DNA of 64,000 nt from Gemmata massiliana (GTDB lineage: Bacteria > Planctomycetota > Planctomycetia > Gemmatales > Gemmataceae), in the NCBI GenBank assembly GCA_000531095.1, contig HG799465.1, forward strand, positions 1,037,915-1,101,914, in the 5' to 3' direction. Positions 1-64,000 of the stretch are shown piece by piece; the first letter of the stretch is position 1, and every line of letters starts with the position of its first letter. A program made the translations under genes and the position numbers. The notes under the pieces are model-generated. The model made no database searches and was not told the DNA's origin. It saw nothing but the letters and a program-made list of their open reading frames with translations.

Positions 1-2
1 AC

Positions 3-119
3 TGTCGCGATTTGCTGGAAACGGTCCAGTCGATTTGCCGATACAGACGGCAACCCGTGCATCTTACGCGCGACCTGATGGCGGAGGCGTCGGCGAGCTT
101 CATCGCCGAATTCACCTGA
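3..119 (+). CDS. C-terminal end of an unidentified protein (partial)
   Basis: An open frame enters from the left edge and ends at TGA 117-119. The 38 visible residues include LLETVQSICRYRRQP and finish with SFIAEFT. The fragment is too short for me to assign a family. The next gene begins 36 bases downstream on the same strand, so the two could be cotranscribed. The real start lies outside the window. Confidence 0.5.
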   Translation, partial: CRDLLETVQSICRYRRQPVHLTRDLMAEASASFIAEFT

Positions 120-155
120 TCGGCCGGGGCGCGAACATATATCCGAGGAAGGCCA

Positions 156-1028
156 ATGGACGGCCGATTTTGTCTCAAGTGGTTCGCGCTCGGCTTCGCG
201 CTCGCCGGCGCGGTCGGGTGCAACCGGAACAACGTACAACCGGGTCCGTTCGGTCAGATGCCGAACACCAACGGCGCCCCGAACCCGCTGACGCCCACCG
301 GCGGCAAATCCATGTGGGGCGGGAGCGGGTCCAACGCGCCGCCCCCCTCCGTTCCGGTCGAATTCACTCCCGCCGCTTCTAACAAGCCGGCCTCAGCGGA
401 CGCGCTGGTCGCGATTTCGGACGTGCGCCTCGACGCCGCGTTCGACGAGAAGACCGTGCCCGGGAGCAAGGAGTCACTGCTCGACCTGGCCCGCGAGGGG
501 TACCAAAAGGCCCTGAAACAGGAGCCGAAGAACAAGAGCGCGCTGCTCGGGATCGCCCGGTTCTACGGCCGGGTTGGTGAGAAGGAAAAGGCGATCGAGG
601 CGTACAAGAAGTACCTGACGATGTACCCGAACGATGCGAGCGCGGCCCACGAGGTCGCCGTCACCCACGCCCGCTGGAAGGACTGGGCCGGTGCGTGCTC
701 GTGGTGCGAGTTCACGCTGAAGATCGACCCGGAGAACCGCAACGTCAAGAAAACGCTCGGGTTCTGCATGGCCCGTGCCGGGAAGTGGGACGAGGCGTTC
801 ACGATGCTGTGCCAGATCATGCCGGAAGCCCAGGCCCGCCACAACCTCGCGGGACTGCTCGACCACATGGGCCACGCGGACGCGAGCAAGTCGCAGTTGC
901 AGCTCGCGGTGAAGGCCGACCCGAACTACGCCCCGGCCCGCGATTTCCTCGCCGAACTCGACCAACCGCGACTCGGCACCACGGACCCGAGCGTGCGGCA
1001 AACCGGCGACCTCCAGCCCGCGCCATGA
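156..1028 (+). CDS. TPR-repeat lipoprotein
   Basis: This 290-residue protein begins with a lipoprotein signal: a hydrophobic stretch and the lipobox AVGC, placing the modified Cys near residue 22. A low-complexity Pro/Gly/Asn linker follows to about residue 70. The rest (about 85-265) carries tetratricopeptide-like helices, for example ALLGIARFYGRVGEKEKAIEAY and GFCMARAGKWDEAFTML. TPR domains bind other proteins, so I infer a membrane-anchored scaffold; the partner is unknown. The start is supported by AGGAAGG just upstream. The gene ends at a strong hairpin shared with the convergent peptidase gene. The opposite strand is also open across much of this gene, which is an effect of GC-rich codon use. 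Confidence 0.8.
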   Translation: MDGRFCLKWFALGFALAGAVGCNRNNVQPGPFGQMPNTNGAPNPLTPTGGKSMWGGSGSNAPPPSVPVEFTPAASNKPASADALVAISDVRLDAAFDEKTVPGSKESLLDLAREGYQKALKQEPKNKSALLGIARFYGRVGEKEKAIEAYKKYLTMYPNDASAAHEVAVTHARWKDWAGACSWCEFTLKIDPENRNVKKTLGFCMARAGKWDEAFTMLCQIMPEAQARHNLAGLLDHMGHADASKSQLQLAVKADPNYAPARDFLAELDQPRLGTTDPSVRQTGDLQPAP

Positions 1029-1051
1029 TCGCACGAACGATTCACCAAACG

Positions 1052-1082
1052 ACACCGCCCGGCGAGAAACGCCGGGCGGTGT
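1052..1082. terminator. Hairpin between convergent genes
   Basis: A perfect 13-bp stem (1052-1064 with 1070-1082) closes a 5-nt loop. It lies between the stop of the lipoprotein gene and the stop of the convergent peptidase gene, so it may serve both. There is no long T-tract on either side, so efficiency is uncertain. Confidence 0.7.
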
Positions 1083-1107
1083 CGTCGCGTTTGAGTGGAA
1101 TTTCAAA

Positions 1108-3357
1108 TCACTTCGGACCGGCGGGGAGATTGTCGTTGAGGTACCGCGTCAGCAGCGAGTACAGGTGACGGCTCGTGTTTTTCCCCTCGTTGATCGAGTG
1201 ACTGCGGTTCGGGTACGCCATTAGCGTGAACGGCTTGTTCAACTCGATCAGCTTGTTCGCAAGCTTCTCCGCGCCCTGATAGTGGACGTTGTCGTCACCG
1301 GTGCCGTGAACCACGAGCAAGTTCCCCTTCAGCCCGGCCGCGTGGGTGATGGGCGACCCGCGTGCGTAGTCCTCGGAGTTATCTTGCGGCAGCCCCATGT
1401 ACCGCTCCTGGTAGATCGTGTCGTACAGGCGCATGTCCGGTACCGGGGCCACCGACATCCCCGTGCGGTACAGTTCCGGATGGCGGAACAGCAGGTTTAG
1501 TGTCATCGACCCGCCGCCGCTCCAGCCCCACACGCCGACGCGATTCGCGTCCAGGTACGGGCGCTGTTTCAGCAGGTCGCGTGCGGCGGCGGCCTGATCC
1601 GCCGAAGCGACTACGCCGATCTTCCGGTACACCGACTTGCGCCAGTCGCGCCCGCGCGGGGCCGGCGTCCCGCGGTTGTCCACGCACGCCACTGCGTACC
1701 CCTGCTGCGTCAGCATCAGGTGCCACAAGTGTTGACGCCCGCCCCAGCGATCGACCACCAGTTGCCCCGCGGGTTCGCCGTACACGTGAAACACGAGCGG
1801 GTATTTCTTCGTCGGGTCAAAGTTTGCCGGCTTCATCAGCCACCCGTCCAACTTCACGCCGTCGCCGGCATCGGCCTGGAAGAACTCGACTGGCGTTTGG
1901 GCCAGTTTCGCGACAGTTGCGCGGAGCGCGTCGTTGGTCGCGAAGGTGCGGACGACCTTGTGCTCGGGCAACGCGACCAGTTCCACTCGCGGGGGCCGGC
2001 CGAACGACGAGTACGTGTGGACCGCGAACGCGCCGTCGGGCGAAACGTCGTAGTCGTGCCACCCCGGTTGGTCCGCCGGCGTCAGTCGCGTGGGTGTACC
2101 AGTCCCGTTTAGGGTCGCGCGATAGAGGTAGTGCTGAGTCGGGTTGTCCGGGGCCGCCAGATAGTACACGTGCCCTGATTTCTCGTTGACGTGCGCGACT
2201 CGAATCACATCGAAGGCCCCAAACGTTACGCGGCGCACGGCCGTTCCGTCGCGGGTCGCGAGGTACAGGTGCCGCCACCCGTCGCGCTCGCTCACCCACG
2301 TGAAGGCGGCGCCCTTCTCGACCCATTCGACCGCGTCGTCGTGGACGTCCACCCACGCTCCGTCGCGCTCGGTGAGGGCCGTTCGCGTCCGCCCGCTCGT
2401 GACGTCGGCGAGCATCACGTCTACCGCGTTCTGGAGCCGGTTGACGCGCTGGAGCACCAGTTCGTTCGAGTTCCCGGCCCATGCCATCCGCGGGATGTAG
2501 AAGTCCGTGCGGGTGTCACCGGGAACGTCGATCCATTTCGTTGTTCCACCGGTCGCGGCCACGACACCCACGCGGCACGCGGAGTTCCGCTCCCCGGTTT
2601 TGGGATACGCGAACGTCTTGAGGGCCTGGTAGGTTCCGCTCGTGTTGTCCACGAGTGTGAACGTCTTCACGCCCCGGGTGTCGAGTTGCCAGTACGCGAT
2701 CTGTTTCCCGTCGGGGCTCCACCGCCACCCGTCGCGACAGAAGAATTCCTCCTCGTACACCCAGTCGAAAGTACCGTTGATGATTTGTTCCGACCCGTCC
2801 GCGGTGACCTGCGTTGCTGGTCCGCCGGCAATCGGTTCGACGAAAAGGTTGTTCTCACGCACGTACCCGACACGAGTGCCGTCTGGGGAGACCTTCGCGA
2901 ACATGAGCGTCGAGGGTTTGGCGTCGCCACCGAGTTTGGTCAGCGTGTTCGTTGATCGGCGGAAGACCCAGTAGTCGCCGCGCGTGTTCTGGCGCCACAC
3001 CTTCACGGAGTTGGTGAAGATCAGCACCAAATCGAGATCCTTCGACAGCTCGTACCCGTGAACCGCGATCGGTTCTTTCGCCCCGGGCGGAACGAGCTTC
3101 TCGGCGGCAACGAGCACCTCGCTCTTCCCGGTCGAATCGACCCGGACGAGGTCGCTCGCGCCCTTCTGCGTCTTCGACGGCTGAAGGGTCGTGTGCGCCC
3201 CGCCTTCGAGCCACTTCACCGACGGGACGTCTTCCCCTTTGAAGTCGTCGGAAGCGAAGATCCGGTCGAGTGTTAGTTTGGTCGGATCGGATTGTTGCGG
3301 TTGCGCGACGACCGGGGCCGCGAACAGCGCAACGAGCAGCAACGAATGGCGGTACAT
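1108..3357 (-). CDS. Dipeptidyl-peptidase IV family serine peptidase (S9B)
   Basis: This 749-residue exported peptidase is predicted to release dipeptides from the N-terminus of peptides. The chosen ATG (3357) gives a clean signal peptide (MYRHSLLLVALFAAPVVAQ); the longer upstream reading adds a charged, non-signal sequence. An N-terminal beta-propeller (about 40-480) carries DPP-IV-like sequences such as WVYEEEF. The C-terminal alpha/beta-hydrolase domain (about 490-745) contains the nucleophile motif GWSGGGS, the Asp region GTGDDNVH and the catalytic His in SHSIN. The usual nucleophile motif is GWSYGG, so a Gly replaces the Tyr. Length is normal for DPP-IV. Acylaminoacyl peptidase or another S9 subfamily is less likely given the propeller motif. 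Confidence 0.9.
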   Translation of the reverse strand: MYRHSLLLVALFAAPVVAQPQQSDPTKLTLDRIFASDDFKGEDVPSVKWLEGGAHTTLQPSKTQKGASDLVRVDSTGKSEVLVAAEKLVPPGAKEPIAVHGYELSKDLDLVLIFTNSVKVWRQNTRGDYWVFRRSTNTLTKLGGDAKPSTLMFAKVSPDGTRVGYVRENNLFVEPIAGGPATQVTADGSEQIINGTFDWVYEEEFFCRDGWRWSPDGKQIAYWQLDTRGVKTFTLVDNTSGTYQALKTFAYPKTGERNSACRVGVVAATGGTTKWIDVPGDTRTDFYIPRMAWAGNSNELVLQRVNRLQNAVDVMLADVTSGRTRTALTERDGAWVDVHDDAVEWVEKGAAFTWVSERDGWRHLYLATRDGTAVRRVTFGAFDVIRVAHVNEKSGHVYYLAAPDNPTQHYLYRATLNGTGTPTRLTPADQPGWHDYDVSPDGAFAVHTYSSFGRPPRVELVALPEHKVVRTFATNDALRATVAKLAQTPVEFFQADAGDGVKLDGWLMKPANFDPTKKYPLVFHVYGEPAGQLVVDRWGGRQHLWHLMLTQQGYAVACVDNRGTPAPRGRDWRKSVYRKIGVVASADQAAAARDLLKQRPYLDANRVGVWGWSGGGSMTLNLLFRHPELYRTGMSVAPVPDMRLYDTIYQERYMGLPQDNSEDYARGSPITHAAGLKGNLLVVHGTGDDNVHYQGAEKLANKLIELNKPFTLMAYPNRSHSINEGKNTSRHLYSLLTRYLNDNLPAGPK

Positions 3358-3583
3358 GAACGCGCTCCGCGATGAGGAACGCTGTTCAGCGTGCGATCGC
3401 AGCTCGTGCCCGACAAGCACGATTGGGCAAGATGGGTCGATTTTATTGAATTAGCAGCCGATACAAACGGAGATCGGGAGACTTCTGGGTGTGTAGCAAC
3501 CTTCCGACACGATTGTGTAAGGCATACGTGCCGACCGTGGGCCGCTCTCCCTACGCGACCTTTTTTGCTGAGGTGGCGGTCTT

Positions 3584-4693
3584 TTACGTTTGTAGTTCGG
3601 TATTGGCGGGCTGTGCGGGCTTTTGCGCGAGTTGCATGAATCGCTCAACCTTATCACTACGTTTGATGAACAATTCCGTTGTGGTCGGATACATTTTGAG
3701 AACATCGGTAAACGTCGTTTTACCCTCTGAATCAACGACGATGTGAGGTGGGAACCCCTCTCGGTCAGGTACCTTGACAAACCAATCATCTGAGTCGTCT
3801 GTCCTCCGAATTACAAGAATTTCATTGTAGCCGTGGCCTTTGCCAATCTCCTCGTTGAATATTGCTTTAACGACTTGTGGAACTGAGAAATCGGTGATCG
3901 GTTTCATCTCCGCAGGATAGGCGAACGGCGGCATCTTGTCATGACGGTGATCGAGGACTGAGAAGAGGGCGTGTAAGAAAAGCTGAGTGAAAACATTTTT
4001 CTTGTCAAACAGCGAATTGTAGACTTGATACCATTGCGAACGAAAACCAAATACAAATAGCGTCCGCAAAGACCCAATGATAGTTGGCAATGCGAACGTC
4101 TTCTTCTTAATGTGCCACTCAACGAACAGCCGCTGATAAAACCTAGTATCACTTCCAATCTCATCGTCGAAACCGACAACTGCAGTAAAGAGTTGCCGAG
4201 TTGGACGCCACGTATCCGGTTGCTTCGCCTTCTCTTCCAAAACACGCAACAGATGCTCCTTCGCCCTCACAACGTTCTTCACACCCCTACGAACTTGGGT
4301 CTGCGAAAAAGTTCGCTTTACCTGAATCATCCCCCGCACGGCTTGAGGCTGAACTATTACGAAATCTCCCATCCGAAAGATTGGTCGATGCTCTCCGGTG
4401 TCGTGAATGAGGATGTCGATTTCGGGACAGTGTGTATCCTCTCCGTCAAGCCTTGTCCGCCCGTAGAAGAACCCTTTGTCGGCACTTAGGTGAGCGGGAA
4501 GGAACTTGCGTAAGAAGTCTCGAAAGAGGATTTCGCAGAAATCGCCGGGCGCAGTGTAATCACAAGTCGGACCAAGCAAACTGTTAATGTTGTCGTACTG
4601 CGCAAGCATCAACTGTGCCTGCGATGAGTAGTAGTCGAGTAATCCCGGTGTAAGATCGAACAGTGGCAGGACGTTATTGGATTGTTGATTCAT
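3584..4693 (-). CDS. DUF6602-like protein with PD-(D/E)XK-type nuclease core
   Basis: This 369-residue protein has the pattern I associate with DUF6602: an early helical stretch, then PEIDILIHD (about 90-98), a short hydrophobic strand, and AVRGMIQVKRTF (118-129). The Asp at 93 followed by Q124-x-K126 resembles the D...QxK signature of Mrr/RecB-like nucleases. DNA cleavage is therefore plausible but unproven, and some DUF6602 members carry ExK instead of QxK. Base composition and codon use are visibly less GC-rich than in neighbouring genes. The upstream 100 bases are extremely AT-rich and carry a near-consensus sigma70 promoter. The gene stands alone, without methylase or helicase partners. 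I infer recent acquisition and possibly a defence role. Confidence 0.65.
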   Translation of the reverse strand: MNQQSNNVLPLFDLTPGLLDYYSSQAQLMLAQYDNINSLLGPTCDYTAPGDFCEILFRDFLRKFLPAHLSADKGFFYGRTRLDGEDTHCPEIDILIHDTGEHRPIFRMGDFVIVQPQAVRGMIQVKRTFSQTQVRRGVKNVVRAKEHLLRVLEEKAKQPDTWRPTRQLFTAVVGFDDEIGSDTRFYQRLFVEWHIKKKTFALPTIIGSLRTLFVFGFRSQWYQVYNSLFDKKNVFTQLFLHALFSVLDHRHDKMPPFAYPAEMKPITDFSVPQVVKAIFNEEIGKGHGYNEILVIRRTDDSDDWFVKVPDREGFPPHIVVDSEGKTTFTDVLKMYPTTTELFIKRSDKVERFMQLAQKPAQPANTELQT

Positions 4694-5056
4694 TGTCTTC
4701 TCTTCTGTTTGTATGTTGATATTATAATTATTTATATATTAAATATCAATTAAATATTTAAAATAAGATTGTATTAAATTAATTTAGATCGAGCGAATGT
4801 CATAATACCTAACCACACGGTTGCAAACCCACAACCCCATCTCGGCGTTGCACAGGCCTACCACTTTCTCCGACCCACTAATGAAGATAACAAGGCTTAA
4901 GCTCAGCACATTCTCACAATCTCGGCTGGCCGGTTAAGTCTTGCCTCACCTCGAAACGCCACCCAGCAGCATACTATCCGCCTCGCCGGGACATCGCTCA
5001 ACCGTCGCCCGCTATGTTACCCGTGTTGGATTGATCGTGTTCGGAGAGGTGGTGGC
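4694..5056. other. Intergenic region, AT-rich on its left half
   Basis: Bases 4694-4795 are almost entirely A/T and hold the promoter described at 4721-4749. Bases 4800-5040 return towards the window average. I see no gene there, only the divergent leader of the cupin gene with GGAGAGG just before its GTG start. Confidence 0.6.
4721..4749 (-). promoter_or_regulatory. Near-consensus sigma70 promoter for the DUF6602-like gene
   Basis: Reading the minus strand, TTGATA (4749-4744) is followed after exactly 17 bases by TATAAT (4726-4721). That is 5/6 and 6/6 matches to the sigma70 consensus at optimal spacing. The start codon is at 4693, which leaves a short leader containing a purine-rich GAAGAGAAG. 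The promoter sits in an AT-rich block (about 4700-4790) unlike the rest of the window. Confidence 0.7.
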
Positions 5057-5416
5057 GTGGAGAAGGTAAACCTGGCCGAGAAGCTGGCGCTGATTTCCGA
5101 CCACTGGAACCCGAGGGTGGTCGGCGAGCTGAACGACCAGCGCGTCAAACTGGTCAAGTTCCGGGGTGAGTTCGTGTGGCACAAGCACGACCACGAAGAC
5201 GAACTGTTTCTCGTCGTGCGGGGGCGGTTCACGATGGAATTCCGGGACCGCACTGTATCCGTGAGCGAGGGCGAATTCCTGGTAGTACCTCGCGGCGTCG
5301 AGCACCGCCCGGTCGCCGAGGAGGAAGTCAGCGTCCTGCTGTTTGAACCGGCGACGACGCTGAACACCGGCAACGTGCGTAACGAGCGAACGGTCGAGCG
5401 CCTCGACCGCATCTGA
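5057..5416 (+). CDS. Small cupin-domain protein
   Basis: This 119-residue single-domain cupin contains the first cupin motif as HKHDHEDELFLVVRG (about 37-51) and the second as EFLVVPRGVEHRPVA (about 73-87). The His/Glu residues give a typical metal site. Such proteins are isomerases, oxygenases or small-molecule sensors; the substrate cannot be told from sequence. The GTG start is supported by GGAGAGG 7-8 bases upstream. A VOC-family gene follows 83 bases downstream on the same strand. Confidence 0.85.
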   Translation: MEKVNLAEKLALISDHWNPRVVGELNDQRVKLVKFRGEFVWHKHDHEDELFLVVRGRFTMEFRDRTVSVSEGEFLVVPRGVEHRPVAEEEVSVLLFEPATTLNTGNVRNERTVERLDRI

Positions 5417-5499
5417 CGACGAAAACATCGTGACGCCGTTCGAGAAGCCGTTTACCGGGGAGTAACGAACGAGACGGAGACGCAATTCGGGAAGCAAAC

Positions 5500-5895
5500 G
5501 TGTCACAGTCGATCTCCGCCGTTGCCTTGGTCGTCCGCGACTACGATGAGGCGATCCGCTTCTTTACCGAGCGCCTGCGGTTCACGCTCGCCGAGGACAC
5601 GGCCCTCACGCCCGACAAGCGGTGGGTCGTGGTGCGCCCGCCGGGTGGAGGTACAGCACTCCTGCTGGCAAAGGCGGTCACGCCGGAGCAGCGAGCGCGG
5701 GTCGGGGACCAAACCGGTGGGCGAGTGTTCCTGTTCCTCCAGACGGACGATTTCTGGAGTGACTATCGCGACATGCGGGAGCGAGGGGTGCGGTTCGCCG
5801 AAGAACCGCGGGAAGAGGAATACGGGACGGTCGCCGTGTTCCTCGACCTCTACGGCAATCGTTGGGATCTGGTGTCGCCCCGACTACTCCGTTAA
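5500..5895 (+). CDS. VOC (glyoxalase/bleomycin-resistance) family protein
   Basis: This 131-residue protein has paired beta-alpha-beta-beta-beta modules: ALVVRDYDEAIRFFTERLRF at the N-terminus and YGTVAVFLDLYGNRWDLVSP at the C-terminus. VOC members bind a divalent metal and act as isomerases, dioxygenases or antibiotic-binding proteins; this one cannot be assigned further. It starts with GTG (5500). Its last four bases overlap the end of the convergent methyltransferase gene. Confidence 0.8.
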   Translation: MSQSISAVALVVRDYDEAIRFFTERLRFTLAEDTALTPDKRWVVVRPPGGGTALLLAKAVTPEQRARVGDQTGGRVFLFLQTDDFWSDYRDMRERGVRFAEEPREEEYGTVAVFLDLYGNRWDLVSPRLLR

Positions 5896-6605
5896 ACAGC
5901 GGCCTTCACCGCCCCAAACGCCGCAAAGCAGACGTTCTTGTGGAGCACGTCGACCTGAGCGAACCCGACGTCCCGGAGCAGGTCGAGTTGGAACGTGAGG
6001 GGGCGCGGCGTGTCCTCTTGCTCGACGTAGGCAAAGACGTGATCCCGGTACACCTCGTCCTTCAACGCCGACAGGTACTCACCGTACCGGTTCCACATCA
6101 AACGCTGAACCGCCGGGATCGAGCTCTCCACTAGATCGAACACCCACACCGACCCGCCCGGACGCAGCGCCCGGTAGATCGCGGTGAACACCGACCGCCA
6201 CTCGCCGTCGGTGCGCAGGTGGTGCAACACCGCAGCGGCGACCACGATGTCGAACCGCCCCTCTCCAAGCTCCACCTCCCGGATGTCGCCCTGGAGCGCG
6301 GTGACCGTTCCGCTCGTGGCCCGGCTCACCCGCTCGGTCGCCCGGTCGAGCATGGGACGGCTCAGGTCAATGAGCGTTACGTCCAAGTTGGGGATGTGCT
6401 GAAGCAGTTTGAGGGTGTAGTTCCCGGCCCCGCACCCCACGTCGAGGACGTGTCGAGCGTGCGGGGTGGTTGCGGCTGCGGTTTGAGCAACGAGCGTCAT
6501 CGCCAGCGGCGCGTCAATGGTCGCCGACTGCCCGGTTTCGAGATTACTGAACCGCTCCACATCGGCGTCGAACCGCCGCCGGATGTCATCGACTGACGAT
6601 TTCAT
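5892..6605 (-). CDS. SAM-dependent methyltransferase (class I)
   Basis: This is a 237-residue Rossmann-fold methyltransferase. Motif I is VLDVGCGAGNYT (about 57-68), the acidic end of strand 2 is VTLIDLS, motif II-like ALQGDIREVE follows, and the motif IV region is FDIVVAAAVLHHL. The C-terminal part carries small helices typical of small-molecule methyltransferases. I chose the ATG at 6605 because AGGGA lies at good distance upstream. The substrate is unknown. The overlap with the VOC gene is at their 3' ends, so it does not imply an operon. Confidence 0.85.
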   Translation of the reverse strand: MKSSVDDIRRRFDADVERFSNLETGQSATIDAPLAMTLVAQTAAATTPHARHVLDVGCGAGNYTLKLLQHIPNLDVTLIDLSRPMLDRATERVSRATSGTVTALQGDIREVELGEGRFDIVVAAAVLHHLRTDGEWRSVFTAIYRALRPGGSVWVFDLVESSIPAVQRLMWNRYGEYLSALKDEVYRDHVFAYVEQEDTPRPLTFQLDLLRDVGFAQVDVLHKNVCFAAFGAVKAAV

Positions 6606-6742
6606 CGTTCCCTCGTGGAAATCAGCTTTGATGACGTGAAACACCGTACCGCCGGATTGGGCCGAGCGGTGCTGTACGAGTGCCACAAACGTGTTGCAAC
6701 GCAGGCAGCGAAAGTTGGCCGGAAATATGGGAGGGGAAAATG

Positions 6743-6775
6743 CGAAACGCCCCGGTATTGAACCGGGGCGTTTCG
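6743..6775 (-). terminator. Rho-independent terminator downstream of tRNA-fMet
   Basis: A perfect 14-bp stem (6743-6756 with 6762-6775) encloses a 5-nt loop. On the minus strand it follows the tRNA by about 10 bases and is trailed by a short T-rich stretch. Confidence 0.8.
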
Positions 6776-6785
6776 TTGAAAGAAG

Positions 6786-6860
6786 TTGCGGCGGTAGGAT
6801 TTGAACCTACGACCTCCAGGTTATGAGCCTGGCGAGCTGACCGGGCTGCTCCACGCCGCG
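6786..6860 (-). tRNA. Initiator tRNA-fMet (CAT)
   Basis: Read on the minus strand this folds as a full cloverleaf with anticodon CAT in loop CTCATAA. The acceptor pairs CGCGGCG with CGCCGCA, so position 1:72 is a C x A mismatch, the hallmark of bacterial initiator tRNA. The D-stem (GAGC/GCTC) has the initiator-type A11-U24 pair. The T-arm is GTAGG-TTCAAAT-CCTAC and the discriminator base is A. CCA is not encoded. The anticodon stem is CCAGG/CCTGG, so two of the three usual G-C pairs (30:40, 31:39) are present while 29:41 is A-U. A strong terminator follows. Confidence 0.93.
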
Positions 6861-7034
6861 TCTTATCTTCGTGAGGGAAGTTTATGCACGAAGGAGGCAA
6901 AAGGAAAGGGGAGTTTTTGGATCGAGTACCAAGTGCCGGTACAGGCCACTGAATTGACCCCCTTGCCGACCCCACCTAAGATAAACCGAACACACTTCGT
7001 CACATGCCGACGATACACGACGGGGACCGGTCAC

Positions 7035-7733
7035 TTGATAGTTCCGTTCATCCTCGTCATCTGCTTCGCGGGTGTCGTGTGCTTCATTCCGCTGGCACTG
7101 TACCTGCTCTGGCTCTCCCAAGTAACGCGGCGCGAGCGCCCCACCCCGATCGCGGGGGCGTGGGACTTCACCGGCGTCGCGATCGGACTGTCCGGGTTCA
7201 TCATGTTCGGCGGCGTGATGGTCCTGTCGCTCCTCCAGTCCAACGTCCGTTTCTGGATGCGCGGCAACTTCGAGCAACTCCGCGCCGTGTGGATTCAAGA
7301 GAAAGTCACGTGGTCGCTGCTCGTGTTCTTCTACCTCATGGTCGTGCTCAGCGGGATCGGTCTCGCGCTCCTGGCGCGGCGCCGGTCCCTGGTCGTTTAC
7401 AACGTCGAACCGGCCGTGTTTGAAGTGCTGGTTACTGAAGTGTTTGAGCAGCTCGGGCGCCCCATCGAACGGCGCGGAAACCTGTGGCTCTCCGAAGCGC
7501 CCCTGTTTGAACTCGATGCGTTCGAGGGGGGGCACACGGTCACGCTGCGCTGGGTGTCGAACGATCAGCGCCTCTTCGAGGACACCACCCGGCTGCTCCG
7601 CACCGCACTCGCGACCCAACCGAGTGACGAGAACCCGGTTTCTCGATGGCTGATGTCCGCCGCGATCGGGAGCGGGACCGTCGTACTTTGCTGTTTCGGG
7701 CTGCTCCTCTACGGCCTGTCCCTTCTCCGCTGA
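7035..7733 (+). CDS. Unknown integral membrane protein, four predicted TM helices
   Basis: I place the start at TTG 7035 because GGGGAC lies about 8 bases upstream and the protein then opens with its first membrane helix. The frame is open further back, but that stretch overlaps the tRNA. The resulting 232-residue protein has helices near residues 3-26, 50-72, 93-115 and 205-230. A soluble domain (about 120-200) includes FEVLVTEVFEQLGRPIERR. I do not recognise the family. The soluble part resembles no enzyme I know. The start is uncertain; the frame itself is convincing from its consistent hydrophobic pattern. Confidence 0.65.
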   Translation: MIVPFILVICFAGVVCFIPLALYLLWLSQVTRRERPTPIAGAWDFTGVAIGLSGFIMFGGVMVLSLLQSNVRFWMRGNFEQLRAVWIQEKVTWSLLVFFYLMVVLSGIGLALLARRRSLVVYNVEPAVFEVLVTEVFEQLGRPIERRGNLWLSEAPLFELDAFEGGHTVTLRWVSNDQRLFEDTTRLLRTALATQPSDENPVSRWLMSAAIGSGTVVLCCFGLLLYGLSLLR

Positions 7734-7830
7734 ACAATCCGCGAAGAACATTCGCGTCGAACCAGTTAAATCGCCGATACAAGTGGTATCGACCGGACCG
7801 AGTTCGGGCCGGGGTCGCGAGGACACGCGC

Positions 7831-8235
7831 ATGAAGCGTTTATTGTTGGCGATTGTGGCGGTCGGACTGACCACCAGTGCGGCACGCTCAGATTGGGGCG
7901 GCCCCCGTTCGGCCACCGGGCAGCAAGCGGGCGCTCCGGTCCAAGCCGACCCGAACACCCTGCTGGGCGCGGGCGGGCCGTACAACGGCGTGTCCCCGGA
8001 CAAGTACGGGCTGAACCCGCGGCTCCGGAAGCTGTTCCACCTCGGATCGCGTTCGAGCAGCGCGCCCGCGGCACCGCAATACCCGCAAATGGGCTACACC
8101 CAGAACGGCCCCGCGTACAACCCGAACGGATACCCGGCCGGCGCTTACGGCCCGGCTCAGGGCACGCTCGTGTTCCCGCACCACACGTACAGCCGCAGCC
8201 CGCGCGACTTCTTCATGCTCGATCTGAACCGCTAA
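7831..8235 (+). CDS. Small secreted Gly/Pro/Asn/Tyr-rich protein
   Basis: This 134-residue protein begins with a signal peptide (MKRLLLAIVAVGLTTSAARS), supported by GAGGA 7 bases before the ATG. The mature part is rich in Gly, Pro, Asn, Gln and Tyr (for example NGPAYNPNGYPAGAYGPAQG). It ends with a short conserved-looking tail, RSPRDFFMLDLNR. The composition suggests a secreted or surface structural protein. I cannot name a family. Confidence 0.7.
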   Translation: MKRLLLAIVAVGLTTSAARSDWGGPRSATGQQAGAPVQADPNTLLGAGGPYNGVSPDKYGLNPRLRKLFHLGSRSSSAPAAPQYPQMGYTQNGPAYNPNGYPAGAYGPAQGTLVFPHHTYSRSPRDFFMLDLNR

Positions 8236-8262
8236 GTCTGCAGAAACTCGATCGACTTCGTG

Positions 8263-8287
8263 CCCCGGGCGCTCACCACACCCGGGG
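8263..8287 (+). terminator. Terminator hairpin after the small secreted protein gene
   Basis: A 7-bp GC stem (ccccggg 8263-8269 with cccgggg 8281-8287) with an 11-nt loop is followed by ttattt. It lies between convergent genes and abuts the stop codon of the thioesterase. Confidence 0.6.
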
Positions 8288-8731
8288 TTATTTGATTGAC
8301 GCTTCCAGTTCTTCGATCACCTTCCTCACGCGCTCCGGCAGCGCGGTTTTGCACTCGCTGCGGTAGTCGTAGCTCACCACGGTCGCCAGTCCCTCGCACG
8401 CGACCGCGTCCCACGACCGACTCACGAGCTTGTGCTCGAACGTCACGCGGTCCACTTGCACGTCCGCGGCGCGCACGCCGACCCACACGTGGTCCGGATA
8501 TTTCAGCGGTTTGCGGTAGGTCGCGGACGTGCTCTTTAAAATGGGGCCGAGCCCGAGTTCGCGCTTCGTGTCGAGCCAGCCGGTGCGCGCGATGTAGTTC
8601 AGCCGCGCGTCCTGGAAGTAGCGGAAATACTCCAGGTTGCTCACGTGGTCGAACGAGTCCATGTCGCTCCAACCGATGTCGAACTCGATCACGACGGGGA
8701 ACGGGGCGAGGGCGGGGTGCGTGTGCGTCAT
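8288..8731 (-). CDS. Acyl-CoA thioesterase, 4HBT/YbgC-like hotdog fold
   Basis: This 147-residue hotdog-fold protein is predicted to hydrolyse acyl-CoA thioesters in the cytoplasm. It has the family's N-terminal active-site segment WSDMDSFDHVSNLEYFRYFQ (about 18-37), in which the first Asp region and His-Val-x-Asn match the 4HBT signature. Long beta-strands and a helix follow. I chose ATG 8731; the frame opens further upstream, but that adds a sequence outside the family's usual N-terminus. The substrate chain is not predictable. A pair of palindromes separates it from the upstream gene on the same strand. Confidence 0.8.
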   Translation of the reverse strand: MTHTHPALAPFPVVIEFDIGWSDMDSFDHVSNLEYFRYFQDARLNYIARTGWLDTKRELGLGPILKSTSATYRKPLKYPDHVWVGVRAADVQVDRVTFEHKLVSRSWDAVACEGLATVVSYDYRSECKTALPERVRKVIEELEASIK

Positions 8732-8804
8732 AACCGTATACGTATCGAAACACGAGGTCGACGCACCTGGCACGCCCGGGTGTATCGGTGGCACGCAAAA
8801 AATA

Positions 8805-8848
8805 CCCGGGGTTGAACCCCGGGAATAGCCCGGGGTTTCAACCCCGGG
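8805..8848. repeat. Tandem pair of near-identical GC palindromes
   Basis: Two palindromes stand side by side: 8805-8823 (9-bp arms, 1-nt centre) and 8829-8848 (9-bp arms, 2-nt centre). Both are built on cccggggtt...aaccccggg and are separated by aatag. They sit between the thioesterase gene and the NTase-HD gene, 14 bases beyond the latter's stop, and probably act as a processing or termination structure. Confidence 0.75.
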
Positions 8849-8861
8849 TGTTGGGGCCGGC

Positions 8862-9971
8862 CTATTTCCACTTGCTCTGCCGGTCCAACTCCTTGAGGTA
8901 GTCGAGCGCTTCGTCTACGGTGCAAACCTGCGCCCCGGGTACGCGACCGCGGGTGTCGAGGTCGCGGAGAATCATCAAGTCCTCGAACTCGTCGGACTCC
9001 TCCAGCTTCTTCCGCGCCCGGTGGCCGAGCGTTCCGGCCTTGTACTCCAGCGCGAGCATGTGGTTCTCGATCAGCCACGCGGTTCGCGGGGTGATGAGCC
9101 CTTCGAGCGCCTGGAGCCCGGCGGCGACGTGGTCGTAAGGGTCGATGCCCTTCCCCACGTCGTGCAGCAGCGCCGCCTGTAGGAACTCCTCGTCCCACGG
9201 GCGCTCGTCGCGTGCCAGCTCGAACACCTGGAGCGAGTGGAACTGCACGTCGCCTTCAGGGTGGTACTTCGGGTTCTGCTTCACGTTCTCCAGCGGCAAT
9301 AGCAGCAGCCGGAACAGTTGATACGGGTCGATCGCTTCTTCCTGCTCCGCGATCGCGTCCTCGATCGAGATTTCCGGGTGCTCGCGGGCGATCAGTTCTT
9401 CGAGTTCGCGCGTGCTGGCGCGCTCGATGGCCTTGCCCGTAATCGACGACTTGAACACGTAGTGCGCGAGGTTCTCCGCGTAGATCGTCAGCTCGAAGTT
9501 GAACACATCGAAGACGTGAACGTGGGTGAACACGCGGGTCTCGCCGTGCTTCGTGATCTGCTTGTGCTCCACGTCGTACTGTAGCCCCTCTTCGTCGAGC
9601 GCCGCGGTGACCGGTTCGAGGTGGTCGCTGAAGAGGTGCAGATCAATGTCTGACCCCTTGCGCGTGTGCCCGGTCATCACGCTGCCGATGAGCCGCGGGC
9701 GGAACCGGCACAGCAGGCGCATGAACCGCAGCGCGTGGAGCCGCATGTCGCGCAGGTTCGCGGTGCGCGCCTCGCCCTCGTGGACGCGGGCAAACGCCTG
9801 CACCTGATCGCGGATCTCCGCGTTGCTGGGCAGGTCGCTCGGTTTGACGGTGCCGCGACACAGGCGCTTGGCGGCCTTGCGCTTGGCGGTGAAGTATTCG
9901 GATTCGACGCGCTCGTACATCAGTCGAGCGGCTTCAAACGCGATGGCGTGACGCAACTTGGCGTCGGACAT
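8862..9971 (-). CDS. Nucleotidyltransferase plus HD-domain protein
   Basis: This 369-residue protein has two recognisable parts. Residues about 95-215 contain the polymerase-beta-like nucleotidyltransferase signature GS...GSDIDLHLF, where the two Asp residues bind metal. Residues about 245-345 contain an HD phosphohydrolase core: an early His in FHSLQVFELARD, then LLHDVGKG and DHVAAG. The pairing resembles tRNA nucleotidyltransferases and GlnD-like regulators, but the protein lacks their other domains. I chose ATG 9971, which opens MSDAKLRHAIAFEAARL. A diverged copy of exactly this N-terminal coding region lies about 630 bases upstream. Confidence 0.75.
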   Translation of the reverse strand: MSDAKLRHAIAFEAARLMYERVESEYFTAKRKAAKRLCRGTVKPSDLPSNAEIRDQVQAFARVHEGEARTANLRDMRLHALRFMRLLCRFRPRLIGSVMTGHTRKGSDIDLHLFSDHLEPVTAALDEEGLQYDVEHKQITKHGETRVFTHVHVFDVFNFELTIYAENLAHYVFKSSITGKAIERASTRELEELIAREHPEISIEDAIAEQEEAIDPYQLFRLLLLPLENVKQNPKYHPEGDVQFHSLQVFELARDERPWDEEFLQAALLHDVGKGIDPYDHVAAGLQALEGLITPRTAWLIENHMLALEYKAGTLGHRARKKLEESDEFEDLMILRDLDTRGRVPGAQVCTVDEALDYLKELDRQSKWK

Positions 9972-10164
9972 GCTTGACGTGCGGTGGTTGAGTTTAACGA
10001 GCCTATCCAGTGCCACCGCGAGGCTCACAAGCATTATAGTCGAAGGTCACAAGATCGAAAGTCGTAAAGTCAAAACGCTCACTTTCAGCGAAAAGACCCA
10101 CTGGTTTACTGCAGACCGGTTGCTCGGACGGGTATCATGAGGCGGAACGCGCTTAAGAGGGCAA

Positions 10165-10518
10165 ATGATGACAGAACCGAGCGATACCCCACAGGGCAAA
10201 GTGGCATTGATATTCGCTCAGTTACTCGTCTCTGGCAATTTCGTTGCGGCTCACAATATGTTAGCCGCATCGCTCAAACCATCCCTATCAACCGAACGCC
10301 TGAAGGCAGAGTACGACTCCATGATTCAGGACGGTGAACCGCCCAATTTCATCGGAGTAATGGAAGCCGTTGAAGATCGGCCAAAACGTCGCCCCGGAGA
10401 TGTCGGCTGGGCTTATGTCGCCATTAGCGGCCCTGGTTACGGTGAGGCAGTTGCAGTCGTTGTCGCTCAAGAGGAAGGGCACTCAGTTATCCGTAGCATC
10501 GTATGGGGACGACCATAA
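10165..10518 (+). CDS. Unknown small protein
   Basis: The gene encodes 117 residues; the start is ATG 10165 or the adjacent ATG 10168. The sequence has an N-terminal helix (KVALIFAQLLVSGNFVAAHNML), a mixed middle, and a C-terminal beta-rich part (WAYVAISGPGYGEAVAVVVAQ). That layout is reminiscent of NTF2-like or DUF3887-type folds, but I cannot confirm either. It lies between the NTase-HD gene and the relic copy of that gene's N-terminus, which suggests insertion or duplication at this site. It is less GC-rich than its neighbours. Confidence 0.55.
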   Translation: MMTEPSDTPQGKVALIFAQLLVSGNFVAAHNMLAASLKPSLSTERLKAEYDSMIQDGEPPNFIGVMEAVEDRPKRRPGDVGWAYVAISGPGYGEAVAVVVAQEEGHSVIRSIVWGRP

Positions 10519-10547
10519 GCCATAGCTCAAATTACAGTAGCTTTCAC

Positions 10548-10593
10548 CAGTCGGGCGGTTTCAAACGCAGTGGCGTGACACAACTTGGCGTCG
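10548..10593 (-). pseudogene. Relic of the NTase-HD gene N-terminus
   Basis: Bases 10548-10593 match 9921-9966 at 41 of 46 positions. The match covers the coding region for DAKLRHAIAFEAARL of the NTase-HD gene, which reads here as DAKLCHATAFETARL. There is no extended open frame, so it is a relic of a duplication. Short degenerate runs of the form gacttatgacttgcgacc follow at 10609-10650. Confidence 0.7.
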
Positions 10594-10660
10594 AAGCACC
10601 AGAGCGAAGCTTTCGACCTACGACTTATGACTTGCGACCTTATGACCTTCGGCCCCACCC

Positions 10661-11611
10661 CTAAATCGACCGCCAGTAGTTGAGCACATCCGCCAGAGTG
10701 CGTTCGAGGGGAATTTGCGGTACCCAACCGGTCGCGGTCCGGAGTTTGCGGGCGTCCGCGCTCGTAACCGCGGTGTCGGCCTTGCGCCCGGGTTCAATGG
10801 TTTGGACCACCTTGATCGGCAGTCGCGACATCGCCACGAGTCGGTTGAGCACGTCCTGGATCTGGTACGAGTCCCCGCGCGCCGCGTTGTACGCTTCGCC
10901 GCACGTGCCCTTCTCCAGCAGGAGCGGGAACGCGGCCACGATGTCGCGCACGTCGGCGATGTCGCGCCACGCAGAGAGGTCACCGGTTCGCACTTCGGGC
11001 GGCTGAGTGCCCGCTTCGGCCGCGGCAATTTGTCGTGCGAAGTTCGGGACCGCGAAATCAGCGCTCTGCCGGGGACCGATCTGGTTGAACAATCGCACGC
11101 GGACGATGTCTAAGCCCGGACTGCGGGTGTATTGGTAGCTGATGAGGTCCGCCGCAGCCTTGCTTGCGGCGTAAGGGCTTGCGGGCTTAAGAGTTGTGAA
11201 CTCGTCGCACGGCTCGTCGGGCCGGTCCGGTTCGCCGTAAATCAGGCCCGTTGAAACGAACAGCACGCGGGCCGGCACGCCCGACGCAGCAATCGCGTCG
11301 TACAGCGATCGCGTCGCGGCGAAGTTCTCGCGCCACGCCCGGTCCGGGTCGCGGAACGATCCGCCGGTGTTGGCATAACCCGCGAGGTGAAACACCCACT
11401 CCGGGCGCACTTCACGGAGCACCGCCTCAACACCAGCCCGGTCGCACAGGTCGCACCCGAACAGCTTCGCGTGCGGTGCGAGGTGCGAGAGCACCTTCGG
11501 CCACGTCGCGGTCCGGCTCACCCCGAACAGGGCGTGCCCGCCCGCCGACATCAGGTGATCCACCAGATGCCCGCCGACGAACCCGGTGATGCCGGTGATA
11601 AGAATTCTCAT
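10661..11611 (-). CDS. rmd: GDP-4-keto-6-deoxy-D-mannose reductase-like NAD-dependent epimerase/dehydratase
   Basis: This 316-residue short-chain dehydrogenase of the extended type begins with the nucleotide-binding motif TGITGFVGGH. The catalytic Tyr/Lys pair lies in SPYAASKAAAD (about 142-152). The gene directly follows a GDP-mannose 4,6-dehydratase gene, with 76 bases between them. I therefore infer that it reduces GDP-4-keto-6-deoxy-mannose to GDP-D-rhamnose. A GDP-fucose synthase would normally show a different active-site pattern, but sequence alone does not settle it. The start at ATG 11611 removes a non-conserved upstream extension. Product use is probably glycosylation or a polysaccharide. 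Confidence 0.75.
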   Translation of the reverse strand: MRILITGITGFVGGHLVDHLMSAGGHALFGVSRTATWPKVLSHLAPHAKLFGCDLCDRAGVEAVLREVRPEWVFHLAGYANTGGSFRDPDRAWRENFAATRSLYDAIAASGVPARVLFVSTGLIYGEPDRPDEPCDEFTTLKPASPYAASKAAADLISYQYTRSPGLDIVRVRLFNQIGPRQSADFAVPNFARQIAAAEAGTQPPEVRTGDLSAWRDIADVRDIVAAFPLLLEKGTCGEAYNAARGDSYQIQDVLNRLVAMSRLPIKVVQTIEPGRKADTAVTSADARKLRTATGWVPQIPLERTLADVLNYWRSI

Positions 11612-11687
11612 GTCACAATCGCGGGGTGCAAAACACAGCGCCGCCGAAAAAACGGTCGACGGCACTCGTTCTCCGCGCCCCGCGTTC

Positions 11688-13075
<1,388 letters not shown>

Positions 13076-14188
13076 TTACTTCTTCGGCTGTGTGAGAAGG
13101 AACAGGTAGCCCGCGAAGTTACGGTGCAGTGTCAGGTACGATTCCTCGTTCCCGGCCGGGGCGTCGGCGAACTGCAGCTTGTACCGCGTCATGTGCTTCA
13201 CGAGGTCCGCGACCGTCGTCCCTTCTGAGGACCACTTCGGGTCGATCAGGCCAGTGGCGGTGTCCGTCTTCATCACCTTCAGGGCGGTCGCCATTTGGTT
13301 CAGGAACCGCTTTGCAGCGGTCGCGTCGTCGGCCGGCAGATCCTTCTTGATCGAAGCGAACGCGGTTTCCGCCTTTTGGAGCGTCACTTCAAACTGTGCC
13401 CGCTTGTTGGCATCCACGGCCTTGCCCGCTTGCAACCGTTCGGCGACTGCGGCGAAATCGCGGGCCAGTGCGAGGCGGTCGTCCTTCAGAGCGGCGTTAT
13501 CGAACGCGGCCGGGAACTCCAGGTTGCCCGCACGCCGGGCGAGGTTCAGAGCGTCGGCCGCATCGGACCCACCGAAGCGCACTTCGTTGAGCAGCATGTT
13601 CGGCACGAACGCGGACGCCCGCAACCCACCATTCGGCTCTGCCTTCACGATCGCTGCGAGCAGCTCGTTGAGCGACTCACCGGACAGCACTTTCGCCCGA
13701 TCCGCCGGAGCGAGCGCGGTGCCGAACCCTTCGGGCATCGGCGAATTGGGGACGCTCTCGATCACGGCTCCGGCCGGCTTGCTCCCGACCGCATTGGTCG
13801 AAGCCGGCGGGGTGGACATGCTGCGTTGGGCACGCATCAGGTCGCGTTGAGCTTCCAGTGCGAGGTTCGGACGCACACCCATCGAGCTGTACGAGGAGCC
13901 CAGAGACTGAGAGTAAATGGCCGGGTACGCGGGCGACACCGACCAGATCGGGTTCGTGCTGTAGTAGTAGCGGGTGGTCCAAATGGTCGTGTTCGGGAAC
14001 GGCCCCGGCAAGAACATATTGCTCTGATACCGGTACTGCGGCACGTAGAAGAACGGGTTGAACGACGGCACGATGATCGGCGCCGGACCACCTAAACCGG
14101 CCCGGGGGCCGAACTGTGCGGAAGCACTGGCGGGGCTGAGAAGGAAACCCGCGCCGCCGAGGATGATAACAGCCGTAAGCCGAGTCAT
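13076..14188 (-). CDS. Secreted protein of unknown function
   Basis: ATG 14188 gives a clear signal peptide (MTRLTAVIILGGAGFLL...ASASAQ) and a 370-residue protein; upstream codons in the same frame are not signal-like. After an N-terminal Gly/Pro/Tyr/Asn-rich part (about 30-110), a helical C-terminal domain (about 150-365) contains NLARRAGNLEFPAAF and a final HMTRYKLQFADAPAGNEESY. Similar layouts occur in planctomycete exported proteins, but I cannot name a family. A long hairpin follows. Confidence 0.7.
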   Translation of the reverse strand: MTRLTAVIILGGAGFLLSPASASAQFGPRAGLGGPAPIIVPSFNPFFYVPQYRYQSNMFLPGPFPNTTIWTTRYYYSTNPIWSVSPAYPAIYSQSLGSSYSSMGVRPNLALEAQRDLMRAQRSMSTPPASTNAVGSKPAGAVIESVPNSPMPEGFGTALAPADRAKVLSGESLNELLAAIVKAEPNGGLRASAFVPNMLLNEVRFGGSDAADALNLARRAGNLEFPAAFDNAALKDDRLALARDFAAVAERLQAGKAVDANKRAQFEVTLQKAETAFASIKKDLPADDATAAKRFLNQMATALKVMKTDTATGLIDPKWSSEGTTVADLVKHMTRYKLQFADAPAGNEESYLTLHRNFAGYLFLLTQPKK

Positions 14189-14330
14189 GGTAACACCATT
14201 CGTTGAGCCGAGAGTAAGGCGGCGGCTCCGTCGCACGCTATCGGTAATTCGTTTTAGTTGGGCGACCCTTACACAATCTTCGTGTTTTGGTTTTATTTTC
14301 GCGATGCCACAACAACAATTCAATCTCGAG

Positions 14331-15329
14331 TTACGTTGGCGAGATGACAATTTTCCCCGAAAGAGTCCCGGCCTTGCGAATCGTGTTGTCCTCTTGCAAC
14401 TGGTGTGCCTGAGCGGTTTCGGCGAGCGGGAACCGAGCCCCGACCAGAGCTTTTATGGCCCCTTTCGCCATCCAGCGCCCCATATCGTCCGCGCACACCT
14501 GCTGCTCCACCGCGGTCATGTTGAACATCGCGAACCCGAACAGAGAAAGCCCCTTCACATAAAACGGGCCGTTCGGAAAGACCGGACGCGCGGCGCGCCC
14601 GGCCATCACCACGACGCGCCCGCGTGGGGCCATGAGATCGACCGTTTTGTCGAGGTCCGTGGGCGGAACTGTCTCAAACCACACGTCGACTCCGGCACCC
14701 CCTGTCGCGTCCTTGACACGTGCGCCCACGTCTTCCGTCTTGTAATTGACGACCCAGTCGGCACCGAGTTCACGCGCGAGCGCCATTTTCTCATCACTTC
14801 CGACGGTGCAGATTACCCGTGCACCCACCGCTTTGGCCATCTGGATGACCATTGACCCGACGCCACCGGTCCCGCCGTTGACGAAAACGAATTCCTTAGC
14901 TTGCAACTTCGTGCGGTGAAACAATCCCAGATGCGCGGTGATTCCCGTGAGCGCGGCGGCCGCAGCTTGTTCGTCCGAAACACCTTCCGCTGTGGGATAG
15001 GCCCACTTCTCGTCCATACACACGAACTCCGCGCAAGTCCCCTGGCGTCCCAACACTCCTTGATTGCTCCCCCACACACGGGCGCCCGGTTTAAATCGCG
15101 TGACACCCGATCCCACGGCCTCAACGACTCCGGCGAAGTCGGTGCCGGTGATCGCGGGCTTCGGGAACGGCATCGGTGCCAGCCCGCCGCGGATGTAAGC
15201 GTCGAGGGGATTGATCGCCGCGACCGTCACCCGCACCAGGATCTCGCCCTCTTTGGGTTGCGGGGTCGGCAGATCGCCCACGCGAATCACGTCGGGCGTT
15301 CCGGTCGTTTCAAAGAACGCGGCTTTCAT
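14331..15329 (-). CDS. Zinc-independent MDR-family quinone oxidoreductase
   Basis: This 332-residue medium-chain dehydrogenase is predicted to use NADPH to reduce quinones or enones. It starts MKAAFFETTGTPDVIRV, and carries TGTDFAGVVEAVGSGV and the cofactor motif NGGTGGVGSMVIQMAKAVGA (about 145-164). The cysteine clusters of zinc alcohol dehydrogenases are absent, which supports a QOR-type enzyme. ATG 15329 is the family-like start; the same frame is open for 142 more codons upstream but that region lies over the divergent phenylalanine hydroxylase gene. The two genes diverge with about 157 bases between. Confidence 0.85.
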   Translation of the reverse strand: MKAAFFETTGTPDVIRVGDLPTPQPKEGEILVRVTVAAINPLDAYIRGGLAPMPFPKPAITGTDFAGVVEAVGSGVTRFKPGARVWGSNQGVLGRQGTCAEFVCMDEKWAYPTAEGVSDEQAAAAALTGITAHLGLFHRTKLQAKEFVFVNGGTGGVGSMVIQMAKAVGARVICTVGSDEKMALARELGADWVVNYKTEDVGARVKDATGGAGVDVWFETVPPTDLDKTVDLMAPRGRVVVMAGRAARPVFPNGPFYVKGLSLFGFAMFNMTAVEQQVCADDMGRWMAKGAIKALVGARFPLAETAQAHQLQEDNTIRKAGTLSGKIVISPT

Positions 15330-15421
15330 AGTTCGGCCCGTCTGTTTGGGAGAAGAAGCGTACCGGCGTTGGCAGAAGCTGGGGGCGCGGAAGACCGCGC
15401 GCTCCGATAGCATAAAACCGG

Positions 15422-15446
15422 GGGGCACTCCGGTCACGGGTGCCCC
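15422..15446. other. Short inverted repeat in the phhA leader
   Basis: ggggcac (15422-15428) and gtgcccc (15440-15446) can pair around an 11-nt loop, 40 bases before the start codon at 15487. It lies between divergent genes and could affect leader folding. The role is unproven. Confidence 0.4.
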
Positions 15447-15486
15447 TTTCACGTCCACTCGGCCCGTCGCTCTGTAAGGTGTAGCA

Positions 15487-16386
15487 ATGAACGAATCACC
15501 GAACACGCTCGTCGAGTACGGCTCGGTCATCGACGCGCACCAGATGGTCGAACCACCCGATACCACCGAACTGGAACTCGAACCCGGGCACCCCGGCGAA
15601 CACGACGCGGAGTACATCGCCCGGCGTAAGGGACTGTTCGCGCTCACCCGCAAGCACCGGCTCGAAAAGCTGGGACCGCCGTTCGTGACGTACACGCCCG
15701 AAGAAACGCGGATCTGGCGCGAGGTATCGCCGAAGCTCGACGAGTTGCACCGCAAGTACGCTTGCGAAATCTATTTGCGTGCGAAGGACGATCTGGCGAT
15801 CACGCAGACCGAAATCCCGCAACTCCGGACGCTGAGCGAGCGCGTGCAGCGCGAAACGAACATGCACCTCGTCCCCGCAGAGGGGGCGTTACCGTACCGG
15901 ACGTTCTACGAGTACATCGCCCAGCGCGGGTTCCCGGTCACGCAGTTCATCCGGCACGGGTCGCACCCCGAGTTCACGCCGGAACCGGACATGATCCACG
16001 ACTGCTTGGGGCACGTCCCGCCGCTCATGAACCAGGACTACGCAGAGCTGCTCACGCTCATCGGCAAGGCCGCGGCCAGCACGCCGCACGGCGATCAGGT
16101 ACTCGCACTGAAGCGCTTTAGTTGGTTCAGCATCGAATTCGGGCTGATCGAGGAGCGCGGTGAAACGAAGGTATTCGGAGCCGGTATCCTTTCGAGCACG
16201 GGCGAGATCCCGCACGCGCTGTTCTCCCCGAACGCGACCCGGCGCCCGTTCGTCACGGAAACCGTAATTTCCACGGACTACGATCCGTCGCAGATGCAGA
16301 AAGACTTCTTCATCGCCCCGTCGCTCCCGTTTCTGCGCCGGGAACTAGAGTCGCTCGTGCGGCGGTTCAATATCCCCGTACTGTGA
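15487..16386 (+). CDS. phhA: Phenylalanine 4-monooxygenase (aromatic amino acid hydroxylase)
   Basis: This 299-residue non-haem iron enzyme hydroxylates Phe to Tyr with a pterin cofactor and O2. The iron ligands are visible: the HDxxGH motif in MIHDCLGHVPPL (about 175-186), with the third ligand Glu in FSIEFGLIEE (about 216-225). RTFYEYIAQRGFPVTQFIRH is also characteristic. There is no N-terminal ACT regulatory domain, as is usual for bacterial forms. It heads a co-oriented set with HPPD, an FAH-family enzyme and homogentisate dioxygenase, which fits Phe/Tyr catabolism. No pterin-carbinolamine dehydratase gene is adjacent. Confidence 0.92.
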   Translation: MNESPNTLVEYGSVIDAHQMVEPPDTTELELEPGHPGEHDAEYIARRKGLFALTRKHRLEKLGPPFVTYTPEETRIWREVSPKLDELHRKYACEIYLRAKDDLAITQTEIPQLRTLSERVQRETNMHLVPAEGALPYRTFYEYIAQRGFPVTQFIRHGSHPEFTPEPDMIHDCLGHVPPLMNQDYAELLTLIGKAAASTPHGDQVLALKRFSWFSIEFGLIEERGETKVFGAGILSSTGEIPHALFSPNATRRPFVTETVISTDYDPSQMQKDFFIAPSLPFLRRELESLVRRFNIPVL

Positions 16387-16793
16387 GGCGCTCAAAACGC
16401 GCGTTCCAGATATTTTACTGATTTTTAGTACACTAGACCCGTATAATGGGACATTTGGTGGCGAAGTGGTGTTTCCGATATCGGAGGCGCAATTCAGAGC
16501 GCGCACGAGGAACGCACGAACGACCGGAGATCGCCCGCAATTCTCCCCGCCCCGGCAGTCGTGTGAGTCCCCAAAATGTCAGCAATTGTGAGCAACCGCG
16601 TCATTTAGCGTGAAAACAAGGATATTTTGGCGCAGTGAGCCGGGAAAACGACTGCGAAACGGATCAAAACGTTAACAAATGTTAGCCGTCCGGTCGCCCA
16701 AAACGGTTGAAATTGAGTTCGGGTCCGGGTCATCGTTCTAACGGTATTCAGCCGATTCGCGCCGGCCGTTCGTCCCCAACACGAAGAGCACCC
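16387..16793 (+). promoter_or_regulatory. Leader/promoter region upstream of hppD
   Basis: This 407-base gap is less GC-rich than its surroundings. A perfect -10 hexamer TATAAT sits at 16442-16447; upstream, about 17-18 bases away, CTGATT/TGATTT is only a weak -35 match. The gap also holds one copy (16615-16657) of a 43-bp repeat found again at 17980-18022. I see no protein-coding gene. Confidence 0.4.
16615..16657 (+). repeat. 43-bp direct repeat, copy 1
   Basis: These 43 bases are identical to 17980-18022. This copy stands alone in the hppD leader, about 140 bases before its start codon. Flanking bases differ between the copies, which defines the ends exactly. Confidence 0.85.
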
Positions 16794-17894
16794 ATGACAG
16801 ACATCCCACTTCGCAAGATCGACCACGTGCGGTTCTTCGTCGGCAACGCGCGCCAGAGCGCGTTCTTCTACCGCAACGCATTCGGGTTCGACGTGCTCGC
16901 CTACGCGGGCCTCGAAACGAAAGTGAAGCACGAAGCGGGGTACGTACTGAAACAGGGCGAAATCACGTTCGTACTGACCTCGCCGCTCTCAGACAAGCAC
17001 CCCGAGAGCGCCCGGCTCGTCAAGCACGGCGACGGCGTGATGGACATCGCGCTCGACGTGCCCGACGTGCGCAGCGCCTACGAGGAAGCTCTGAAGCGCG
17101 GCGCGGCAGGTGTGGCACCGCCGGCGGCACTCGAAGACGAGCACGGCGTTTTCGAGACCGCGACGATCAAGGCTTACGGCGACACCACGCACACGTTCAT
17201 CAACCGCGACCGGTACCGCGGTGTGTTCGCGCCCGGCTTCCACCCGATCGCCCCGGAGCGCTACAGCCCGAGCACCGCGCGCCCGGTCGGGTTCGCGGCC
17301 ATCGATCACATCGTCGCGAACGTCGAAGAGGGGAAGATGAACGAGTGGGTCGAGTTCTACCGCAAGGTGCTCGGCTTCAACCAGCTCGTGTCGTTCGACG
17401 ACAAGGACATCAGCACGGAGTACTCGGCGCTCATGTCGAAGGTGGTCCAGAACGGTACGGGCCGCGTGAAGTTCCCGATCAACGAACCAGCCCAGGCGAA
17501 GCGCCGCAGTCAGATCGACGAGTACCTCCAGTATTACGGCGGCCCCGGGGTGCAGCACATCGCGCTCATCACGGGCGACATCGTGAAGACGGTCCGCGCG
17601 ATGCGAGCAAACGACGTGTCGTTCCTCCGCGTCCCGCGCACGTACTACGACGACCTCACCACCCGCATCGGCAACATCAAAGAAGACCTGGACGAACTGG
17701 CGGAACTCGGCATCCTCGTGGACAAGGACGACGAGGGCTACATGCTGCAAATCTTCACGAAGCCGGTAGCGGACCGCCCCACGCTGTTCTTCGAGGTGAT
17801 CCAGCGCCGCGGATCGAAGAGCTTCGGTAAGGGCAACTTCAAGGCGCTGTTCGAGGCGATCGAGCGCGAACAGGAGTTGCGAGGCACTCTGTGA
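16794..17894 (+). CDS. hppD: 4-hydroxyphenylpyruvate dioxygenase
   Basis: This 366-residue Fe(II) dioxygenase converts 4-hydroxyphenylpyruvate to homogentisate. It has two VOC-like halves. The iron ligands are the His in AAIDHIVANV (about 167), the His in GVQHIALIT (about 250) and the Glu in LFFEVIQR (about 333). The C-terminal sequence FGKGNFKALFEAIEREQ is typical. ATG 16794 begins MTDIPLRKIDHVRF; upstream codons in frame are unlike the family. The gene sits in the aromatic catabolic cluster, upstream of the FAH-family and homogentisate dioxygenase genes. Confidence 0.95.
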   Translation: MTDIPLRKIDHVRFFVGNARQSAFFYRNAFGFDVLAYAGLETKVKHEAGYVLKQGEITFVLTSPLSDKHPESARLVKHGDGVMDIALDVPDVRSAYEEALKRGAAGVAPPAALEDEHGVFETATIKAYGDTTHTFINRDRYRGVFAPGFHPIAPERYSPSTARPVGFAAIDHIVANVEEGKMNEWVEFYRKVLGFNQLVSFDDKDISTEYSALMSKVVQNGTGRVKFPINEPAQAKRRSQIDEYLQYYGGPGVQHIALITGDIVKTVRAMRANDVSFLRVPRTYYDDLTTRIGNIKEDLDELAELGILVDKDDEGYMLQIFTKPVADRPTLFFEVIQRRGSKSFGKGNFKALFEAIEREQELRGTL

Positions 17895-17924
17895 TACCAA
17901 AGCGGCACGATGGAACGTGTGGTT

Positions 17925-18120
17925 TTCACCCTGAAGGGGTGAGATTCCTTAGCCCAGGGCAACGCCCATTTACCGCGACAACAAGGATATTTTGGCGCAG
18001 TGAGCCGGGAAAACGACTGCGAGGGCAACGCCCTGGGCCGCGACGGATGTGGGGGCGGTGTGGTTTTTGCCGTCCCAGGGCGTTGCCCTGGGCTAAGGAA
18101 TCTCACCCCTTCAGGGTGAA
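17925..18120. repeat. 43-bp-arm inverted repeat carrying internal repeats
   Basis: Arms 17925-17967 and 18078-18120 are perfectly complementary over 43 bases. The 110-base interior contains copy 2 of the 43-bp direct repeat (17980-18022), then gagggcaacgccctggg, and the palindrome cccagggc-gtt-gccctggg at 18074-18092, which runs into the right arm. The structure occupies almost the whole gap between hppD and the FAH gene. No transposase is present. The nested arrangement suggests one repeat inserted into another. Confidence 0.85.
17980..18022 (+). repeat. 43-bp direct repeat, copy 2
   Basis: Identical to 16615-16657, and located inside the inverted repeat 17925-18120. The sequence on both sides (cagggcaacgccc and gagggcaacgccc) looks like a palindrome unit interrupted by this segment. 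Confidence 0.85.
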
Positions 18121-18152
18121 GAGCGAAACGCCGAAATCTTCGAGTAACACCC

Positions 18153-18866
18153 ATGCCGGCTCCCTTCCCGGTCGCATCACTGAGAGATTTTTACGCTTTC
18201 GAGCAGCACGTGAAGACGTGCCGCGGGCACCGCGGGCTGGACATGGTGCCGCAGTGGTATCAGGTGCCCGTCTTCTACTTCTCGAACCCGGTTGCGATCA
18301 TCAGCAACGGCGATCCGGTTTGGGCGCCGAAAGGCAGCACAGCGCTCGATTACGAACTGGAACTCGCCTGTGTCGTCGGGAAGCCGGCACGCGACCTGCC
18401 GGCCGATGACTCCGCGCTAGAGTATCTGACCGGGTTCACCATCATGAACGACTGGAGCGCACGGGACATTCAGCGCGCGGAAATGGCCGTCGGCCTCGGG
18501 CCGTCCAAGAGCAAGGACTTCGCGACGTCGCTCGGTCCGCGCATCGTTCCAGTTGCCGAACTACGCGACGTCTACCGCGACGGCCGGCTCCACGTCGAGA
18601 TGACCGCGACCGTTAACGGTAAGGAGTATTCGCGCGGCAACGGCGGTAGCATGTACTGGACGTGGCCGCAGATCCTCGCCCACGCGAGCCGCGACACCGA
18701 GCTGAAGCCCGGTGACGTGATCGGCAGCGGTACCGTCGGCACCGGGTGCATTCTGGAACTGACGCCCGAAGCGGTGGGCGGGTGGCTAAAGCCCAGCGAC
18801 GTGGTCGAACTCACGATCGAGCGCCTCGGCACCTTGCGGAACCCCGTTGTGGAGCGCCCGGCATGA
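18153..18866 (+). CDS. Fumarylacetoacetate hydrolase family protein
   Basis: This 237-residue FAH-fold protein has the family core: DYELELACVVGKPARDL with the metal-binding Glu pair, then GFTIMNDWSARDIQ and KSKDFATSLGP. It is much shorter than eukaryotic fumarylacetoacetase, and sequence alone cannot separate fumarylacetoacetate from related beta-diketone substrates. The position between HPPD and homogentisate dioxygenase argues for the last step of tyrosine breakdown (fumarylacetoacetate to fumarate and acetoacetate). Its stop overlaps the next start (ATGA). Confidence 0.85.
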   Translation: MPAPFPVASLRDFYAFEQHVKTCRGHRGLDMVPQWYQVPVFYFSNPVAIISNGDPVWAPKGSTALDYELELACVVGKPARDLPADDSALEYLTGFTIMNDWSARDIQRAEMAVGLGPSKSKDFATSLGPRIVPVAELRDVYRDGRLHVEMTATVNGKEYSRGNGGSMYWTWPQILAHASRDTELKPGDVIGSGTVGTGCILELTPEAVGGWLKPSDVVELTIERLGTLRNPVVERPA

Positions 18867-19234
18867 CGTACCCCGAACAACTCGCCGCGCTCGTGAGTCG
18901 CAATTCGGCGCTAGGCGAGCAGGTCGCGTCACTCCGGAACCTCGAAGCGATTCTGAAGTGGGCACCCGGTGCCGGCATCCCGTTCGCGGGTATCGATCTC
19001 GTACAGCAGGACGAGTACAGCTACGACCTGTACCTCCCGCTCCCGGATTCGCGCTGGCTCGTCTTCGGCGTGTCGTGATTCGGTGAACTGGCGGCGGTCG
19101 CCGTCTGGGATCACCGTCCGAGCGCGGACGAACTGCTCGCCCGGCGCGTCGAGCTGGGCTGGAAGCCGACGTGCTCGTTGCTCAAAGCGGGGCCGACGAT
19201 TCTGGGCCACGCAGCAACACTGGCAAAGACCTGA
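18863..19234 (+). pseudogene. Small conserved-looking gene with an in-frame TGA
   Basis: Translation from ATG 18863, overlapping the previous stop, gives 71 residues ending WLVFGVS and then TGA at 19076-19078. The same frame continues without a break for 51 more codons (FGELAAVAVWDHRPSADELL ... ATLAKT) to a stop at 19232-19234. The downstream codons have the normal GC-rich third-position pattern, so the TGA looks like a recent nonsense mutation (TGC, TGG or CGA to TGA) or a base-call error. I do not recognise the family. The ATGA overlap suggests translational coupling to the FAH gene. Confidence 0.6.
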
Positions 19235-19252
19235 ACGGACAAAACAAAGCCA

Positions 19253-19343
19253 CCACGAATGAGCACCGATGATACGGATTAAAACCAAATCAGATCTGCC
19301 TTCTGCTTTGTGTCTGATCCGTGTTATCGGTGTTCATCCGTGG
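19253..19343. repeat. Imperfect inverted repeat before hmgA
   Basis: Arms 19253-19279 and 19317-19343 match over 27 bases with about four mismatches, around a 37-base spacer. The texture (ccacgaatgagcaccgat ... atcggtgttcatccgtgg) looks like a degenerating copy of a dispersed intergenic repeat. It ends 37 bases before the hmgA start. Confidence 0.75.
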
Positions 19344-19380
19344 CTCTTTTTCTTCGCCCTCGTTGTTAGGCGAACGGACC

Positions 19381-20550
19381 ATGCCACACTACCTCTCCCG
19401 CGGCAGCGTTCCCAAGAAACGCCATACCGCGCACCGCACGTCGCCGGGCTTCAAAGACGAGGGCATCTACTACGAAGAAGTGATAACCACGCAGGGCTTC
19501 TCGCGTGCGTACTCGATCGCGTACCACCTCCGGCCCCCGACGCGCGTGAAGCACATCGAGCCGGCCGGCACAATCGCCGTGGACGTCGCCGAGCAAGCGG
19601 TTCTGCGGCACCACCACCTCAAGAGCGGCACGATGCCCACGAAGGGCGATCCCGTGACGGGCCGCGTCCCGATGTTCACGAACGCGGACGTTACCTTGTG
19701 GCGGTGCCGACCCGCGCAACCGCAAGCGGAACTGTACCGCAACGCACTCGCGGACGAAGTGATCTTCGTTCACAAAGGGGCGGGCCGGTTACTCACCGCG
19801 TTCGGCGTGCTGCCATTCAAACCCTTCGATTACGTCGTGGTTCCGCGCTGCACGACGTACAAGTTGGAGTTCGATCCGGGCACACAGCCCGACCTCCTCG
19901 TGGTCGAATCGGCCGGCCAAGTGAGCGTCCCCGCGAAGTACCTCAACCACGACGGCCAACTCCGGCTCGGCGCGCCCTACTCGGAACGCGACCTCCACGG
20001 CCCCACGGACCTGTTCGTCCTGGACGAAGAGAAGGATACGTCCGTGGTTATCAAGGACGGCGCCAAACTGTCGCGGTACGTGCTCGCGAATCACCCGTTC
20101 GACGTAATCGGGTGGGACGGTCAGGTGTACCCGTTCACGTTCAACGCGGACGACTTCGAGCCGATTACTGGCACGATCCACCAACCGCCGCCGATCCACC
20201 TCACGTTCGAGACGCCCGGGTTCGTGCTCTGCACGTTCGCACCGCGGATGCTCGACACGCACCCGGACGCGATCAAGGTGCCCTACACGCACAGCAACGT
20301 GGAAAGCGACGAGGTGCTGTACTACGTGCGCGGGAAGTTCGGGAGCCGGCGCGGGGTCGAAGAGGCGTCGTTCACGCTGCACCCGCACGGTATCCCGCAC
20401 GGCCCGCACCCGGGCACCATCGTCGCCAGCCGCGACGTCAAGTGGACCGACGAGCTCGCGGTGATGGTGGACACGTTCCGCCCGCTGTTCGTAACGAAAC
20501 AGTCGCTGGAACTCGATGACCCGAAGTACCCGTACTCGTGGCTGGACTGA
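19381..20550 (+). CDS. hmgA: Homogentisate 1,2-dioxygenase
   Basis: This 389-residue Fe(II) enzyme opens homogentisate to maleylacetoacetate. The N-terminal HYLSRGSVPKKRHTAHR resembles short bacterial homogentisate dioxygenases. The C-terminal cupin segment holds the ligands: HSNVESDEVLYYVRGKF (His/Glu region) and LHPHGIPHGPHPG (His). ATG 19381 is the natural start. It is the ring-cleavage member of the cluster; a maleylacetoacetate isomerase gene is not visible nearby. The AhpD-like gene begins 15 bases after the stop. Confidence 0.92.
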   Translation: MPHYLSRGSVPKKRHTAHRTSPGFKDEGIYYEEVITTQGFSRAYSIAYHLRPPTRVKHIEPAGTIAVDVAEQAVLRHHHLKSGTMPTKGDPVTGRVPMFTNADVTLWRCRPAQPQAELYRNALADEVIFVHKGAGRLLTAFGVLPFKPFDYVVVPRCTTYKLEFDPGTQPDLLVVESAGQVSVPAKYLNHDGQLRLGAPYSERDLHGPTDLFVLDEEKDTSVVIKDGAKLSRYVLANHPFDVIGWDGQVYPFTFNADDFEPITGTIHQPPPIHLTFETPGFVLCTFAPRMLDTHPDAIKVPYTHSNVESDEVLYYVRGKFGSRRGVEEASFTLHPHGIPHGPHPGTIVASRDVKWTDELAVMVDTFRPLFVTKQSLELDDPKYPYSWLD

Positions 20551-20564
20551 ACGGAGGCGCCCGC

Positions 20565-21080
20565 ATGCTCGGTTTCCTGGTGCGCTGGAAGATCCGCTCC
20601 GCTGAGAAGAAACTCGGCGAGCCGCTCGACTACCTACGGCAGATGTTCGACCACTCGCCGGGCGCGTTCTGGAAGTTCGCGAAGGTCGCACAGGCCTCCG
20701 CGTACCGCAACAAGCTCCCGGCGGCTCCGTTCCACGTCGCGCGCGTGGTCGCGGTGCGACACCAGGATTGCGGTCCGTGCGTACAAACGGTTATCAACCT
20801 TGCCAAAGCTGACGGCGTCGAACCCGCGATCCTGAAGGCCGCGTACCTCGGGAACGTGGACGCACTGCCGGAGTCGCTGCGCGACGTGTACCGGTTCGCC
20901 GAAGCGATCGCGGTGAACGACGGTAACGAAACCGAGTACCGCGACCGGCTCCGCTCGGTGTTCGGCGAAGAGGCAATGGTGGAACTCGCGCTCGCAATCA
21001 CGCTGTGCCAGACGTTCCCCATCCTGAAGCGCGGGCTGGGCCACGCGAAGAGTTGCTCGCTGGTGAAAATCGACATCTGA
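20565..21080 (+). CDS. AhpD/carboxymuconolactone-decarboxylase-like protein
   Basis: This 171-residue all-helical protein contains HQDCGPCVQTVI (about 65-76), the CxxC segment of AhpD-like proteins, with a nearby His. These use the cysteine pair for peroxidase or disulfide chemistry. GGAGG lies 9 bases before ATG 20565 and the gene follows hmgA by 14 bases, so cotranscription is likely. Its contribution to tyrosine catabolism is unknown. Confidence 0.75.
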   Translation: MLGFLVRWKIRSAEKKLGEPLDYLRQMFDHSPGAFWKFAKVAQASAYRNKLPAAPFHVARVVAVRHQDCGPCVQTVINLAKADGVEPAILKAAYLGNVDALPESLRDVYRFAEAIAVNDGNETEYRDRLRSVFGEEAMVELALAITLCQTFPILKRGLGHAKSCSLVKIDI

Positions 21081-21159
21081 CCCGCCCCACTCACCTCGTA
21101 TCAGGTGCTCCCTTTGGCGTAGAATCTCCCCGTTCGTTCACTCTCCAAAGGGGGTTGAT

Positions 21160-22620
21160 GTGCCCGACCGTGCCGCTCTGCTGATCGCGGTGGAAACGTT
21201 CTTCGAGGCCGGGCCGATCGTGCAGTATGCGGCGGCCGACTGCGCCGAACTGTTCCGCGCGCTGCCCGCCGTCGGTTACGCTCAGGAGCGATGTACGCTC
21301 CTGGCCGCGCACCGCACGACCAAGGCCGTCATCGAAGCCACGTTGAAGCGCTTGCCCAAAATCGTGGGCGATGCGGAATCGCTGCTCGTGCTGGTCGCGT
21401 CACGCGGGTTCAACGTGAAGGGGCGCGGGTACATTGCGTGCGCGGACACGATCGTGCCCGACCCGCTCGAAACGGCCCTTCCCGTTGCCGACCTCTTCGC
21501 ACAACTCAGCAAAGTGAAGGCGAAGGAAATCACGGTTCTCCTCGACATCGACCCGCTTATTATCGCAGAAAGCAAGCTGCTTCACCCGGGCCTCGACGAC
21601 GCGGAACTCGCGGCGCTGCTCGACAAGTCGCCGAAGTGCGTGGGGTTGCTCGCGTGCGCGGAGGGCGAGCGCTCATTTGAATCCGCTCAGCTCCGGCACG
21701 GGATCTGGCGGCATCACCTGATTGAAGCGTTCACCGGTAAAACCCGCAGCGGTGTGAGCAAGGAAGGTATGCTCACCGCCTCTGCTCTCCACGACGTTCT
21801 GGCGGACGCGGTTCCGCGCACCCTCCGCCGCACCTACGAAACGGCCCAAGAGCAAACGCCGACCCTGTATGGCGAAGCAAACGGCGCGGTGGTCGTCGCG
21901 GAACTGGAGAAGCTGCTCGGGCCGGGCGGTGACCTGCTCGACCCGACCCGCATGAAGCGCGTCGTGTTCCGGTCCGAGAGCCGCGGGGAGATCAAGAACC
22001 TCACAGGATACCGCAAGGGCCAGCCGATCCCGGACCGCGCGAACGAGTGGGCGCGGAAGTACGTCAACCGCATCGCGACGGCCGACATCAAGGCCGATCT
22101 CGACAACACATTCGACATGGTGCGCGAGACGTTCGGCTACAAGCGCAAGGACTTGGACGTCTCGGCCGAACGCGACGGGCTGGGGTTCATTCGCACGCCG
22201 GACTTCGAGTACACGGTGGCGCTGAGCGTGAACGAGGACGATCCGTCCGAGGTGATTTGGCGGCGCGAGGTGAGCCGACTGTCCGGCCCCGATTTCGTGC
22301 GCGGCGAGGGCTTCCGCAACGTCTTCGGCACGATGTTCGACAAGCTCGTGTTCGAGTTCGCGGTGCCGGTGGACGTGGCCGACTTCGTGGACCGCATCGA
22401 AGACGCCCCGCCGGAAGGCGTAAAGGTGAGCGTGGCGAGCGACTCGGGCGCCGCGGTGATCGCACTGACAGGGTTCGCGGGTCGAGTGAACGTCACCCGC
22501 GACGCGGTCACGATCGAGGGCCAAGCCGGAAACCCGTCGAGCCTGATGGAACAGTTCCTCGTGTTCCTGCGCAAGTTCGGCGCCCTGGGAGAACCCAAGG
22601 CGCTACCGAGTGGGGGATAA
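21160..22620 (+). CDS. Caspase-fold protein with both catalytic residues replaced
   Basis: The first ~230 residues align by pattern with bacterial caspase-like (C14) domains: RAALLIAVETF, YAAADCAELFRAL, the strand SLLVLVA, and the strand KEITVLLD. The expected catalytic His (SGHG) reads ASRG with Arg82, and the expected Cys (LLDACHSG) reads LLDIDPL with Asp131. It therefore looks like a non-proteolytic pseudo-caspase. The C-terminal ~250 residues form a separate domain I do not recognise, including RETFGYKRKDLDVS and WRREVSRL. GTG 21160 is chosen with AAAGGGGG upstream. The next gene's frame begins just inside its 3' end. Confidence 0.7.
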   Translation: MPDRAALLIAVETFFEAGPIVQYAAADCAELFRALPAVGYAQERCTLLAAHRTTKAVIEATLKRLPKIVGDAESLLVLVASRGFNVKGRGYIACADTIVPDPLETALPVADLFAQLSKVKAKEITVLLDIDPLIIAESKLLHPGLDDAELAALLDKSPKCVGLLACAEGERSFESAQLRHGIWRHHLIEAFTGKTRSGVSKEGMLTASALHDVLADAVPRTLRRTYETAQEQTPTLYGEANGAVVVAELEKLLGPGGDLLDPTRMKRVVFRSESRGEIKNLTGYRKGQPIPDRANEWARKYVNRIATADIKADLDNTFDMVRETFGYKRKDLDVSAERDGLGFIRTPDFEYTVALSVNEDDPSEVIWRREVSRLSGPDFVRGEGFRNVFGTMFDKLVFEFAVPVDVADFVDRIEDAPPEGVKVSVASDSGAAVIALTGFAGRVNVTRDAVTIEGQAGNPSSLMEQFLVFLRKFGALGEPKALPSGG

Positions 22621-22657
22621 GCGACAAATCTCCAGAATGCTGGGGTTGGGCCAAGCT

Positions 22658-22900
22658 ATGCGCGCCGACATCTGCTCGTCCGATGATTACGACACGCGCG
22701 ACCGCCTCGCCGCTGCGATTCGCACGCTTGGTGGGGTACACGAAAGCGAATGGGAATCGCTCGGCGTGGGCCTGCACCGCTTCCATTTCCCGGAGGGCGA
22801 ACTGTCCGTGTTCGTCGATGCGTGGCTCGTGGACGTCGCGGGACCGGACCAACTGGTGCAGCAAGTCCTACAGTTAATCTCCGGACGAGATCACGGTTAA
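22658..22900 (+). CDS. Small unknown protein downstream of the pseudo-caspase
   Basis: The frame encodes 80 residues from ATG 22658; GTG 22610 (96 residues, overlapping the previous gene) and ATG 22637 are alternatives. The conserved-looking part is SSDDYDTRDRLAAAIRTLGG, followed by WESLGVGLHRFHFPEGELSV. It is probably a small alpha/beta domain. I cannot assign a family. The tight spacing suggests coexpression with the pseudo-caspase. Confidence 0.6.
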   Translation: MRADICSSDDYDTRDRLAAAIRTLGGVHESEWESLGVGLHRFHFPEGELSVFVDAWLVDVAGPDQLVQQVLQLISGRDHG

Positions 22901-22933
22901 ACCGCGCATTCACTTACTACCGGAGACGCACCG

Positions 22934-23347
22934 ATGATGGCTTGGCCGACGCTCATTTGCGGCGCCCTGTTGGTTCTGGTCGGGATCGTGGGCTACGGCA
23001 CCTCAGAAGTTCAACCGCCCCCCGTCACCGCACTGATTCCCGCGTTCTTCGGTGCGACGCTTATCGTGTGCGGCGCGCTCGCGTTCAACGACAAGCTCCG
23101 CAAGCACGTCATGCACCTCGCGGCGATGGTCGGGCTGCTCGGCGCGCTCGGCGGGTTCATGCCGCTGATTCGCCAGATCAGCAAAACCGGGGAATTCGAT
23201 CCGACCAAGAAGTCTGCGATCTCGGGCGAGTTGATGATCGTGGTGTGTGTGGTGTTCGTGGGACTGTGCGTGAATTCGTTCATTCAGGCACGTAAGGCCC
23301 GCAAAGCCAAAGAAGCAAGCGCAGCCACCAGCACGAGCGCGGTGTAA
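22934..23347 (+). CDS. Small integral membrane protein, four predicted helices
   Basis: This 137-residue protein has four hydrophobic helices (about 5-21, 32-50, 60-78, 99-117) and a Lys/Ala-rich C-terminal tail (QARKARKAKEAS). The start is ATG 22934 or the adjacent 22937. It resembles small planctomycete membrane proteins without assigned function. A strong bidirectional hairpin follows. Confidence 0.75.
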   Translation: MMAWPTLICGALLVLVGIVGYGTSEVQPPPVTALIPAFFGATLIVCGALAFNDKLRKHVMHLAAMVGLLGALGGFMPLIRQISKTGEFDPTKKSAISGELMIVVCVVFVGLCVNSFIQARKARKAKEASAATSTSAV

Positions 23348-23352
23348 CGCGA

Positions 23353-23392
23353 AACGAAACGGCCCCAGTCCGTGGACTGGGGCCGTTTCGTT
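23353..23392. terminator. Bidirectional terminator hairpin
   Basis: A near-perfect stem of about 19 bp (23353-23371 with 23374-23392; the tip opens into a small loop) lies between the convergent membrane-protein and prenyltransferase-like genes. On the plus strand it is followed by ggtgcctgtc, so there is no T-tract. Confidence 0.75.
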
Positions 23393-23400
23393 GGTGCCTG

Positions 23401-24315
23401 TCATTTCTTCGCCGCGTCCATCTCGTCGAGCCACTTCGAGATCACGGTGCAGTAGTACACACCGCCCATACTCGATTTGTCCCCGGGCTTGGTCGCGAAC
23501 CCACCGTCCTTGTTGCGGTGCGCGTTGATGAACGCACGCAGCTCTTTCACGTCCTTCGGCTTCTCTTTGAGCAGCATCAAGGCCCGCATTACGCGGTACG
23601 TCGTTTCGATATCCGATGCTTTTTCGCCCTTTTTGCCCCACCCACCATCAGCCCGCTGACCAGTTAGCAACGGGGCCGCAACAGCCGCTTGGTTCCCCGG
23701 TTCGAGTTTCTCATCGGGCTTCAGGCGCAGATTGAACGCGAGCAGCGAGCCGGCCTCGCGCGCCTGCTCCGCCCCGGGCGCCCCTTTGAACGTGTCACGC
23801 CCGTAGGTTGCCGCGATCTCGAACCACGAGTCCAGTTTGAACGGGCAGTCCTTTACGCCCCACGCTTCGACACCCGCGGCCCCGATACGCACGTCCTCGA
23901 ACGTCTTCGCGTTCTCCTTCAAGTAGTCCATCGCCTTCGCGTACTTCTCGTGCGGCATGCCGAACTCGGCGGCGGCCATGACACCGATGCTAGTGAGCAC
24001 CACGTCCGGCTTGCCGCCCGGCTCCGCGAACCCGCCCGTCTTCGGGTCGTAACACTTCAGCACGAACGCCGCATGTTTATCTTTGTTGGGAACATCTGCC
24101 CCGAGGTACTTCAGCACCCGAGCGGCGCTACTCGTCGCCCGCAGGCTGGGGCGCGGGGCCGCATCGGTATTGGGATCTTGCGGATTGGGGTAGAACCCGC
24201 CGTTGGGGTCTTGCAGGTCCGTCACCCAGTTCACCGTCTCCTTCTTTTGCGCCGCGGTCGGCTGCGCGAACGCAATGGAAGGGAGCAAAAACACTATTGC
24301 GAATGACGTTCTCAC
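23401..24315 (-). CDS. Secreted prenyltransferase/squalene-cyclase-like repeat protein
   Basis: GTG 24315, with AGGAGA 7 bases upstream, gives a signal peptide (RTSFAIVFLLPSIAFAQ) and a 304-residue protein. It contains alpha/alpha-toroid repeats of the prenyltransferase beta/squalene-oxidase type: DPNGGFYPN, DPKTGGFAEPGG, RADGGWGKKGE and NKDGGFATKPG. These QW-like GG[FW] turns define the fold, not the reaction. Because the protein is exported and short, a binding or structural role is at least as likely as enzymatic cyclisation. Planctomycetes carry many such exported proteins. Confidence 0.8.
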   Translation of the reverse strand: MRTSFAIVFLLPSIAFAQPTAAQKKETVNWVTDLQDPNGGFYPNPQDPNTDAAPRPSLRATSSAARVLKYLGADVPNKDKHAAFVLKCYDPKTGGFAEPGGKPDVVLTSIGVMAAAEFGMPHEKYAKAMDYLKENAKTFEDVRIGAAGVEAWGVKDCPFKLDSWFEIAATYGRDTFKGAPGAEQAREAGSLLAFNLRLKPDEKLEPGNQAAVAAPLLTGQRADGGWGKKGEKASDIETTYRVMRALMLLKEKPKDVKELRAFINAHRNKDGGFATKPGDKSSMGGVYYCTVISKWLDEMDAAKK

Positions 24316-24435
24316 GAAATTTCTCCTCTTGGCGGTCCGCTCTGGTGAGCCAAACGCGCTCCCAGAATACCGCCACCAGAGGACGAAACGAACAGCGAAC
24401 AAAGGAAATGGCCCGTCCCGATTACCGATCGACGC

Positions 24436-25290
24436 TCACCCGACTTCGCTCACGGCCTCGGCTTGCGCGGCGGCGAAGCACACCGGACACATACCGTGGG
24501 TGAACTCGGCGTGACTGTGGTCCCGGACATAGGCTTCGAGCTGCTGCCACCCGCTCTCGGCGTGAACCTTGTGACACCACGCGCACACCCGGATCAGCCC
24601 GCGCAGGGTCCGTACTTCGGCCAGCGCCTGCCCCAAACTCGACGACAGTTCGGATTGTCGGAGCAGGGCCGCGAACAGCAGGCGCTGCCGGGCGTGCAGG
24701 CGGAACGCGAGAACGAAACCGAAAACGTTCACGATGGACAACCAGCACACGTCGCCGACGACCGAGGTAACATCCCCCGATGGGTTCAGCCACCCGGCGA
24801 CCAGAACCGCACCGAAGGTGTGCAGCAGCGCTCCCGCGGCCTGCATCGGGAGCGGGAGCGGCAGTACGCAGTAAGACATGAGGACCGCGAGCAGGGCCGT
24901 CATCCGCATCTCGGTGTGACCGGCGGGCCACACCGAGCCAACGTACACGTGTAGGGCAACGGAGAGTACGCACCAGCCGCCTACAACACGGGCGAACGCG
25001 CCCGGGGTGCTCGCGCCGCGCAGGAGAAAAAGTGCCAGCGCGGACCCGAAAGCGAACGCGGCGCGGGCGCCCCACAACCCGATCAGTTCCGGGCCGCCGG
25101 GGAACAAACGATAGTCGATCGCCCCGAGCCCCACAGCCGCAACGGGGGACACACACAATATGACGCGCCCGAGGGCCAGATCGTGCGCGAGGTGCCGGCG
25201 CCGGTAGGCCCCTTCCAGTTCTGCCGACTCGAATTCACCCGTGAACCGCACGCGATCGACCGATTCTTCCGCCCCCACGCCCCACCCCAT
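24436..25290 (-). CDS. Six-TM membrane protein with Cys-rich sensor tail
   Basis: This 284-residue protein has about six membrane helices (roughly 38-210). A short coiled coil follows (SELSSSLGQALAEVRTLRGLI), then a C-terminal motif CAWCHKVH...W..LE.YV...H...THGMCPVCF (Cys 236, 239, 268, 271), which probably binds a metal. I know this tail from sensory proteins and response regulators that end in CxxC-kk...HGxCpxC. The gene lies 83 bases downstream of the 9-PAS hybrid kinase on the same strand, so a shared signalling role is plausible. The enzymatic part of a kinase is absent. Confidence 0.7.
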   Translation of the reverse strand: MGWGVGAEESVDRVRFTGEFESAELEGAYRRRHLAHDLALGRVILCVSPVAAVGLGAIDYRLFPGGPELIGLWGARAAFAFGSALALFLLRGASTPGAFARVVGGWCVLSVALHVYVGSVWPAGHTEMRMTALLAVLMSYCVLPLPLPMQAAGALLHTFGAVLVAGWLNPSGDVTSVVGDVCWLSIVNVFGFVLAFRLHARQRLLFAALLRQSELSSSLGQALAEVRTLRGLIRVCAWCHKVHAESGWQQLEAYVRDHSHAEFTHGMCPVCFAAAQAEAVSEVG

Positions 25291-25373
25291 TCATTTGAGG
25301 CGCGAATCCTGCCTTGTCCCAGCGATTCCGTCCTAATCGTCGAATCCTAGAACGAAATCGGGGCCGCGGCCGG

Positions 25374-28300
25374 TCACCCGTCAAGCACCTCTCGCACCTT
25401 CCGCGCGAGAGAGAAGGGCGTGAACGGTTTCTGGAGAAACGCATCGGTCGCGGCGCCGATCCCGTGGCGCACCACCGCGTCGTCCGTGTAGCCGCTCATG
25501 TACACGACTTTAACCCCGGGGTACCGCGCCCGTACCGCTTCCGCGACCTCTCGTCCCCCCACCCCGGGCATCACGACATCGGTAATCAGGAGGTGAATCA
25601 CGCCCGGGTGCCGCGCGATAACGCGGACCGCGTCCGCTCCACAGTCCGCTTCCAGAACCTCGTACCCGTGCGTCCGGAGGGCAATTTTCGCGACCCCGCG
25701 CACCCCGGCGTCGTCCTCCACCAGTAGGACCGTCTCGGCCCCCCGCGGCGCGGACGCAGTCTCGGCGGCGGCCGACCGCGGCGCCTCTTGGGTCACAACC
25801 GGGAAGAGGAGCTTGAACGTCGTCCCCGCGCCGACCTCGCTGTGGACGTCGATGTGCCCCCCATACGTCTTGACGATGCCGTACACCGTGGCCAGCCCCA
25901 GTCCGGTGCCCTTGCCCTGTTCTTTTGTGGTGAAGAACGGCTCGAAGATCCGGGCCTTCACTTCGTCCGTCATCCCGGACCCGGTGTCCGAAACGTTCAA
26001 TTGAGCGTAACCGCCCGGTTCCACATCCGGGCACGCGGCGTCGCCCGGGACGACCGTCAGCGCCCGTGTTTCGATCGTAAGGCGCCCGCCCGTCGGCATG
26101 GCGTCCCGCGCGTTCACCACCAGGTTCATGACCACTTGTTCGATCTGGCCGGGGTCCACTTTCACCCGCGCCAGCCCCGGGTCGAGCACGGTGGACAGGG
26201 TGACGTCCTCCCCGATCAACCGCGCGAGTAACCGGGCGGACTGGGACACGAGCTCGTTCAGGTCGAGCACCTTCGGCTCGATGATCGCCTTACGGCTGAA
26301 CGCCAGCAGTTGGGCCGTCAGCCCCGCCGCGCGTTCCCCGGCCGCCGCGATCGCCGTTATCGCCTTGTAGGTCGGGTCGGCCGCGGGCGTGCTCCCGATC
26401 AGGAGGTCGGCGTACCCGTTGATGATGGTGAGCAGGTTGTTGAAGTCGTGGGCCACCCCGCCCGCCAAGCGCCCCACCGCTTCCATTTTCTGGGCCTGGC
26501 GGAACTGCTCCTCGACCTGTTTGCGCTCGGTGACGTCCGACCACGACCCGACCACCTCGACCGGCTCCCCGGTCGAGGCCCGCACGAGGCGCAGTTCGGC
26601 CCGGACCCAGCGGTACTGGCCGCTCCGGTGCCGGACCCGGTACTCCTCGGTTACGCGCCCGTTGGCGAACAGATCCTTGCCCGCGGCCACCGTTACACGG
26701 TCCCGGTCCTCCGGGTGCGCGTTCACGCCCCACCAGGCGCGATCGGCCACGTCCTCCGGGGCGAACCCCAGCATCCCGCGAACGTTCTCACTCATCCACG
26801 CGATGCCGCCGATCCGCCCACTTTCCACCGTATGAGTGTAGAGCACCGCGGGGCTGGACGAGATCACGGAGCGGAGCCGCTCCTGGGTGCGCCGCAGCGC
26901 CTCCTCCGCGACGCGCCGGTCGGTGACGTCGATGGCGAACCCGACGACCCCGGCGACGGTCCCGGTTCCGTCGCGGTACGGCACCTTGTCCGTTTGCAGC
27001 CACCGCGTCCCGGTCGCGGTGTGCAGCGGCTCGATCACGCCCAACAGCGGCCGCCCGCTGGCCATAATCGCGTCCTCGTCCCGGTGGTACCGGGCGGCGT
27101 GCGGGGAACCGAGTTCCTCGTCGGTGCGCCCCTCCAGTTCGCCCCGGGGGCGCCCGACGAGCCGGGCCAGTTCCCGGTTCACGCGGACCAATCGGTGGGC
27201 ACGGTCCTTGAAGAAAATGAGGGCCGGTACCGTGTCGAGGATCAGTTCCAGTTCCGCGCGGCGCCGGTCCAGTTCGACCTGGGCGCGCTTGCGCTCGGTG
27301 ACGTCGGTGAGCACCCCGTGCCACAGGATGCTCCCGTCCGGCTCGCGCGCCGGGGCCGACCGGTACTCGACCCAGATCTCCCCGCGCACCGGGTGCTGGA
27401 CCCGGTGCTCGCTGTGCCAGACCGACATGGTCCGAGCGGACTCGGCCAGGTCCGCCTGCAACCGGGTCATGTCGTCCGGGTGCACCAGCGCGCGAACGGC
27501 CAAAGTGTTCTCGGCTAGAGCCTCGGGCGGAACCCCGTAAATGTCCGCGATCCGGGGGCTGGCGTAAGGGAAACAGCGGGTACCGTCTGGCCGGAGGCGG
27601 AACGAGTGGATCACCCCGGGAGAAACGGCCGCGAGGCGCGCGAACCGGTCCCGCTCCTGGCGCAGGGCCTCTTCGTCCCGTTTCCGGTCCGTGATGTCCC
27701 GGAGGAAGCCGGTAAAGGTCGGTGGATCGCCCGGGTTGCGGCCGATGCTCAGTTCCGCAACGAACCGCTCGCCACCCTTGCGGAGCGCGGGTAGTTCGAG
27801 CCGGCGCCCGAGGACCGGTCCCTCCCCGGTAGCCAGGTAGCGGAGCATCCCGGCCCGGTGCGCGTCCCGGTGCTCGGGTGGGATGAACAGGTCCGCCATC
27901 TCGGTCCCCAGCACCTCCCCCCGGGTGCACCCGAAGACCCGTTCCGCCGCGGGATTGAACTCCAGAACGCGCCCCTGTGCGTCGATCACGATGATGCAGT
28001 CCAGGGCCGTCTGGATGACGGCCTTGGTCCGGGCCTCGCTCGCCCGGAGCGTGTTCTCGGCTTCCTTGAGGGCTTGAATGTTCCGGCTGATTCCGACCAA
28101 CCCGGTGACGGCCCCGGACCGGTCGCGCAGGGGTACCTTGGAGACCAGGTGCCACCGCTCCCGCCCTTGGGTGTGAACGAGATCCTCTTTGTTGAACACC
28201 GTCTCGCCGTAGTGCAGCACCCGCATATCGTCTTCGTGGTACCGGCGGGCCAGTTTCAGCGGGTGGAAGTCGAACCCCGTCTTCCCGATGACGTCCGATT

Positions 28301-29963
28301 CGGCCCGCGCCCCGACCATCTCGTTGTGTGCCCGATTACTGGTGACGAACTGACCGTTCGTGTCCTTGGTCCAGATCGCATCGGGCAGCGTGTCGATCAG
28401 GGTCCGCAGGAGCGCGTGCGCCTGTTCCAGTGACTCCTCGGCCATCTTCCGCCGGGTCAGGTCACGGACCACGGCGACCAGGTACTCGCGGTCCAACCGG
28501 ACCCGGTTGGCGCGGACCTCGACGGGGAACGTCGCACCGCCCTTCCGCCGGCGCCGGCCCTCGAACGTTCCGGTGTCGCCCGCGCCCTCCGCCCACGAGC
28601 GCCACGCCGCACCCGGTTCAACATCGGTCACGGTGAGCCCCAGGTACTCCTCTCGAGTGTACCCGTGGATCAAACACGCCTTTTCGTTCACGTCGAGGTA
28701 CCGCCCCGTTTCCGGGTCGATCACCTCGATCCCGTCCGTCGTCCGGTCGACGAGCGCGCGGAAGAGGACGAGCGATTCTTCGGCCCGTTTCCGCTCCGTG
28801 ACGTCGCGGGAAATGCCGACGACGCCGATAACGGCCCCGGCCGCGTCCCGGTACGGGGCCTTCGTCGCCTGATACGCGCGGGTCACGCCAACCGCCGTCA
28901 GAACTTCCTCGCTCGTTTCAGCGCGCCCCGACTCCATGACCCGCTGGTCGCGTTCCGCAATCAGCCGCGCGCTCTCGGCATCGAACAGAGCGGCATCGTC
29001 CGTTCCGAGCACCTCCGAAACCGGTCGGCCGACGCAGCGCGCACCGGCCTCATTGCACAGCAGGTACTTGCCGTCCCGGTCCTTCACGAACACCGCGTCG
29101 GTCGTCCCGTCGGCCACCGCCCGGAGCAGGTCCGCGGACCGGCGCGAGTCCGCTTCGGCCCGGCGCTGTTCGGTCACGTCGTGGAGCGTGAGGACGACGA
29201 GCCTGGATCCCCCGGCGGGGTCCGGAACCACGGTCCCGTCGTACCGGATGATCCACTCGCGCCCGACGTCCGTCCGTCGAACGTGAAGCTCGCAGCCGAC
29301 GCTCTCCCCGCGAATCAGTCGGGACACCGGCCATTCGGTACACGGCAACGGTTCCCCGCCGAGCGGAGAAAGCACGAACATGTCAGTGAACGTCGAAAAG
29401 TGGCAGCGCACCGAATCGAGATCCGCGAACCCGTGCATTCGGAGGGCGGCCGGGTTCCACTCCAGAAGGTTGCCGTCCGTGTCCGCGACCACGACGCCGT
29501 CGACTGTGTGGTCCACGATCGCACGCAGGCGGCGAAGCTCGGCGTCGGAGCCGGTCCGGTCCGCCGGTGCGGGCACCGGGCTCTCGGCTCGGAGCGCGAC
29601 CGCGAATCCGACGTGGTGCCCGCCCTCGAACAGTGCCGTGGTCACCCAGCGCGCCGTGAAAAGCGCGCCGCCCCGTCCCGCCCACTCCCCGAACTCTTCG
29701 ACCCGCCCGCGCTCGAGTGCGCCCCGGAGCACTTGTTCCAACTGTTCGGCGCCAGCACCGGTGGGGTAAAGGAAGGTCAACGAGCGCCCGACCGCGTCCC
29801 CACGCGGGTACCCGGTGAGGCGCTCGGCCCCGGTGTTCCAGGTGACGACGCGGCCCGCTGAATCGAGAGCGCACAAAGCGACGTCCGTAGCCGCCTCGAC
29901 CAACAGCCGGTACGGGTCGGCGAGCGCGTGAGCGACCAGGGAAGGAGAGAGAGGGGCGTTCAA
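25374..29963 (-). CDS. Hybrid histidine kinase with about nine PAS domains
   Basis: This 1529-residue cytoplasmic sensor has nine PAS/PAC units, recognised by recurring signatures such as [18 protein letters not shown] and [18 protein letters not shown], plus repeated [T]DVTERKR PAC endings. The kinase box is [17 protein letters not shown] (His near 1170); the ATPase domain has GSGMTDEVK and [15 protein letters not shown]-terminal receiver (about 1405-1525) has the phospho-acceptor Asp in [10 protein letters not shown] and Lys in LQKPFTP. No membrane segment is seen. The given start is TTG 29963 without a clear ribosome site, so the true start may be a little downstream. The output is unknown: there is no DNA-binding domain. 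Confidence 0.9.
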
Positions 29964-30242
29964 GTTTGGTACAAGCGACAGTAAATCGGGCGTTAGCTCC
30001 CCACCCGTCTAGTCACGGGTTGCGATAGTGGAACTATGGGAAAGATATACAGCAGCCAAATTATGGCGCTCGATTCGTCTCCTGCCAACTGTGGCGAATT
30101 CTGTCACAACAGCTAAGCACGGATCAATTCTCCGAATTGAAGGGCAACAAACAAATTCGTGCGAAACAAGAAAATGCCAGCGAACCTTCCCCCTGAGCCG
30201 GGGCATCTCTGGAATGAACAACTCAACCGCGGAGACGTACCG

Positions 30243-31109
30243 ATGCTGACCGATCGCGACCTGTTACTCCGCGCCGTGCTCACGAACCCGGCGGACGATC
30301 TCCCGCGCCTCGCGCTTGCCGATTGCCTTTAACGAATCCGGCAGTTACCTCGACGCGACCCGGGCCGAATTCATTCGCGCTCAATGCGCCGGTGCGCACC
30401 CGGAGGCGCTCGGATTGTTCACCGCGTATGCGTGGCAATGGGCCGGGTTGAGCGCGCCGCCCGATGCGTGGAAGTGGGGCGCTGCGGTCGCGATCCCGAG
30501 CTTCGAGCGCGGGTTCGTCACGCAACTCCGGCTCAACTCCCAGAGTTTGGCCGGCGTGGTTCCGCTCCGGCAATTGTTCGTGTGCGAACCGATTACCGAA
30601 GTGCTGTTCGAGGTCGGCGCCGCTCGACTGGAGCGCGCAGTAAACGCACGGACGCTGCTCCCGTTCTCGCGCCCGATAGCTGTGAAAGTTACGCGCTTGT
30701 GGGCCCCAATCGCGCGAGCCAGGACGCCTTCCTTGCGGCGCTGCTCTCGGCGCCCGTTATGGCTTCTGCATCGGAGGTGACGCTTGCGGGCCTATCCCCC
30801 GGTCGCGCGGGGACGCCGCTCGTGCCCTGGCTGGCGCGATCACCGTTTCTCCGCAAGCTACGAGGGCTGAATCTGTCGCGCAACGGGTTCGGTGACCCGG
30901 AAGCGTGTGATCTGGCTCAAAATCCGCGACTCGCGCAGGTCGAGCGCCTGTCACTCGCGCACAACCGCATCGGCAACGCGGGCGCGCTGGCCCTGGCACA
31001 ATCACCGCACTTGCGGAATGTGGTATGCATCGATTTGGCCAGCAATCGTATCGGCGGGGACGGTCTCGCGACGCTCGCCGCCCGGTTCGGAAGCGGACTT
31101 AAAGCGTGA
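30243..31109 (+). pseudogene. TIGR02996-type/leucine-rich-repeat gene with two frameshifts
   Basis: ATG 30243 (GGAG 9 bases upstream) opens MLTDRDLLLRAVLTNPADDLPRLALAD, the start of the planctomycete repeat-companion domain, and stops at 30330-30332. The rest of the domain continues in the next frame (ESGSYLDATRAEFIRAQC) to about 30690. Leucine-rich repeats then resume in the original frame (LRGLNLSRNGFG, VERLSLAHNRIG, VCIDLASNRIG) to a stop at 31109. A plus and a compensating minus shift are needed, so the gene is probably decaying, unless there are two base-call errors. Confidence 0.75.
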
Positions 31110-31197
31110 GCGATCGGCTGCGCATGGGCCGATCGTTTCGATTTTCAGGCGCGATTATTAACGGTGCGTCAACCCGAAATACGGGCAACCCGCACGT

Positions 31198-32994
31198 TCA
31201 CAAAGGGTCCGAAGGCGGGAACATCGAGCGCAGTAAGCGGGCAGAGAGGTCAAACTCGGGCGTAAAGCCCAACTCCACCATCGCAACCGTACTCACGCGG
31301 ACGTGCATCGATTTCACGGCACCGATCAGGTGCCCGTCAATGAACCCGCGGATCGGGCGCTTACCGTTGTGGTCCAAGCTCGTGAATCCGACCGACGTCG
31401 TTTCCGGGAGCGCGACCGGCTTCCAGAAGCGCGGGCGGAACACGTTCGACCCGGCCAGTGTGAACACCGGTGCGGTCAGTGGAACCGAGGTCGCGCCCAT
31501 CGCTCGAGCGTAAGCGCTCGACCCGGCGGGCGTCGCCACGAGCAACCCGTCGCCGACCACACGCGGCACCTGCGTTTTGCCGTCCACTTCGATCTTCAGC
31601 CACGCGGCTTGCCCGCTGTCGCGCTCCACCCAGGCATCGGCGAACGCGAGCGACTGCACGCGCTTGCCGTCCGGCAGCTCGGCGTCCACGCGGATCATCG
31701 GCATCCGGTACAGCACGATCTCGGTACCGTCTGGGTCCGGCGGGAGCGACTCGTTCATTAGGAACCCGAGCGTCCCCGCGTTCAGTCCCAGGAATGGGAG
31801 CCGCAACCGCCAGTAGTCGCGAATCGCCTGGAGCATCGTGCCGTCGCCCCCGAGCACGAGAATGTGCGTCGGGTCGCTCGATTCGAGCTTGCGGAACGGC
31901 TCCGCGGCCCGCAGCGCTTTTTCGCTCTTATCAGCCGTGACGATCTTCAACCGCGGCGCCCCGAGCCGCACGCGGGTTTCGCGCGGGGCGGACATGCCGG
32001 TGAACAGGCGGTAGCGCCGGATGTACTCCTCCACGTCGTCGGTCACGTCGGGGCGCGGCGAACCGCCCTGGAACACGCGGAGCCGAATGTCTTCCGTAGC
32101 GACGTGCCCGTCGACCGCGACGAGCCGGCACACCGGCGGCAGGTCGGCCGGGTCGGGCGGCGCCTCGGGCGAGTGCAGCACGACGAACCGGTGACTGGTC
32201 CAGGCGTCCAACCCCAGTTCCCATTTCGTGTGAATGGCGGATTCTCCCGTGCGCCCGCCCACAACGAACTCCGCGGGGATCACGTGCCACACCTCGCCGC
32301 GGTCCGCGAGCAGATCGTTGAACGAGTAGTGGGGTGTGAATACCGCGTCGTCGAGGTCGGACAGGTCGACCGTAACCCCGGGGAGGTCGCGAAATGCAAG
32401 ATCCGCCATTACCGCGCGGTGGACCGGCTTCGCGTGCTCGGTTTCCGGTGTGTCGCACCGCGGACCGGTGGGCCGCACGACGACCTCGTCGAACCCGCAC
32501 CCGCGCAGGAGCGTCGCGACCCGGCGGTGGTAGGTCGTGGGTGGGTCGAAACTTCCCGTAAACACGGCCACTTTGCGCGCGGGCTTCGCGCGAGTATCAC
32601 GCTCCGGTTCTTCGCGCCGCGCCGCTCGCACCACGACAGCAACAGCCGCGTCGAGGAGCGGAAACACAAGCAGTGCGGAAAGCCCTTCGGTGGGGAGAGG
32701 CTCTGTCTGAAACCCCTCTCCAACCCCTCCCCTAAACGGAGAGGGGCTTAAAACCGTCGCCGATTGCTTCGCGCTGGTTGTATTTGGTTCTGTTCCCCCT
32801 TCAGGGAGGGGGGATGGGGGGGTAGGTTCTGCACCCACAATCACCTTCGCCACAGTGCCGGGATAGAGTCGCTCCGTGACGTGCAACCCTGCTCGCGCCA
32901 CATCGCCCTCAATCAGCACGGTTAACCCGAGTTCAACGGCTCTTGCAATAAACCCCGCGACGGCCGCGACGTCCGCCCCCCGACCGCGCCCCAC
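31198..32994 (-). CDS. Fusion: CobT C-terminal remnant, NadD-like domain, NAD kinase-like domain
   Basis: From GTG 32994 the protein has 598 residues. Residues 1-130 resemble the end of CobT (GRGRGADVAAVAGF, VLIEG, LLVFPLLDAAVAV) but are interrupted by a repeat-derived Pro/Gly segment (56-97). Residues 141-333 are NadD-like (VAVFTGSFDPPTTYH, where Thr replaces the first His of the usual HxGH; VEEYIRRYRLF). Residues 345-595 are NAD-kinase-like, with LGGDGTMLQA (GGDGT 382-386), LNAGTLGFL and ATPAGSSAYA. All three activities touch nicotinate/NAD nucleotides. The upstream CobT N-terminal gene overlaps by 73 bases in another frame. Catalytic competence of the NadD part is uncertain. Confidence 0.75.
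   Translation of the reverse strand: MGRGRGADVAAVAGFIARAVELGLTVLIEGDVARAGLHVTERLYPGTVAKVIVGAEPTPPSPLPEGGTEPNTTSAKQSATVLSPSPFRGGVGEGFQTEPLPTEGLSALLVFPLLDAAVAVVVRAARREEPERDTRAKPARKVAVFTGSFDPPTTYHRRVATLLRGCGFDEVVVRPTGPRCDTPETEHAKPVHRAVMADLAFRDLPGVTVDLSDLDDAVFTPHYSFNDLLADRGEVWHVIPAEFVVGGRTGESAIHTKWELGLDAWTSHRFVVLHSPEAPPDPADLPPVCRLVAVDGHVATEDIRLRVFQGGSPRPDVTDDVEEYIRRYRLFTGMSAPRETRVRLGAPRLKIVTADKSEKALRAAEPFRKLESSDPTHILVLGGDGTMLQAIRDYWRLRLPFLGLNAGTLGFLMNESLPPDPDGTEIVLYRMPMIRVDAELPDGKRVQSLAFADAWVERDSGQAAWLKIEVDGKTQVPRVVGDGLLVATPAGSSAYARAMGATSVPLTAPVFTLAGSNVFRPRFWKPVALPETTSVGFTSLDHNGKRPIRGFIDGHLIGAVKSMHVRVSTVAMVELGFTPEFDLSARLLRSMFPPSDPL
32709..32829 (-). repeat. In-frame GC-rich repeat, copy 1 (inside the CobT/NadD/NadK gene)
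   Basis: This segment includes a 28-base core (32721-32748) identical to 47063-47090, two short inverted repeats, and a matching right end. On the minus strand it is translated as a Pro-rich stretch ending SPSPFRGGVGEG. The same peptide ending appears in an unrelated gene at 47052-47172. Confidence 0.85.
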
Positions 32995-33539
32995 GCACCC
33001 ATGAGGTCGTCGGTCCGGTCCGTGTCAACGGCCAGAACTCGATTCGCGACGTGGGCACTTTCCGCACCGAGCGCATCAACCGCCACCAACCTCATCCCGT
33101 CCGCGTGCGACTGTTCCGCTTCCTTCTGCCCGACTACGAACGCGGTGCGGAATTCGTCGACCGTTAGCGCCGGTTGCTTCGTGAAATCGCGCGAACCCGG
33201 GCGCACCTTGCGACTCCGGTAGCGCGGCGATTCCGGCAGCGCATCAGCCCGCGAACCGACGTCGACCAGCACCAATTCCGTGTGCGTGGACTTCGCAACG
33301 ACTGCGGTCGCGGCTCCACCGTCCGCGATGTGGTGGATCGTGGTCCCGACCCGACTTTCCGCGTCCGGCCCGTGGTCGGCCGCGAACAGCACGAGCCGGC
33401 GCGGGGTCGTGACCGGTTTGAGCGCCTGCTGAACAACGCACAATCGCTCGGCCAAGTAATGAAGTGTGCCCAACCCACCGGGGGGTGAAGCGAGGTTGGC
33501 GAGGTGCGCGAGTATTTCGGCGTGAGTGGGGTGGGCCAT
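32922..33539 (-). CDS. cobT: CobT-like N-terminal half (probably frameshifted)
   Basis: This 205-residue frame begins at ATG 33539. It matches the N-terminal half of nicotinate-nucleotide:dimethylbenzimidazole phosphoribosyltransferase: PPGGLGTLHYLAERL, RRLVLFAADHG, HIADGGAATAVVAKSTHTELVLVDVGSRADAL and, near the end, DDLMGAWG. Full CobT is about 350 residues. The C-terminal half is encoded in another frame by the overlapping downstream gene. Either one frameshift has split the gene or translation shifts at the GGGGGG run in the overlap. The usual GIGNTT region is not recognisable, so cobamide function is doubtful. Confidence 0.65.
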   Translation of the reverse strand: MAHPTHAEILAHLANLASPPGGLGTLHYLAERLCVVQQALKPVTTPRRLVLFAADHGPDAESRVGTTIHHIADGGAATAVVAKSTHTELVLVDVGSRADALPESPRYRSRKVRPGSRDFTKQPALTVDEFRTAFVVGQKEAEQSHADGMRLVAVDALGAESAHVANRVLAVDTDRTDDLMGAWGAVGGRTSRPSRGLLQEPLNSG

Positions 33540-33815
33540 GAAACGACATCCGCGGGCCGTGAACGGAACGTGTTGATTGTACTGGCGCGAGGCAGGGTTG
33601 TTTCTCGTCCGCTTACCAAGAAACCGAAGCAACACTGCGCGAGCGCGCACCAGTGTAAACGAAGTTTCTCCCCCCCCGTGCGCCTGCTTTTGCGATGTCG
33701 GGTAACAGTTTTTTTGTCATTTTTACCCGCCGCGCGGTTGCGTTTCGCCAAATATAGCGCACTTATATTCACCATATCCGCTCGTAGTGAACGGATGAAT
33801 CCATGAGGGCGTACC
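33540..33815. other. Intergenic region upstream of the Y-family polymerase
   Basis: This 276-base gap separates the divergent cobT-like and polymerase genes. Its right part is AT-rich for this genome and holds the palindrome at 33751-33769. I see no gene in it. Confidence 0.5.
33751..33769. promoter_or_regulatory. AT-rich palindrome upstream of the Y-family polymerase
   Basis: AATATA (33751-33756) and TATATT (33764-33769) are perfect inverted arms with a 7-base spacer, 47 bases before the GTG start of the polymerase gene. The position fits an operator, possibly SOS-type, but it is not the known Escherichia coli or Bacillus LexA box. Confidence 0.35.
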
Positions 33816-35051
33816 GTGCCGCTCCGACACCTGTTCATCGACATGAACTCGTTCTTCGCGTCCGTCGAACAACAGTACGATCACAAACTGCGATACCGCC
33901 CGGTCGCGGTCATCCCCACAAAGGCCGAAACGACCTCGTGCATCGCGGCGAGCTACGAAGCAAAAGCGTGCGGCGTCAAGACGGGTACACCGGTGTGGGA
34001 AGCGCGCAAGTTGTGCCCGGGAATTGTGTTCGTGACCGGGGAACACCGCCGCTACGTCACCATGCACAACCGCATTCTCGCGGCCGTGCGGAGCGTCATT
34101 CCGATCGAGAAAGTTGTATCCATCGACGAAATGTCGTGCCGACTGACCAGTGCCGAGCGCGAGCCGGAGAAAATCGCGCTCCTCGCACAGAAGATCAAAA
34201 GTGCCATCCGCACCCTCGCGGGCGACTACATGGCGTGCTCGATCGGCGCCGGCCCGAGCACACTGCTGGCGAAAGTCGCGGCTGACATGGAGAAACCGGA
34301 TGGTCTGACCGTCCTCACGGACGCGGACCTGCCGTACAAGCTCCACAAGCTCCGGCTGAACGACTTTCCCGGTGTCGGCCCGCGCATGGAACGTCGGCTA
34401 CATCGGCACGGTATTTTCACGGCCGCTCAGTTCTGCGCCGCGCCCGCACAAGCGCTCGCGAAAGTGTGGGGCAGCAAGATTCACGGCGAGCGCTGGTACC
34501 GATTGCTCCGCGGTGAGGAAGTGGCCGACACCCCGACCCGGCGCCAGACCGTGAGCCACTCGCACGTTTTGCCTCCGGAATTGCGCACCGACGCGGGCGC
34601 GTATGGGGTGCTCATACGCCTCGTTCACAAGGCCGCGGCCCGCTTGCGGAAGATCAACTACTGGGCCGGTTCGATATCGGTCGGCGTGCGCTTTCTGGAC
34701 GCCGACCGGGGCGACGCGGTACGGTGGGAAGAGAGCGTGCGCGTGCCGCGGTGCCGCGACACGCAGGCGTTCGTTGCGGCGGCAGCGAAGATGTGGGAGC
34801 ACCGCCCGCGCGGGCGCACGCCGTTCAAGGTGAGTATGGTGCTGAGTGAACTGGTGCCGGCCCGGAGCGCGACGCCATCCCTGTTCGACGACGATCACCA
34901 GGCGGAAGATTTGTCGCACGCGATGGACGAAGTGAACGCGGAATTCGGTGCGAGTGTGGTCTATTTGGGCTCAATGTTCGGGATGCGAGACGCGGCCCCG
35001 TCACGGGTCGCGTTCACCCAAATCCCGGACTTCGATCGCCGCGTGAACTGA
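33816..35051 (+). CDS. Y-family DNA polymerase (DinB/PolIV-like)
   Basis: This 411-residue translesion polymerase has the Y-family catalytic motifs FIDMNSFFASVEQQ (first Asp) and VVSIDEMSCRLT (Asp-Glu), the IGAGPSTLLAKVAADM segment, and the thumb motif FPGVGPRMERRLHRHGI. The little-finger part includes SHSHVLPPELR. GTG 33816 is supported by GAGGG upstream. The catalytic SIDE carries Met after Glu where many members have another residue. The C-terminal tail lacks a recognisable QxxLF clamp motif, though SLFDD (about 350) could serve. Which of DinB, ImuB or UmuC it belongs to cannot be fixed; the length and intact motifs favour an active polymerase. Confidence 0.88.
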   Translation: MPLRHLFIDMNSFFASVEQQYDHKLRYRPVAVIPTKAETTSCIAASYEAKACGVKTGTPVWEARKLCPGIVFVTGEHRRYVTMHNRILAAVRSVIPIEKVVSIDEMSCRLTSAEREPEKIALLAQKIKSAIRTLAGDYMACSIGAGPSTLLAKVAADMEKPDGLTVLTDADLPYKLHKLRLNDFPGVGPRMERRLHRHGIFTAAQFCAAPAQALAKVWGSKIHGERWYRLLRGEEVADTPTRRQTVSHSHVLPPELRTDAGAYGVLIRLVHKAAARLRKINYWAGSISVGVRFLDADRGDAVRWEESVRVPRCRDTQAFVAAAAKMWEHRPRGRTPFKVSMVLSELVPARSATPSLFDDDHQAEDLSHAMDEVNAEFGASVVYLGSMFGMRDAAPSRVAFTQIPDFDRRVN

Positions 35052-35080
35052 ACCGAGCGCAACAACCCGAACACGTGCGG

Positions 35081-35105
35081 ACCGGCGGAAGCCGGTTTTA
35101 TTTTT
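35081..35105 (+). terminator. Intrinsic terminator of the polymerase gene
   Basis: ACCGGC-ggaa-GCCGGT (35081-35096) is followed by tttattttt (35097-35105), the classic stem-loop plus T-tract, starting 30 bases after the stop codon. Confidence 0.85.
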
Positions 35106-35111
35106 GCGCGG

Positions 35112-36431
35112 TTACTTCAAGTCTTCTTCCGATCCCGGCAAGATGGGGAACAGTGAAGTACCACCGGTGCTCGCCCCCACGCGCGGGAAGAACACGCGGA
35201 ACGTGGTGCCCTTTCCCGCAACGCTCTCGACGCGAATCAGCCCGCCCACGCGATCCACGACCTGGCGCACGATCGCCAACCCCAGCCCCGTGCCTTGCTT
35301 CTTGGTGGTGAAGAACGGCTCGAACATCCGGCGGCGCGTCTCGTCGTCGATGCCCCCTCCGGTGTCTGACACTTCGAGCAGCACAAAGCGGCCGAGGTAG
35401 CTGGGGTTCCCGGTCAACTTCACGGGCGCGAGGCGGATCTTGATCGTCCCGCCCTCGGGCATGGCCTCGCTCGCGTTGAGCGCGAGGTTCAACAACAGGC
35501 GCGTGAACTGGTCCTTTTCAACGAACACCTGACCGAGTTCGGCGGGCTGCGAGTACCGCAACTCGTGCCTGGAACCGACCGCCGCTTTGAGAACCGGTAA
35601 GAACTCGGCGGTGACGAGGCTCAGGTCGAGCACAGTCGGCGGTGCGACCTTCGGGCGCGCGAAATCCATCAGCCCCTTGGCGAGTGCGGCCCCTTGTTCC
35701 GCGGCCGTTACGATGTCTTGCGCCTGTTTCCGCGCGTCTTGCGGAATGTCGGTGCGCCGGCTAAGTAGCCCGCCGTACCCGAGAAACACCGACAACAGGT
35801 TGCGGAAGTCGTGTGCCACACCCGCCGCGAGTTGCTCCAGAGCCGCAGCCTTGTCTTGCGCCGCCGCGCGCTCGTCCTGTGTCAGGAACGCCGCGCGCAA
35901 TTCGCGCACCTCGGCCGACTGAATCCGGAGCGCGAGCAGATCGCTGATCGAACCAACGAAGTCACGGGCCTCGGTCGTCCACTCGCGCGGGCGCCCGACG
36001 TGTTCGTGGCACACCACGCCAGTTAGTTCACCGCCCAGGAAGATACCGGCATCGAGGATCGAGCCGATACCGAGCGGCTGAAGGTACTTTGCGGCAAGGT
36101 CGGCCGTCCACGGCTCGTTCCCGACGACCTCAACGGGAACGGCCTTACGAATTGAGAGCGAAGCGAAGTAGTTGGGGAAGTCCTCGACCCGCAGGATCGC
36201 TCCGGCCGAGTGCTCGTTCTTGCCCCGCTCGAACAGGTTCGCGCAACGCAGCGCGGTGCGGTCGTCGATGAACAGCCACACCCCGACGCGCTCGACCGTG
36301 AGCGCCCCCGCGGACAGTTCGCACGCCCGCCGGAACACGGCGTCGAGCGGTTCGCTCTGCGAGAGGCGGGCGAGTTCGAGGCGGGCGACTTCGGTGGCCC
36401 GACTCGGCTCCGGAATGAGCGGTGTCGTCAT
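35112..36431 (-). CDS. GAF-domain histidine kinase
   Basis: This 439-residue soluble kinase has an N-terminal GAF domain (about 25-165; ending FLGGELTGVVCHEHVGRPREW), a short coiled coil, and a kinase box LAAGVAHDFRNLLSVFLGYG (His near 207). The ATPase domain has NLALNASEAMPEGG (N-box), VSDTGGGIDDE (G1) and KKQGTGLGLAIVRQV (G2). There is no receiver domain and no adjacent response regulator. I use ATG 36431; GTG 36440 is an alternative. The AHDFxNLL box is typical of planctomycete and deltaproteobacterial kinases. Confidence 0.88.
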   Translation of the reverse strand: MTTPLIPEPSRATEVARLELARLSQSEPLDAVFRRACELSAGALTVERVGVWLFIDDRTALRCANLFERGKNEHSAGAILRVEDFPNYFASLSIRKAVPVEVVGNEPWTADLAAKYLQPLGIGSILDAGIFLGGELTGVVCHEHVGRPREWTTEARDFVGSISDLLALRIQSAEVRELRAAFLTQDERAAAQDKAAALEQLAAGVAHDFRNLLSVFLGYGGLLSRRTDIPQDARKQAQDIVTAAEQGAALAKGLMDFARPKVAPPTVLDLSLVTAEFLPVLKAAVGSRHELRYSQPAELGQVFVEKDQFTRLLLNLALNASEAMPEGGTIKIRLAPVKLTGNPSYLGRFVLLEVSDTGGGIDDETRRRMFEPFFTTKKQGTGLGLAIVRQVVDRVGGLIRVESVAGKGTTFRVFFPRVGASTGGTSLFPILPGSEEDLK

Positions 36432-36554
36432 TGGAGGCACGGTGCGTAATCAGCGTACAAACTGGTTTGTTACTGTACTTCACCCGGCAACAATCCGACA
36501 GTAATTTCTGTTCACATTCGGGGAGCGGTGGGACTAGCGCCCGTGAGACACACC

Positions 36555-38351
36555 CTAGCCCCACATCCCCACCGGCGCGGGCGTCGAGGAGAAATCGAAC
36601 GGCTGGTCCGTCAACTCCTCGTGGGCGCCGCGGTCGCGGAAGATGTGTAGCACCCGGACCCGCGACAGATCATCGAACTTCGGCTCCGGGTACAGGTCCG
36701 AGCGGAACGGGTTCCCCGGCTCGTACTCGTGGATCATCGCTTTCACTTTCGGGATGCCGCGGAAGTGCATCTCCTCCGCGCGCCGCTTCCCGCCGTGAAC
36801 GTCGTACAACTCGGTCAGCACGCGGAGCGCGCGCTCGAGGTTGCGGAACGTCACGCCGTCTTCCACGAAGATCATGTCCACTTGCGTGGCCCGCAGGACC
36901 GCGTGCGCGTGCTGGCGTGCGCGTGCCGGTAGCACGCGGTGGTACGCCGGTCCCACGAGGGGCGGGGCCTCTTCACTGGCCGAGTCCGCGTCCTCGCGCC
37001 CGACGCCCTCAACGAACCACCAGTGCGGCGCGAGCCAGAACCCGCCGCCCGCCGGCCCCTTGAACGCGCTCGCGCGCTTGAACAGTTTCTGCAACCCGCG
37101 GAACAACTGGCGCCGGACCTTGATCTCGTCGCGCCGGTCGAGGCGCTCCTTCACGGCCCGCAGTCCGAGGTCCGTGAGACACACTTTGAGCGGCCAGCGC
37201 GGGTTGAACTCCGTTGCTTCGGAGGCTTCCGGCCCGACGATCTCGATGCCCACCTGTCCCGCGGCACGCGGCGCCGGTGTCGCGCGCACGAACCAGGCCC
37301 ACCTCCGCGCGATCCGCACGGCTTGCCGGATCAACCCTTCGTCTGCACCTGAGACGTGGAGCGTGGGCGGCGTGCGCCGGGCCGGGTCGCTGCTTCGCGC
37401 GCTGATAAGTTTAACGCCCAACACGCCCATCACGCCGGGGAGGAGCCACGCGGTCACGGTACCGAGGAGGGCCGTGAGGGGCATGGCGTCGTCGTGGCGC
37501 GGCACGTCGAACAGGCGCCCGCCGCACGCGGTGAGGAGCACGTCGAACGCGAGCAACGCGGTCAGCCCCACGATCACCGCCAGCGCCCGGCGCAGCGGCA
37601 CCGCGAACACCGGCTGGTCGGTCGCCGAGCGCCACAATAGCGCGGCCCCGTCGGTGGTGCGCGGCAGGTACGCGAGCCACGCGACTACCGCCACGACGAG
37701 GCACAGGGCCAGCACCGGGGCCGGCGGGACGACCCACGCGATCGTCGCGACGAACACCGCGTACCCCACAATGGCCGCGAGTTCGGCCCCGCGCCGGTCC
37801 GTGTCGCCGACCCACTCCTTCAATCGCTTGTCGAGTACCGCGATCGGAACGAACACGCCCACGAACGTGACCGCGGCCAGCGCGCCCCAGAGGGCGATCA
37901 TGAACCCGAGATAAAGCGTGTAGGAGGAATAGAACCCGACGACGCGCCAACCCAACGGGAACGCGACCCACGCGCCGGCGGCGACAAGACCCCATCCGAA
38001 AAGTAGCGCGATGACCGCGAACACGACGGGTGGGGTGCGCCGCGGGAGCGGGGGGACGCCGCGCAGGTCGATGCCGTGATCGTAGCGGAGCCACGCCGCG
38101 GACCCGGTCAACTTGCGCCCGACACCCGCGAGCCGGACGACCCACGGGAGCGGCTCGCGCCGGTGCCGCGCGGCCACGAGCCCCCCGGCCCCAATGAGTG
38201 CAAACGCCCCCAGCGCGTCGTGGAGGTCGGACGTGGCGTAGCGCCCGGCAACTTCGAGCCCGACGAGGAACGCAACGACCGCGAGCGTGAACCACCACCC
38301 GCCCGGCAGCACCCGTCCGTTTCGTGGGAAAACTGAGGTGAGCAGCTTCAT
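36555..38351 (-). CDS. Large membrane protein of unknown function
   Basis: This 598-residue protein has about eight to ten hydrophobic segments in its first 330 residues (for example WWFTLAVVAFLVGLEVAG, FAVIALLFGWGLVAAGAWV, IVGYAVFVATIAWV). A cytoplasmic or periplasmic domain follows (about 350-598), rich in Arg/Glu and containing PHWWFVEGVGRED, RVLPARARQHAHAVLRA and GIPKVKAMIHEYEPGNPFRS. I do not recognise the domain. The ATG at 38351 immediately gives a plausible N-terminus. The stop is 124 bases upstream of the GAF kinase start on the same strand, so cotranscription is possible. Confidence 0.75.
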   Translation of the reverse strand: MKLLTSVFPRNGRVLPGGWWFTLAVVAFLVGLEVAGRYATSDLHDALGAFALIGAGGLVAARHRREPLPWVVRLAGVGRKLTGSAAWLRYDHGIDLRGVPPLPRRTPPVVFAVIALLFGWGLVAAGAWVAFPLGWRVVGFYSSYTLYLGFMIALWGALAAVTFVGVFVPIAVLDKRLKEWVGDTDRRGAELAAIVGYAVFVATIAWVVPPAPVLALCLVVAVVAWLAYLPRTTDGAALLWRSATDQPVFAVPLRRALAVIVGLTALLAFDVLLTACGGRLFDVPRHDDAMPLTALLGTVTAWLLPGVMGVLGVKLISARSSDPARRTPPTLHVSGADEGLIRQAVRIARRWAWFVRATPAPRAAGQVGIEIVGPEASEATEFNPRWPLKVCLTDLGLRAVKERLDRRDEIKVRRQLFRGLQKLFKRASAFKGPAGGGFWLAPHWWFVEGVGREDADSASEEAPPLVGPAYHRVLPARARQHAHAVLRATQVDMIFVEDGVTFRNLERALRVLTELYDVHGGKRRAEEMHFRGIPKVKAMIHEYEPGNPFRSDLYPEPKFDDLSRVRVLHIFRDRGAHEELTDQPFDFSSTPAPVGMWG

Positions 38352-38586
38352 GAAGTTATTTCACCACGCCACGGGGCGAGCGCCAACCGGTTCGCCCGAT
38401 CCGCGCGACCGGCCGGAGAGGCGCTAGCCATTCTAGCACTCCGGGCCGAACCGATTATGGGTGGAAAGTGGAAATGTCGGCGACCGGGTTCAGGTCGCGC
38501 CGCGGAACGCAGCCCGGGCGACTGACCTCACCGGGTGTATCACCGCGCGCGGCACCTCAGAACGGGCGCGTCGATTGAGATGTACC

Positions 38587-38639
38587 CGTTTCACGAGTAC
38601 CGGGCGCTCGATGCATCGGCGCCCGGTACTCGTGAAACG
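38587..38639. terminator. Long hairpin after the beta-helix protein gene
   Basis: Arms 38587-38607 and 38619-38639 are perfect over 21 bases. The 11-base loop contains the self-complementary cgatgcatcg. It lies 5 bases past the stop of the minus-strand beta-helix gene (38645), so it probably terminates it. Confidence 0.8.
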
Positions 38640-38644
38640 TTCAA

Positions 38645-40900
38645 TCACCCGATCCAAACGCCGCCGTTGACGGTCGCGTCCGGGTCAAAAGTAAAGAGGC
38701 TCGGCGGCGACCCGGTCAGGGGTAGGTTGCTCCCATTAAAGGTCGTCACCCGTTCCCCCGATGACGTAATAATGTCGAGCTTCCCGTCCCCGTTGACGTC
38801 GCGCACCGCTACCCGCGTACCGGGCGTCGCGCCCGAGGTCGAAGGCGGGGAGAAGTACCCGATCCGCGTGAGCGTGCCGCTCTGTACCAGGGGCTTACCC
38901 GAGTATACAAACACAAACGGCGTCACCCCCACGGTCGAACCGAGCACGAGATCGGCCGCGCCGTCGCCGTTGAGATCCCCGGCCGCCATGTGCAGCCCGC
39001 CGCCGAACGCCCCGGTCGTGGTGAACGACTTGAACGCGGAGACGGGCGTGGCACTCGGGGCGAGCGACGTCCCGAGGAACCCGGCCACCCGCGACCCGTC
39101 GGTGTACCACGCGGACACGATCAGTTCGGCCTTGCCGTCCCCGGTCATGTCCCCCAAGGCCACCGCGGTGCGGCCCTGGAAACCGGTGCCGGTCAGTGCC
39201 GCGAAGTCCGTCAACTTGGCGTAATCGCCCCCCCGGTACACGCGCACCCGCGCACCGCCCTCGTTCGATCCCAGAGCGATGTCGGCCTTCCCGTCGCCGT
39301 TCACGTCACCGACCGCGACCGACAGCAGACCCGTATACGTGGACGGGACGAGCGCCGGTGTGGGCACGACGGCCCCGGTCGCCCCGTTGAGAACGGCCAC
39401 GCGCGCCGCGGTGGTCCCGCTCCCGTTCGTCACCGCGACCACATCCGCGATCCCGTCGCCGGTCACGTCACCGACCGCGACCCGAACTTCGCCGGTGTAC
39501 GTGCTCCCGAACGGGGTCGCGGTGAACCGCACCGTGCGGTTCGCGTTGTACATCGTGACCTTGGCCACCGTTCCCCCGCTCGTCCCGACCGCGAACGATT
39601 GCCCGGTAACGGGCGGTGGTGGGGGAGGAGGCGGGGAAGATGGGGGCGGGCTGGTCGCGAGTTCGTCGTGTCCGATGTCCACGCCGTTACCGCTCGGCCG
39701 CGGCGTGCCTTCGGCGTCCGTCGGGGGGGCGCCGGTCGTAGTGCCCTTGTCGACTGCGGCGCTCGTCGGTTTGAGGTGGTAGTCACCGGTCGAGGGGCTC
39801 ACGAACAGCGAATTCGGGTCCGCCGTGGTGAACGAGTGCGCGTCCCGGCCGGTGGCGGTGCGCCACTGGGTTAGAGAGATCGCAGTGTTACCACCGTCAA
39901 CCGAGAACACATTCTCGGTGAGGTTGTAATCGCTCACGAACCCAGACAGGCTGTCCGCAGAAATCGAGATCGCCCCGCGGAACGAGTGGGCGCTATAGAG
40001 AATATTGTTCCGAACGGTGTTGGTCGTGCTCCCGTTCATGATGTTGAGCGCCCACCGCCCGGCCGACGCAACGAGAACAGTGTTGTTCTCCACCAGGTTC
40101 CTACTGGAACCCGCGGCACCGTCCTGCCGAAAAAGAGTGATACCGGCGGCGAGGGTGTTGTAGATCAGGTTGTTGCGGAACACCGAGTTCTGCACCCCGT
40201 CGGCGTTGATCGCCGACCCGCCCCCGGCCCCGTTGCTGTACAAGATGTTGTTCTCGACCAAGGCGTTCGAGATGATCCCGTCCCCGCCCTGGCTAACGTC
40301 CCCGTTCATGTGGATCCCGCACCCGCGATTCCCCCAGGACACGTTCCCGCGGATGACCGGGTTGTCGCCACTGTTGGACACGTAGATGCCGTGCTGCTGG
40401 GCCGAGCGCGACGTAACGTTGTTCTCGATCGTTAGGTTCTCGCTGAACCCGCTGAAGATGCCCCATACTGCGTTACTGTCGCAATTGTTGTTGCGAACAA
40501 TGACGTCGCGGTTCAGGACCGAGCGAATCCCCGCACGCCCCGCGCCGGTGACACTGAACCCCTGAATGGTGACGTAATCGGCCCCTTCGAGGTTGATCCC
40601 GTCTGCGGTCCTGGCGTTCCGACTCGTGATTTTCGCGCCGGCCTCACCGGTGAACGTGATCCGAGACGCGGCCGTGCCGTCGGTGCTCAGGTAGAACCCG
40701 GTGTAGCTCCCCGCCCGAACCGTCACGGTGTCCCCGGCCCGAACGACATCAGCTGCGTGCTGAATGGTCTTCCACGGGCTGGCCGCGGTTCCGGCGGCCG
40801 AATCCGATCCGGTGGTCGCGACGTAGTACGCGGCCGGAACGGCGCGTTCCTCGAGCCACTCCACCCCGAGACGGGTGGACAGACGAGCTTTCGTGCGCAA
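38645..40900 (-). CDS. Secreted right-handed beta-helix protein with FG-GAP repeats
   Basis: TTG 40900, with AGAAGAGG 7 bases upstream, gives a 751-residue protein beginning LRTKARLSTRLGVEWLEERAVPA, the N-terminal motif seen on many Gemmata exported proteins. Residues 25-395 form a parallel beta-helix (recurring NNxIxxN turns such as NLTIENNVTSRS and NSVFRNNLIYNT). A PPPSSPPPPPPPP linker leads to five FG-GAP-like calcium loops (GDVTGDGIADVV, GDVNGDGKADIA, GDMTGDGKAELI, GDLNGDGAADLV, RDVNGDGKLDII). Beta-helix domains bind or cleave polysaccharides; no catalytic triad can be assigned. Extracellular or surface attachment is likely. Confidence 0.85.
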   Translation of the reverse strand: MRTKARLSTRLGVEWLEERAVPAAYYVATTGSDSAAGTAASPWKTIQHAADVVRAGDTVTVRAGSYTGFYLSTDGTAASRITFTGEAGAKITSRNARTADGINLEGADYVTIQGFSVTGAGRAGIRSVLNRDVIVRNNNCDSNAVWGIFSGFSENLTIENNVTSRSAQQHGIYVSNSGDNPVIRGNVSWGNRGCGIHMNGDVSQGGDGIISNALVENNILYSNGAGGGSAINADGVQNSVFRNNLIYNTLAAGITLFRQDGAAGSSRNLVENNTVLVASAGRWALNIMNGSTTNTVRNNILYSAHSFRGAISISADSLSGFVSDYNLTENVFSVDGGNTAISLTQWRTATGRDAHSFTTADPNSLFVSPSTGDYHLKPTSAAVDKGTTTGAPPTDAEGTPRPSGNGVDIGHDELATSPPPSSPPPPPPPPVTGQSFAVGTSGGTVAKVTMYNANRTVRFTATPFGSTYTGEVRVAVGDVTGDGIADVVAVTNGSGTTAARVAVLNGATGAVVPTPALVPSTYTGLLSVAVGDVNGDGKADIALGSNEGGARVRVYRGGDYAKLTDFAALTGTGFQGRTAVALGDMTGDGKAELIVSAWYTDGSRVAGFLGTSLAPSATPVSAFKSFTTTGAFGGGLHMAAGDLNGDGAADLVLGSTVGVTPFVFVYSGKPLVQSGTLTRIGYFSPPSTSGATPGTRVAVRDVNGDGKLDIITSSGERVTTFNGSNLPLTGSPPSLFTFDPDATVNGGVWIG

Positions 40901-41096
40901 AAGCGAACCTCTTCTTTGGAGACAGAATAGGCGAACTTGACGGACGAACGCGGCGGCGAATCCCGGATGAGAAACGAAGGGGGCGTACCGCGGGCTGCGA
41001 GCCGAAGGAACTTTAGAGTGGGAACGGCCACGAATCAACGCGCAGCGCGCCACGAAGACAAGTTGCGCGCCGACAAGTCCGACAGCATGTAATGCT

Positions 41097-42353
41097 CTAA
41101 ATTTCCGAAAGTACCGAGCGTAACTCGCCGGCCAAAAAGACGGACCCGGTCACGCACACCAAATCACCCGCGGCCGTAGCGGAACGGGCCTCGCGCCACG
41201 CATCGAGAGCGGTCGCGTGGACGGTGAACGATGTGCCGGGAGCAACCGCCGCGAGGGTCGCGGCCAGTTTTTCCGGGGGCACGCACCGCGGGTTGTTGCC
41301 GTACTTCGTCAAGTAGAAGTGATTGAAGTACCCAGCCAGGGTGCGCAAAATATCCGCAAACTGTTTGTCAGACGAGACCGCGAACACCACGCGCTTCGTG
41401 GCGCTCTGCGGGAACGAGGCGCGCAGGGTGTTAACCAGAGCTTCGGCGCTCGGTACATTGTGCGCGGTGTCGAGAATAACGATGGGCCGCTCGCGAACCA
41501 CTTCGATGCGCGCAGGCCATTTCACGTTTGCGAGGCCGCGAGCCACGGCCCCGTCCGGGATGGGCATCCCGGTTTCACGCAGGCGCTCGACGACCGCGAG
41601 CGCGGTAGCCGCGTTCTGCACCTGGTGCGCGCCGAGGAGGTTGAGAGGGGGGAGCACATCGGTCGCCTCCACCTCCCACAGCGGCGCGCCCAATTCAGCG
41701 GCGACTTCGCGAATCACCGCGCGCGGACCGGGTTGCGACACACCGCTCACCGCTGGCACCCGGCGCTTGATGATCCCGGCCTTCTGGTACGCGATCGCTT
41801 CGAGCGTGTTACCGAGCTGGGCCGTATGATCGAACCCGATGTTCGTGATAACTGATACGAGAGGGTGGCACACGTTCGTACTGTCGAACCGCCCGCCCAG
41901 TCCGACCTCGAGAATCGCGATATCGACCCGCCGGCGCACGAAGTGCAAGAACCCGAGGGCGGTGCCGATCTCAAAAAACGTGGGCGAAGGGAGCGTCGTT
42001 TCTTCTTCCATCGCGCGCACGGCGGGCGCGACCTCTTCCATGCGGGCGATCATTTCCGCGTGCAAAATGGGTACGCCGTCCACCTGCATCCGCTCTTCGA
42101 CGTGTTCAAGGTGCGGCGACGTGAACAGTCCGACCCGGTACCCCGCCGCGCGCAGCACGGACGCGAGCATCGCGCACGTCGAGCCCTTCCCCTTCGTCCC
42201 GGTGACGTGAACCAGGCGCAGCCGGTCTTGCGGGTCACCCAGGCGCCGAAGAAGTGCGTGCATGCGCTCCAACTTGAGGTCGAGCGGCCCGGCCGACCGT
42301 ACCTCGTAGTTGATGCGCCCGTACCAGAATGAAATGGCCTCGTCGTAGGTCAT
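41097..42353 (-). CDS. folC: Folylpolyglutamate synthase / dihydrofolate synthase
   Basis: This 418-residue Mur-ligase-fold enzyme adds glutamate to (dihydro)folate using ATP. The P-loop is VTGTKGKGST (about 51-60). SPHLEHVEERMQVDG follows, then the conserved LEVGLGGRFDSTNV and TNIGFDHTAQLG. The C-terminal domain has ILDTAHNVPSAEAL. ATG 42353 is the natural start. Neighbours are unrelated to folate. Dihydropteroate specificity cannot be separated from polyglutamylation by sequence alone. Confidence 0.93.
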   Translation of the reverse strand: MTYDEAISFWYGRINYEVRSAGPLDLKLERMHALLRRLGDPQDRLRLVHVTGTKGKGSTCAMLASVLRAAGYRVGLFTSPHLEHVEERMQVDGVPILHAEMIARMEEVAPAVRAMEEETTLPSPTFFEIGTALGFLHFVRRRVDIAILEVGLGGRFDSTNVCHPLVSVITNIGFDHTAQLGNTLEAIAYQKAGIIKRRVPAVSGVSQPGPRAVIREVAAELGAPLWEVEATDVLPPLNLLGAHQVQNAATALAVVERLRETGMPIPDGAVARGLANVKWPARIEVVRERPIVILDTAHNVPSAEALVNTLRASFPQSATKRVVFAVSSDKQFADILRTLAGYFNHFYLTKYGNNPRCVPPEKLAATLAAVAPGTSFTVHATALDAWREARSATAAGDLVCVTGSVFLAGELRSVLSEI

Positions 42354-42506
42354 CCTGTTACCCCGATCCCGGCGCGGCAGAATGCCGAACCGGGTCGGGG
42401 ACAAGATAGGAACTTGGACGATAATCGGGGGCGATCTCTAGTCAAGCTTACCGATCAGCCTGTTTCGCGCTGGGTCAGGTACAGTGGTTGGTTAAGCCAG
42501 CCTCGT

Positions 42507-42944
42507 CTACCAGTCGGCCTTGCTCACCCTGCCGATCTCCCACCAGTAGAGGTCACCGTCGAAAGTGAAGTAATACCCTAGTTGGATGTGATCACCGTGG
42601 TCTTCGATGTCGATCCCCTCGGTTCGACTCGACGAAGCGGCTGTAACGCTGAAGGTGGTTTTGCCCACATACAGCCGCTCGCTTCCGTCTCGATCTCGAT
42701 GGAACTCGACTTCAAAGTCCGCGTTCTGATCGAGGGGACGTCTTTCGGATTTCCAGGAGCGCGACTCACCAATGGGTATGTCTTCGTAGTGCGGTTGCTG
42801 GTGCGTGTGTCCGGTCCAAATTGTATGCAGGTACCGGTCAGTTTGATTGTTCAGGTGCAGATACCGCCTAGTTCCCTGGATATCGACCCGACGAGCCTGC
42901 TTGGGCAGATCTTGCGGTGATTGTTGCTTTGCTTTGGTGTCCAT
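42507..42944 (-). CDS. Unknown 145-residue protein
   Basis: ATG 42944, with GGGAG about 8 bases upstream, opens MDTKAKQQSPQDLPKQ. The remainder is hydrophilic and probably beta-rich (GTRRYLHLNNQTDRYLHTIW, QLGYYFTFDGDLYWWEIGRV). I see no known motif, signal peptide or membrane helix. The base composition is a little lower in GC than its neighbours. It is not clearly operon-linked. Confidence 0.55.
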   Translation of the reverse strand: MDTKAKQQSPQDLPKQARRVDIQGTRRYLHLNNQTDRYLHTIWTGHTHQQPHYEDIPIGESRSWKSERRPLDQNADFEVEFHRDRDGSERLYVGKTTFSVTAASSSRTEGIDIEDHGDHIQLGYYFTFDGDLYWWEIGRVSKADW

Positions 42945-43186
42945 CTCGATCTCCCGCCGCAGGTTCGGTTTCAGTTGGGGTTCGTTGCGGCGCCAAGCGG
43001 CCCAACTTGCAATCAGCCGACCCGAATAGGTCTGGCTCCGCCCACTCAGACCGACTCGAGTCACTTGAATTTCTCGAAGTGTCTGCCGGTTTCGTTAGGC
43101 TGATGGAAAGTTATTCTCCTTCTCCCATTTGCACGAGCCCCTTAAACTAGGGAGTGTCATTCCTTTCACGGGCGCCCGAGTAAGTC

Positions 43187-44020
43187 ATGCCGTCTTCCGC
43201 ACTTCGGCTCCGCGACCTACGCTCCATCTACGAACTCGTTCACGAGTGCCGCGCCCTCGGCGACGAACCCGGCACGTGGCGCCGGCACTGGTTCGCGCGA
43301 CTCGGGGCGCTCACGGGCGCCGATATCATCGTCGGAGGGGAGTTCGCAGAGTGCCTGGGGCCGCGCCCCCGCGCCCTCGGCACGACCGAGTGGGGGTGGA
43401 CCAACGGGTTCGATCGAGGGGCGTGGATGCGGGCGCTCATCGAATTCGGTGAAGACCCGAGCTTTTCGGAAATGCTGGTCGCCTACTTTGCTCGCCTCCA
43501 GCGCGACGACGGCCTCTGCGCGAGTCGCACGGAACTGTTACAGGACGCAAACTGGTACCGGTCCCGGTACTATGAAGTGATCCACCTCGGAATCGGGGTC
43601 GACCACACTTTGCAGTGCTACCGGTCACTTCCCGGGGCGCCGACCGAGTTTAATTCTGTCACACTCGGGCGCGCGGCCGGAGAAAAGGACTTCACCGCGA
43701 GGCACAAGGCGCTCGTTCAGGAAGCTCATGCGGTGCTGGCGCCGCTCGTTGGCAACGCACTGGCTCGGTTCACGGAACCCTCGCCTTCTGACCTCGCACC
43801 GCGGGTCCGGGAGGTGCTCCGGTGTCTGTTGGAGGGTGACTCGGATAAGCAAATTGCAGCGCGACTGGGAATCAGCAAGTACACCGTTAATCAGTACGTC
43901 AAAGTGATTTTCAGCCATTTCGGAGTGGCGACACGGGCCGAATTGCTCGCCCGGTGGATTCGACGCGGGTGGGGCAACGGGTGCGCGTGGGTCAATGACA
44001 ACGGCCACGCACCAAAGTAG
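43187..44020 (+). CDS. LuxR-type transcriptional regulator
   Basis: This 277-residue regulator ends in a LuxR/GerE helix-turn-helix: REVLRCLLEGDSDKQIAARLGISKYTVNQYVKVIFSHFG (about 205-243). The N-terminal ~190 residues are a sensor-like region, with WYRSRYYEVIHLGIGVDH, that I cannot classify; there is no response-regulator receiver. The gene is convergent with the large ATPase gene and shares a terminator with it. Its target is unknown. Confidence 0.85.
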   Translation: MPSSALRLRDLRSIYELVHECRALGDEPGTWRRHWFARLGALTGADIIVGGEFAECLGPRPRALGTTEWGWTNGFDRGAWMRALIEFGEDPSFSEMLVAYFARLQRDDGLCASRTELLQDANWYRSRYYEVIHLGIGVDHTLQCYRSLPGAPTEFNSVTLGRAAGEKDFTARHKALVQEAHAVLAPLVGNALARFTEPSPSDLAPRVREVLRCLLEGDSDKQIAARLGISKYTVNQYVKVIFSHFGVATRAELLARWIRRGWGNGCAWVNDNGHAPK

Positions 44021-44031
44021 TGCGTGGCCGT
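44001..44031. terminator. Hairpin shared by the LuxR and ATPase genes
   Basis: A perfect 12-bp stem (44001-44012 with 44020-44031), loop of 7, overlaps the LuxR stop codon and sits 17 bases from the end of the convergent ATPase gene. Confidence 0.8.
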
Positions 44032-44048
44032 CGTTTCATCACCGGGTC

Positions 44049-46685
44049 TCAGCCCTGGACCGGCATGCACACCTGTTCGAGCAGCTTCTCGCCCTTCTCC
44101 TGAATGATGTCCGCGAGATTGGGCAGCGGTGCGCCTTCGGGGAGCGACTCGCGCACGGCCGCGAGCCAGCGCGGGAAGGCGTACATCTGCGCGAACCCGT
44201 CGAGCGACACCGGTTCCAGGCGCGTGTGCTTTCCACGGCGCTCCGCGTCCTGGAGCAGCGTCTTGCTCTTACCGGTCGTCGCGATGTCGTCCTCGGGGCG
44301 GAGCAACACGAGCAGATCCACCACCGCCGGCTCCGTATCCAGTACCGCGAGCTTCACTTCCAGGTCTTTCGGCTTCCCGGCCCCGCGTGCAAGGAACAGG
44401 CCCAGCCCCATCCGCCACGGCTGGGCGTCTTTGCAGGCCCAGTGCGCGATCGTGACAACACCGTAAGTCGGGTGCTCGCCATACGACCATTCGTTGACGA
44501 CGTGCTGGAGGCGCCACGGGCCGACCTTCACCCCGTGCTCGTGGCACACACTCAGGAACGCCCCCAGCCCCGCCTGAAGCTCGCGCGTCGCGCCCGTGAG
44601 GGCGCCTTCCGGTTCGAGCTTCCGCCGGGCCGCGCGCTGCTCCTGTTCCCACAACTCGACCAGCGCCGCGTGGCTGTCACGCGCCACCGCCGGTCCCGTG
44701 GCCGCGACCGAAACGGCCGGCTTCACCACAGTGGCGGGCGATAAGTTTGCGGGTACCGCTGACGGAAAGGGAGCCGCGGCCGGCACCTCCGGGGCGGCTG
44801 CCACAACCGTGGGGGCTTCAGCTTGAACGACGGGCGGTGCGGGCGGTTCCGGCACTTCAACAACCGGCCCACTGACCGTGACGCTTTCTTCGACGTTTTC
44901 TTCCAGATCCACGGCGACGGCCGTTGGTACGTCGTCGGTGACTGCCGGCGGGAGCATGAGGAGCGGCGCGGGCGCCACGGCTTCCACCACGGGCGGCTCT
45001 TCCGCGGGGGTGTCGGCCGGCGTTTCGATCACCTCCACGTGCTTGATCGTCAGTGTCGGGAGCGGCGGGGGAACGTCGTCTTCGTCGCGCCCGAGCAGCG
45101 CCGCGATCCGGCTCACGGGGTCATACGAAACGGGCAATTCCGGCAATTTGGGTTCGATGACCGGCGCGGGCAGCGCTGCCGGCATTACGGCGATCTCTGC
45201 GGTCACATCGAACCGCCCTGCGGGAAGCTCCGGTTCTGCGTCCGGTTGAACCGGTTCGATCTCAACAGTCTTCGCTGGGGTCGGTTCCGAAACCCGGGCC
45301 ACTGGCGCCTGGGCATCGTCCGGGCCGTACACCACGTGATCGAACAGGTGACGGAACTGTTGGAGCATGTCGCGGAGCGTCGGTTCGGTGCGCGCGATGC
45401 GCGTGATCTGCTCGTCCACGAACGGGAAGATTTCCGAAACCAGCTCGCCGGCGGGGAGTTCGCCCAGGCAGGGCCGCAGGCGCGCTTCGACCACCCGGCG
45501 CACGAGGTCCGCGGGCGGCGCTTCGAGCCGAATGGCCTTCACGGTGCCGTGCTTCGGCACGTGAACCGGGTTGTTCAGTCGGTCTTGAATGTAGCCGTCC
45601 AGCGAGGGCACGAAGCGGTTCCACAACCCGCGTTCGGCGAAGATCAGGAAGCACAGCCCGTCGATCTGGTGCATCACCTGAACGATGCCCGCGAAGAACG
45701 CCTCCGCGGTGCGGTGGGCGTCGTCCGTCCGGCGCGCCAGCAGCAGGTCTTCGAGCTGGTCGAACGCGACCACCACGGGCGTCTTCAGGCTGCGGAACAC
45801 TTCCGTCAGCACCTTGAAGAGCGCGAGCACGAGATCTTGCCGCGTGGGGCGGACGTGGAACTCCAGTTCCGCGAACCCGTAGGTGAGGAAGTTCGCGAGT
45901 TCGCTCTCGTCTCGCAGGAGAGCCGCTTTCGCGAACCCCTGGAAGATGTGCCGGCGCATGAGCCCGGCGGTGTTGTGCGCCTCGTTCTTCTGGATGTGCG
46001 TGCAAACGAGGTCGAACGCCTTCTGCGGCGTCAGCCCCGCGTCCGTGAGTGCCTGAGCGATCGGCGTCGGCATCCGGGCGAAGTTCGAGTACCCGCTTAG
46101 GTTCTCCGCGAGCCACTCGGCCCGTTCGCGGGCCTGCTGCGTCCCCAAACCGAGCCGGCGCGCCCACCGGCCGAGGCCCGGGGGTGGAAACAGTTCCACT
46201 TTCTCTTCATCGGACAGTTCGCGCAGAGCAACCCCGAGCTGGCGCCGAACGAGTTGGTCGCCAATGAAATCGAGGGGCCGCACGCCCTTCTGCTTCCCGC
46301 CACCGAGCAGCGTATCGATGATCTGGAACAGCAGGTATTCGAGGAAGTCCGAGTCGCGCTGGTACACGCCCGGCGTGACGAGCAGTTGCCACTGACCGCC
46401 CACGCCGTGCTTAATGCTGTGGAGCAGGTGCGTCTTACCCGCCCCCTTGTTCCCCAGAATCGGCACGACTTCGCTGTGCGTCTGCGGGTCGTAGCGGTAC
46501 AGGTCGATGATCGCGTGCAACAGGTCGCGCTCGGCCGCGAACAGTTCCGGCACGTGGAACCGCGCGCACACTTCGTCGTCCGGGTTGCGGGCGAAGTAGT
46601 TGCGGAACGGGTTCCCCGCGCGCTTCAGGACGTCGCGGGTGCGGCCGGTGAGCGTCGGTTCGGGCGCGAGAGCTGTAGCGTTCAT
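44049..46685 (-). CDS. Large P-loop ATPase with extended C-terminal domain
   Basis: This 878-residue protein starts at ATG 46685. An AAA/ORC-like NTPase core (about 25-450) has Walker A GNKGAGKTH (78-86), a Walker-B-like VVVAFDQLEDLLLARR near 320, and a sensor-like FAERGLWNRF. A long Pro/Val/Glu/Ala-rich linker (about 470-690) separates it from a compact C-terminal domain (about 690-878: LVELWEQEQRAARRKLE ... LLVLLRPEDDIATTGKSKTLLQDAER). The fold recalls DNA-loading or BREX/DnaC-type ATPases, but I recognise no exact family. The partner gene upstream (winged helix) begins 72 bases away on the same strand. I infer a two-component DNA-associated machine. Confidence 0.7.
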   Translation of the reverse strand: MNATALAPEPTLTGRTRDVLKRAGNPFRNYFARNPDDEVCARFHVPELFAAERDLLHAIIDLYRYDPQTHSEVVPILGNKGAGKTHLLHSIKHGVGGQWQLLVTPGVYQRDSDFLEYLLFQIIDTLLGGGKQKGVRPLDFIGDQLVRRQLGVALRELSDEEKVELFPPPGLGRWARRLGLGTQQARERAEWLAENLSGYSNFARMPTPIAQALTDAGLTPQKAFDLVCTHIQKNEAHNTAGLMRRHIFQGFAKAALLRDESELANFLTYGFAELEFHVRPTRQDLVLALFKVLTEVFRSLKTPVVVAFDQLEDLLLARRTDDAHRTAEAFFAGIVQVMHQIDGLCFLIFAERGLWNRFVPSLDGYIQDRLNNPVHVPKHGTVKAIRLEAPPADLVRRVVEARLRPCLGELPAGELVSEIFPFVDEQITRIARTEPTLRDMLQQFRHLFDHVVYGPDDAQAPVARVSEPTPAKTVEIEPVQPDAEPELPAGRFDVTAEIAVMPAALPAPVIEPKLPELPVSYDPVSRIAALLGRDEDDVPPPLPTLTIKHVEVIETPADTPAEEPPVVEAVAPAPLLMLPPAVTDDVPTAVAVDLEENVEESVTVSGPVVEVPEPPAPPVVQAEAPTVVAAAPEVPAAAPFPSAVPANLSPATVVKPAVSVAATGPAVARDSHAALVELWEQEQRAARRKLEPEGALTGATRELQAGLGAFLSVCHEHGVKVGPWRLQHVVNEWSYGEHPTYGVVTIAHWACKDAQPWRMGLGLFLARGAGKPKDLEVKLAVLDTEPAVVDLLVLLRPEDDIATTGKSKTLLQDAERRGKHTRLEPVSLDGFAQMYAFPRWLAAVRESLPEGAPLPNLADIIQEKGEKLLEQVCMPVQG

Positions 46686-46757
46686 CCTTGAACCTCCGGT
46701 AGAAGGAAGAGAAGCGGGCACGGCCGCAACTCACCCGATCCCATTCCTGTCCGAATC

Positions 46758-47585
46758 CTACGAACGAAGCGAAGCGTAGTAAGCGATCCCGTGGCCGATG
46801 AGCAGGGCGTATTGCGGTTCCGGGAGGGCGTAAAGCGGGCCGGTCCACGCGGGCAGAGAAATCGCCCCGTCCGCGCACAGTTGGCGTAAGCAGTCGTGGA
46901 AAGCGCCGATCGTGAGCGAGTCCGTCAGCGCGAGGGCACGGAACAGTTCTGGCAGCGGGCAATCTGTGGGACCGGAGCGGTCCGCGAGGTACGCGAGCAC
47001 CGCCGGCGCGAGGGTGGCGGGCATTTCGAGAACGGCGGTGGCCTCGGGCAGCAATCCCTCCCCAACCCCTCCCCTAAACGGAGAGGGGCTGAAATCCAGC
47101 GCTGAGGGGGCGCTTGGCTCTGGCTCTGCTCCCCCTTCCTTTTTAGGGAAGGGGGCTGGGGGGTTAGGTTCTTGGATCTTCGCCGCTGTCACACTCGGCA
47201 GAACACGGGCGACGGCATCTTTCAGCCCCTGCAAACTGTCCGCCATCCGGCGCGCGGTAGAGAGCAATTCGCCGATCTCACCCTGCCGGGCTTCGAGCAC
47301 GCGGACAAAGTCTTCGAGTACCTGTTTCGGGTTCACGGCCGCGAGCAGGAACTCCCAGCCTTTTTCGGTCAGACCGTAGAGGTCGCGTGGCGTTTTGGTC
47401 TTCGAGTCGGTGCCGACGACGCGCACGAGATCGTCCGCGAGGCACTTCTGGGCCGCGGGTTTGGCACTGGAAGCGTTCGGGAACAAGCCCGGCTCGGTCT
47501 TCCCCGCGAACAGCGGTAAGCCGATCGGCTCCGCGGCGCAGCGCCCGAGCGCGTCCAGGATTTGTTGCGTGAGCTTATCGGCCAC
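46758..47585 (-). CDS. Winged-helix/coiled-coil protein partnered with the ATPase
   Basis: GTG 47585 with GGAAG upstream gives 275 residues; TTG 47609 is an alternative. The N-terminal part (about 1-85) looks like a winged helix (QKCLADDLVRVVG, RDLYGLTEKGWEFLL), and residues 85-135 form a coiled coil (VLEARQGEIGELLSTARRMADSLQGL). A Pro-rich repeat-derived insertion (about 139-178) follows. The C-terminal part contains VLAYLADRSGPTDCPLPELFRAL and FHDCLRQLCADGAISL, a second winged-helix-like unit. This layout suggests a regulatory or loading factor for the ATPase encoded directly downstream. No family is recognised. Confidence 0.65.
   Translation of the reverse strand: MADKLTQQILDALGRCAAEPIGLPLFAGKTEPGLFPNASSAKPAAQKCLADDLVRVVGTDSKTKTPRDLYGLTEKGWEFLLAAVNPKQVLEDFVRVLEARQGEIGELLSTARRMADSLQGLKDAVARVLPSVTAAKIQEPNPPAPFPKKEGGAEPEPSAPSALDFSPSPFRGGVGEGLLPEATAVLEMPATLAPAVLAYLADRSGPTDCPLPELFRALALTDSLTIGAFHDCLRQLCADGAISLPAWTGPLYALPEPQYALLIGHGIAYYASLRS
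47052..47172 (-). repeat. In-frame GC-rich repeat, copy 2 (inside the winged-helix gene)
   Basis: Homologous to 32709-32829, with the identical 28-base core at 47063-47090 and the same right boundary ending ggttaggttct. It is translated in the same reading frame and orientation as copy 1, giving NPPAPFPKKEGG ... SPSPFRGGVGEG. Confidence 0.85.
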
Positions 47586-47722
47586 GGTTCCGCTTCCGTG
47601 CGGGGGCAAAAAACTGATTCGCGCTAGATGCTACGCGGAACCGGAGTCGCGTTGCAACCCCGACTCGGGTGCGTCATGATTGGCGCGTAGGCTTTCAAAT
47701 AAGTTGACGCAGGAGGAAGCAC

Positions 47723-48265
47723 ATGACCACCAGGAGCCTGGCGGCACTCGCGCTCGCCGCGGTGCTGGGCTGGAGCGTTCCCGCGCGGAGCGCGGACGAA
47801 CCGAAACTGCCGAACGTGAAGGCGTTCGACAAGCTCGTGATCGACACGCTCCGCACCGTGCATAACAAGGGCGCGGACCTTTACAACGAGGGCAAAGACT
47901 TCACGGGCGCGTACCGGATCTACCAGGGGGCGCTCATGACCGTGCGCCCGCTGCTCGCGCACCGGCCGGATACCCAGAAGATCATCGACACCGGACTCGA
48001 CAACGCGGAAAAGGAAGCCGACGTGTCGCGCAAGGCGTTCTTGCTCCACGACACGATCGAGGGCGTGCGCAAGAACCTGAAGGCCGCGATCAGCGATACC
48101 AAACCCACTCAGCCAACGAAGAAACCGGAAGAGAAAGCACCTGACGAGCCGAAGAAAACCGACCCGCCGATGAAGAAAGTGGAAGAACCGGCGAAGAAAG
48201 CCGACGAGTCGAAACCCGCTACCCGCCCTACCGCTCCTACACCCAAAGAAGTAAAGCCGAAATAA
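47723..48265 (+). CDS. Small secreted protein with Lys/Pro/Glu-rich tail
   Basis: This 180-residue protein has a signal peptide (MTTRSLAALALAAVLGWSVPARSA). A helical middle (about 25-120) carries FDKLVIDTLRTVHNKGADLYNEGKDF. The C-terminal tail (about 121-180) is a charged, Pro-rich repeat of EKAPDEP-KKTDPP type. A secreted or envelope-linked role is likely; no family is recognised. A strong hairpin follows. Confidence 0.7.
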   Translation: MTTRSLAALALAAVLGWSVPARSADEPKLPNVKAFDKLVIDTLRTVHNKGADLYNEGKDFTGAYRIYQGALMTVRPLLAHRPDTQKIIDTGLDNAEKEADVSRKAFLLHDTIEGVRKNLKAAISDTKPTQPTKKPEEKAPDEPKKTDPPMKKVEEPAKKADESKPATRPTAPTPKEVKPK

Positions 48266-48272
48266 GTGTGAT

Positions 48273-48299
48273 GCGGGCCTGAATGAAATTCAGGCCCGC
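48273..48299 (+). terminator. Terminator-like hairpin after the secreted protein gene
   Basis: A perfect 12-bp stem (48273-48284 with 48288-48299) closes a 3-nt loop, 7 bases after the stop codon. The T-tract is weak. Confidence 0.7.
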
Positions 48300-48330
48300 G
48301 ATAGTACGGCGCATCTCACATAAGGGCACA

Positions 48331-48561
48331 ATGTCCAGTAACGAACCCGTTCCCGGTCGGTATCGTCACTATAAGGGCGGCGAGTACGAGGTCGTCGGTG
48401 TCGCCCGGCACAGTGAAACGGACGAACTGCTCGTCGTGTACAAGCCGCTTTACAACGCCACCGGATTGTGGGTGCGCCCGCGTGCCATGTTCCTCGAAAC
48501 GGTGAACCACAACGGCGCGACCGTTCCGCGCTTCGCTTACATCGGCCCGAACCCGTCATGA
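48331..48561 (+). CDS. DUF1653 protein
   Basis: This 76-residue protein is a single DUF1653 domain: [32 protein letters not shown], then [13 protein letters not shown] and VPRFAYIG, all family signatures. Its function is unknown. It overlaps the next gene by four bases (ATGA), so it is cotranslated with the sigma54 activator. Confidence 0.85.
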
Positions 48562-49484
48562 CCGCCCTCATCGGAGCACTTGCCGCTGTCCGTCGTGCCA
48601 TCGAACAGGTGGCCGCGACCGATGCGACCGTGCTCGTCCTCGGTGAAACCGGCACCGGCAAAGAACTCGTTGCGCGGGCGCTACACGAGCAGAGCCGCCG
48701 GGCGCGCGGGGCATTCGTACCGGTCAACGGTGCCGCGCTGGTTCCGGCTCTCGTCGCGAGTGAATTGTTCGGCCACGAACCGGGCGCGTTCACGGGCGCG
48801 GTAAAGCGCCGTATCGGGCGCTTCGAGCAGGCGCACAACGGCACGCTCTTTCTCGATGAGGTGGGTGACCTCGCGGCCGATGTCCAGGTGGCGCTACTCC
48901 GCGTGCTTCAAGAAGGCATCGTTGAGCGATTGGGAGGCGGCGACGCGATTCCCGTCAGCGTCAGGCTCGTCGCTGCGACGAACCGCGACCTCGCAGCCGA
49001 GGTGCGCGCCGGTTCGTTTCGCGCGGACCTCTTCTACCGGCTGAATGTGTTTCCGATCACGCTTCCACCGCTGCGCGAGCGCAAAACCGACATCCCGGCA
49101 CTCGCGGCCCACTTCCTCGCGCACTTCGCCGAACGGCACCGTCGACCCACAACGACTATTTCCGCACGAGCACTCCGCACACTCGATGCCCATGACTGGC
49201 CCGGTAACGTGCGCGAGCTTCAGAACGTGATCGAGCGCGCGGTGATTGTGAGTGACGGGGCCGAACTCGTGGTCGATCCCGCGTGGCTCGCGACCACTTC
49301 GTCGGTGGAAACTGCGCGCACATGGGCCGAGCAAGAGAAGGCCCGCATCCTCACGGCGCTGAAAGCCGCAGACGGGCGCATTTACGGTCCCGGTGGCGCC
49401 GCTCAGCGGCTCGGGCTGAAGCCCACCACGCTTTACGGCAAGATGCGTAAACACGGCCTCACGCGCGACGGCAACGATACGTGA
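48558..49484 (+). CDS. Sigma54-dependent activator without a receiver domain
   Basis: This 308-residue protein is essentially an AAA+ activator with a Fis-type helix-turn-helix. Walker A is GETGTGKE (28-35), the sigma54-contact loop is [10 protein letters not shown], Walker B is TLFLDEVGD, and arginine finger candidates lie in [14 protein letters not shown]. The C-terminal HTH includes [22 protein letters not shown]. There is no N-terminal receiver, GAF or PAS domain, so its activity is not controlled by phosphorylation in cis. It lies directly upstream of a ferredoxin gene with a sigma54 promoter, its most likely target. Confidence 0.92.
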
Positions 49485-49493
49485 CCGCACTTC

Positions 49494-49529
49494 GTCGCGC
49501 GACCAAATCGCGTCGTTGATCTCGCGTCG
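49494..49529. promoter_or_regulatory. Candidate activator-binding region before the sigma54 promoter
   Basis: The palindrome gtcgcgcgac (49494-49503) and two direct copies of tcgcgtcg (49508-49515, 49522-49529) lie 35-80 bases upstream of the -24/-12 element. They could be enhancer sites for the neighbouring activator. The evidence is pattern only. Confidence 0.3.
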
Positions 49530-49557
49530 AAACGCTGGTTTTCAAGCACATTTCACC

Positions 49558-49573
49558 CGGCACGCGACGTGCA
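49558..49573 (+). promoter_or_regulatory. Sigma54 (-24/-12) promoter of the ferredoxin gene
   Basis: The sequence CGGCACG-N4-GTGCA places GG at 49559-49560 and GC at 49571-49572, the exact spacing of the TGGCACG-N4-TTGCW consensus. Only the first base of the -24 and one base of the -12 element differ. It is 43 bases upstream of the ATG at 49617, and transcription would begin near 49584. Confidence 0.7.
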
Positions 49574-49616
49574 TTTCGGCCCGCCGGTTCTTTTCATTTG
49601 AATCAGGAGTGCTGCG

Positions 49617-49895
49617 ATGGCGCACGTTGTGACCGCCCCCTGCGTGGGGTGCAAGTACACGGATTGTGTAGTGGTGTGTCCGATGGAATGCTTTTACGGA
49701 GACGAACAACAACTTTACATCGACCCGAACGACTGCATCGATTGCGGGGCGTGTTTTCCGGAGTGCCCGGTTGAAGCGATCTTCCTCGACGCCAACGTAC
49801 CCGCAAAGTGGTCGGGCTTCGTGCAACTCAACGCCGACCGCGTAGAGGTGCTCAAACCGCTCGGTGCGCGCGTCACGGAGAGGACAAGCCGGTAG
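49617..49895 (+). CDS. Ferredoxin, 7Fe-type (FdxA-like)
   Basis: This 92-residue ferredoxin has one cluster-binding motif CVGCKYTDCVVVCP near the N-terminus and a second, CIDCGACFPECP (about 42-53). The FdxA-type spacing suggests one 3Fe-4S and one 4Fe-4S centre. AGGAG lies 7 bases before the ATG. Such ferredoxins carry electrons to oxidoreductases; the partner is not visible. The sigma54 promoter upstream implies activator-controlled expression. Confidence 0.9.
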   Translation: MAHVVTAPCVGCKYTDCVVVCPMECFYGDEQQLYIDPNDCIDCGACFPECPVEAIFLDANVPAKWSGFVQLNADRVEVLKPLGARVTERTSR

Positions 49896-49994
49896 GTAGT
49901 CGAGTACCGGTGATCCAAAGCACCCGGCCCGTGAGTGGAGTGCATCTCCCTGATCGGGCCACCTAATTTGCGATTCCGGTCCGCCGAGCGCAAC

Positions 49995-50966
49995 TCACCC
50001 GTCCAGATCCCACACGACGATCTGTCCATTCTCTCCCCCAGCCGCGCACGTAAGACCATCGGGCGAGAACGCGATCGAGTGGACACAGCCAATTCCCCAA
50101 TCGAATGTCCCGCGAACGATTCCCGCGTCAGGATTGTGTACAGAACAGTTCCCGCGTTTACTTCCGGTAACCAAGAACCGGCCGCACGCCGAGAACGCCA
50201 GCGCCGAAGCCTCTCCGTGTAGCGCGGGCCACGTCTGCAAAGGCCTTGCGTTCGTCGGGTGGGCGACCGTCACTGACTCCTCGTTCGCCCAGGCGAACCG
50301 ACCGTCTGGTGACCACGCGATCGATCCAGCGTATCCTGTCCACCGTGCGATCGATTTTCGGCCGTACCAGACCTGCACCTCTTGGCCGCCCGTCGCGAGC
50401 AGTCGACCGTCAGGTGAATACGCGAGGCAGCTCAGATCGGCTTGGATCGTGTCGAGTTCTGTCTTGTGCCACACGTCGAGTCGATGAACGCAATCGCGGC
50501 CGTCCCCAGCATAGTGCTGCCCACCAATGGCCAGGATGTGACCGTTCGGAGTAAACGAAAGGCACCGTGGGTAAGGGACAAGTGCTTGGTAAAAGACGTT
50601 CTGTCTCCCGCTCTGGAGGTCCAGCCGCCGAAGGTCGAGTTCGCCCCCGGCAACCGCAACTGAGACCGAATGGTAAACCGAGCGCAGATCGGGCGCGAAT
50701 ATCGCAACCGCACTTCCGTCTAGCTCCCACTCACCAATCACGGCCCCCGAAGAAACGTCAACACGGTACGCATTTCGGTAGAGACCGAACCACCGCATAT
50801 CAGGTTGAGGACGTGAAATCCCATCCGTGCTCAACCGGTCTCCCGACAACAGCGCCGACAACCGGCGCCAGTCCCCGGCATCTTTGGACAGCAAATACAG
50901 GCTCCGGCCGTCCGGAGCGAACCGGAGCGAGTGGACCTCGCCCGCCGGAGTGTTGAACTGGCGCAT
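49995..50966 (-). CDS. WD40-repeat protein
   Basis: This 323-residue protein begins MRQFNTPAGEVHSLRFAPDGRSL (ATG 50966, after GGAAGAGAG). It is built of WD40-like repeats, each with an [xFxP]DG turn: CLSFTPNGHILAIGG, CLAYSPDGRLLATGG, SIAWSPDGRFAW, ALAFSACGRFLVTGS and SIAFSPDGLTCAAGG, closing with IVVWDLDG. It is probably a single beta-propeller scaffold in the cytoplasm. A longer reading from GTG 51020 would leave too little room for promoters between it and the divergent gene. Confidence 0.8.
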   Translation of the reverse strand: MRQFNTPAGEVHSLRFAPDGRSLYLLSKDAGDWRRLSALLSGDRLSTDGISRPQPDMRWFGLYRNAYRVDVSSGAVIGEWELDGSAVAIFAPDLRSVYHSVSVAVAGGELDLRRLDLQSGRQNVFYQALVPYPRCLSFTPNGHILAIGGQHYAGDGRDCVHRLDVWHKTELDTIQADLSCLAYSPDGRLLATGGQEVQVWYGRKSIARWTGYAGSIAWSPDGRFAWANEESVTVAHPTNARPLQTWPALHGEASALAFSACGRFLVTGSKRGNCSVHNPDAGIVRGTFDWGIGCVHSIAFSPDGLTCAAGGENGQIVVWDLDG

Positions 50967-51039
50967 CTCAAAGCTCTCTTCCCACGTTTGGTAAAATGGG
51001 AACACAGCCGCGTCGTTCACGCAATCACGGAAGTCCGAT

Positions 51040-51882
51040 ATGTCGTCGCAAGCGCGAATCCTGATGTGCCCGCCGGACCACTACGGGATCGAGTACGAAA
51101 TCAACCCGTGGATGAACCGATCACTCGGGGCCGTGCGCGCGCTCGCGTTCCGCCAGTGGCAACAGCTCCACGACACGCTCGTGTCGCTCGGCGTTCAGGT
51201 CAAAACGATGGTCCCGCAACCCGGGTTGCCGGACCTCGTGTTCACCGCCAACGCCGGACTGATATTCCACAACACGTTCTTGAGCAGCCGGTTCCGCCAC
51301 GAAGTTCGAGCCAAGGAGTCGCCCCACTTCGATGCGTGGTTCGCGGAGCACGGGTTCACCGTCACGCACCTACCCGAGACCTCGTTCCACGAAGGCGCGG
51401 GCGACGCACTGTTCTGCGGCGACACGCTGTTCGCGGGGTACCGCACGCGGTCGGACGCGAGCGCACACCAGTGGGTCGGCAAGACGTTCGAGGTGCGCGT
51501 GCTCCCGCTCGAACTGGTGAACCCGCGGTTCTACCACCTCGATACGTGTTTCTGCCCGATCGCGCCGGGCGAAGCGATTTACTTCCCGGATGCGTTCGAC
51601 ACCTACGGCAAGCGCGTGCTGCACACGCACGTACCCAAGCTCATCCCGGTCGCAGAAGAAGAGGCGTTCCGGTTCGGGTGCAACGCGGTGGTGGTCGGCA
51701 AGACGGTCGTTCACAACAGCCGGTGCCCGCGCTTGGCTGAAGACCTGACCCGCGCCGGCTACCGCGCAATCGAAGTGGAGTTGGACGAGTTCCTGAAAGC
51801 CGGCGGTAGCGCGAAGTGCCTCACCCTGCGACTCGACGGCGAAGAAGCCGCGGGGTGGAAATACGGTGAGAAATCGGTGTGA
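51040..51882 (+). CDS. DDAH/arginine-deiminase-like amidinohydrolase
   Basis: This 280-residue protein of the guanidine-modifying superfamily shows the N-terminal FTANAGLIF substrate segment, the catalytic His in FYHLDTCFCP (about 167-176) and the catalytic Cys in GGSAKCLTL (about 261-269). It may hydrolyse dimethylarginine, arginine or a related guanidino compound, or act as an amidinotransferase; sequence does not tell. The fold is a pentein beta-propeller. It is divergent from the WD40 gene. Confidence 0.85.
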   Translation: MSSQARILMCPPDHYGIEYEINPWMNRSLGAVRALAFRQWQQLHDTLVSLGVQVKTMVPQPGLPDLVFTANAGLIFHNTFLSSRFRHEVRAKESPHFDAWFAEHGFTVTHLPETSFHEGAGDALFCGDTLFAGYRTRSDASAHQWVGKTFEVRVLPLELVNPRFYHLDTCFCPIAPGEAIYFPDAFDTYGKRVLHTHVPKLIPVAEEEAFRFGCNAVVVGKTVVHNSRCPRLAEDLTRAGYRAIEVELDEFLKAGGSAKCLTLRLDGEEAAGWKYGEKSV

Positions 51883-51894
51883 ACTGAACGAGGA

Positions 51895-51921
51895 GTTTTG
51901 ACAGGCTAATCCTGTCAAAAC
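51895..51921. terminator. Hairpin between convergent genes
   Basis: gttttgacagg (51895-51905) pairs with cctgtcaaaac (51911-51921) around a 5-nt loop. It lies between the DDAH-like gene and the convergent zinc-ribbon membrane gene. Confidence 0.75.
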
Positions 51922-51940
51922 GCCTCGCTTGAGACCTACA

Positions 51941-52948
51941 TCAATAGTGCAGCACGATCTTCGGAGCAGGTTTGTTGCCGCGCTTGTCGAGTGCCATGCG
52001 CGTGGCTGTAGCTCCGACCGCGAGCGCGTTGCACAAGAGTGCGAGGTACAACCACGTCGTCCGTTCGACGTTGTAGGCGTTGTAGGCCTGCTCTTCTTGG
52101 TATTTCACCATACCCAAACTGGAGGGACTTGTTGCCTTTTCACGGCTCGCGGCGAACTTCTCAGAGATCTGTTTCTGAATGGCCCGCTCCATGCTGAAAC
52201 CGTTCGCGATTTGCCACAGCAAGAACAACAGGGCAAGTGCAGCCCCTCCCAGAACGATCGTGTTGCGCCACGGCCATAGTTTTGCAAGCGGCGGCACTTT
52301 TCGCGGGTCGAGCGCGCCCAGCCCGCGTTCCGCCCAGGCAAAAGCCATCGCAACAATTAAAAGAAAGAAAAACGGCAGTAACAGCAGCCAATCGCTGTCC
52401 ATTTTATCGATCCAATCACTCTGAACGGCCGCATTCTGTTCAAACTTGAAATTGCGATTCGGGCTCAACCCCAATAACGCCCCCCACGGGCGCTGTGAAT
52501 ACACGGCCGACTCACCGGCGTAGCTCCCCACCCACGGGAAGAACGAGAGCACGAGTACCACCGTCAGCAGCGCGGCCGGGAGCCACGCGACCACCTTCGG
52601 CGAAATGGTGATCCCGCGCGCGTGCGTGTAGCCGGCGAGTTCGGGCGTAGCAGCGTGCGAAGACGGGAGGAAGCCGTCGGGAGCCGGCGGTGCGGGCGGA
52701 ACGTACCCCGGAGGTGGGGTCGGGACCGAAGCCGCCCCGGGTACCGGCGGGGGAGTTGGTGGAACGGCCCCCGTGGGAGGGGCTGCCGCGGCGCTCGCGA
52801 CCGCCGCAGCCGCTTCAGGCACGACCGCGGCAGAGTACCGCGCGGGTGTGGGGAACGATCGACCACAGTTCGGGCACGTTGCTTCTTTGCCGGCCGTATC
52901 GTCGGCCACGGTCACGCCGCTCATGCAGTGCGGGCAAATCAACCGCAT
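51941..52948 (-). CDS. Zinc-ribbon, proline-rich membrane protein
   Basis: This 335-residue protein begins with a zinc ribbon MRLICPHCMSGVTVADDTAGKEATCPNCGRSF (two CxxC pairs). A Pro/Ala-rich linker (about 50-100) follows, then roughly four membrane helices (about 117-136, 184-202, 231-250, 294-312). Similar zinc-ribbon/Pro-rich membrane proteins are common in planctomycetes, with unknown function. The upstream NAD(P)HX dehydratase gene ends 8 bases away on the same strand, which suggests one transcript. Confidence 0.8.
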   Translation of the reverse strand: MRLICPHCMSGVTVADDTAGKEATCPNCGRSFPTPARYSAAVVPEAAAAVASAAAAPPTGAVPPTPPPVPGAASVPTPPPGYVPPAPPAPDGFLPSSHAATPELAGYTHARGITISPKVVAWLPAALLTVVLVLSFFPWVGSYAGESAVYSQRPWGALLGLSPNRNFKFEQNAAVQSDWIDKMDSDWLLLLPFFFLLIVAMAFAWAERGLGALDPRKVPPLAKLWPWRNTIVLGGAALALLFLLWQIANGFSMERAIQKQISEKFAASREKATSPSSLGMVKYQEEQAYNAYNVERTTWLYLALLCNALAVGATATRMALDKRGNKPAPKIVLHY

Positions 52949-52956
52949 ATCCGCTC

Positions 52957-53847
52957 CTACCAGTGAGTTTCAAGCTCTTTGAACACCGCCGGGAGATAAT
53001 CGAGTAGATCGGTCGCGTTGAGCGCGGTTTGTCCCAATACGGCCGCGCCGAGATCACCGGCCCGACCGTGAACCCACGCGCTCAGAACGGCCGAGTCGAA
53101 CGCGCCGAGTCCCTGGCCGATGAGCGCGGCGATGATTCCCGAGAGTACGTCCCCGCTCCCGCCGGTCGCCATACCCGGGTTGCCCGTCGTGTTGCGATAC
53201 ACGTTCACGCCGTCGGTCACGACCGTCCCGGCCCCCTTGAGCAGCAACACGCCGCCGAACCGCGACGCAAAATCAACAGCTTGGTCCTCGCGCTCGCGGT
53301 CCCCTATGGGCACCGGTTTTCCGGTCAGTCGTGCGAATTCTCCCGGGTGTGGGGTCAACACGAGTGTCGTGGTTCGTTTCGTGAAATCGTCTCGAAACGG
53401 AGACAATGCAAATAATCCGTCTGCGTCGAGCACCACTGTGGCCCCGGGCAAGTCCGCGAGCACTCGGCGCACGAAAATGACGGTCGCGTCGTCGCGCCCC
53501 AACCCAGGACCGATGGCCACAACGTCCGCGGCCCGCGCCAGCTCGACCACTTCCCCCGAAGCGCTATCGCCGAACGTGCCGTCTGCGTGCTGGCGAATCG
53601 CGAACGTGGTGTACCCCGGGTATGCGGTCGCTATGACGGGCTGCACCTCGGCCGGACACGCGACCTGCACCACCCCGGCACCACTACGAAGCGCGGCGCG
53701 CCCGCACAGAACCGCGGCGCCGCTCATACCACGGCTCCCGGCGACAACCAGCACCTTGCCGTAAGTCCCCTTGTGGCCGTCGGGCGCGCGACGCGGCAGC
53801 GGGGGACATTTCGCACCGTAACGCTCATCGCCATCCTCCGCACTCAC
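52957..53847 (-). CDS. nnrD: ADP-dependent NAD(P)H-hydrate dehydratase
   Basis: This 296-residue ribokinase-fold enzyme dehydrates (6S)-NAD(P)HX, using ADP, as a repair step. The motifs are GTYGKVLVVAGSRGMSGAAVL, DVVAIGPGLGRD, TVVLDADGLFAL, LTPHPGEFARLTG and NTTGNPGMATGGSGDVLSGIIAAL (Asp near the ADP site). Length fits the dehydratase-only form; the epimerase domain of bifunctional enzymes is absent. GTG 53847 is chosen. It may be linked to the NAD-related fusion elsewhere in the window only by theme. Confidence 0.93.
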   Translation of the reverse strand: MSAEDGDERYGAKCPPLPRRAPDGHKGTYGKVLVVAGSRGMSGAAVLCGRAALRSGAGVVQVACPAEVQPVIATAYPGYTTFAIRQHADGTFGDSASGEVVELARAADVVAIGPGLGRDDATVIFVRRVLADLPGATVVLDADGLFALSPFRDDFTKRTTTLVLTPHPGEFARLTGKPVPIGDREREDQAVDFASRFGGVLLLKGAGTVVTDGVNVYRNTTGNPGMATGGSGDVLSGIIAALIGQGLGAFDSAVLSAWVHGRAGDLGAAVLGQTALNATDLLDYLPAVFKELETHW

Positions 53848-53965
53848 ATAGGGTTATACCGCACCGGCCGGCCCGCGGACATTGAATTGGCACCCGACGA
53901 AAATAGACGGCTATGCTATCCGGTATCCCATTCCGAAGCGCGCTCCCCAAATGCACGAGGTGCCG

Positions 53966-54454
53966 ATGTCACCCAACGACCTACTCGCCAGCGGCTACCG
54001 GATGGGCCGACGGATGGTTCACACGATGACGGACGATCTCACCGCGCCCGAATTCACTCACCAACCGGTCCCGGGTACGAACTCGGCCGCGTGGATCGTC
54101 GGGCACCTCGCGGTCACCGCGCGCCGAACGGCGGAGCGGCTCGGTGCAAACGACCTGCCGGAGTTGACGGAAGAGTTCGTCGGCCGGTACAGCGTGACGA
54201 AGAAAGCAGCGGAGGTACAAACCGATTTGGACGGCAAGGACGATCTGCTGAAACTACTCGATGTGTGTGTCGACAAGCTCATCGAAGCAATGCGGACACT
54301 TCCCGTGGAAGCGCTCTCGAACCCGCCCGCGAACCCCAGTCGCTTCGCCACCAACTACGGCGAGGCCGTGCTGTTCGGTGCGATGCACTTCACGATGCAC
54401 TGCGGTCAGCTCTCGACCATTCGCCGCAGCTTGGGCAAGCCCCCGGCCGTGTAA
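53966..54454 (+). CDS. DinB-superfamily (four-helix bundle) protein
   Basis: This 162-residue protein starts at ATG 53966 (GAGG 6 bases upstream). It has the family features WIVGHLAVTARRTAERLG (first metal His) and HFTMHCGQLSTIRRSLG (HxxxHxGQ-type metal site). DinB-superfamily proteins are metal-dependent transferases (mycothiol, bacillithiol and others) or damage-inducible proteins; this one cannot be assigned further. It is convergent with the broken PIN-domain gene. Confidence 0.82.
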   Translation: MSPNDLLASGYRMGRRMVHTMTDDLTAPEFTHQPVPGTNSAAWIVGHLAVTARRTAERLGANDLPELTEEFVGRYSVTKKAAEVQTDLDGKDDLLKLLDVCVDKLIEAMRTLPVEALSNPPANPSRFATNYGEAVLFGAMHFTMHCGQLSTIRRSLGKPPAV

Positions 54455-54464
54455 GCCATCAGCG

Positions 54465-55010
54465 TCAAGGTGCGGTGCCTGTCGTGGGTGGCGGGTCCAT
54501 CCAGTTCTCGAATCGCAAACCGGGAATCTGTTCGTAGTCCCGCCGGTTCGCGGTCAGTAACAGCACGTTGTTCGCGAGTGCAATGGACGCAATTTTCGGC
54601 TCATGAGGCGGTAGAGGTGGAGGCTGGTCGCAACTCGTTGCCCGACAGCATCCTCTGCTAAACCTCCACCTCTACCGCCTCATGAGCCCAATTTTCTTGT
54701 CCATTGTGCCAATTCGGATTCGCGCGAACGGCTCGAATAGTGACACCGCTGCGTCATCGAACGGTGCAATTACGAACTCGGCGAAGAACTCGAACAGTCC
54801 GGCCAATTCGCGGTACGGCCCGATTTGACGGCGCGGCTGTCGTTCTTTCGCGATCGCAGCCATCCACCCGCGCATTTGTTCCTCAACTGTTACAACTGCA
54901 ATACCGATATCCTCATCCCCGGCAGTTGAGAGCCGGGCAACAAGGTGATCGCGCCGAGTACCGTGGGGCATCCGCAAAACGGTCACGTGGTCGGTGTCGA
55001 GTAGGATCAC
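54465..55010 (-). pseudogene. vapC: PIN-domain toxin (VapC-like) split by a miniature element
   Basis: GTG 55010 opens VILLDTDHVTVLR, a PIN domain (Asp5, Glu43/44, Asp104 in GTMDKK). The frame ends prematurely inside an insertion, at LMRR*. Beyond the 91-bp element plus one 8-base repeat the original frame resumes as IASIALANNVLLLTANRRDYEQIPGL to a stop at 54465. Removing the 99 bases leaves 447 bases, exactly 149 codons, a normal VapC length. The last acidic residues and strand are lost, so the toxin is probably inactive. The antitoxin frame just upstream is intact. Confidence 0.9.
54590..54696. mobile_element. 91-bp miniature inverted-repeat element with 8-bp target duplication
   Basis: The element spans 54598-54688. 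Perfect 26-bp terminal inverted repeats (54598-54623 and 54663-54688) begin GGCTCATGAG, around a 39-bp interior. The sequence CAATTTTC occurs immediately outside on both sides (54590-54597 and 54689-54696), a target-site duplication. It encodes nothing. Its parent transposase is not in this window, and the insertion-sequence family is not assigned. Confidence 0.92.
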
Positions 55011-55222
55011 TCCGAATTCCCCTCGCGCCCCGCACGCCGATCCGCTTCTCGCGCGGCTTCGATTTCGGCTTCCATCTGGCGCGTGAACTCATTATCCCCC
55101 GAGACCCCAACTACGCGCCGCCAGTCTCTCTTTCGGCCCGTCTTTTCCGCTTCCTGTTCGGCCATTTTCTTTTCGAGCATCTCGATCCGCTTCGCGAGCG
55201 CTTCGAGCGAAAGCTCTGCCAT
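55007..55222 (-). CDS. vapB: Antitoxin-like protein preceding the PIN toxin
   Basis: This 71-residue protein starts at ATG 55222 with GGAGG 7 bases upstream. It is a short helical, charged protein (LSLEALAKRIEMLEKKMAEQEAE, then EFTRQMEAEIEAAREADRR), typical of coiled-coil antitoxins, without a clear DNA-binding domain. Its stop overlaps the toxin start (GTGA), the usual arrangement for translational coupling. With the toxin disrupted it may now be dispensable. Confidence 0.7.
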   Translation of the reverse strand: MAELSLEALAKRIEMLEKKMAEQEAEKTGRKRDWRRVVGVSGDNEFTRQMEAEIEAAREADRRAGREGNSE

Positions 55223-55337
55223 GAACATCCCTCCGAAATAAGCTGCCCTCACAATACCACAAGTACAGTAACGAAAGCAGCGGAAACGAACGCGCCCGCG
55301 GTACCAACCGCGGGCGCGTCCGTTTTGCGACAACCGG

Positions 55338-57953
55338 TCACGCAGTCACTTCGGGGTTAGTCGCGGTGAACGTGAGCGCGTCGCGTGAAGCGTCGCAGTC
55401 GACCGTGACCGTACCGCCGTCGACGATCTCGCCCTTCAGCAGCATGCGAGCGAGGGGTGTTTCCACTCCCCGCTGGATCGAGCGCTTCAGCGGCCGCGCG
55501 CCGTAGGCCGGCTCGTGGCCCTCGCGGACGATGTGGACCTTCGCTGCGTCCGTGAGCGCCAGCGTGATCTTCCGCTCGGCCAGGCGCTTGCGCAGGTTGC
55601 CGAGTTGGATCTCCACGATCTTCGTGAGGTCCGCTTCGGTCAGCGCGTGGAACACAATGATCTCGTCCACACGGTTCAGGAACTCCGGCCGGAAGCCTTT
55701 CCGCAGTTCCTCCATGACCGCGTCCTTCATGCGGTCGTACACCTCACCGATGTGCGATCCCTTGTACTGTAGGATGCGCTGGCCCCCGACGTTCGAGGTC
55801 ATCACGACGATGGTGTTCTTGAAGTCCACCGTGCGCCCCTGCCCGTCGGTGAGGCGCCCGTCGTCGAGCACCTGGAGCAGCGTGTTGAACACGTCCGGGT
55901 GGGCCTTCTCGATCTCGTCGAACAGCACCACCGAGTACGGCCGGCGCCGCACTGCTTCCGTGAGCTGCCCTCCCTCGTCGTACCCCACGTACCCCGGGGG
56001 CGCACCGACCAGGCGCGAGACCGTGTGCTTCTCCTGGTACTCGCTCATGTCGATGCGGATCATCGCCTTTTCGTCGTCGAACAGGAACTCCGCGAGTGCC
56101 CGGGCCAGTTCCGTCTTGCCCACCCCGGTCGGCCCGAGGAAGATGAAAGACCCGATCGGCCGGTTCGGGTCTTTCAGCCCGCTCCGCGCGCGAACGACGG
56201 CTTCGGACACCGCCCGCACCGCCTCGTCCTGGCCGATAACACGCTTGTGAAGTTCATCCTCGAGGTGAAGCAACTTCTCTTTTTCGCCCTCCATGAGCTT
56301 CGACACAGGCACCCCGGTCCACCGGCTCACGACGGCCGCGATTTCCTCCTCACCGACCTCCTCCTTGATGAGCTTGTTCGCCTTATCGCGTGCGAACGCC
56401 ACTTCCGCCCCAGCGAGCTTCTTTTCGAGTTCCGGGAGCTTGCCGTACTTCAGCTCCGCAGCCCGATTCAGGTCGTACTGGCGCTCCGCGCGCTCGACCT
56501 CCTGCTTCGTCTGTTCGAGCTGTTCGCGAATCACCTGCACCTGCTGAACGGCCTGCTTCTCGGCCTGCCACCGGGCTTTGAGTGCGTCCGCATCGGCCTT
56601 CAGGTTGCCGAGTTCGTGTTCCAGCTTTTCGAGCCGGTCGCGCGAAGCCCGGTCCGTTTCCTTTTTCAGTGCTTCGCGCTCGATCTCCAACTGCATCACG
56701 CGCCGGCTGATCTCGTCCAACTCCGTCGGCATACTGTCGATTTCGGTCCGTAACTTCGCGGCCGATTCGTCCACCAAGTCGATGGCCTTGTCGGGTAGGA
56801 ACCGGTCCGAGATGTAGCGGTTGGACAGCACCGCGGCCGAAACCAGTGCAGAGTCCTTGATGCGCACCCCGTGGTGAACCTCGTACCGCTCCTTCAGCCC
56901 GCGCAGGATGCTGATGGTGTCTTCCACCGACGGCTCGCCGACGAACACCGGCTGGAACCGGCGTTCCAGTGCCGCGTCCTTTTCGATGTGCTGCCGGTAC
57001 TCGTCCAGCGTGGTCGCGCCGATGCAGTGCAACTCACCGCGCGCGAGTAGCGGCTTCAGCAGATTGCCCGCGTCCATCGCGCCTTCAGCCTTCCCCGCGC
57101 CGACGATCGTGTGCATCTCGTCGATGAACAGGATGATCCGGCCGTCGGACGACGTGACTTCCTTCAGAACCGCTTTCAGGCGCTCCTCGAACTCGCCGCG
57201 GTACTTCGCCCCCGCGATAAGCGCGCCCATGTCGAGCGCCACGATCATCTTGTCTTTCAGCCCCTCGGGTACGTCCCCTCGGACGATCCGCTGCGCGAGG
57301 CCCTCGACCACGGCGGTCTTACCGACGCCGGGTTCGCCAATGAGTACCGGATTGTTCTTCGTCCGGCGCGAGAGCACCTGCATGACACGGCGGATCTCCT
57401 CGTCGCGCCCGATGACCGGGTCGAGTTTGCCGCGCTGGGCGAACTGCGTGAGATCGCGCCCGTACTTCTCCAACGACTGGTAGGTCTCTTCCGGGTTCTG
57501 TGACGTGACGCGCTGGCTCCCGCGCACCTCCTTCAGCGCAGTAAGCAAGCGGTCGCGCGTGAGACCGAACTCGCGGAGCGTTTTCCCCGCAACGCCGGTG
57601 TCATCAGTCATGGCGAGCAGCAGGTGCTCGACCGAGACGTACTCGTCCTTGAGCTTCTTCGCCTCGCCCTCGGCCGTGTCGATGAGTTTGATGAGGCGCT
57701 GCGTGAGGCGCGGTTCGGCGTTCGTGCCGGTTACCTTGGGCTGTTTCTCCAATTCACGCTGGATCTTGATTGTGACCGCGTCGGCCGAAACCCCAGCCTT
57801 CTCCAAAATGGCGGGTGTAAGTCCCTTCTCTTGATCGAGTAACGACAAGAGTGCGTGCTCGACGTCGATTTGCTGGTGATTGAACCTCGCCGCGAGTTTC
57901 TGTGCTCCGGCGAGGGCCTGCTGTGCCTTCTCAGTAAACTGGTTCAGGTCCAT
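55338..57953 (-). CDS. clpB: ATP-dependent disaggregase ClpB
   Basis: This 871-residue Hsp100 protein resolubilises aggregated proteins with DnaK. It has an N-terminal Clp_N domain ([18 protein letters not shown]), two AAA+ modules with Walker [14 protein letters not shown] and [14 protein letters not shown], a long coiled-coil M domain between them (about 400-530), and [23 protein letters not shown] 57953, after AGGAGG, is the family start; the frame is open further up but translates an unrelated repeat. Length is normal. No CIRCE or sigma32-type promoter was recognised upstream. Confidence 0.97.
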
Positions 57954-58191
57954 AAGTTGTTCCTCCTTCCCGGCCTCTCGAAATGGTTGGAGGCGGGCGT
58001 CGCACATTAGAGGGACGAGTGGCGAATTGGGTTCTTCGTGAACCGGAATTTCAGAGGACAGACGGCAGAGGACAGAAATCAGAAGACAGAAGGCAGGCGA
58101 AAACGACGGCTTCTCTTGATACCTCTGTCCTCTGCCGTTGTCTTCTGATCTCTGGTGTCTGTCCTCCGACCTCTGGCCAACGCGAGCCGGT
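57954..58191. repeat. Intergenic SED-type low-complexity repeats upstream of clpB
   Basis: Bases about 58052-58176 contain cagaggacaga / tcagaagacag units, and their complements on the right half (for example acggcagaggacaga at 58062-58076 and tctgtcctctgccgt at 58124-58138). The units are inverted but keep the same order, so they do not form one simple hairpin. The clpB promoter must lie here. Confidence 0.7.
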
Positions 58192-58851
58192 CTACGCCCC
58201 TCGCGCGTTCTGCAGTTCCGCCAATTCATTGCGCAAGTTCGACCGTGCCCGTTGCTCGCCCTCCTCGAACATGATGGGCGTGTGGTACAACCGCGGTGCG
58301 GCGAGAAACCGTTCGAGCACGGCCGTCCGGCCCGCTCGGTACTCCGCCTCCGGCACCCAGGAATACTCCTGGCGAATATCGCGGGCGTACCGGGCGTAGC
58401 GTTCCTCGGAAGCCCCGAGAATCGCGAGATCGGCGTCGAGCAGCACGCGCGTGTCATGGTCCCCGGGGGCCTCGGCCGCGTGCGCGGTTGCCCAGATCAT
58501 ACGCACGATGCGCTCGATGGCCGAAGCCGGTACCCCGATCGGGCCGAGTAAATCGACCGCGAGTTCCCCGCTCCGTTGCTCATTATCTTTCGCGCGCGAA
58601 TCGTATACCGCGTCGTGGAACCAGATCGCCAGTTGCAGCGCGTTCGGGTTCTCGACGGTCGGCGCCAGGCGCTCGACCACCCGGAACATCTCGTTGAGGT
58701 GTTCGAGGTTGTGGTAGTGCCGTTCCGGGGCCGAGTACGCGGCCACGAGCACGTCGAACGGGGGATATGCGTCTGTGGGTGCCACGCGGTACTGGTCGAG
58801 CGTCCGCACCCAGCTCTTTTGCATCGACGCCAGTCGTTCGGGCGAGACCAT
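58192..58851 (-). CDS. HD-superfamily metal-dependent phosphohydrolase
   Basis: This 219-residue protein carries [35 protein letters not shown] and [26 protein letters not shown], the signature set of small predicted HD phosphohydrolases of the YPR1-like group. The His/Asp residues bind a metal. The substrate is unknown. The gene sits between the clpB promoter region and the divergent giant membrane protein gene. Confidence 0.85.
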
Positions 58852-58988
58852 AATGATTGGTGACTCCGGGTGAGGGGCGCGGCTCGTGCTTGCCGCGGCG
58901 GTCCGGCCGCGGGTATAGTTTAGTTACACACTTCGCGCGTGTCCGGGCGCGGTTCGGACTCAAAGGCACTGCCACTGTCGGAGCGTTG

Positions 58989-61900
58989 ATGGTCGCCGCA
59001 CTGCCGCCCGCCCTCGAACAGCGGCTCGTCGCGCTAGTTCCGCGCGTGCGGGCGCTGCGCCTGGCGCGCGGCGCCAGTTTGTGCCTCCTGGCGGCCGTCG
59101 CCGCGACCGCCCTTGTTCTGCTGCTCGATACCCTCTTCGAGCTATCAGCGAACGCTCGCGCGTTGTTCATCGCGGTGTGGATTACGGGGTTGGGCGTACT
59201 CGTGTGGCGCCTGATCGTGCGACCGTGGCAGGCCGAGATCCCGCTCGCAGACGTGGCCGACGAACTGGCGAAGAGACTGCCAGAGTTGTCCGAGCGTCTC
59301 CGCGTTCTTGTGGGAGACGAGCACGTTGAAACGTCCGACGCGGTGCGCGCGGCACTCACGGAGGACACCGCCCGGCGCGCCCGCACGGTCGATTTTGAAC
59401 GCGCGATCCCTTCGCACCCGGTACTCCTGCGCGTTTGTGGCGCGCTGCTGGCGCTGCTCAGTTTTCTGATGATCGCGGGGCTGATCCCCAACAGTGCGGA
59501 CCGGATCAAGCGCGTGGCGATGCCCTGGGTCCGCCCGCCGGACGCGGGCATCCGCGTGGTGGTCACGTCCGGTGAGCCGGTCGTGCGGCGCGGCGGACCG
59601 GTTACGCTCACCGCGTTCGCGGAGAAAATCGACAACCGGGCACTCGTGCGCGCGCCGGAAGGTGCGACGCTGCTGTTCCGCAATCACCCCAGCGGGTCCG
59701 AGTACCGTCTCCCGATGATCGCGGACGATACGGGCGCGTTCCACGTCACGCGCGCGGAGGTGCCCGGCGACTTCGAGTACCGCGTTCAGATCGGTAACGC
59801 GACGAGCGAATGGCTCCGCGTTACCGCGCTCGACGCGATAGAACTGGCGGAAGGAACGCGCATCGAAATTACTCCGCCCGCTTACGCCGCGTCGTGGCGC
59901 AAACAAACCGTCGCGGGATTCGTGAGCTTCGACGCCCTCGGGTACAGCACCGTCACCCTTCAACTGAAGTTCACGCACCCGGCCGCAAGTGCGCACGTGG
60001 AGTGGCGCCGCGGCGAAGACAAGCCCGAACCGATCTCCGTGGAACTCGCGCCGGACCACCTCTCCGCTACCGCAACGGTCTCCGTCCTCGGGCGCGAAAG
60101 TAGTACGTTGCGGCTAGTTCTGTTGCGTGAAGAGGGCGGGAAGAGGCTCCGTTCGTCACACACCATACACGCCCGCATCACACACGACAGAGCGCCGTGG
60201 ATCGAACAGGTGTCCGGTGTCTCCCCTCACCCGCGCACCGCGCGCCCGGGTGCCCGCATCGCGATCGACCTCGTTGCCGGCGACGACATGAACGTCTCCA
60301 GCGCCGTGTTGGAGTACGCGACCGGCCCCGCCGACGCGCCGGTGACCACGGTGCCGATACCACTCACCCCCTGCGGCCCCGCACGAGTGACCGGGCACCT
60401 CGATTTCGACCTCGCGCCTATGGCCCACACAAGCGGCCCTATCCGCGTCCGCGTTCGCGTGACGGACAATCGGCGCCTCGGTACGGACAAACTCGGCCCG
60501 CAAGAAACGATCTACCCCACGACCGGGTGGAGCGAGTTGCGGATCGCCGCGAACGCGCCTCCGATCGAAGAACAGGACATTCTGTGTCAGCGCGACGCGA
60601 TCCGAACTTCGGCCGAAGCCGCACTCCGGACAGTACGCGAGGCGGAGGAACTCACACGGGCGGTCCGAACCGACGCGGCCGGGCACTCGACACTGGCCCC
60701 CGATCACACCATTCGGCTGAACACGGTCCGCGAGAAAGTCGTTCGGGCCGCGGAAGTGCTGAACGATCTCGCGCGCGAAGCCGCTCTCGCGCCCGAGCTG
60801 CGGGCGCTCGCCTCAACAGCGCACGAAATCGCCGACCACGATCTTAAAAGCGCAGAAGAAGCGACTCGCAAGATCGAGTCCGACGAAGCGGGTCGGGCGG
60901 ACACATTCGCGACCGCGCTTGGCCACTTGGGAGCCGCGGGCACCAAGTTGGACGCGCTCCTCGCGCGGAACACCAATCTCGCCCGCGACCGACTCGATCG
61001 CGCGAAGCTCAGTACACTTGCCGCGGACCAACTAACTCTCGCCACGGCTGCCCGAGCCGACGCGAAAGACGCACTCGCCCGTCAACGAGAACTGTTTACC
61101 CGGCTGAAAGCCCTTCTCGCCGAGAGCGCGCCCCTCCGTACCGCCGCCGAAGGCGCCAGGGGTACAGAAGCGCGCCGGCTCGCTCAGGCGCTGTTTGAAT
61201 TTTCGACACAGTTACGCGACCTCGACGCGGCGGCCCGCCAGACCTCGATCGACGCACAAGCCACGATCCTCGAACGGCTCGCGCACGACCAAGAGTTACT
61301 CACGAAGCGGGCCGCGCAATTGTTCGTGGAAATCGACACCGCGGCGCGACTGACCGGGTCCGCACCGCCCAAGATCGACGACTTCCGCCGCGTCGTGGAC
61401 CTCGCCGCGCGCGGGAAGACGGTCGAGGCACTGACTGAACTGGAGCGCCAGACCCAGGCGCTCGAACGAATCGCGCTCGAATTCGACAGGTGGGCCGCGG
61501 ACCGGATCGATCCCCAGAAGGGCGCGAAGCAACTCGCGCTGTGGCAGGACGACCTCCTCACGCGCCTCAAAACGGCGACCAAAACGGTCCCGTTCGACAA
61601 GCTCCCGGAGAGCACGCGAACAGCCTTCCGCAACGAACAGAAGGCGATTCACACCGGTCTGGCCCAACTCGCGCTCCCTCCGGATGCGTCAATCAAGTCC
61701 GTGCGCGACAGCGCCGCGGTCCACACCGGCACTGCGAACAGGAGCCTCGCAGGGACCGGCGCGGGGGCGCCGGCAGCGATGAAACTCGCCGTTGACGCAC
61801 TCAACCGGCTCGCGGAGAAAACGCCGCCGGTTGCGGACCGGCTCGCGAAAACGCTCCGCGCGTTCGAGAAGCTCCGGCCCCCACAGGACACGCTCGCGAA

Positions 61901-63722
61901 CGAGATCGACCAAGCGTTCCGCGGGTCCGAGGGGCAAGCCGCCACACCCGTGCTCTTGAAGAAGCTCGCGTCGCTCGCCGAGCGCCAGCGGTCGCTCGGG
62001 CCAATGATTTCCGCGCTCGACCTCCCGGGGCTGGGCGAGCGCCAGGCGCGCGTCACTTCGGCCGTGGCGCTCGCTGTTGCCGACCTGCAAATCGGCACCC
62101 CCTTTGATATTCAGGCGTCGCAACTGCTGGTCCGCCGTGAACTCGACCGGCTCAAACTCGTCCTCGAAGGGTTCGTGCCGCCCGACACCAAAGCGGACGA
62201 ACTGTATCGCAAACTCACCGCCCTCGCCGACGCCCTTGACGCCCACGGCGCGAACCTTACGACCAAGCTCCTCGAACCGGCTGGGCCGGTCGTGCAAGAC
62301 GTGCAAAGGCAACTGGAGCGCCTCACGGTCCCCGAAGCGCCCGCCCTTCTGAACGACGCAAGGGCCGCGTTCCTGGGCTTCGATTCGTGGTTCCGCAACG
62401 ATACAAAACCGGACGAAGCCCGGCGCCACATTCGCGCCGCGGCCAACGCGCTGGAACAACTCAGCGGCCGACTCAGTGGTGCCGAAACCGACCTGGAGCG
62501 CGTGCAGCGGCTCGCCTACAACCGGCGCCTCGCGGTCGCACGCGCCAGGGAACTGTCCGATGCCAAGGCACCGTTCAACCCGCCGGCTTCGGAAGAGGCG
62601 GGGCGACAACTGGTGCGCGAGGCGGAAGAACTCGTTCACACGCGCGTCGGCGTCGCGGGTCAACTAAACAAGAAGCGCGTGTTAGACCAGTACGCGCGAC
62701 TCCGCGCGAAGACCGAACCGGACCGGCTCGCCTCCGACCAAAAGGCGCTCGCGGAGGCCCTCGACGAACTCGCGGCGAAGATGGCCGACGTTGCCGCGCT
62801 CGCCACATCTACTGGCACCAGCGCGCCGCCGGCCCCACCAGAAATCGACACGTACTTGCCGTCTCGAACGTTCGCCGAAGCGCTCCGCGGGCTTGTGAGC
62901 CAGCAGCGCGCGCGCCACGATCAGCTCACAGGTTTCGCACAAGCACTCGCGGACCGGCTCCGACCGGCGCCTATTAACCCGTTTCCCGGTCTCGAAGCGA
63001 GCCAGCGCGCGATCGCGGCCGAGCTCCTCGTGCTCGCGCCCGAGGCGGGGGAACTGAAACTGCAATGGAAGGCCGCGGCGAGTGTGGCCGATCGCCTCCA
63101 CGTTGGCGACGCACGCGGTGCGATCAAAAGCGCAGAAACGGCCGTCGACCTTCTCAAGCAACTGGAACGGTCCGGTGCTGGGAAGCCGTGGGGCCAGCGC
63201 GCAACGGACCTCGCCGCGCGCCAGGGAACCGTCCTCGGAGCCGTAACGAAGCTCGCCGGCGCCTCGAACGCCGCGACCGCGCAACAGATCGTGCGTGCGA
63301 AAGAACTCGCGGCTCGGGCCGCTGAACTGGCCCAAGCGCTGGAACTGTCGGCGAAAGGATCGGACCCGCTCGACGAAACGACGAACGTGATCTTGGAGGC
63401 CGTGACACAAGCGGCACGTGCGGAAAAATTGCTGATCGAGGCCGTCCGAAAAGCCGAGGCGAGCGAGATCCGAGAGGCCGCGAAGTTACGGGCCGATGCC
63501 GACGCGCGGATTCGGGCCGCGTACACGCGCATCTCGGGAGCGTCTCCGGTAGGCCCAACGAGCGCGAGCGATCTCGGCGTCGCGCTGCGCGCGGCGGAAG
63601 TCGCGATGCGTTCCGCCCTCGTCAACCTCACGTCCACTCCCCCGACCTCGGCCGAGAAAGCAATGCACGCCGCCGCGGGCGCGCTCGGGACCGCCTCAAA
63701 GAGCGTGAACCTCTCGAAGTGA
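58989..63722 (+). CDS. Giant membrane-anchored coiled-coil protein (DUF4175-like)
   Basis: From ATG 58989 (GGAG 5 bases upstream) the protein has 1577 residues. Two or three membrane helices stand near the N-terminus (about 32-52, 58-75, 155-175). A beta-rich region (about 190-560) contains AFAEKIDNRALVRAPEGATLLFRN and DFEYRVQIGN. The remaining ~1000 residues are almost entirely helical coiled coil, rich in Ala, Arg, Glu and Leu. The layout resembles DUF4175-type proteins of planctomycetes, but the family is inferred from general shape. It may be a cell-envelope structural or tethering protein. The frame is open further upstream. Confidence 0.7.
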   Translation: MVAALPPALEQRLVALVPRVRALRLARGASLCLLAAVAATALVLLLDTLFELSANARALFIAVWITGLGVLVWRLIVRPWQAEIPLADVADELAKRLPELSERLRVLVGDEHVETSDAVRAALTEDTARRARTVDFERAIPSHPVLLRVCGALLALLSFLMIAGLIPNSADRIKRVAMPWVRPPDAGIRVVVTSGEPVVRRGGPVTLTAFAEKIDNRALVRAPEGATLLFRNHPSGSEYRLPMIADDTGAFHVTRAEVPGDFEYRVQIGNATSEWLRVTALDAIELAEGTRIEITPPAYAASWRKQTVAGFVSFDALGYSTVTLQLKFTHPAASAHVEWRRGEDKPEPISVELAPDHLSATATVSVLGRESSTLRLVLLREEGGKRLRSSHTIHARITHDRAPWIEQVSGVSPHPRTARPGARIAIDLVAGDDMNVSSAVLEYATGPADAPVTTVPIPLTPCGPARVTGHLDFDLAPMAHTSGPIRVRVRVTDNRRLGTDKLGPQETIYPTTGWSELRIAANAPPIEEQDILCQRDAIRTSAEAALRTVREAEELTRAVRTDAAGHSTLAPDHTIRLNTVREKVVRAAEVLNDLAREAALAPELRALASTAHEIADHDLKSAEEATRKIESDEAGRADTFATALGHLGAAGTKLDALLARNTNLARDRLDRAKLSTLAADQLTLATAARADAKDALARQRELFTRLKALLAESAPLRTAAEGARGTEARRLAQALFEFSTQLRDLDAAARQTSIDAQATILERLAHDQELLTKRAAQLFVEIDTAARLTGSAPPKIDDFRRVVDLAARGKTVEALTELERQTQALERIALEFDRWAADRIDPQKGAKQLALWQDDLLTRLKTATKTVPFDKLPESTRTAFRNEQKAIHTGLAQLALPPDASIKSVRDSAAVHTGTANRSLAGTGAGAPAAMKLAVDALNRLAEKTPPVADRLAKTLRAFEKLRPPQDTLANEIDQAFRGSEGQAATPVLLKKLASLAERQRSLGPMISALDLPGLGERQARVTSAVALAVADLQIGTPFDIQASQLLVRRELDRLKLVLEGFVPPDTKADELYRKLTALADALDAHGANLTTKLLEPAGPVVQDVQRQLERLTVPEAPALLNDARAAFLGFDSWFRNDTKPDEARRHIRAAANALEQLSGRLSGAETDLERVQRLAYNRRLAVARARELSDAKAPFNPPASEEAGRQLVREAEELVHTRVGVAGQLNKKRVLDQYARLRAKTEPDRLASDQKALAEALDELAAKMADVAALATSTGTSAPPAPPEIDTYLPSRTFAEALRGLVSQQRARHDQLTGFAQALADRLRPAPINPFPGLEASQRAIAAELLVLAPEAGELKLQWKAAASVADRLHVGDARGAIKSAETAVDLLKQLERSGAGKPWGQRATDLAARQGTVLGAVTKLAGASNAATAQQIVRAKELAARAAELAQALELSAKGSDPLDETTNVILEAVTQAARAEKLLIEAVRKAEASEIREAAKLRADADARIRAAYTRISGASPVGPTSASDLGVALRAAEVAMRSALVNLTSTPPTSAEKAMHAAAGALGTASKSVNLSK

Positions 63723-63872
63723 AACGGCGTCGCGCCCGGGCTCATTTTCACCCATCCGCACGGGAAATCACGTCCGGCGCCGATTCACGCACACGGTCCG
63801 AAATCGATTGGTGCTCGCGTGCGCGCCGGTACACTTGCGCCACCTCTCCGGCCCACACCCCACTGAGACACC

Positions 63873-64000
63873 ATGTCCACCGTCACGCACCCACTCGAAC
63901 CCCTCACGGCCGAAGAGGTTCGCGCCGCGGTTGCCGTTCTCAAAGGCGCCGGGCGCGTCACGCCCACCACGCGGTTCGTTTCGATCGGCCTCGAGGAACC
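63873..64000 (+). CDS. Copper amine oxidase, N-terminal fragment
   Basis: ATG 63873 opens MSTVTHPLEPLTAEEVRAAVAVLK, closely resembling the N-terminal domain of copper-containing primary-amine (tyramine) oxidases; the gene continues beyond the window. The catalytic TPQ and copper-ligand regions are not visible, so the assignment rests on the N-terminus. Amine oxidases release aldehyde, ammonia and hydrogen peroxide from primary amines. Confidence 0.6.
   Translation, partial: MSTVTHPLEPLTAEEVRAAVAVLKGAGRVTPTTRFVSIGLEE

Follow-up and report, generated by a model that had tools for sequence, protein, structure and literature searches.

Rickettsia palindromic elements, reportedly treated by Ogata in 2000 and again in 2002, belong to a reduced intracellular genome, whereas the planctomycete genomes considered here are 9-10 Mb in size. 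In-frame palindromes are best known from Rickettsia, where, according to the account in PMC10969869, the elements are about 150 bp long, occur in one genus, and in many cases lie in frame in unrelated ORFs and are fused to the gene product (PMC10969869). Bacterial MITEs are characterized in the same source as small, inverted-repeat elements of high copy number with occasional in-frame fusions (PMC10969869). REPs are described as mostly intergenic sequences of 20-40 bp that carry a GTAG or CGTC tag and often lie near RAYT genes (PMC3733652). Intragenic REPs of the GTAG and CGTC families are presented there as short palindromes, single or in dimers or groups, within the ORFs of several species; they are said to be most numerous in O. 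terrae and R. conorii and to lie in many cases in replication or repair genes, REPs occur at about the same recB site in two Xanthomonas species, and members are reported in planctomycetes (PMC3733652). Finally, PARCELs are introduced as 25-residue tandem amphipathic domains in ORFs without assigned functions (PMC2996958).

The window, that is, the whole stretch of 64,000 nucleotides analysed here (G000:C4:1037915-1101914), comes from a 9.27-Mb draft genome in 22 contigs (G000) and was compared with two sister genomes, G008 (1 contig) and G012 (3 contigs). Its positions 32711-32828 and 47053-47170 (copies 1 and 2; G000:C4:1070625-1070742 and G000:C4:1084967-1085084) are copies of one dispersed element, both in frame on the minus strand, as a sequence-only reading of the window had claimed in describing two homologous segments that share orientation and reading frame in unrelated genes. 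Pairwise comparison aligned the segments over about 120 nt and revealed an identical 29-nt core, CCAACCCCTCCCCTAAACGGAGAGGGGCT, which corresponds to hairpin A and lies on the plus strand at 32720-32748 in copy 1 (G000:C4:1070634-1070662) and at 47062-47090 in copy 2 (G000:C4:1084976-1085004). The peptides read in frame, PTPPSPLPEGGTEPNTTSAKQSATVLSPSPFRGGVGEG for copy 1 and PNPPAPFPKKEGGAEPEPSAPSALDFSPSPFRGGVGEG for copy 2, are Pro/Gly-rich, share a common frame, and carry the C-terminal end SPSPFRGGVGEG, confirming on the minus strand the Pro-rich stretch with a common end that had been noted before. The copies differ in build: copy 2 has the usual B hairpin, and copy 1, which matches model R1 from end to end, appears to be two hairpin modules fused together when set against the sister genome.

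Copy 1 lies inside ORF 31198-32994 (-), which combines a CobT C-terminal piece with NadD-like and NadK parts, and it precedes the last CobT segment. The CobT N-terminal part of this gene (32922-33650, -) is in another frame in this assembly, since a C/G run at about 32976-32981 (-), outside the element, differs from that of the sister genome by one base in length. The CobT/NadD/NadK identity given earlier to this host held, and the CobT break, then attributed to the insert, is the one-base change in that run. Read across 31198-33650 (-), the CobT-NadD-NadK frame breaks in the run, and in several relatives the three parts form one long open frame (841 codons in G008, 777 in G012, and 779 in G002). 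Copy 2 lies in a linker of the conserved protein encoded by ORF 46758-47609 (-), hereafter host 2, which has no Pfam family at E 0.01 and whose named relatives are Gemmataceae and other planctomycete records, which points to a planctomycete close to Gemmata.

A genome-wide search with the 29-nt core recovered 69 copies in G000 at three or fewer mismatches, 24 of them perfect, compared with 0 copies of the reversed core pattern used as a control in the same genome, a count above chance that far exceeds the control. A covariance model built from 17 full copies gave at least 138 matches in G000, at least 137 in G008, and at least 129 in G012 at E <= 0.001; these counts are lower bounds, since 150 of more than 2200 first-look candidates were scored per genome, and such numbers in each of three genomes set the element apart from Rickettsia palindromic elements. 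At E <= 0.01, the model found matches in 19 of 41 genomes, namely 15 of 19 within the genus and 4 of 22 outside it. Within the genus, 14 genomes had 25 or more matches, with at most about 86 candidates scored in each, and the weaker of these counts may include related families. One of the four genomes outside it, G034, from the same class and another order, yielded 64 weak matches to the element model, which may represent a different, perhaps related, palindromic family.

The unit is approximately 100 or 124 nt long and consists of two GC-rich hairpins and a variable linker. In the coding orientation it reads AACCTAACCCCC, hairpin B (CCCCTTCCC..GGAAGGGGG), the variable linker, GGTTTTAAG, hairpin A (CCCCTCTCCGTTTAGGGGAGGGG), and TTGGGGAGGGGTT, and the linker is where the ~124-nt and ~100-nt subtypes differ. 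Its termini are imperfect AACCTAACCCC / GGGGAGGGGTT ends, with TTAGGTT in 15 of 17 aligned copies and GTAGGTT in the other two (L012 and L017). In an RNAalifold consensus of 17 copies, two hairpins form and the outer ends pair, and the paired palindromes thus sit in a larger fold, a property shared with GTAG REPs and BIMEs. Adjoining C/G-rich blocks are frequent, just 25 of 103 full copies having none within 40 nt on either side. Moreover, the consensus, in which undecided positions were filled by hand for translation, can be read without a stop in a single frame of either strand, giving PNPLTPFPKKEGGTEPNTTGTTPQAAVLSPSPFRGGVGEG and, from the opposite one, NPSPTPPLNGEGLKTAACGVVPVVFGSVPPSFLGKGVRGLG; these frames are open in 61 and 63 of 83 long copies, and the other four frames in 4 to 14.

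The reading frames of the copies and their surroundings were surveyed in three 400-kb runs (G000, G008, and G012) and in 77 stretches of about 8 kb around the best-scoring G008 and G012 copies, with 300-nt flanks scored by a codon model trained on long ORFs. Removal of 22 of 136 clusters (16 with low scores, 4 duplicates, and 2 with N) left 114. Of the 88 copies from G008 and G012, which are mostly best-scoring rather than random and for which the 300-nt flank test disfavours gene ends, 57 are in frame and stop-free with coding sequence on either side, and 5 weak copies are likewise in frame and open. A further 12 lie between coding flanks that share a strand but not a frame, 2 have flanks on opposite strands, 10 have one coding flank, and 2 are in noncoding sequence. 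Some of the 12 different-frame copies may sit in gaps between adjacent genes. In these two well-assembled sisters, the host frame is preserved by most of the sampled copies that have coding sequence of the same strand on both sides: 57 of 69 are in frame and open (p = 5e-17 against 1/3), as are 46 of 57 when orthologous pairs are counted once (p = 3e-13). The element is therefore like Rickettsia palindromic elements in lying in frame in many unrelated ORFs, although the corresponding figure in draft G000 is 3 of 13. It is unlike REPs in that 57 of the 88 copies sampled lie within genes and in frame, and in its unit of 100-124 nt. Of the 57 in-frame copies, 33 use the '+2' frame and 18 the '-1' frame, so that 51 of 57 are read in the consensus open frame of either strand, the remaining 6 using other frames; one open consensus frame per strand, with both used, is a further departure from the Rickettsia elements.

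The in-frame hosts are largely ordinary proteins. A Pfam scan covered 49 of the 57 host entries and assigned a family at E 1e-5 to 44 of the 49; the entries set aside were those of three very long proteins, the pair belonging to a single 1022-residue protein, a short fragment, and two that nearly duplicated scanned ones. These hosts include, with gene names beyond the Pfam labels being interpretation, phenylalanyl-tRNA synthetase beta (PheT), RNase R-type, Mfd-type, RecD2, SelB, ParA/MinD-type, TilS-like PP-loop, MgsA/RarA-type, QueG, and polyA-polymerase-head proteins, as well as an AcrB-type transporter, CobW, a sulfatase, PMT-type proteins, and four DUF1549/DUF1553 proteins. In lying within ORFs as short palindromes the copies resemble intragenic REPs. 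They resemble PARCELs as dispersed DNA of dyad symmetry that is, judging from the reading frame, translated, and differ from them in being mostly single inserts in ordinary enzymes.

Orthologous sites without the element were also found. The CobT-NadD-NadK gene carries it in G008, as a longer version of the window insert, and lacks it in G012, by DNA comparison, and in G002. parA carries it in G008, and the G000 gene lacks it, is 105 nt shorter, and has flanks that are 96-97% identical; pheT carries it in G012, and the genes of G008 and G000 lack it and are 96 nt shorter. Host 2 has the element in G000, G008, and G012, while in other species its linker holds other GC-rich repeats in several cases and none in some, and the compact homologues L326, L329, and L332 have almost no linker. 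RNase R, ParA, and an ABC protein present the same picture across species. Homologues free of the segment thus exist for both window hosts (G012 and G002 for the first; L326, L329, and L332 for the second), a further likeness to Rickettsia palindromic elements, and the analogy with those elements that the sequence-only reading drew is borne out by in-frame insertion in unrelated genes together with homologues that lack the insert. Of the two outcomes that this reading had set against itself, an ancestral segment shared by homologues of both hosts or a copy number at chance level, neither was obtained. As a separate observation, the parA, RNase R, ABC, and host-2 loops contain different GC-rich repeats in different species, for example those encoding SPSPLAGEG-, PSLQGGG-, and PPSLKGRGE-type peptides.

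Together, these results are likely to reflect a REP/MITE-like non-autonomous palindromic repeat that has multiplied in Gemmata-like genomes and is tolerated in frame within genes. A repeat of about 100 or 124 nt per unit, often with further hairpin modules, would have multiplied through these genomes, occupying genes as well as intergenic sites. Insertion would hardly distinguish genes from other DNA, selection would remove copies that fall out of phase or into folded cores, and those that survive would be translated into disordered, Pro/Gly-rich loops tolerated by the host. Individual sites may turn over when a new copy arrives beside an old one and recombination follows between shared C-rich arms, a step proposed because orthologous sites hold different units.

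Comparison of orthologous sites among G000, G008, and G012 mostly found the element in both members of a pair, with absences under-counted because the stretches were picked for holding copies. Seven distinct orthologous site pairs have opposite orientations, one of them with a unit too weak for the similarity comparison (score 31 against a cut of 60), and several same-orientation pairs match the 124-nt subtype with the 100-nt subtype. In-place inversion of the element was considered and rejected, as the other six opposite-orientation pairs are no more alike than random pairs: their unit similarity is 0.75-0.89, compared with a median of 0.81 (5-95% range 0.66-0.90) for random pairs, and the median for same-orientation orthologous pairs is 0.875 (n = 36). 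In three of these six pairs, a unit of 118-124 nt faces one of 100 nt. Because their similarity is at the random level and unit lengths are unequal in three of them, the opposite-orientation pairs are read as independent occupation or replacement. In every one of the 20 G008-G012 rows, which cover 18 distinct sites (17 of them unequal in length), the length difference is divisible by 3; the same holds for only 20 of 40 N-free rows involving draft G000, duplicates included. Divisibility by 3 was dropped as independent proof of selection because unit length is about equally regular in the other classes (23 of 31) and in the in-frame class (45 of 57).

An extension of this turnover that is possible, if doubtful, is an interchangeable-linker system, in which different palindromic families would take over core-protein loops one after another, in whichever orientation, without upsetting the host frame; the mobiliser would recognise either G-rich DNA of the loop or the ends of repeats already in place. 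If this were true, palindromic repeats would be a main, continuing source of inter-domain linkers in the clade. A related and unlikely alternative is a domesticated linker cassette, with insertion into loops favoured and with the peptide or mRNA hairpin serving a function such as domain spacing or translational pausing. It would fit the different units, orientations, and families at the same loop and the element's position at one common loop in four distant DUF1549/DUF1553 paralogues (L205, L217, and L213 in G012 and L193 in G008; 40-52% identity), and it fits poorly with the many homologues that have no insert, with relaxed constraint on the peptide, and with in-frame frequencies close to those of a neutral survival model. 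As to constraint, pN/pS was 0.69 for the element and 0.14 for the host over 10 hand-chosen site pairs between G008 and G012, and pS was 0.16 and 0.31, respectively; 4 of the 10 pairs join different subtypes and thus not all derive from one insertion. From these ratios the element peptide looks loosely constrained, and the lower pS of the element may reflect conservation or homogenisation of its arms. As to frequencies, a neutral model in which 1/3 of genic hits are kept predicts in-frame shares of 0.57, 0.65, and 0.71 at coding fractions of 0.80, 0.85, and 0.88, the measured fractions being 0.837-0.873, and the observed share is 57 of 88, rising to 62 when the five weak copies are counted. If one sixth of genic hits survived, the prediction would be 0.40-0.55 (0.49 at a coding fraction of 0.85), below that observed.

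Returning to the tolerated repeat, we infer from the open reading frames that the inserts are translated, and each would be expected to lengthen its host protein by a flexible loop of some 30-40 residues. The earlier suggestion that the segment adds disordered peptide is supported by prediction: an AlphaFold model of host 2, itself weak (18 sequences, mean pLDDT 73, pTM 0.39), has pLDDT <50 at residues 154-164 and 169-196, covering most of the element, with better-predicted parts around it.

It is very unlikely that the inserts mark gene decay, as had also been suggested, and that the genes carrying them are pseudogenes. Signs of decay come from G000: the CobT part in the window is out of frame, RNase R (C1:89799-92118) and an ABC protein (C16:6827-8324) are split around the element, and, of 13 copies with coding sequence of one strand on both sides, 10 have a shifted or interrupted frame. 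Of the 26 G000 copies in all, 3 preserve an open host frame, 3 are in frame but contain a stop, 7 are shifted, 12 have a coding flank on one side, and 1 is a weak in-frame copy. Because the RNase R and ABC frames are open in the sisters and split in G000, draft assembly indels in GC-rich repeats are suspected as the cause of these broken frames; real gene loss may also contribute. Against decay, element-bearing frames are open in G008 and G012, including those for PheT, RNase R-, Mfd-, SelB-, and ParA-type proteins; the longer CobT-NadD-NadK insert of G008 sits in an uninterrupted 841-codon frame, the pheT copy of G012 is in the only pheT match of that genome, and the host pN/pS over the 10 G008-G012 pairs is well below 1. 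The decay proposal is thus not supported. The findings may also be a practical warning for draft assemblies, in which genes appear broken at such repeats.

That the hairpin segment is excised before or during protein synthesis, by a splicing-like process, ribosomal bypass, or peptide excision, and is absent from the protein is highly improbable. The hairpins themselves (folding z of -1.3 to -3.4 for four folds) and the copy at residues 390-430 of the RNase R-type host, inside an RNB stretch that matches over 249-621, would suit such removal, yet segments removed from RNA or skipped by the ribosome need neither frame nor stop-free reading, and 57 of 69 copies have both. Extremely improbable is an ancestral linker or domain of the hosts, alike by composition only, since the Pro/Gly-rich host 2 linker, variable in many species of the genus, is outweighed by 29-nt cores that are identical between unrelated genes and present in either orientation, by empty orthologous sites, and by different repeats in the same loop of different species.

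For the preferred reading of a tolerated, dispersed repeat, mobility is argued from dispersal and empty sites, because neither a target-site duplication nor a tie to PF01797 was detected. RAYT was rejected as the mobiliser following a PF01797 (Y1/RAYT) search of 41 genomes and inspection of three G000 neighbourhoods: G008 had 0 hits among 5 candidates scored, despite its at least 137 element copies; hits occurred in G009 (7) and G014 (5), genomes without an element match; and none of the three G000 PF01797 genes is flanked by the element, the nearest copies lying about 0.9 kb and about 3 kb away, with none within the 20 kb examined around the third. No target-site duplication was detected in a weak test on the 25 clean copies of 103 (direct-repeat mean of 1.0, compared with 0.65 in shuffles, maximum 1.32), and the flank consensus contains only a short GAAG preceding AACC on one side. 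The element is not assigned to the REPs because it has no conserved GTAG end (2 of 17 copies) and no RAYT tie. It is MITE-like in its small size, its high copy number, and its in-frame fusions, and perhaps, given its imperfect ends, in its inverted-repeat build, and differs from MITEs in the absence of a detected target-site duplication, with the search for a parent transposon consisting of that for PF01797. It works like Rickettsia palindromic elements and intragenic REPs, yet it is assigned to neither; compared by description rather than by sequence, it departs from the former in its extra hairpin modules and in the occupation of one loop by different units.

What is newest is the scale, the single open frame of the consensus on either strand, and the occupation of shared loops by other units, orientations, or families. 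High-copy in-frame palindromes, many in core enzymes, are thus found in a bacterium that is apparently free-living and has a genome of 9-10 Mb, whose sister species offer both filled and empty sites and in which both strands serve as coding, so that the idea that selfish DNA gives rise to new protein segments becomes directly testable. A literature search with the element peptide strings returned no papers, and one of titles and abstract beginnings returned nothing on these elements. In a scan of the window, no Rfam family matched the element; the sole match at gathering score was a tRNA gene at 6786-6860 (-).
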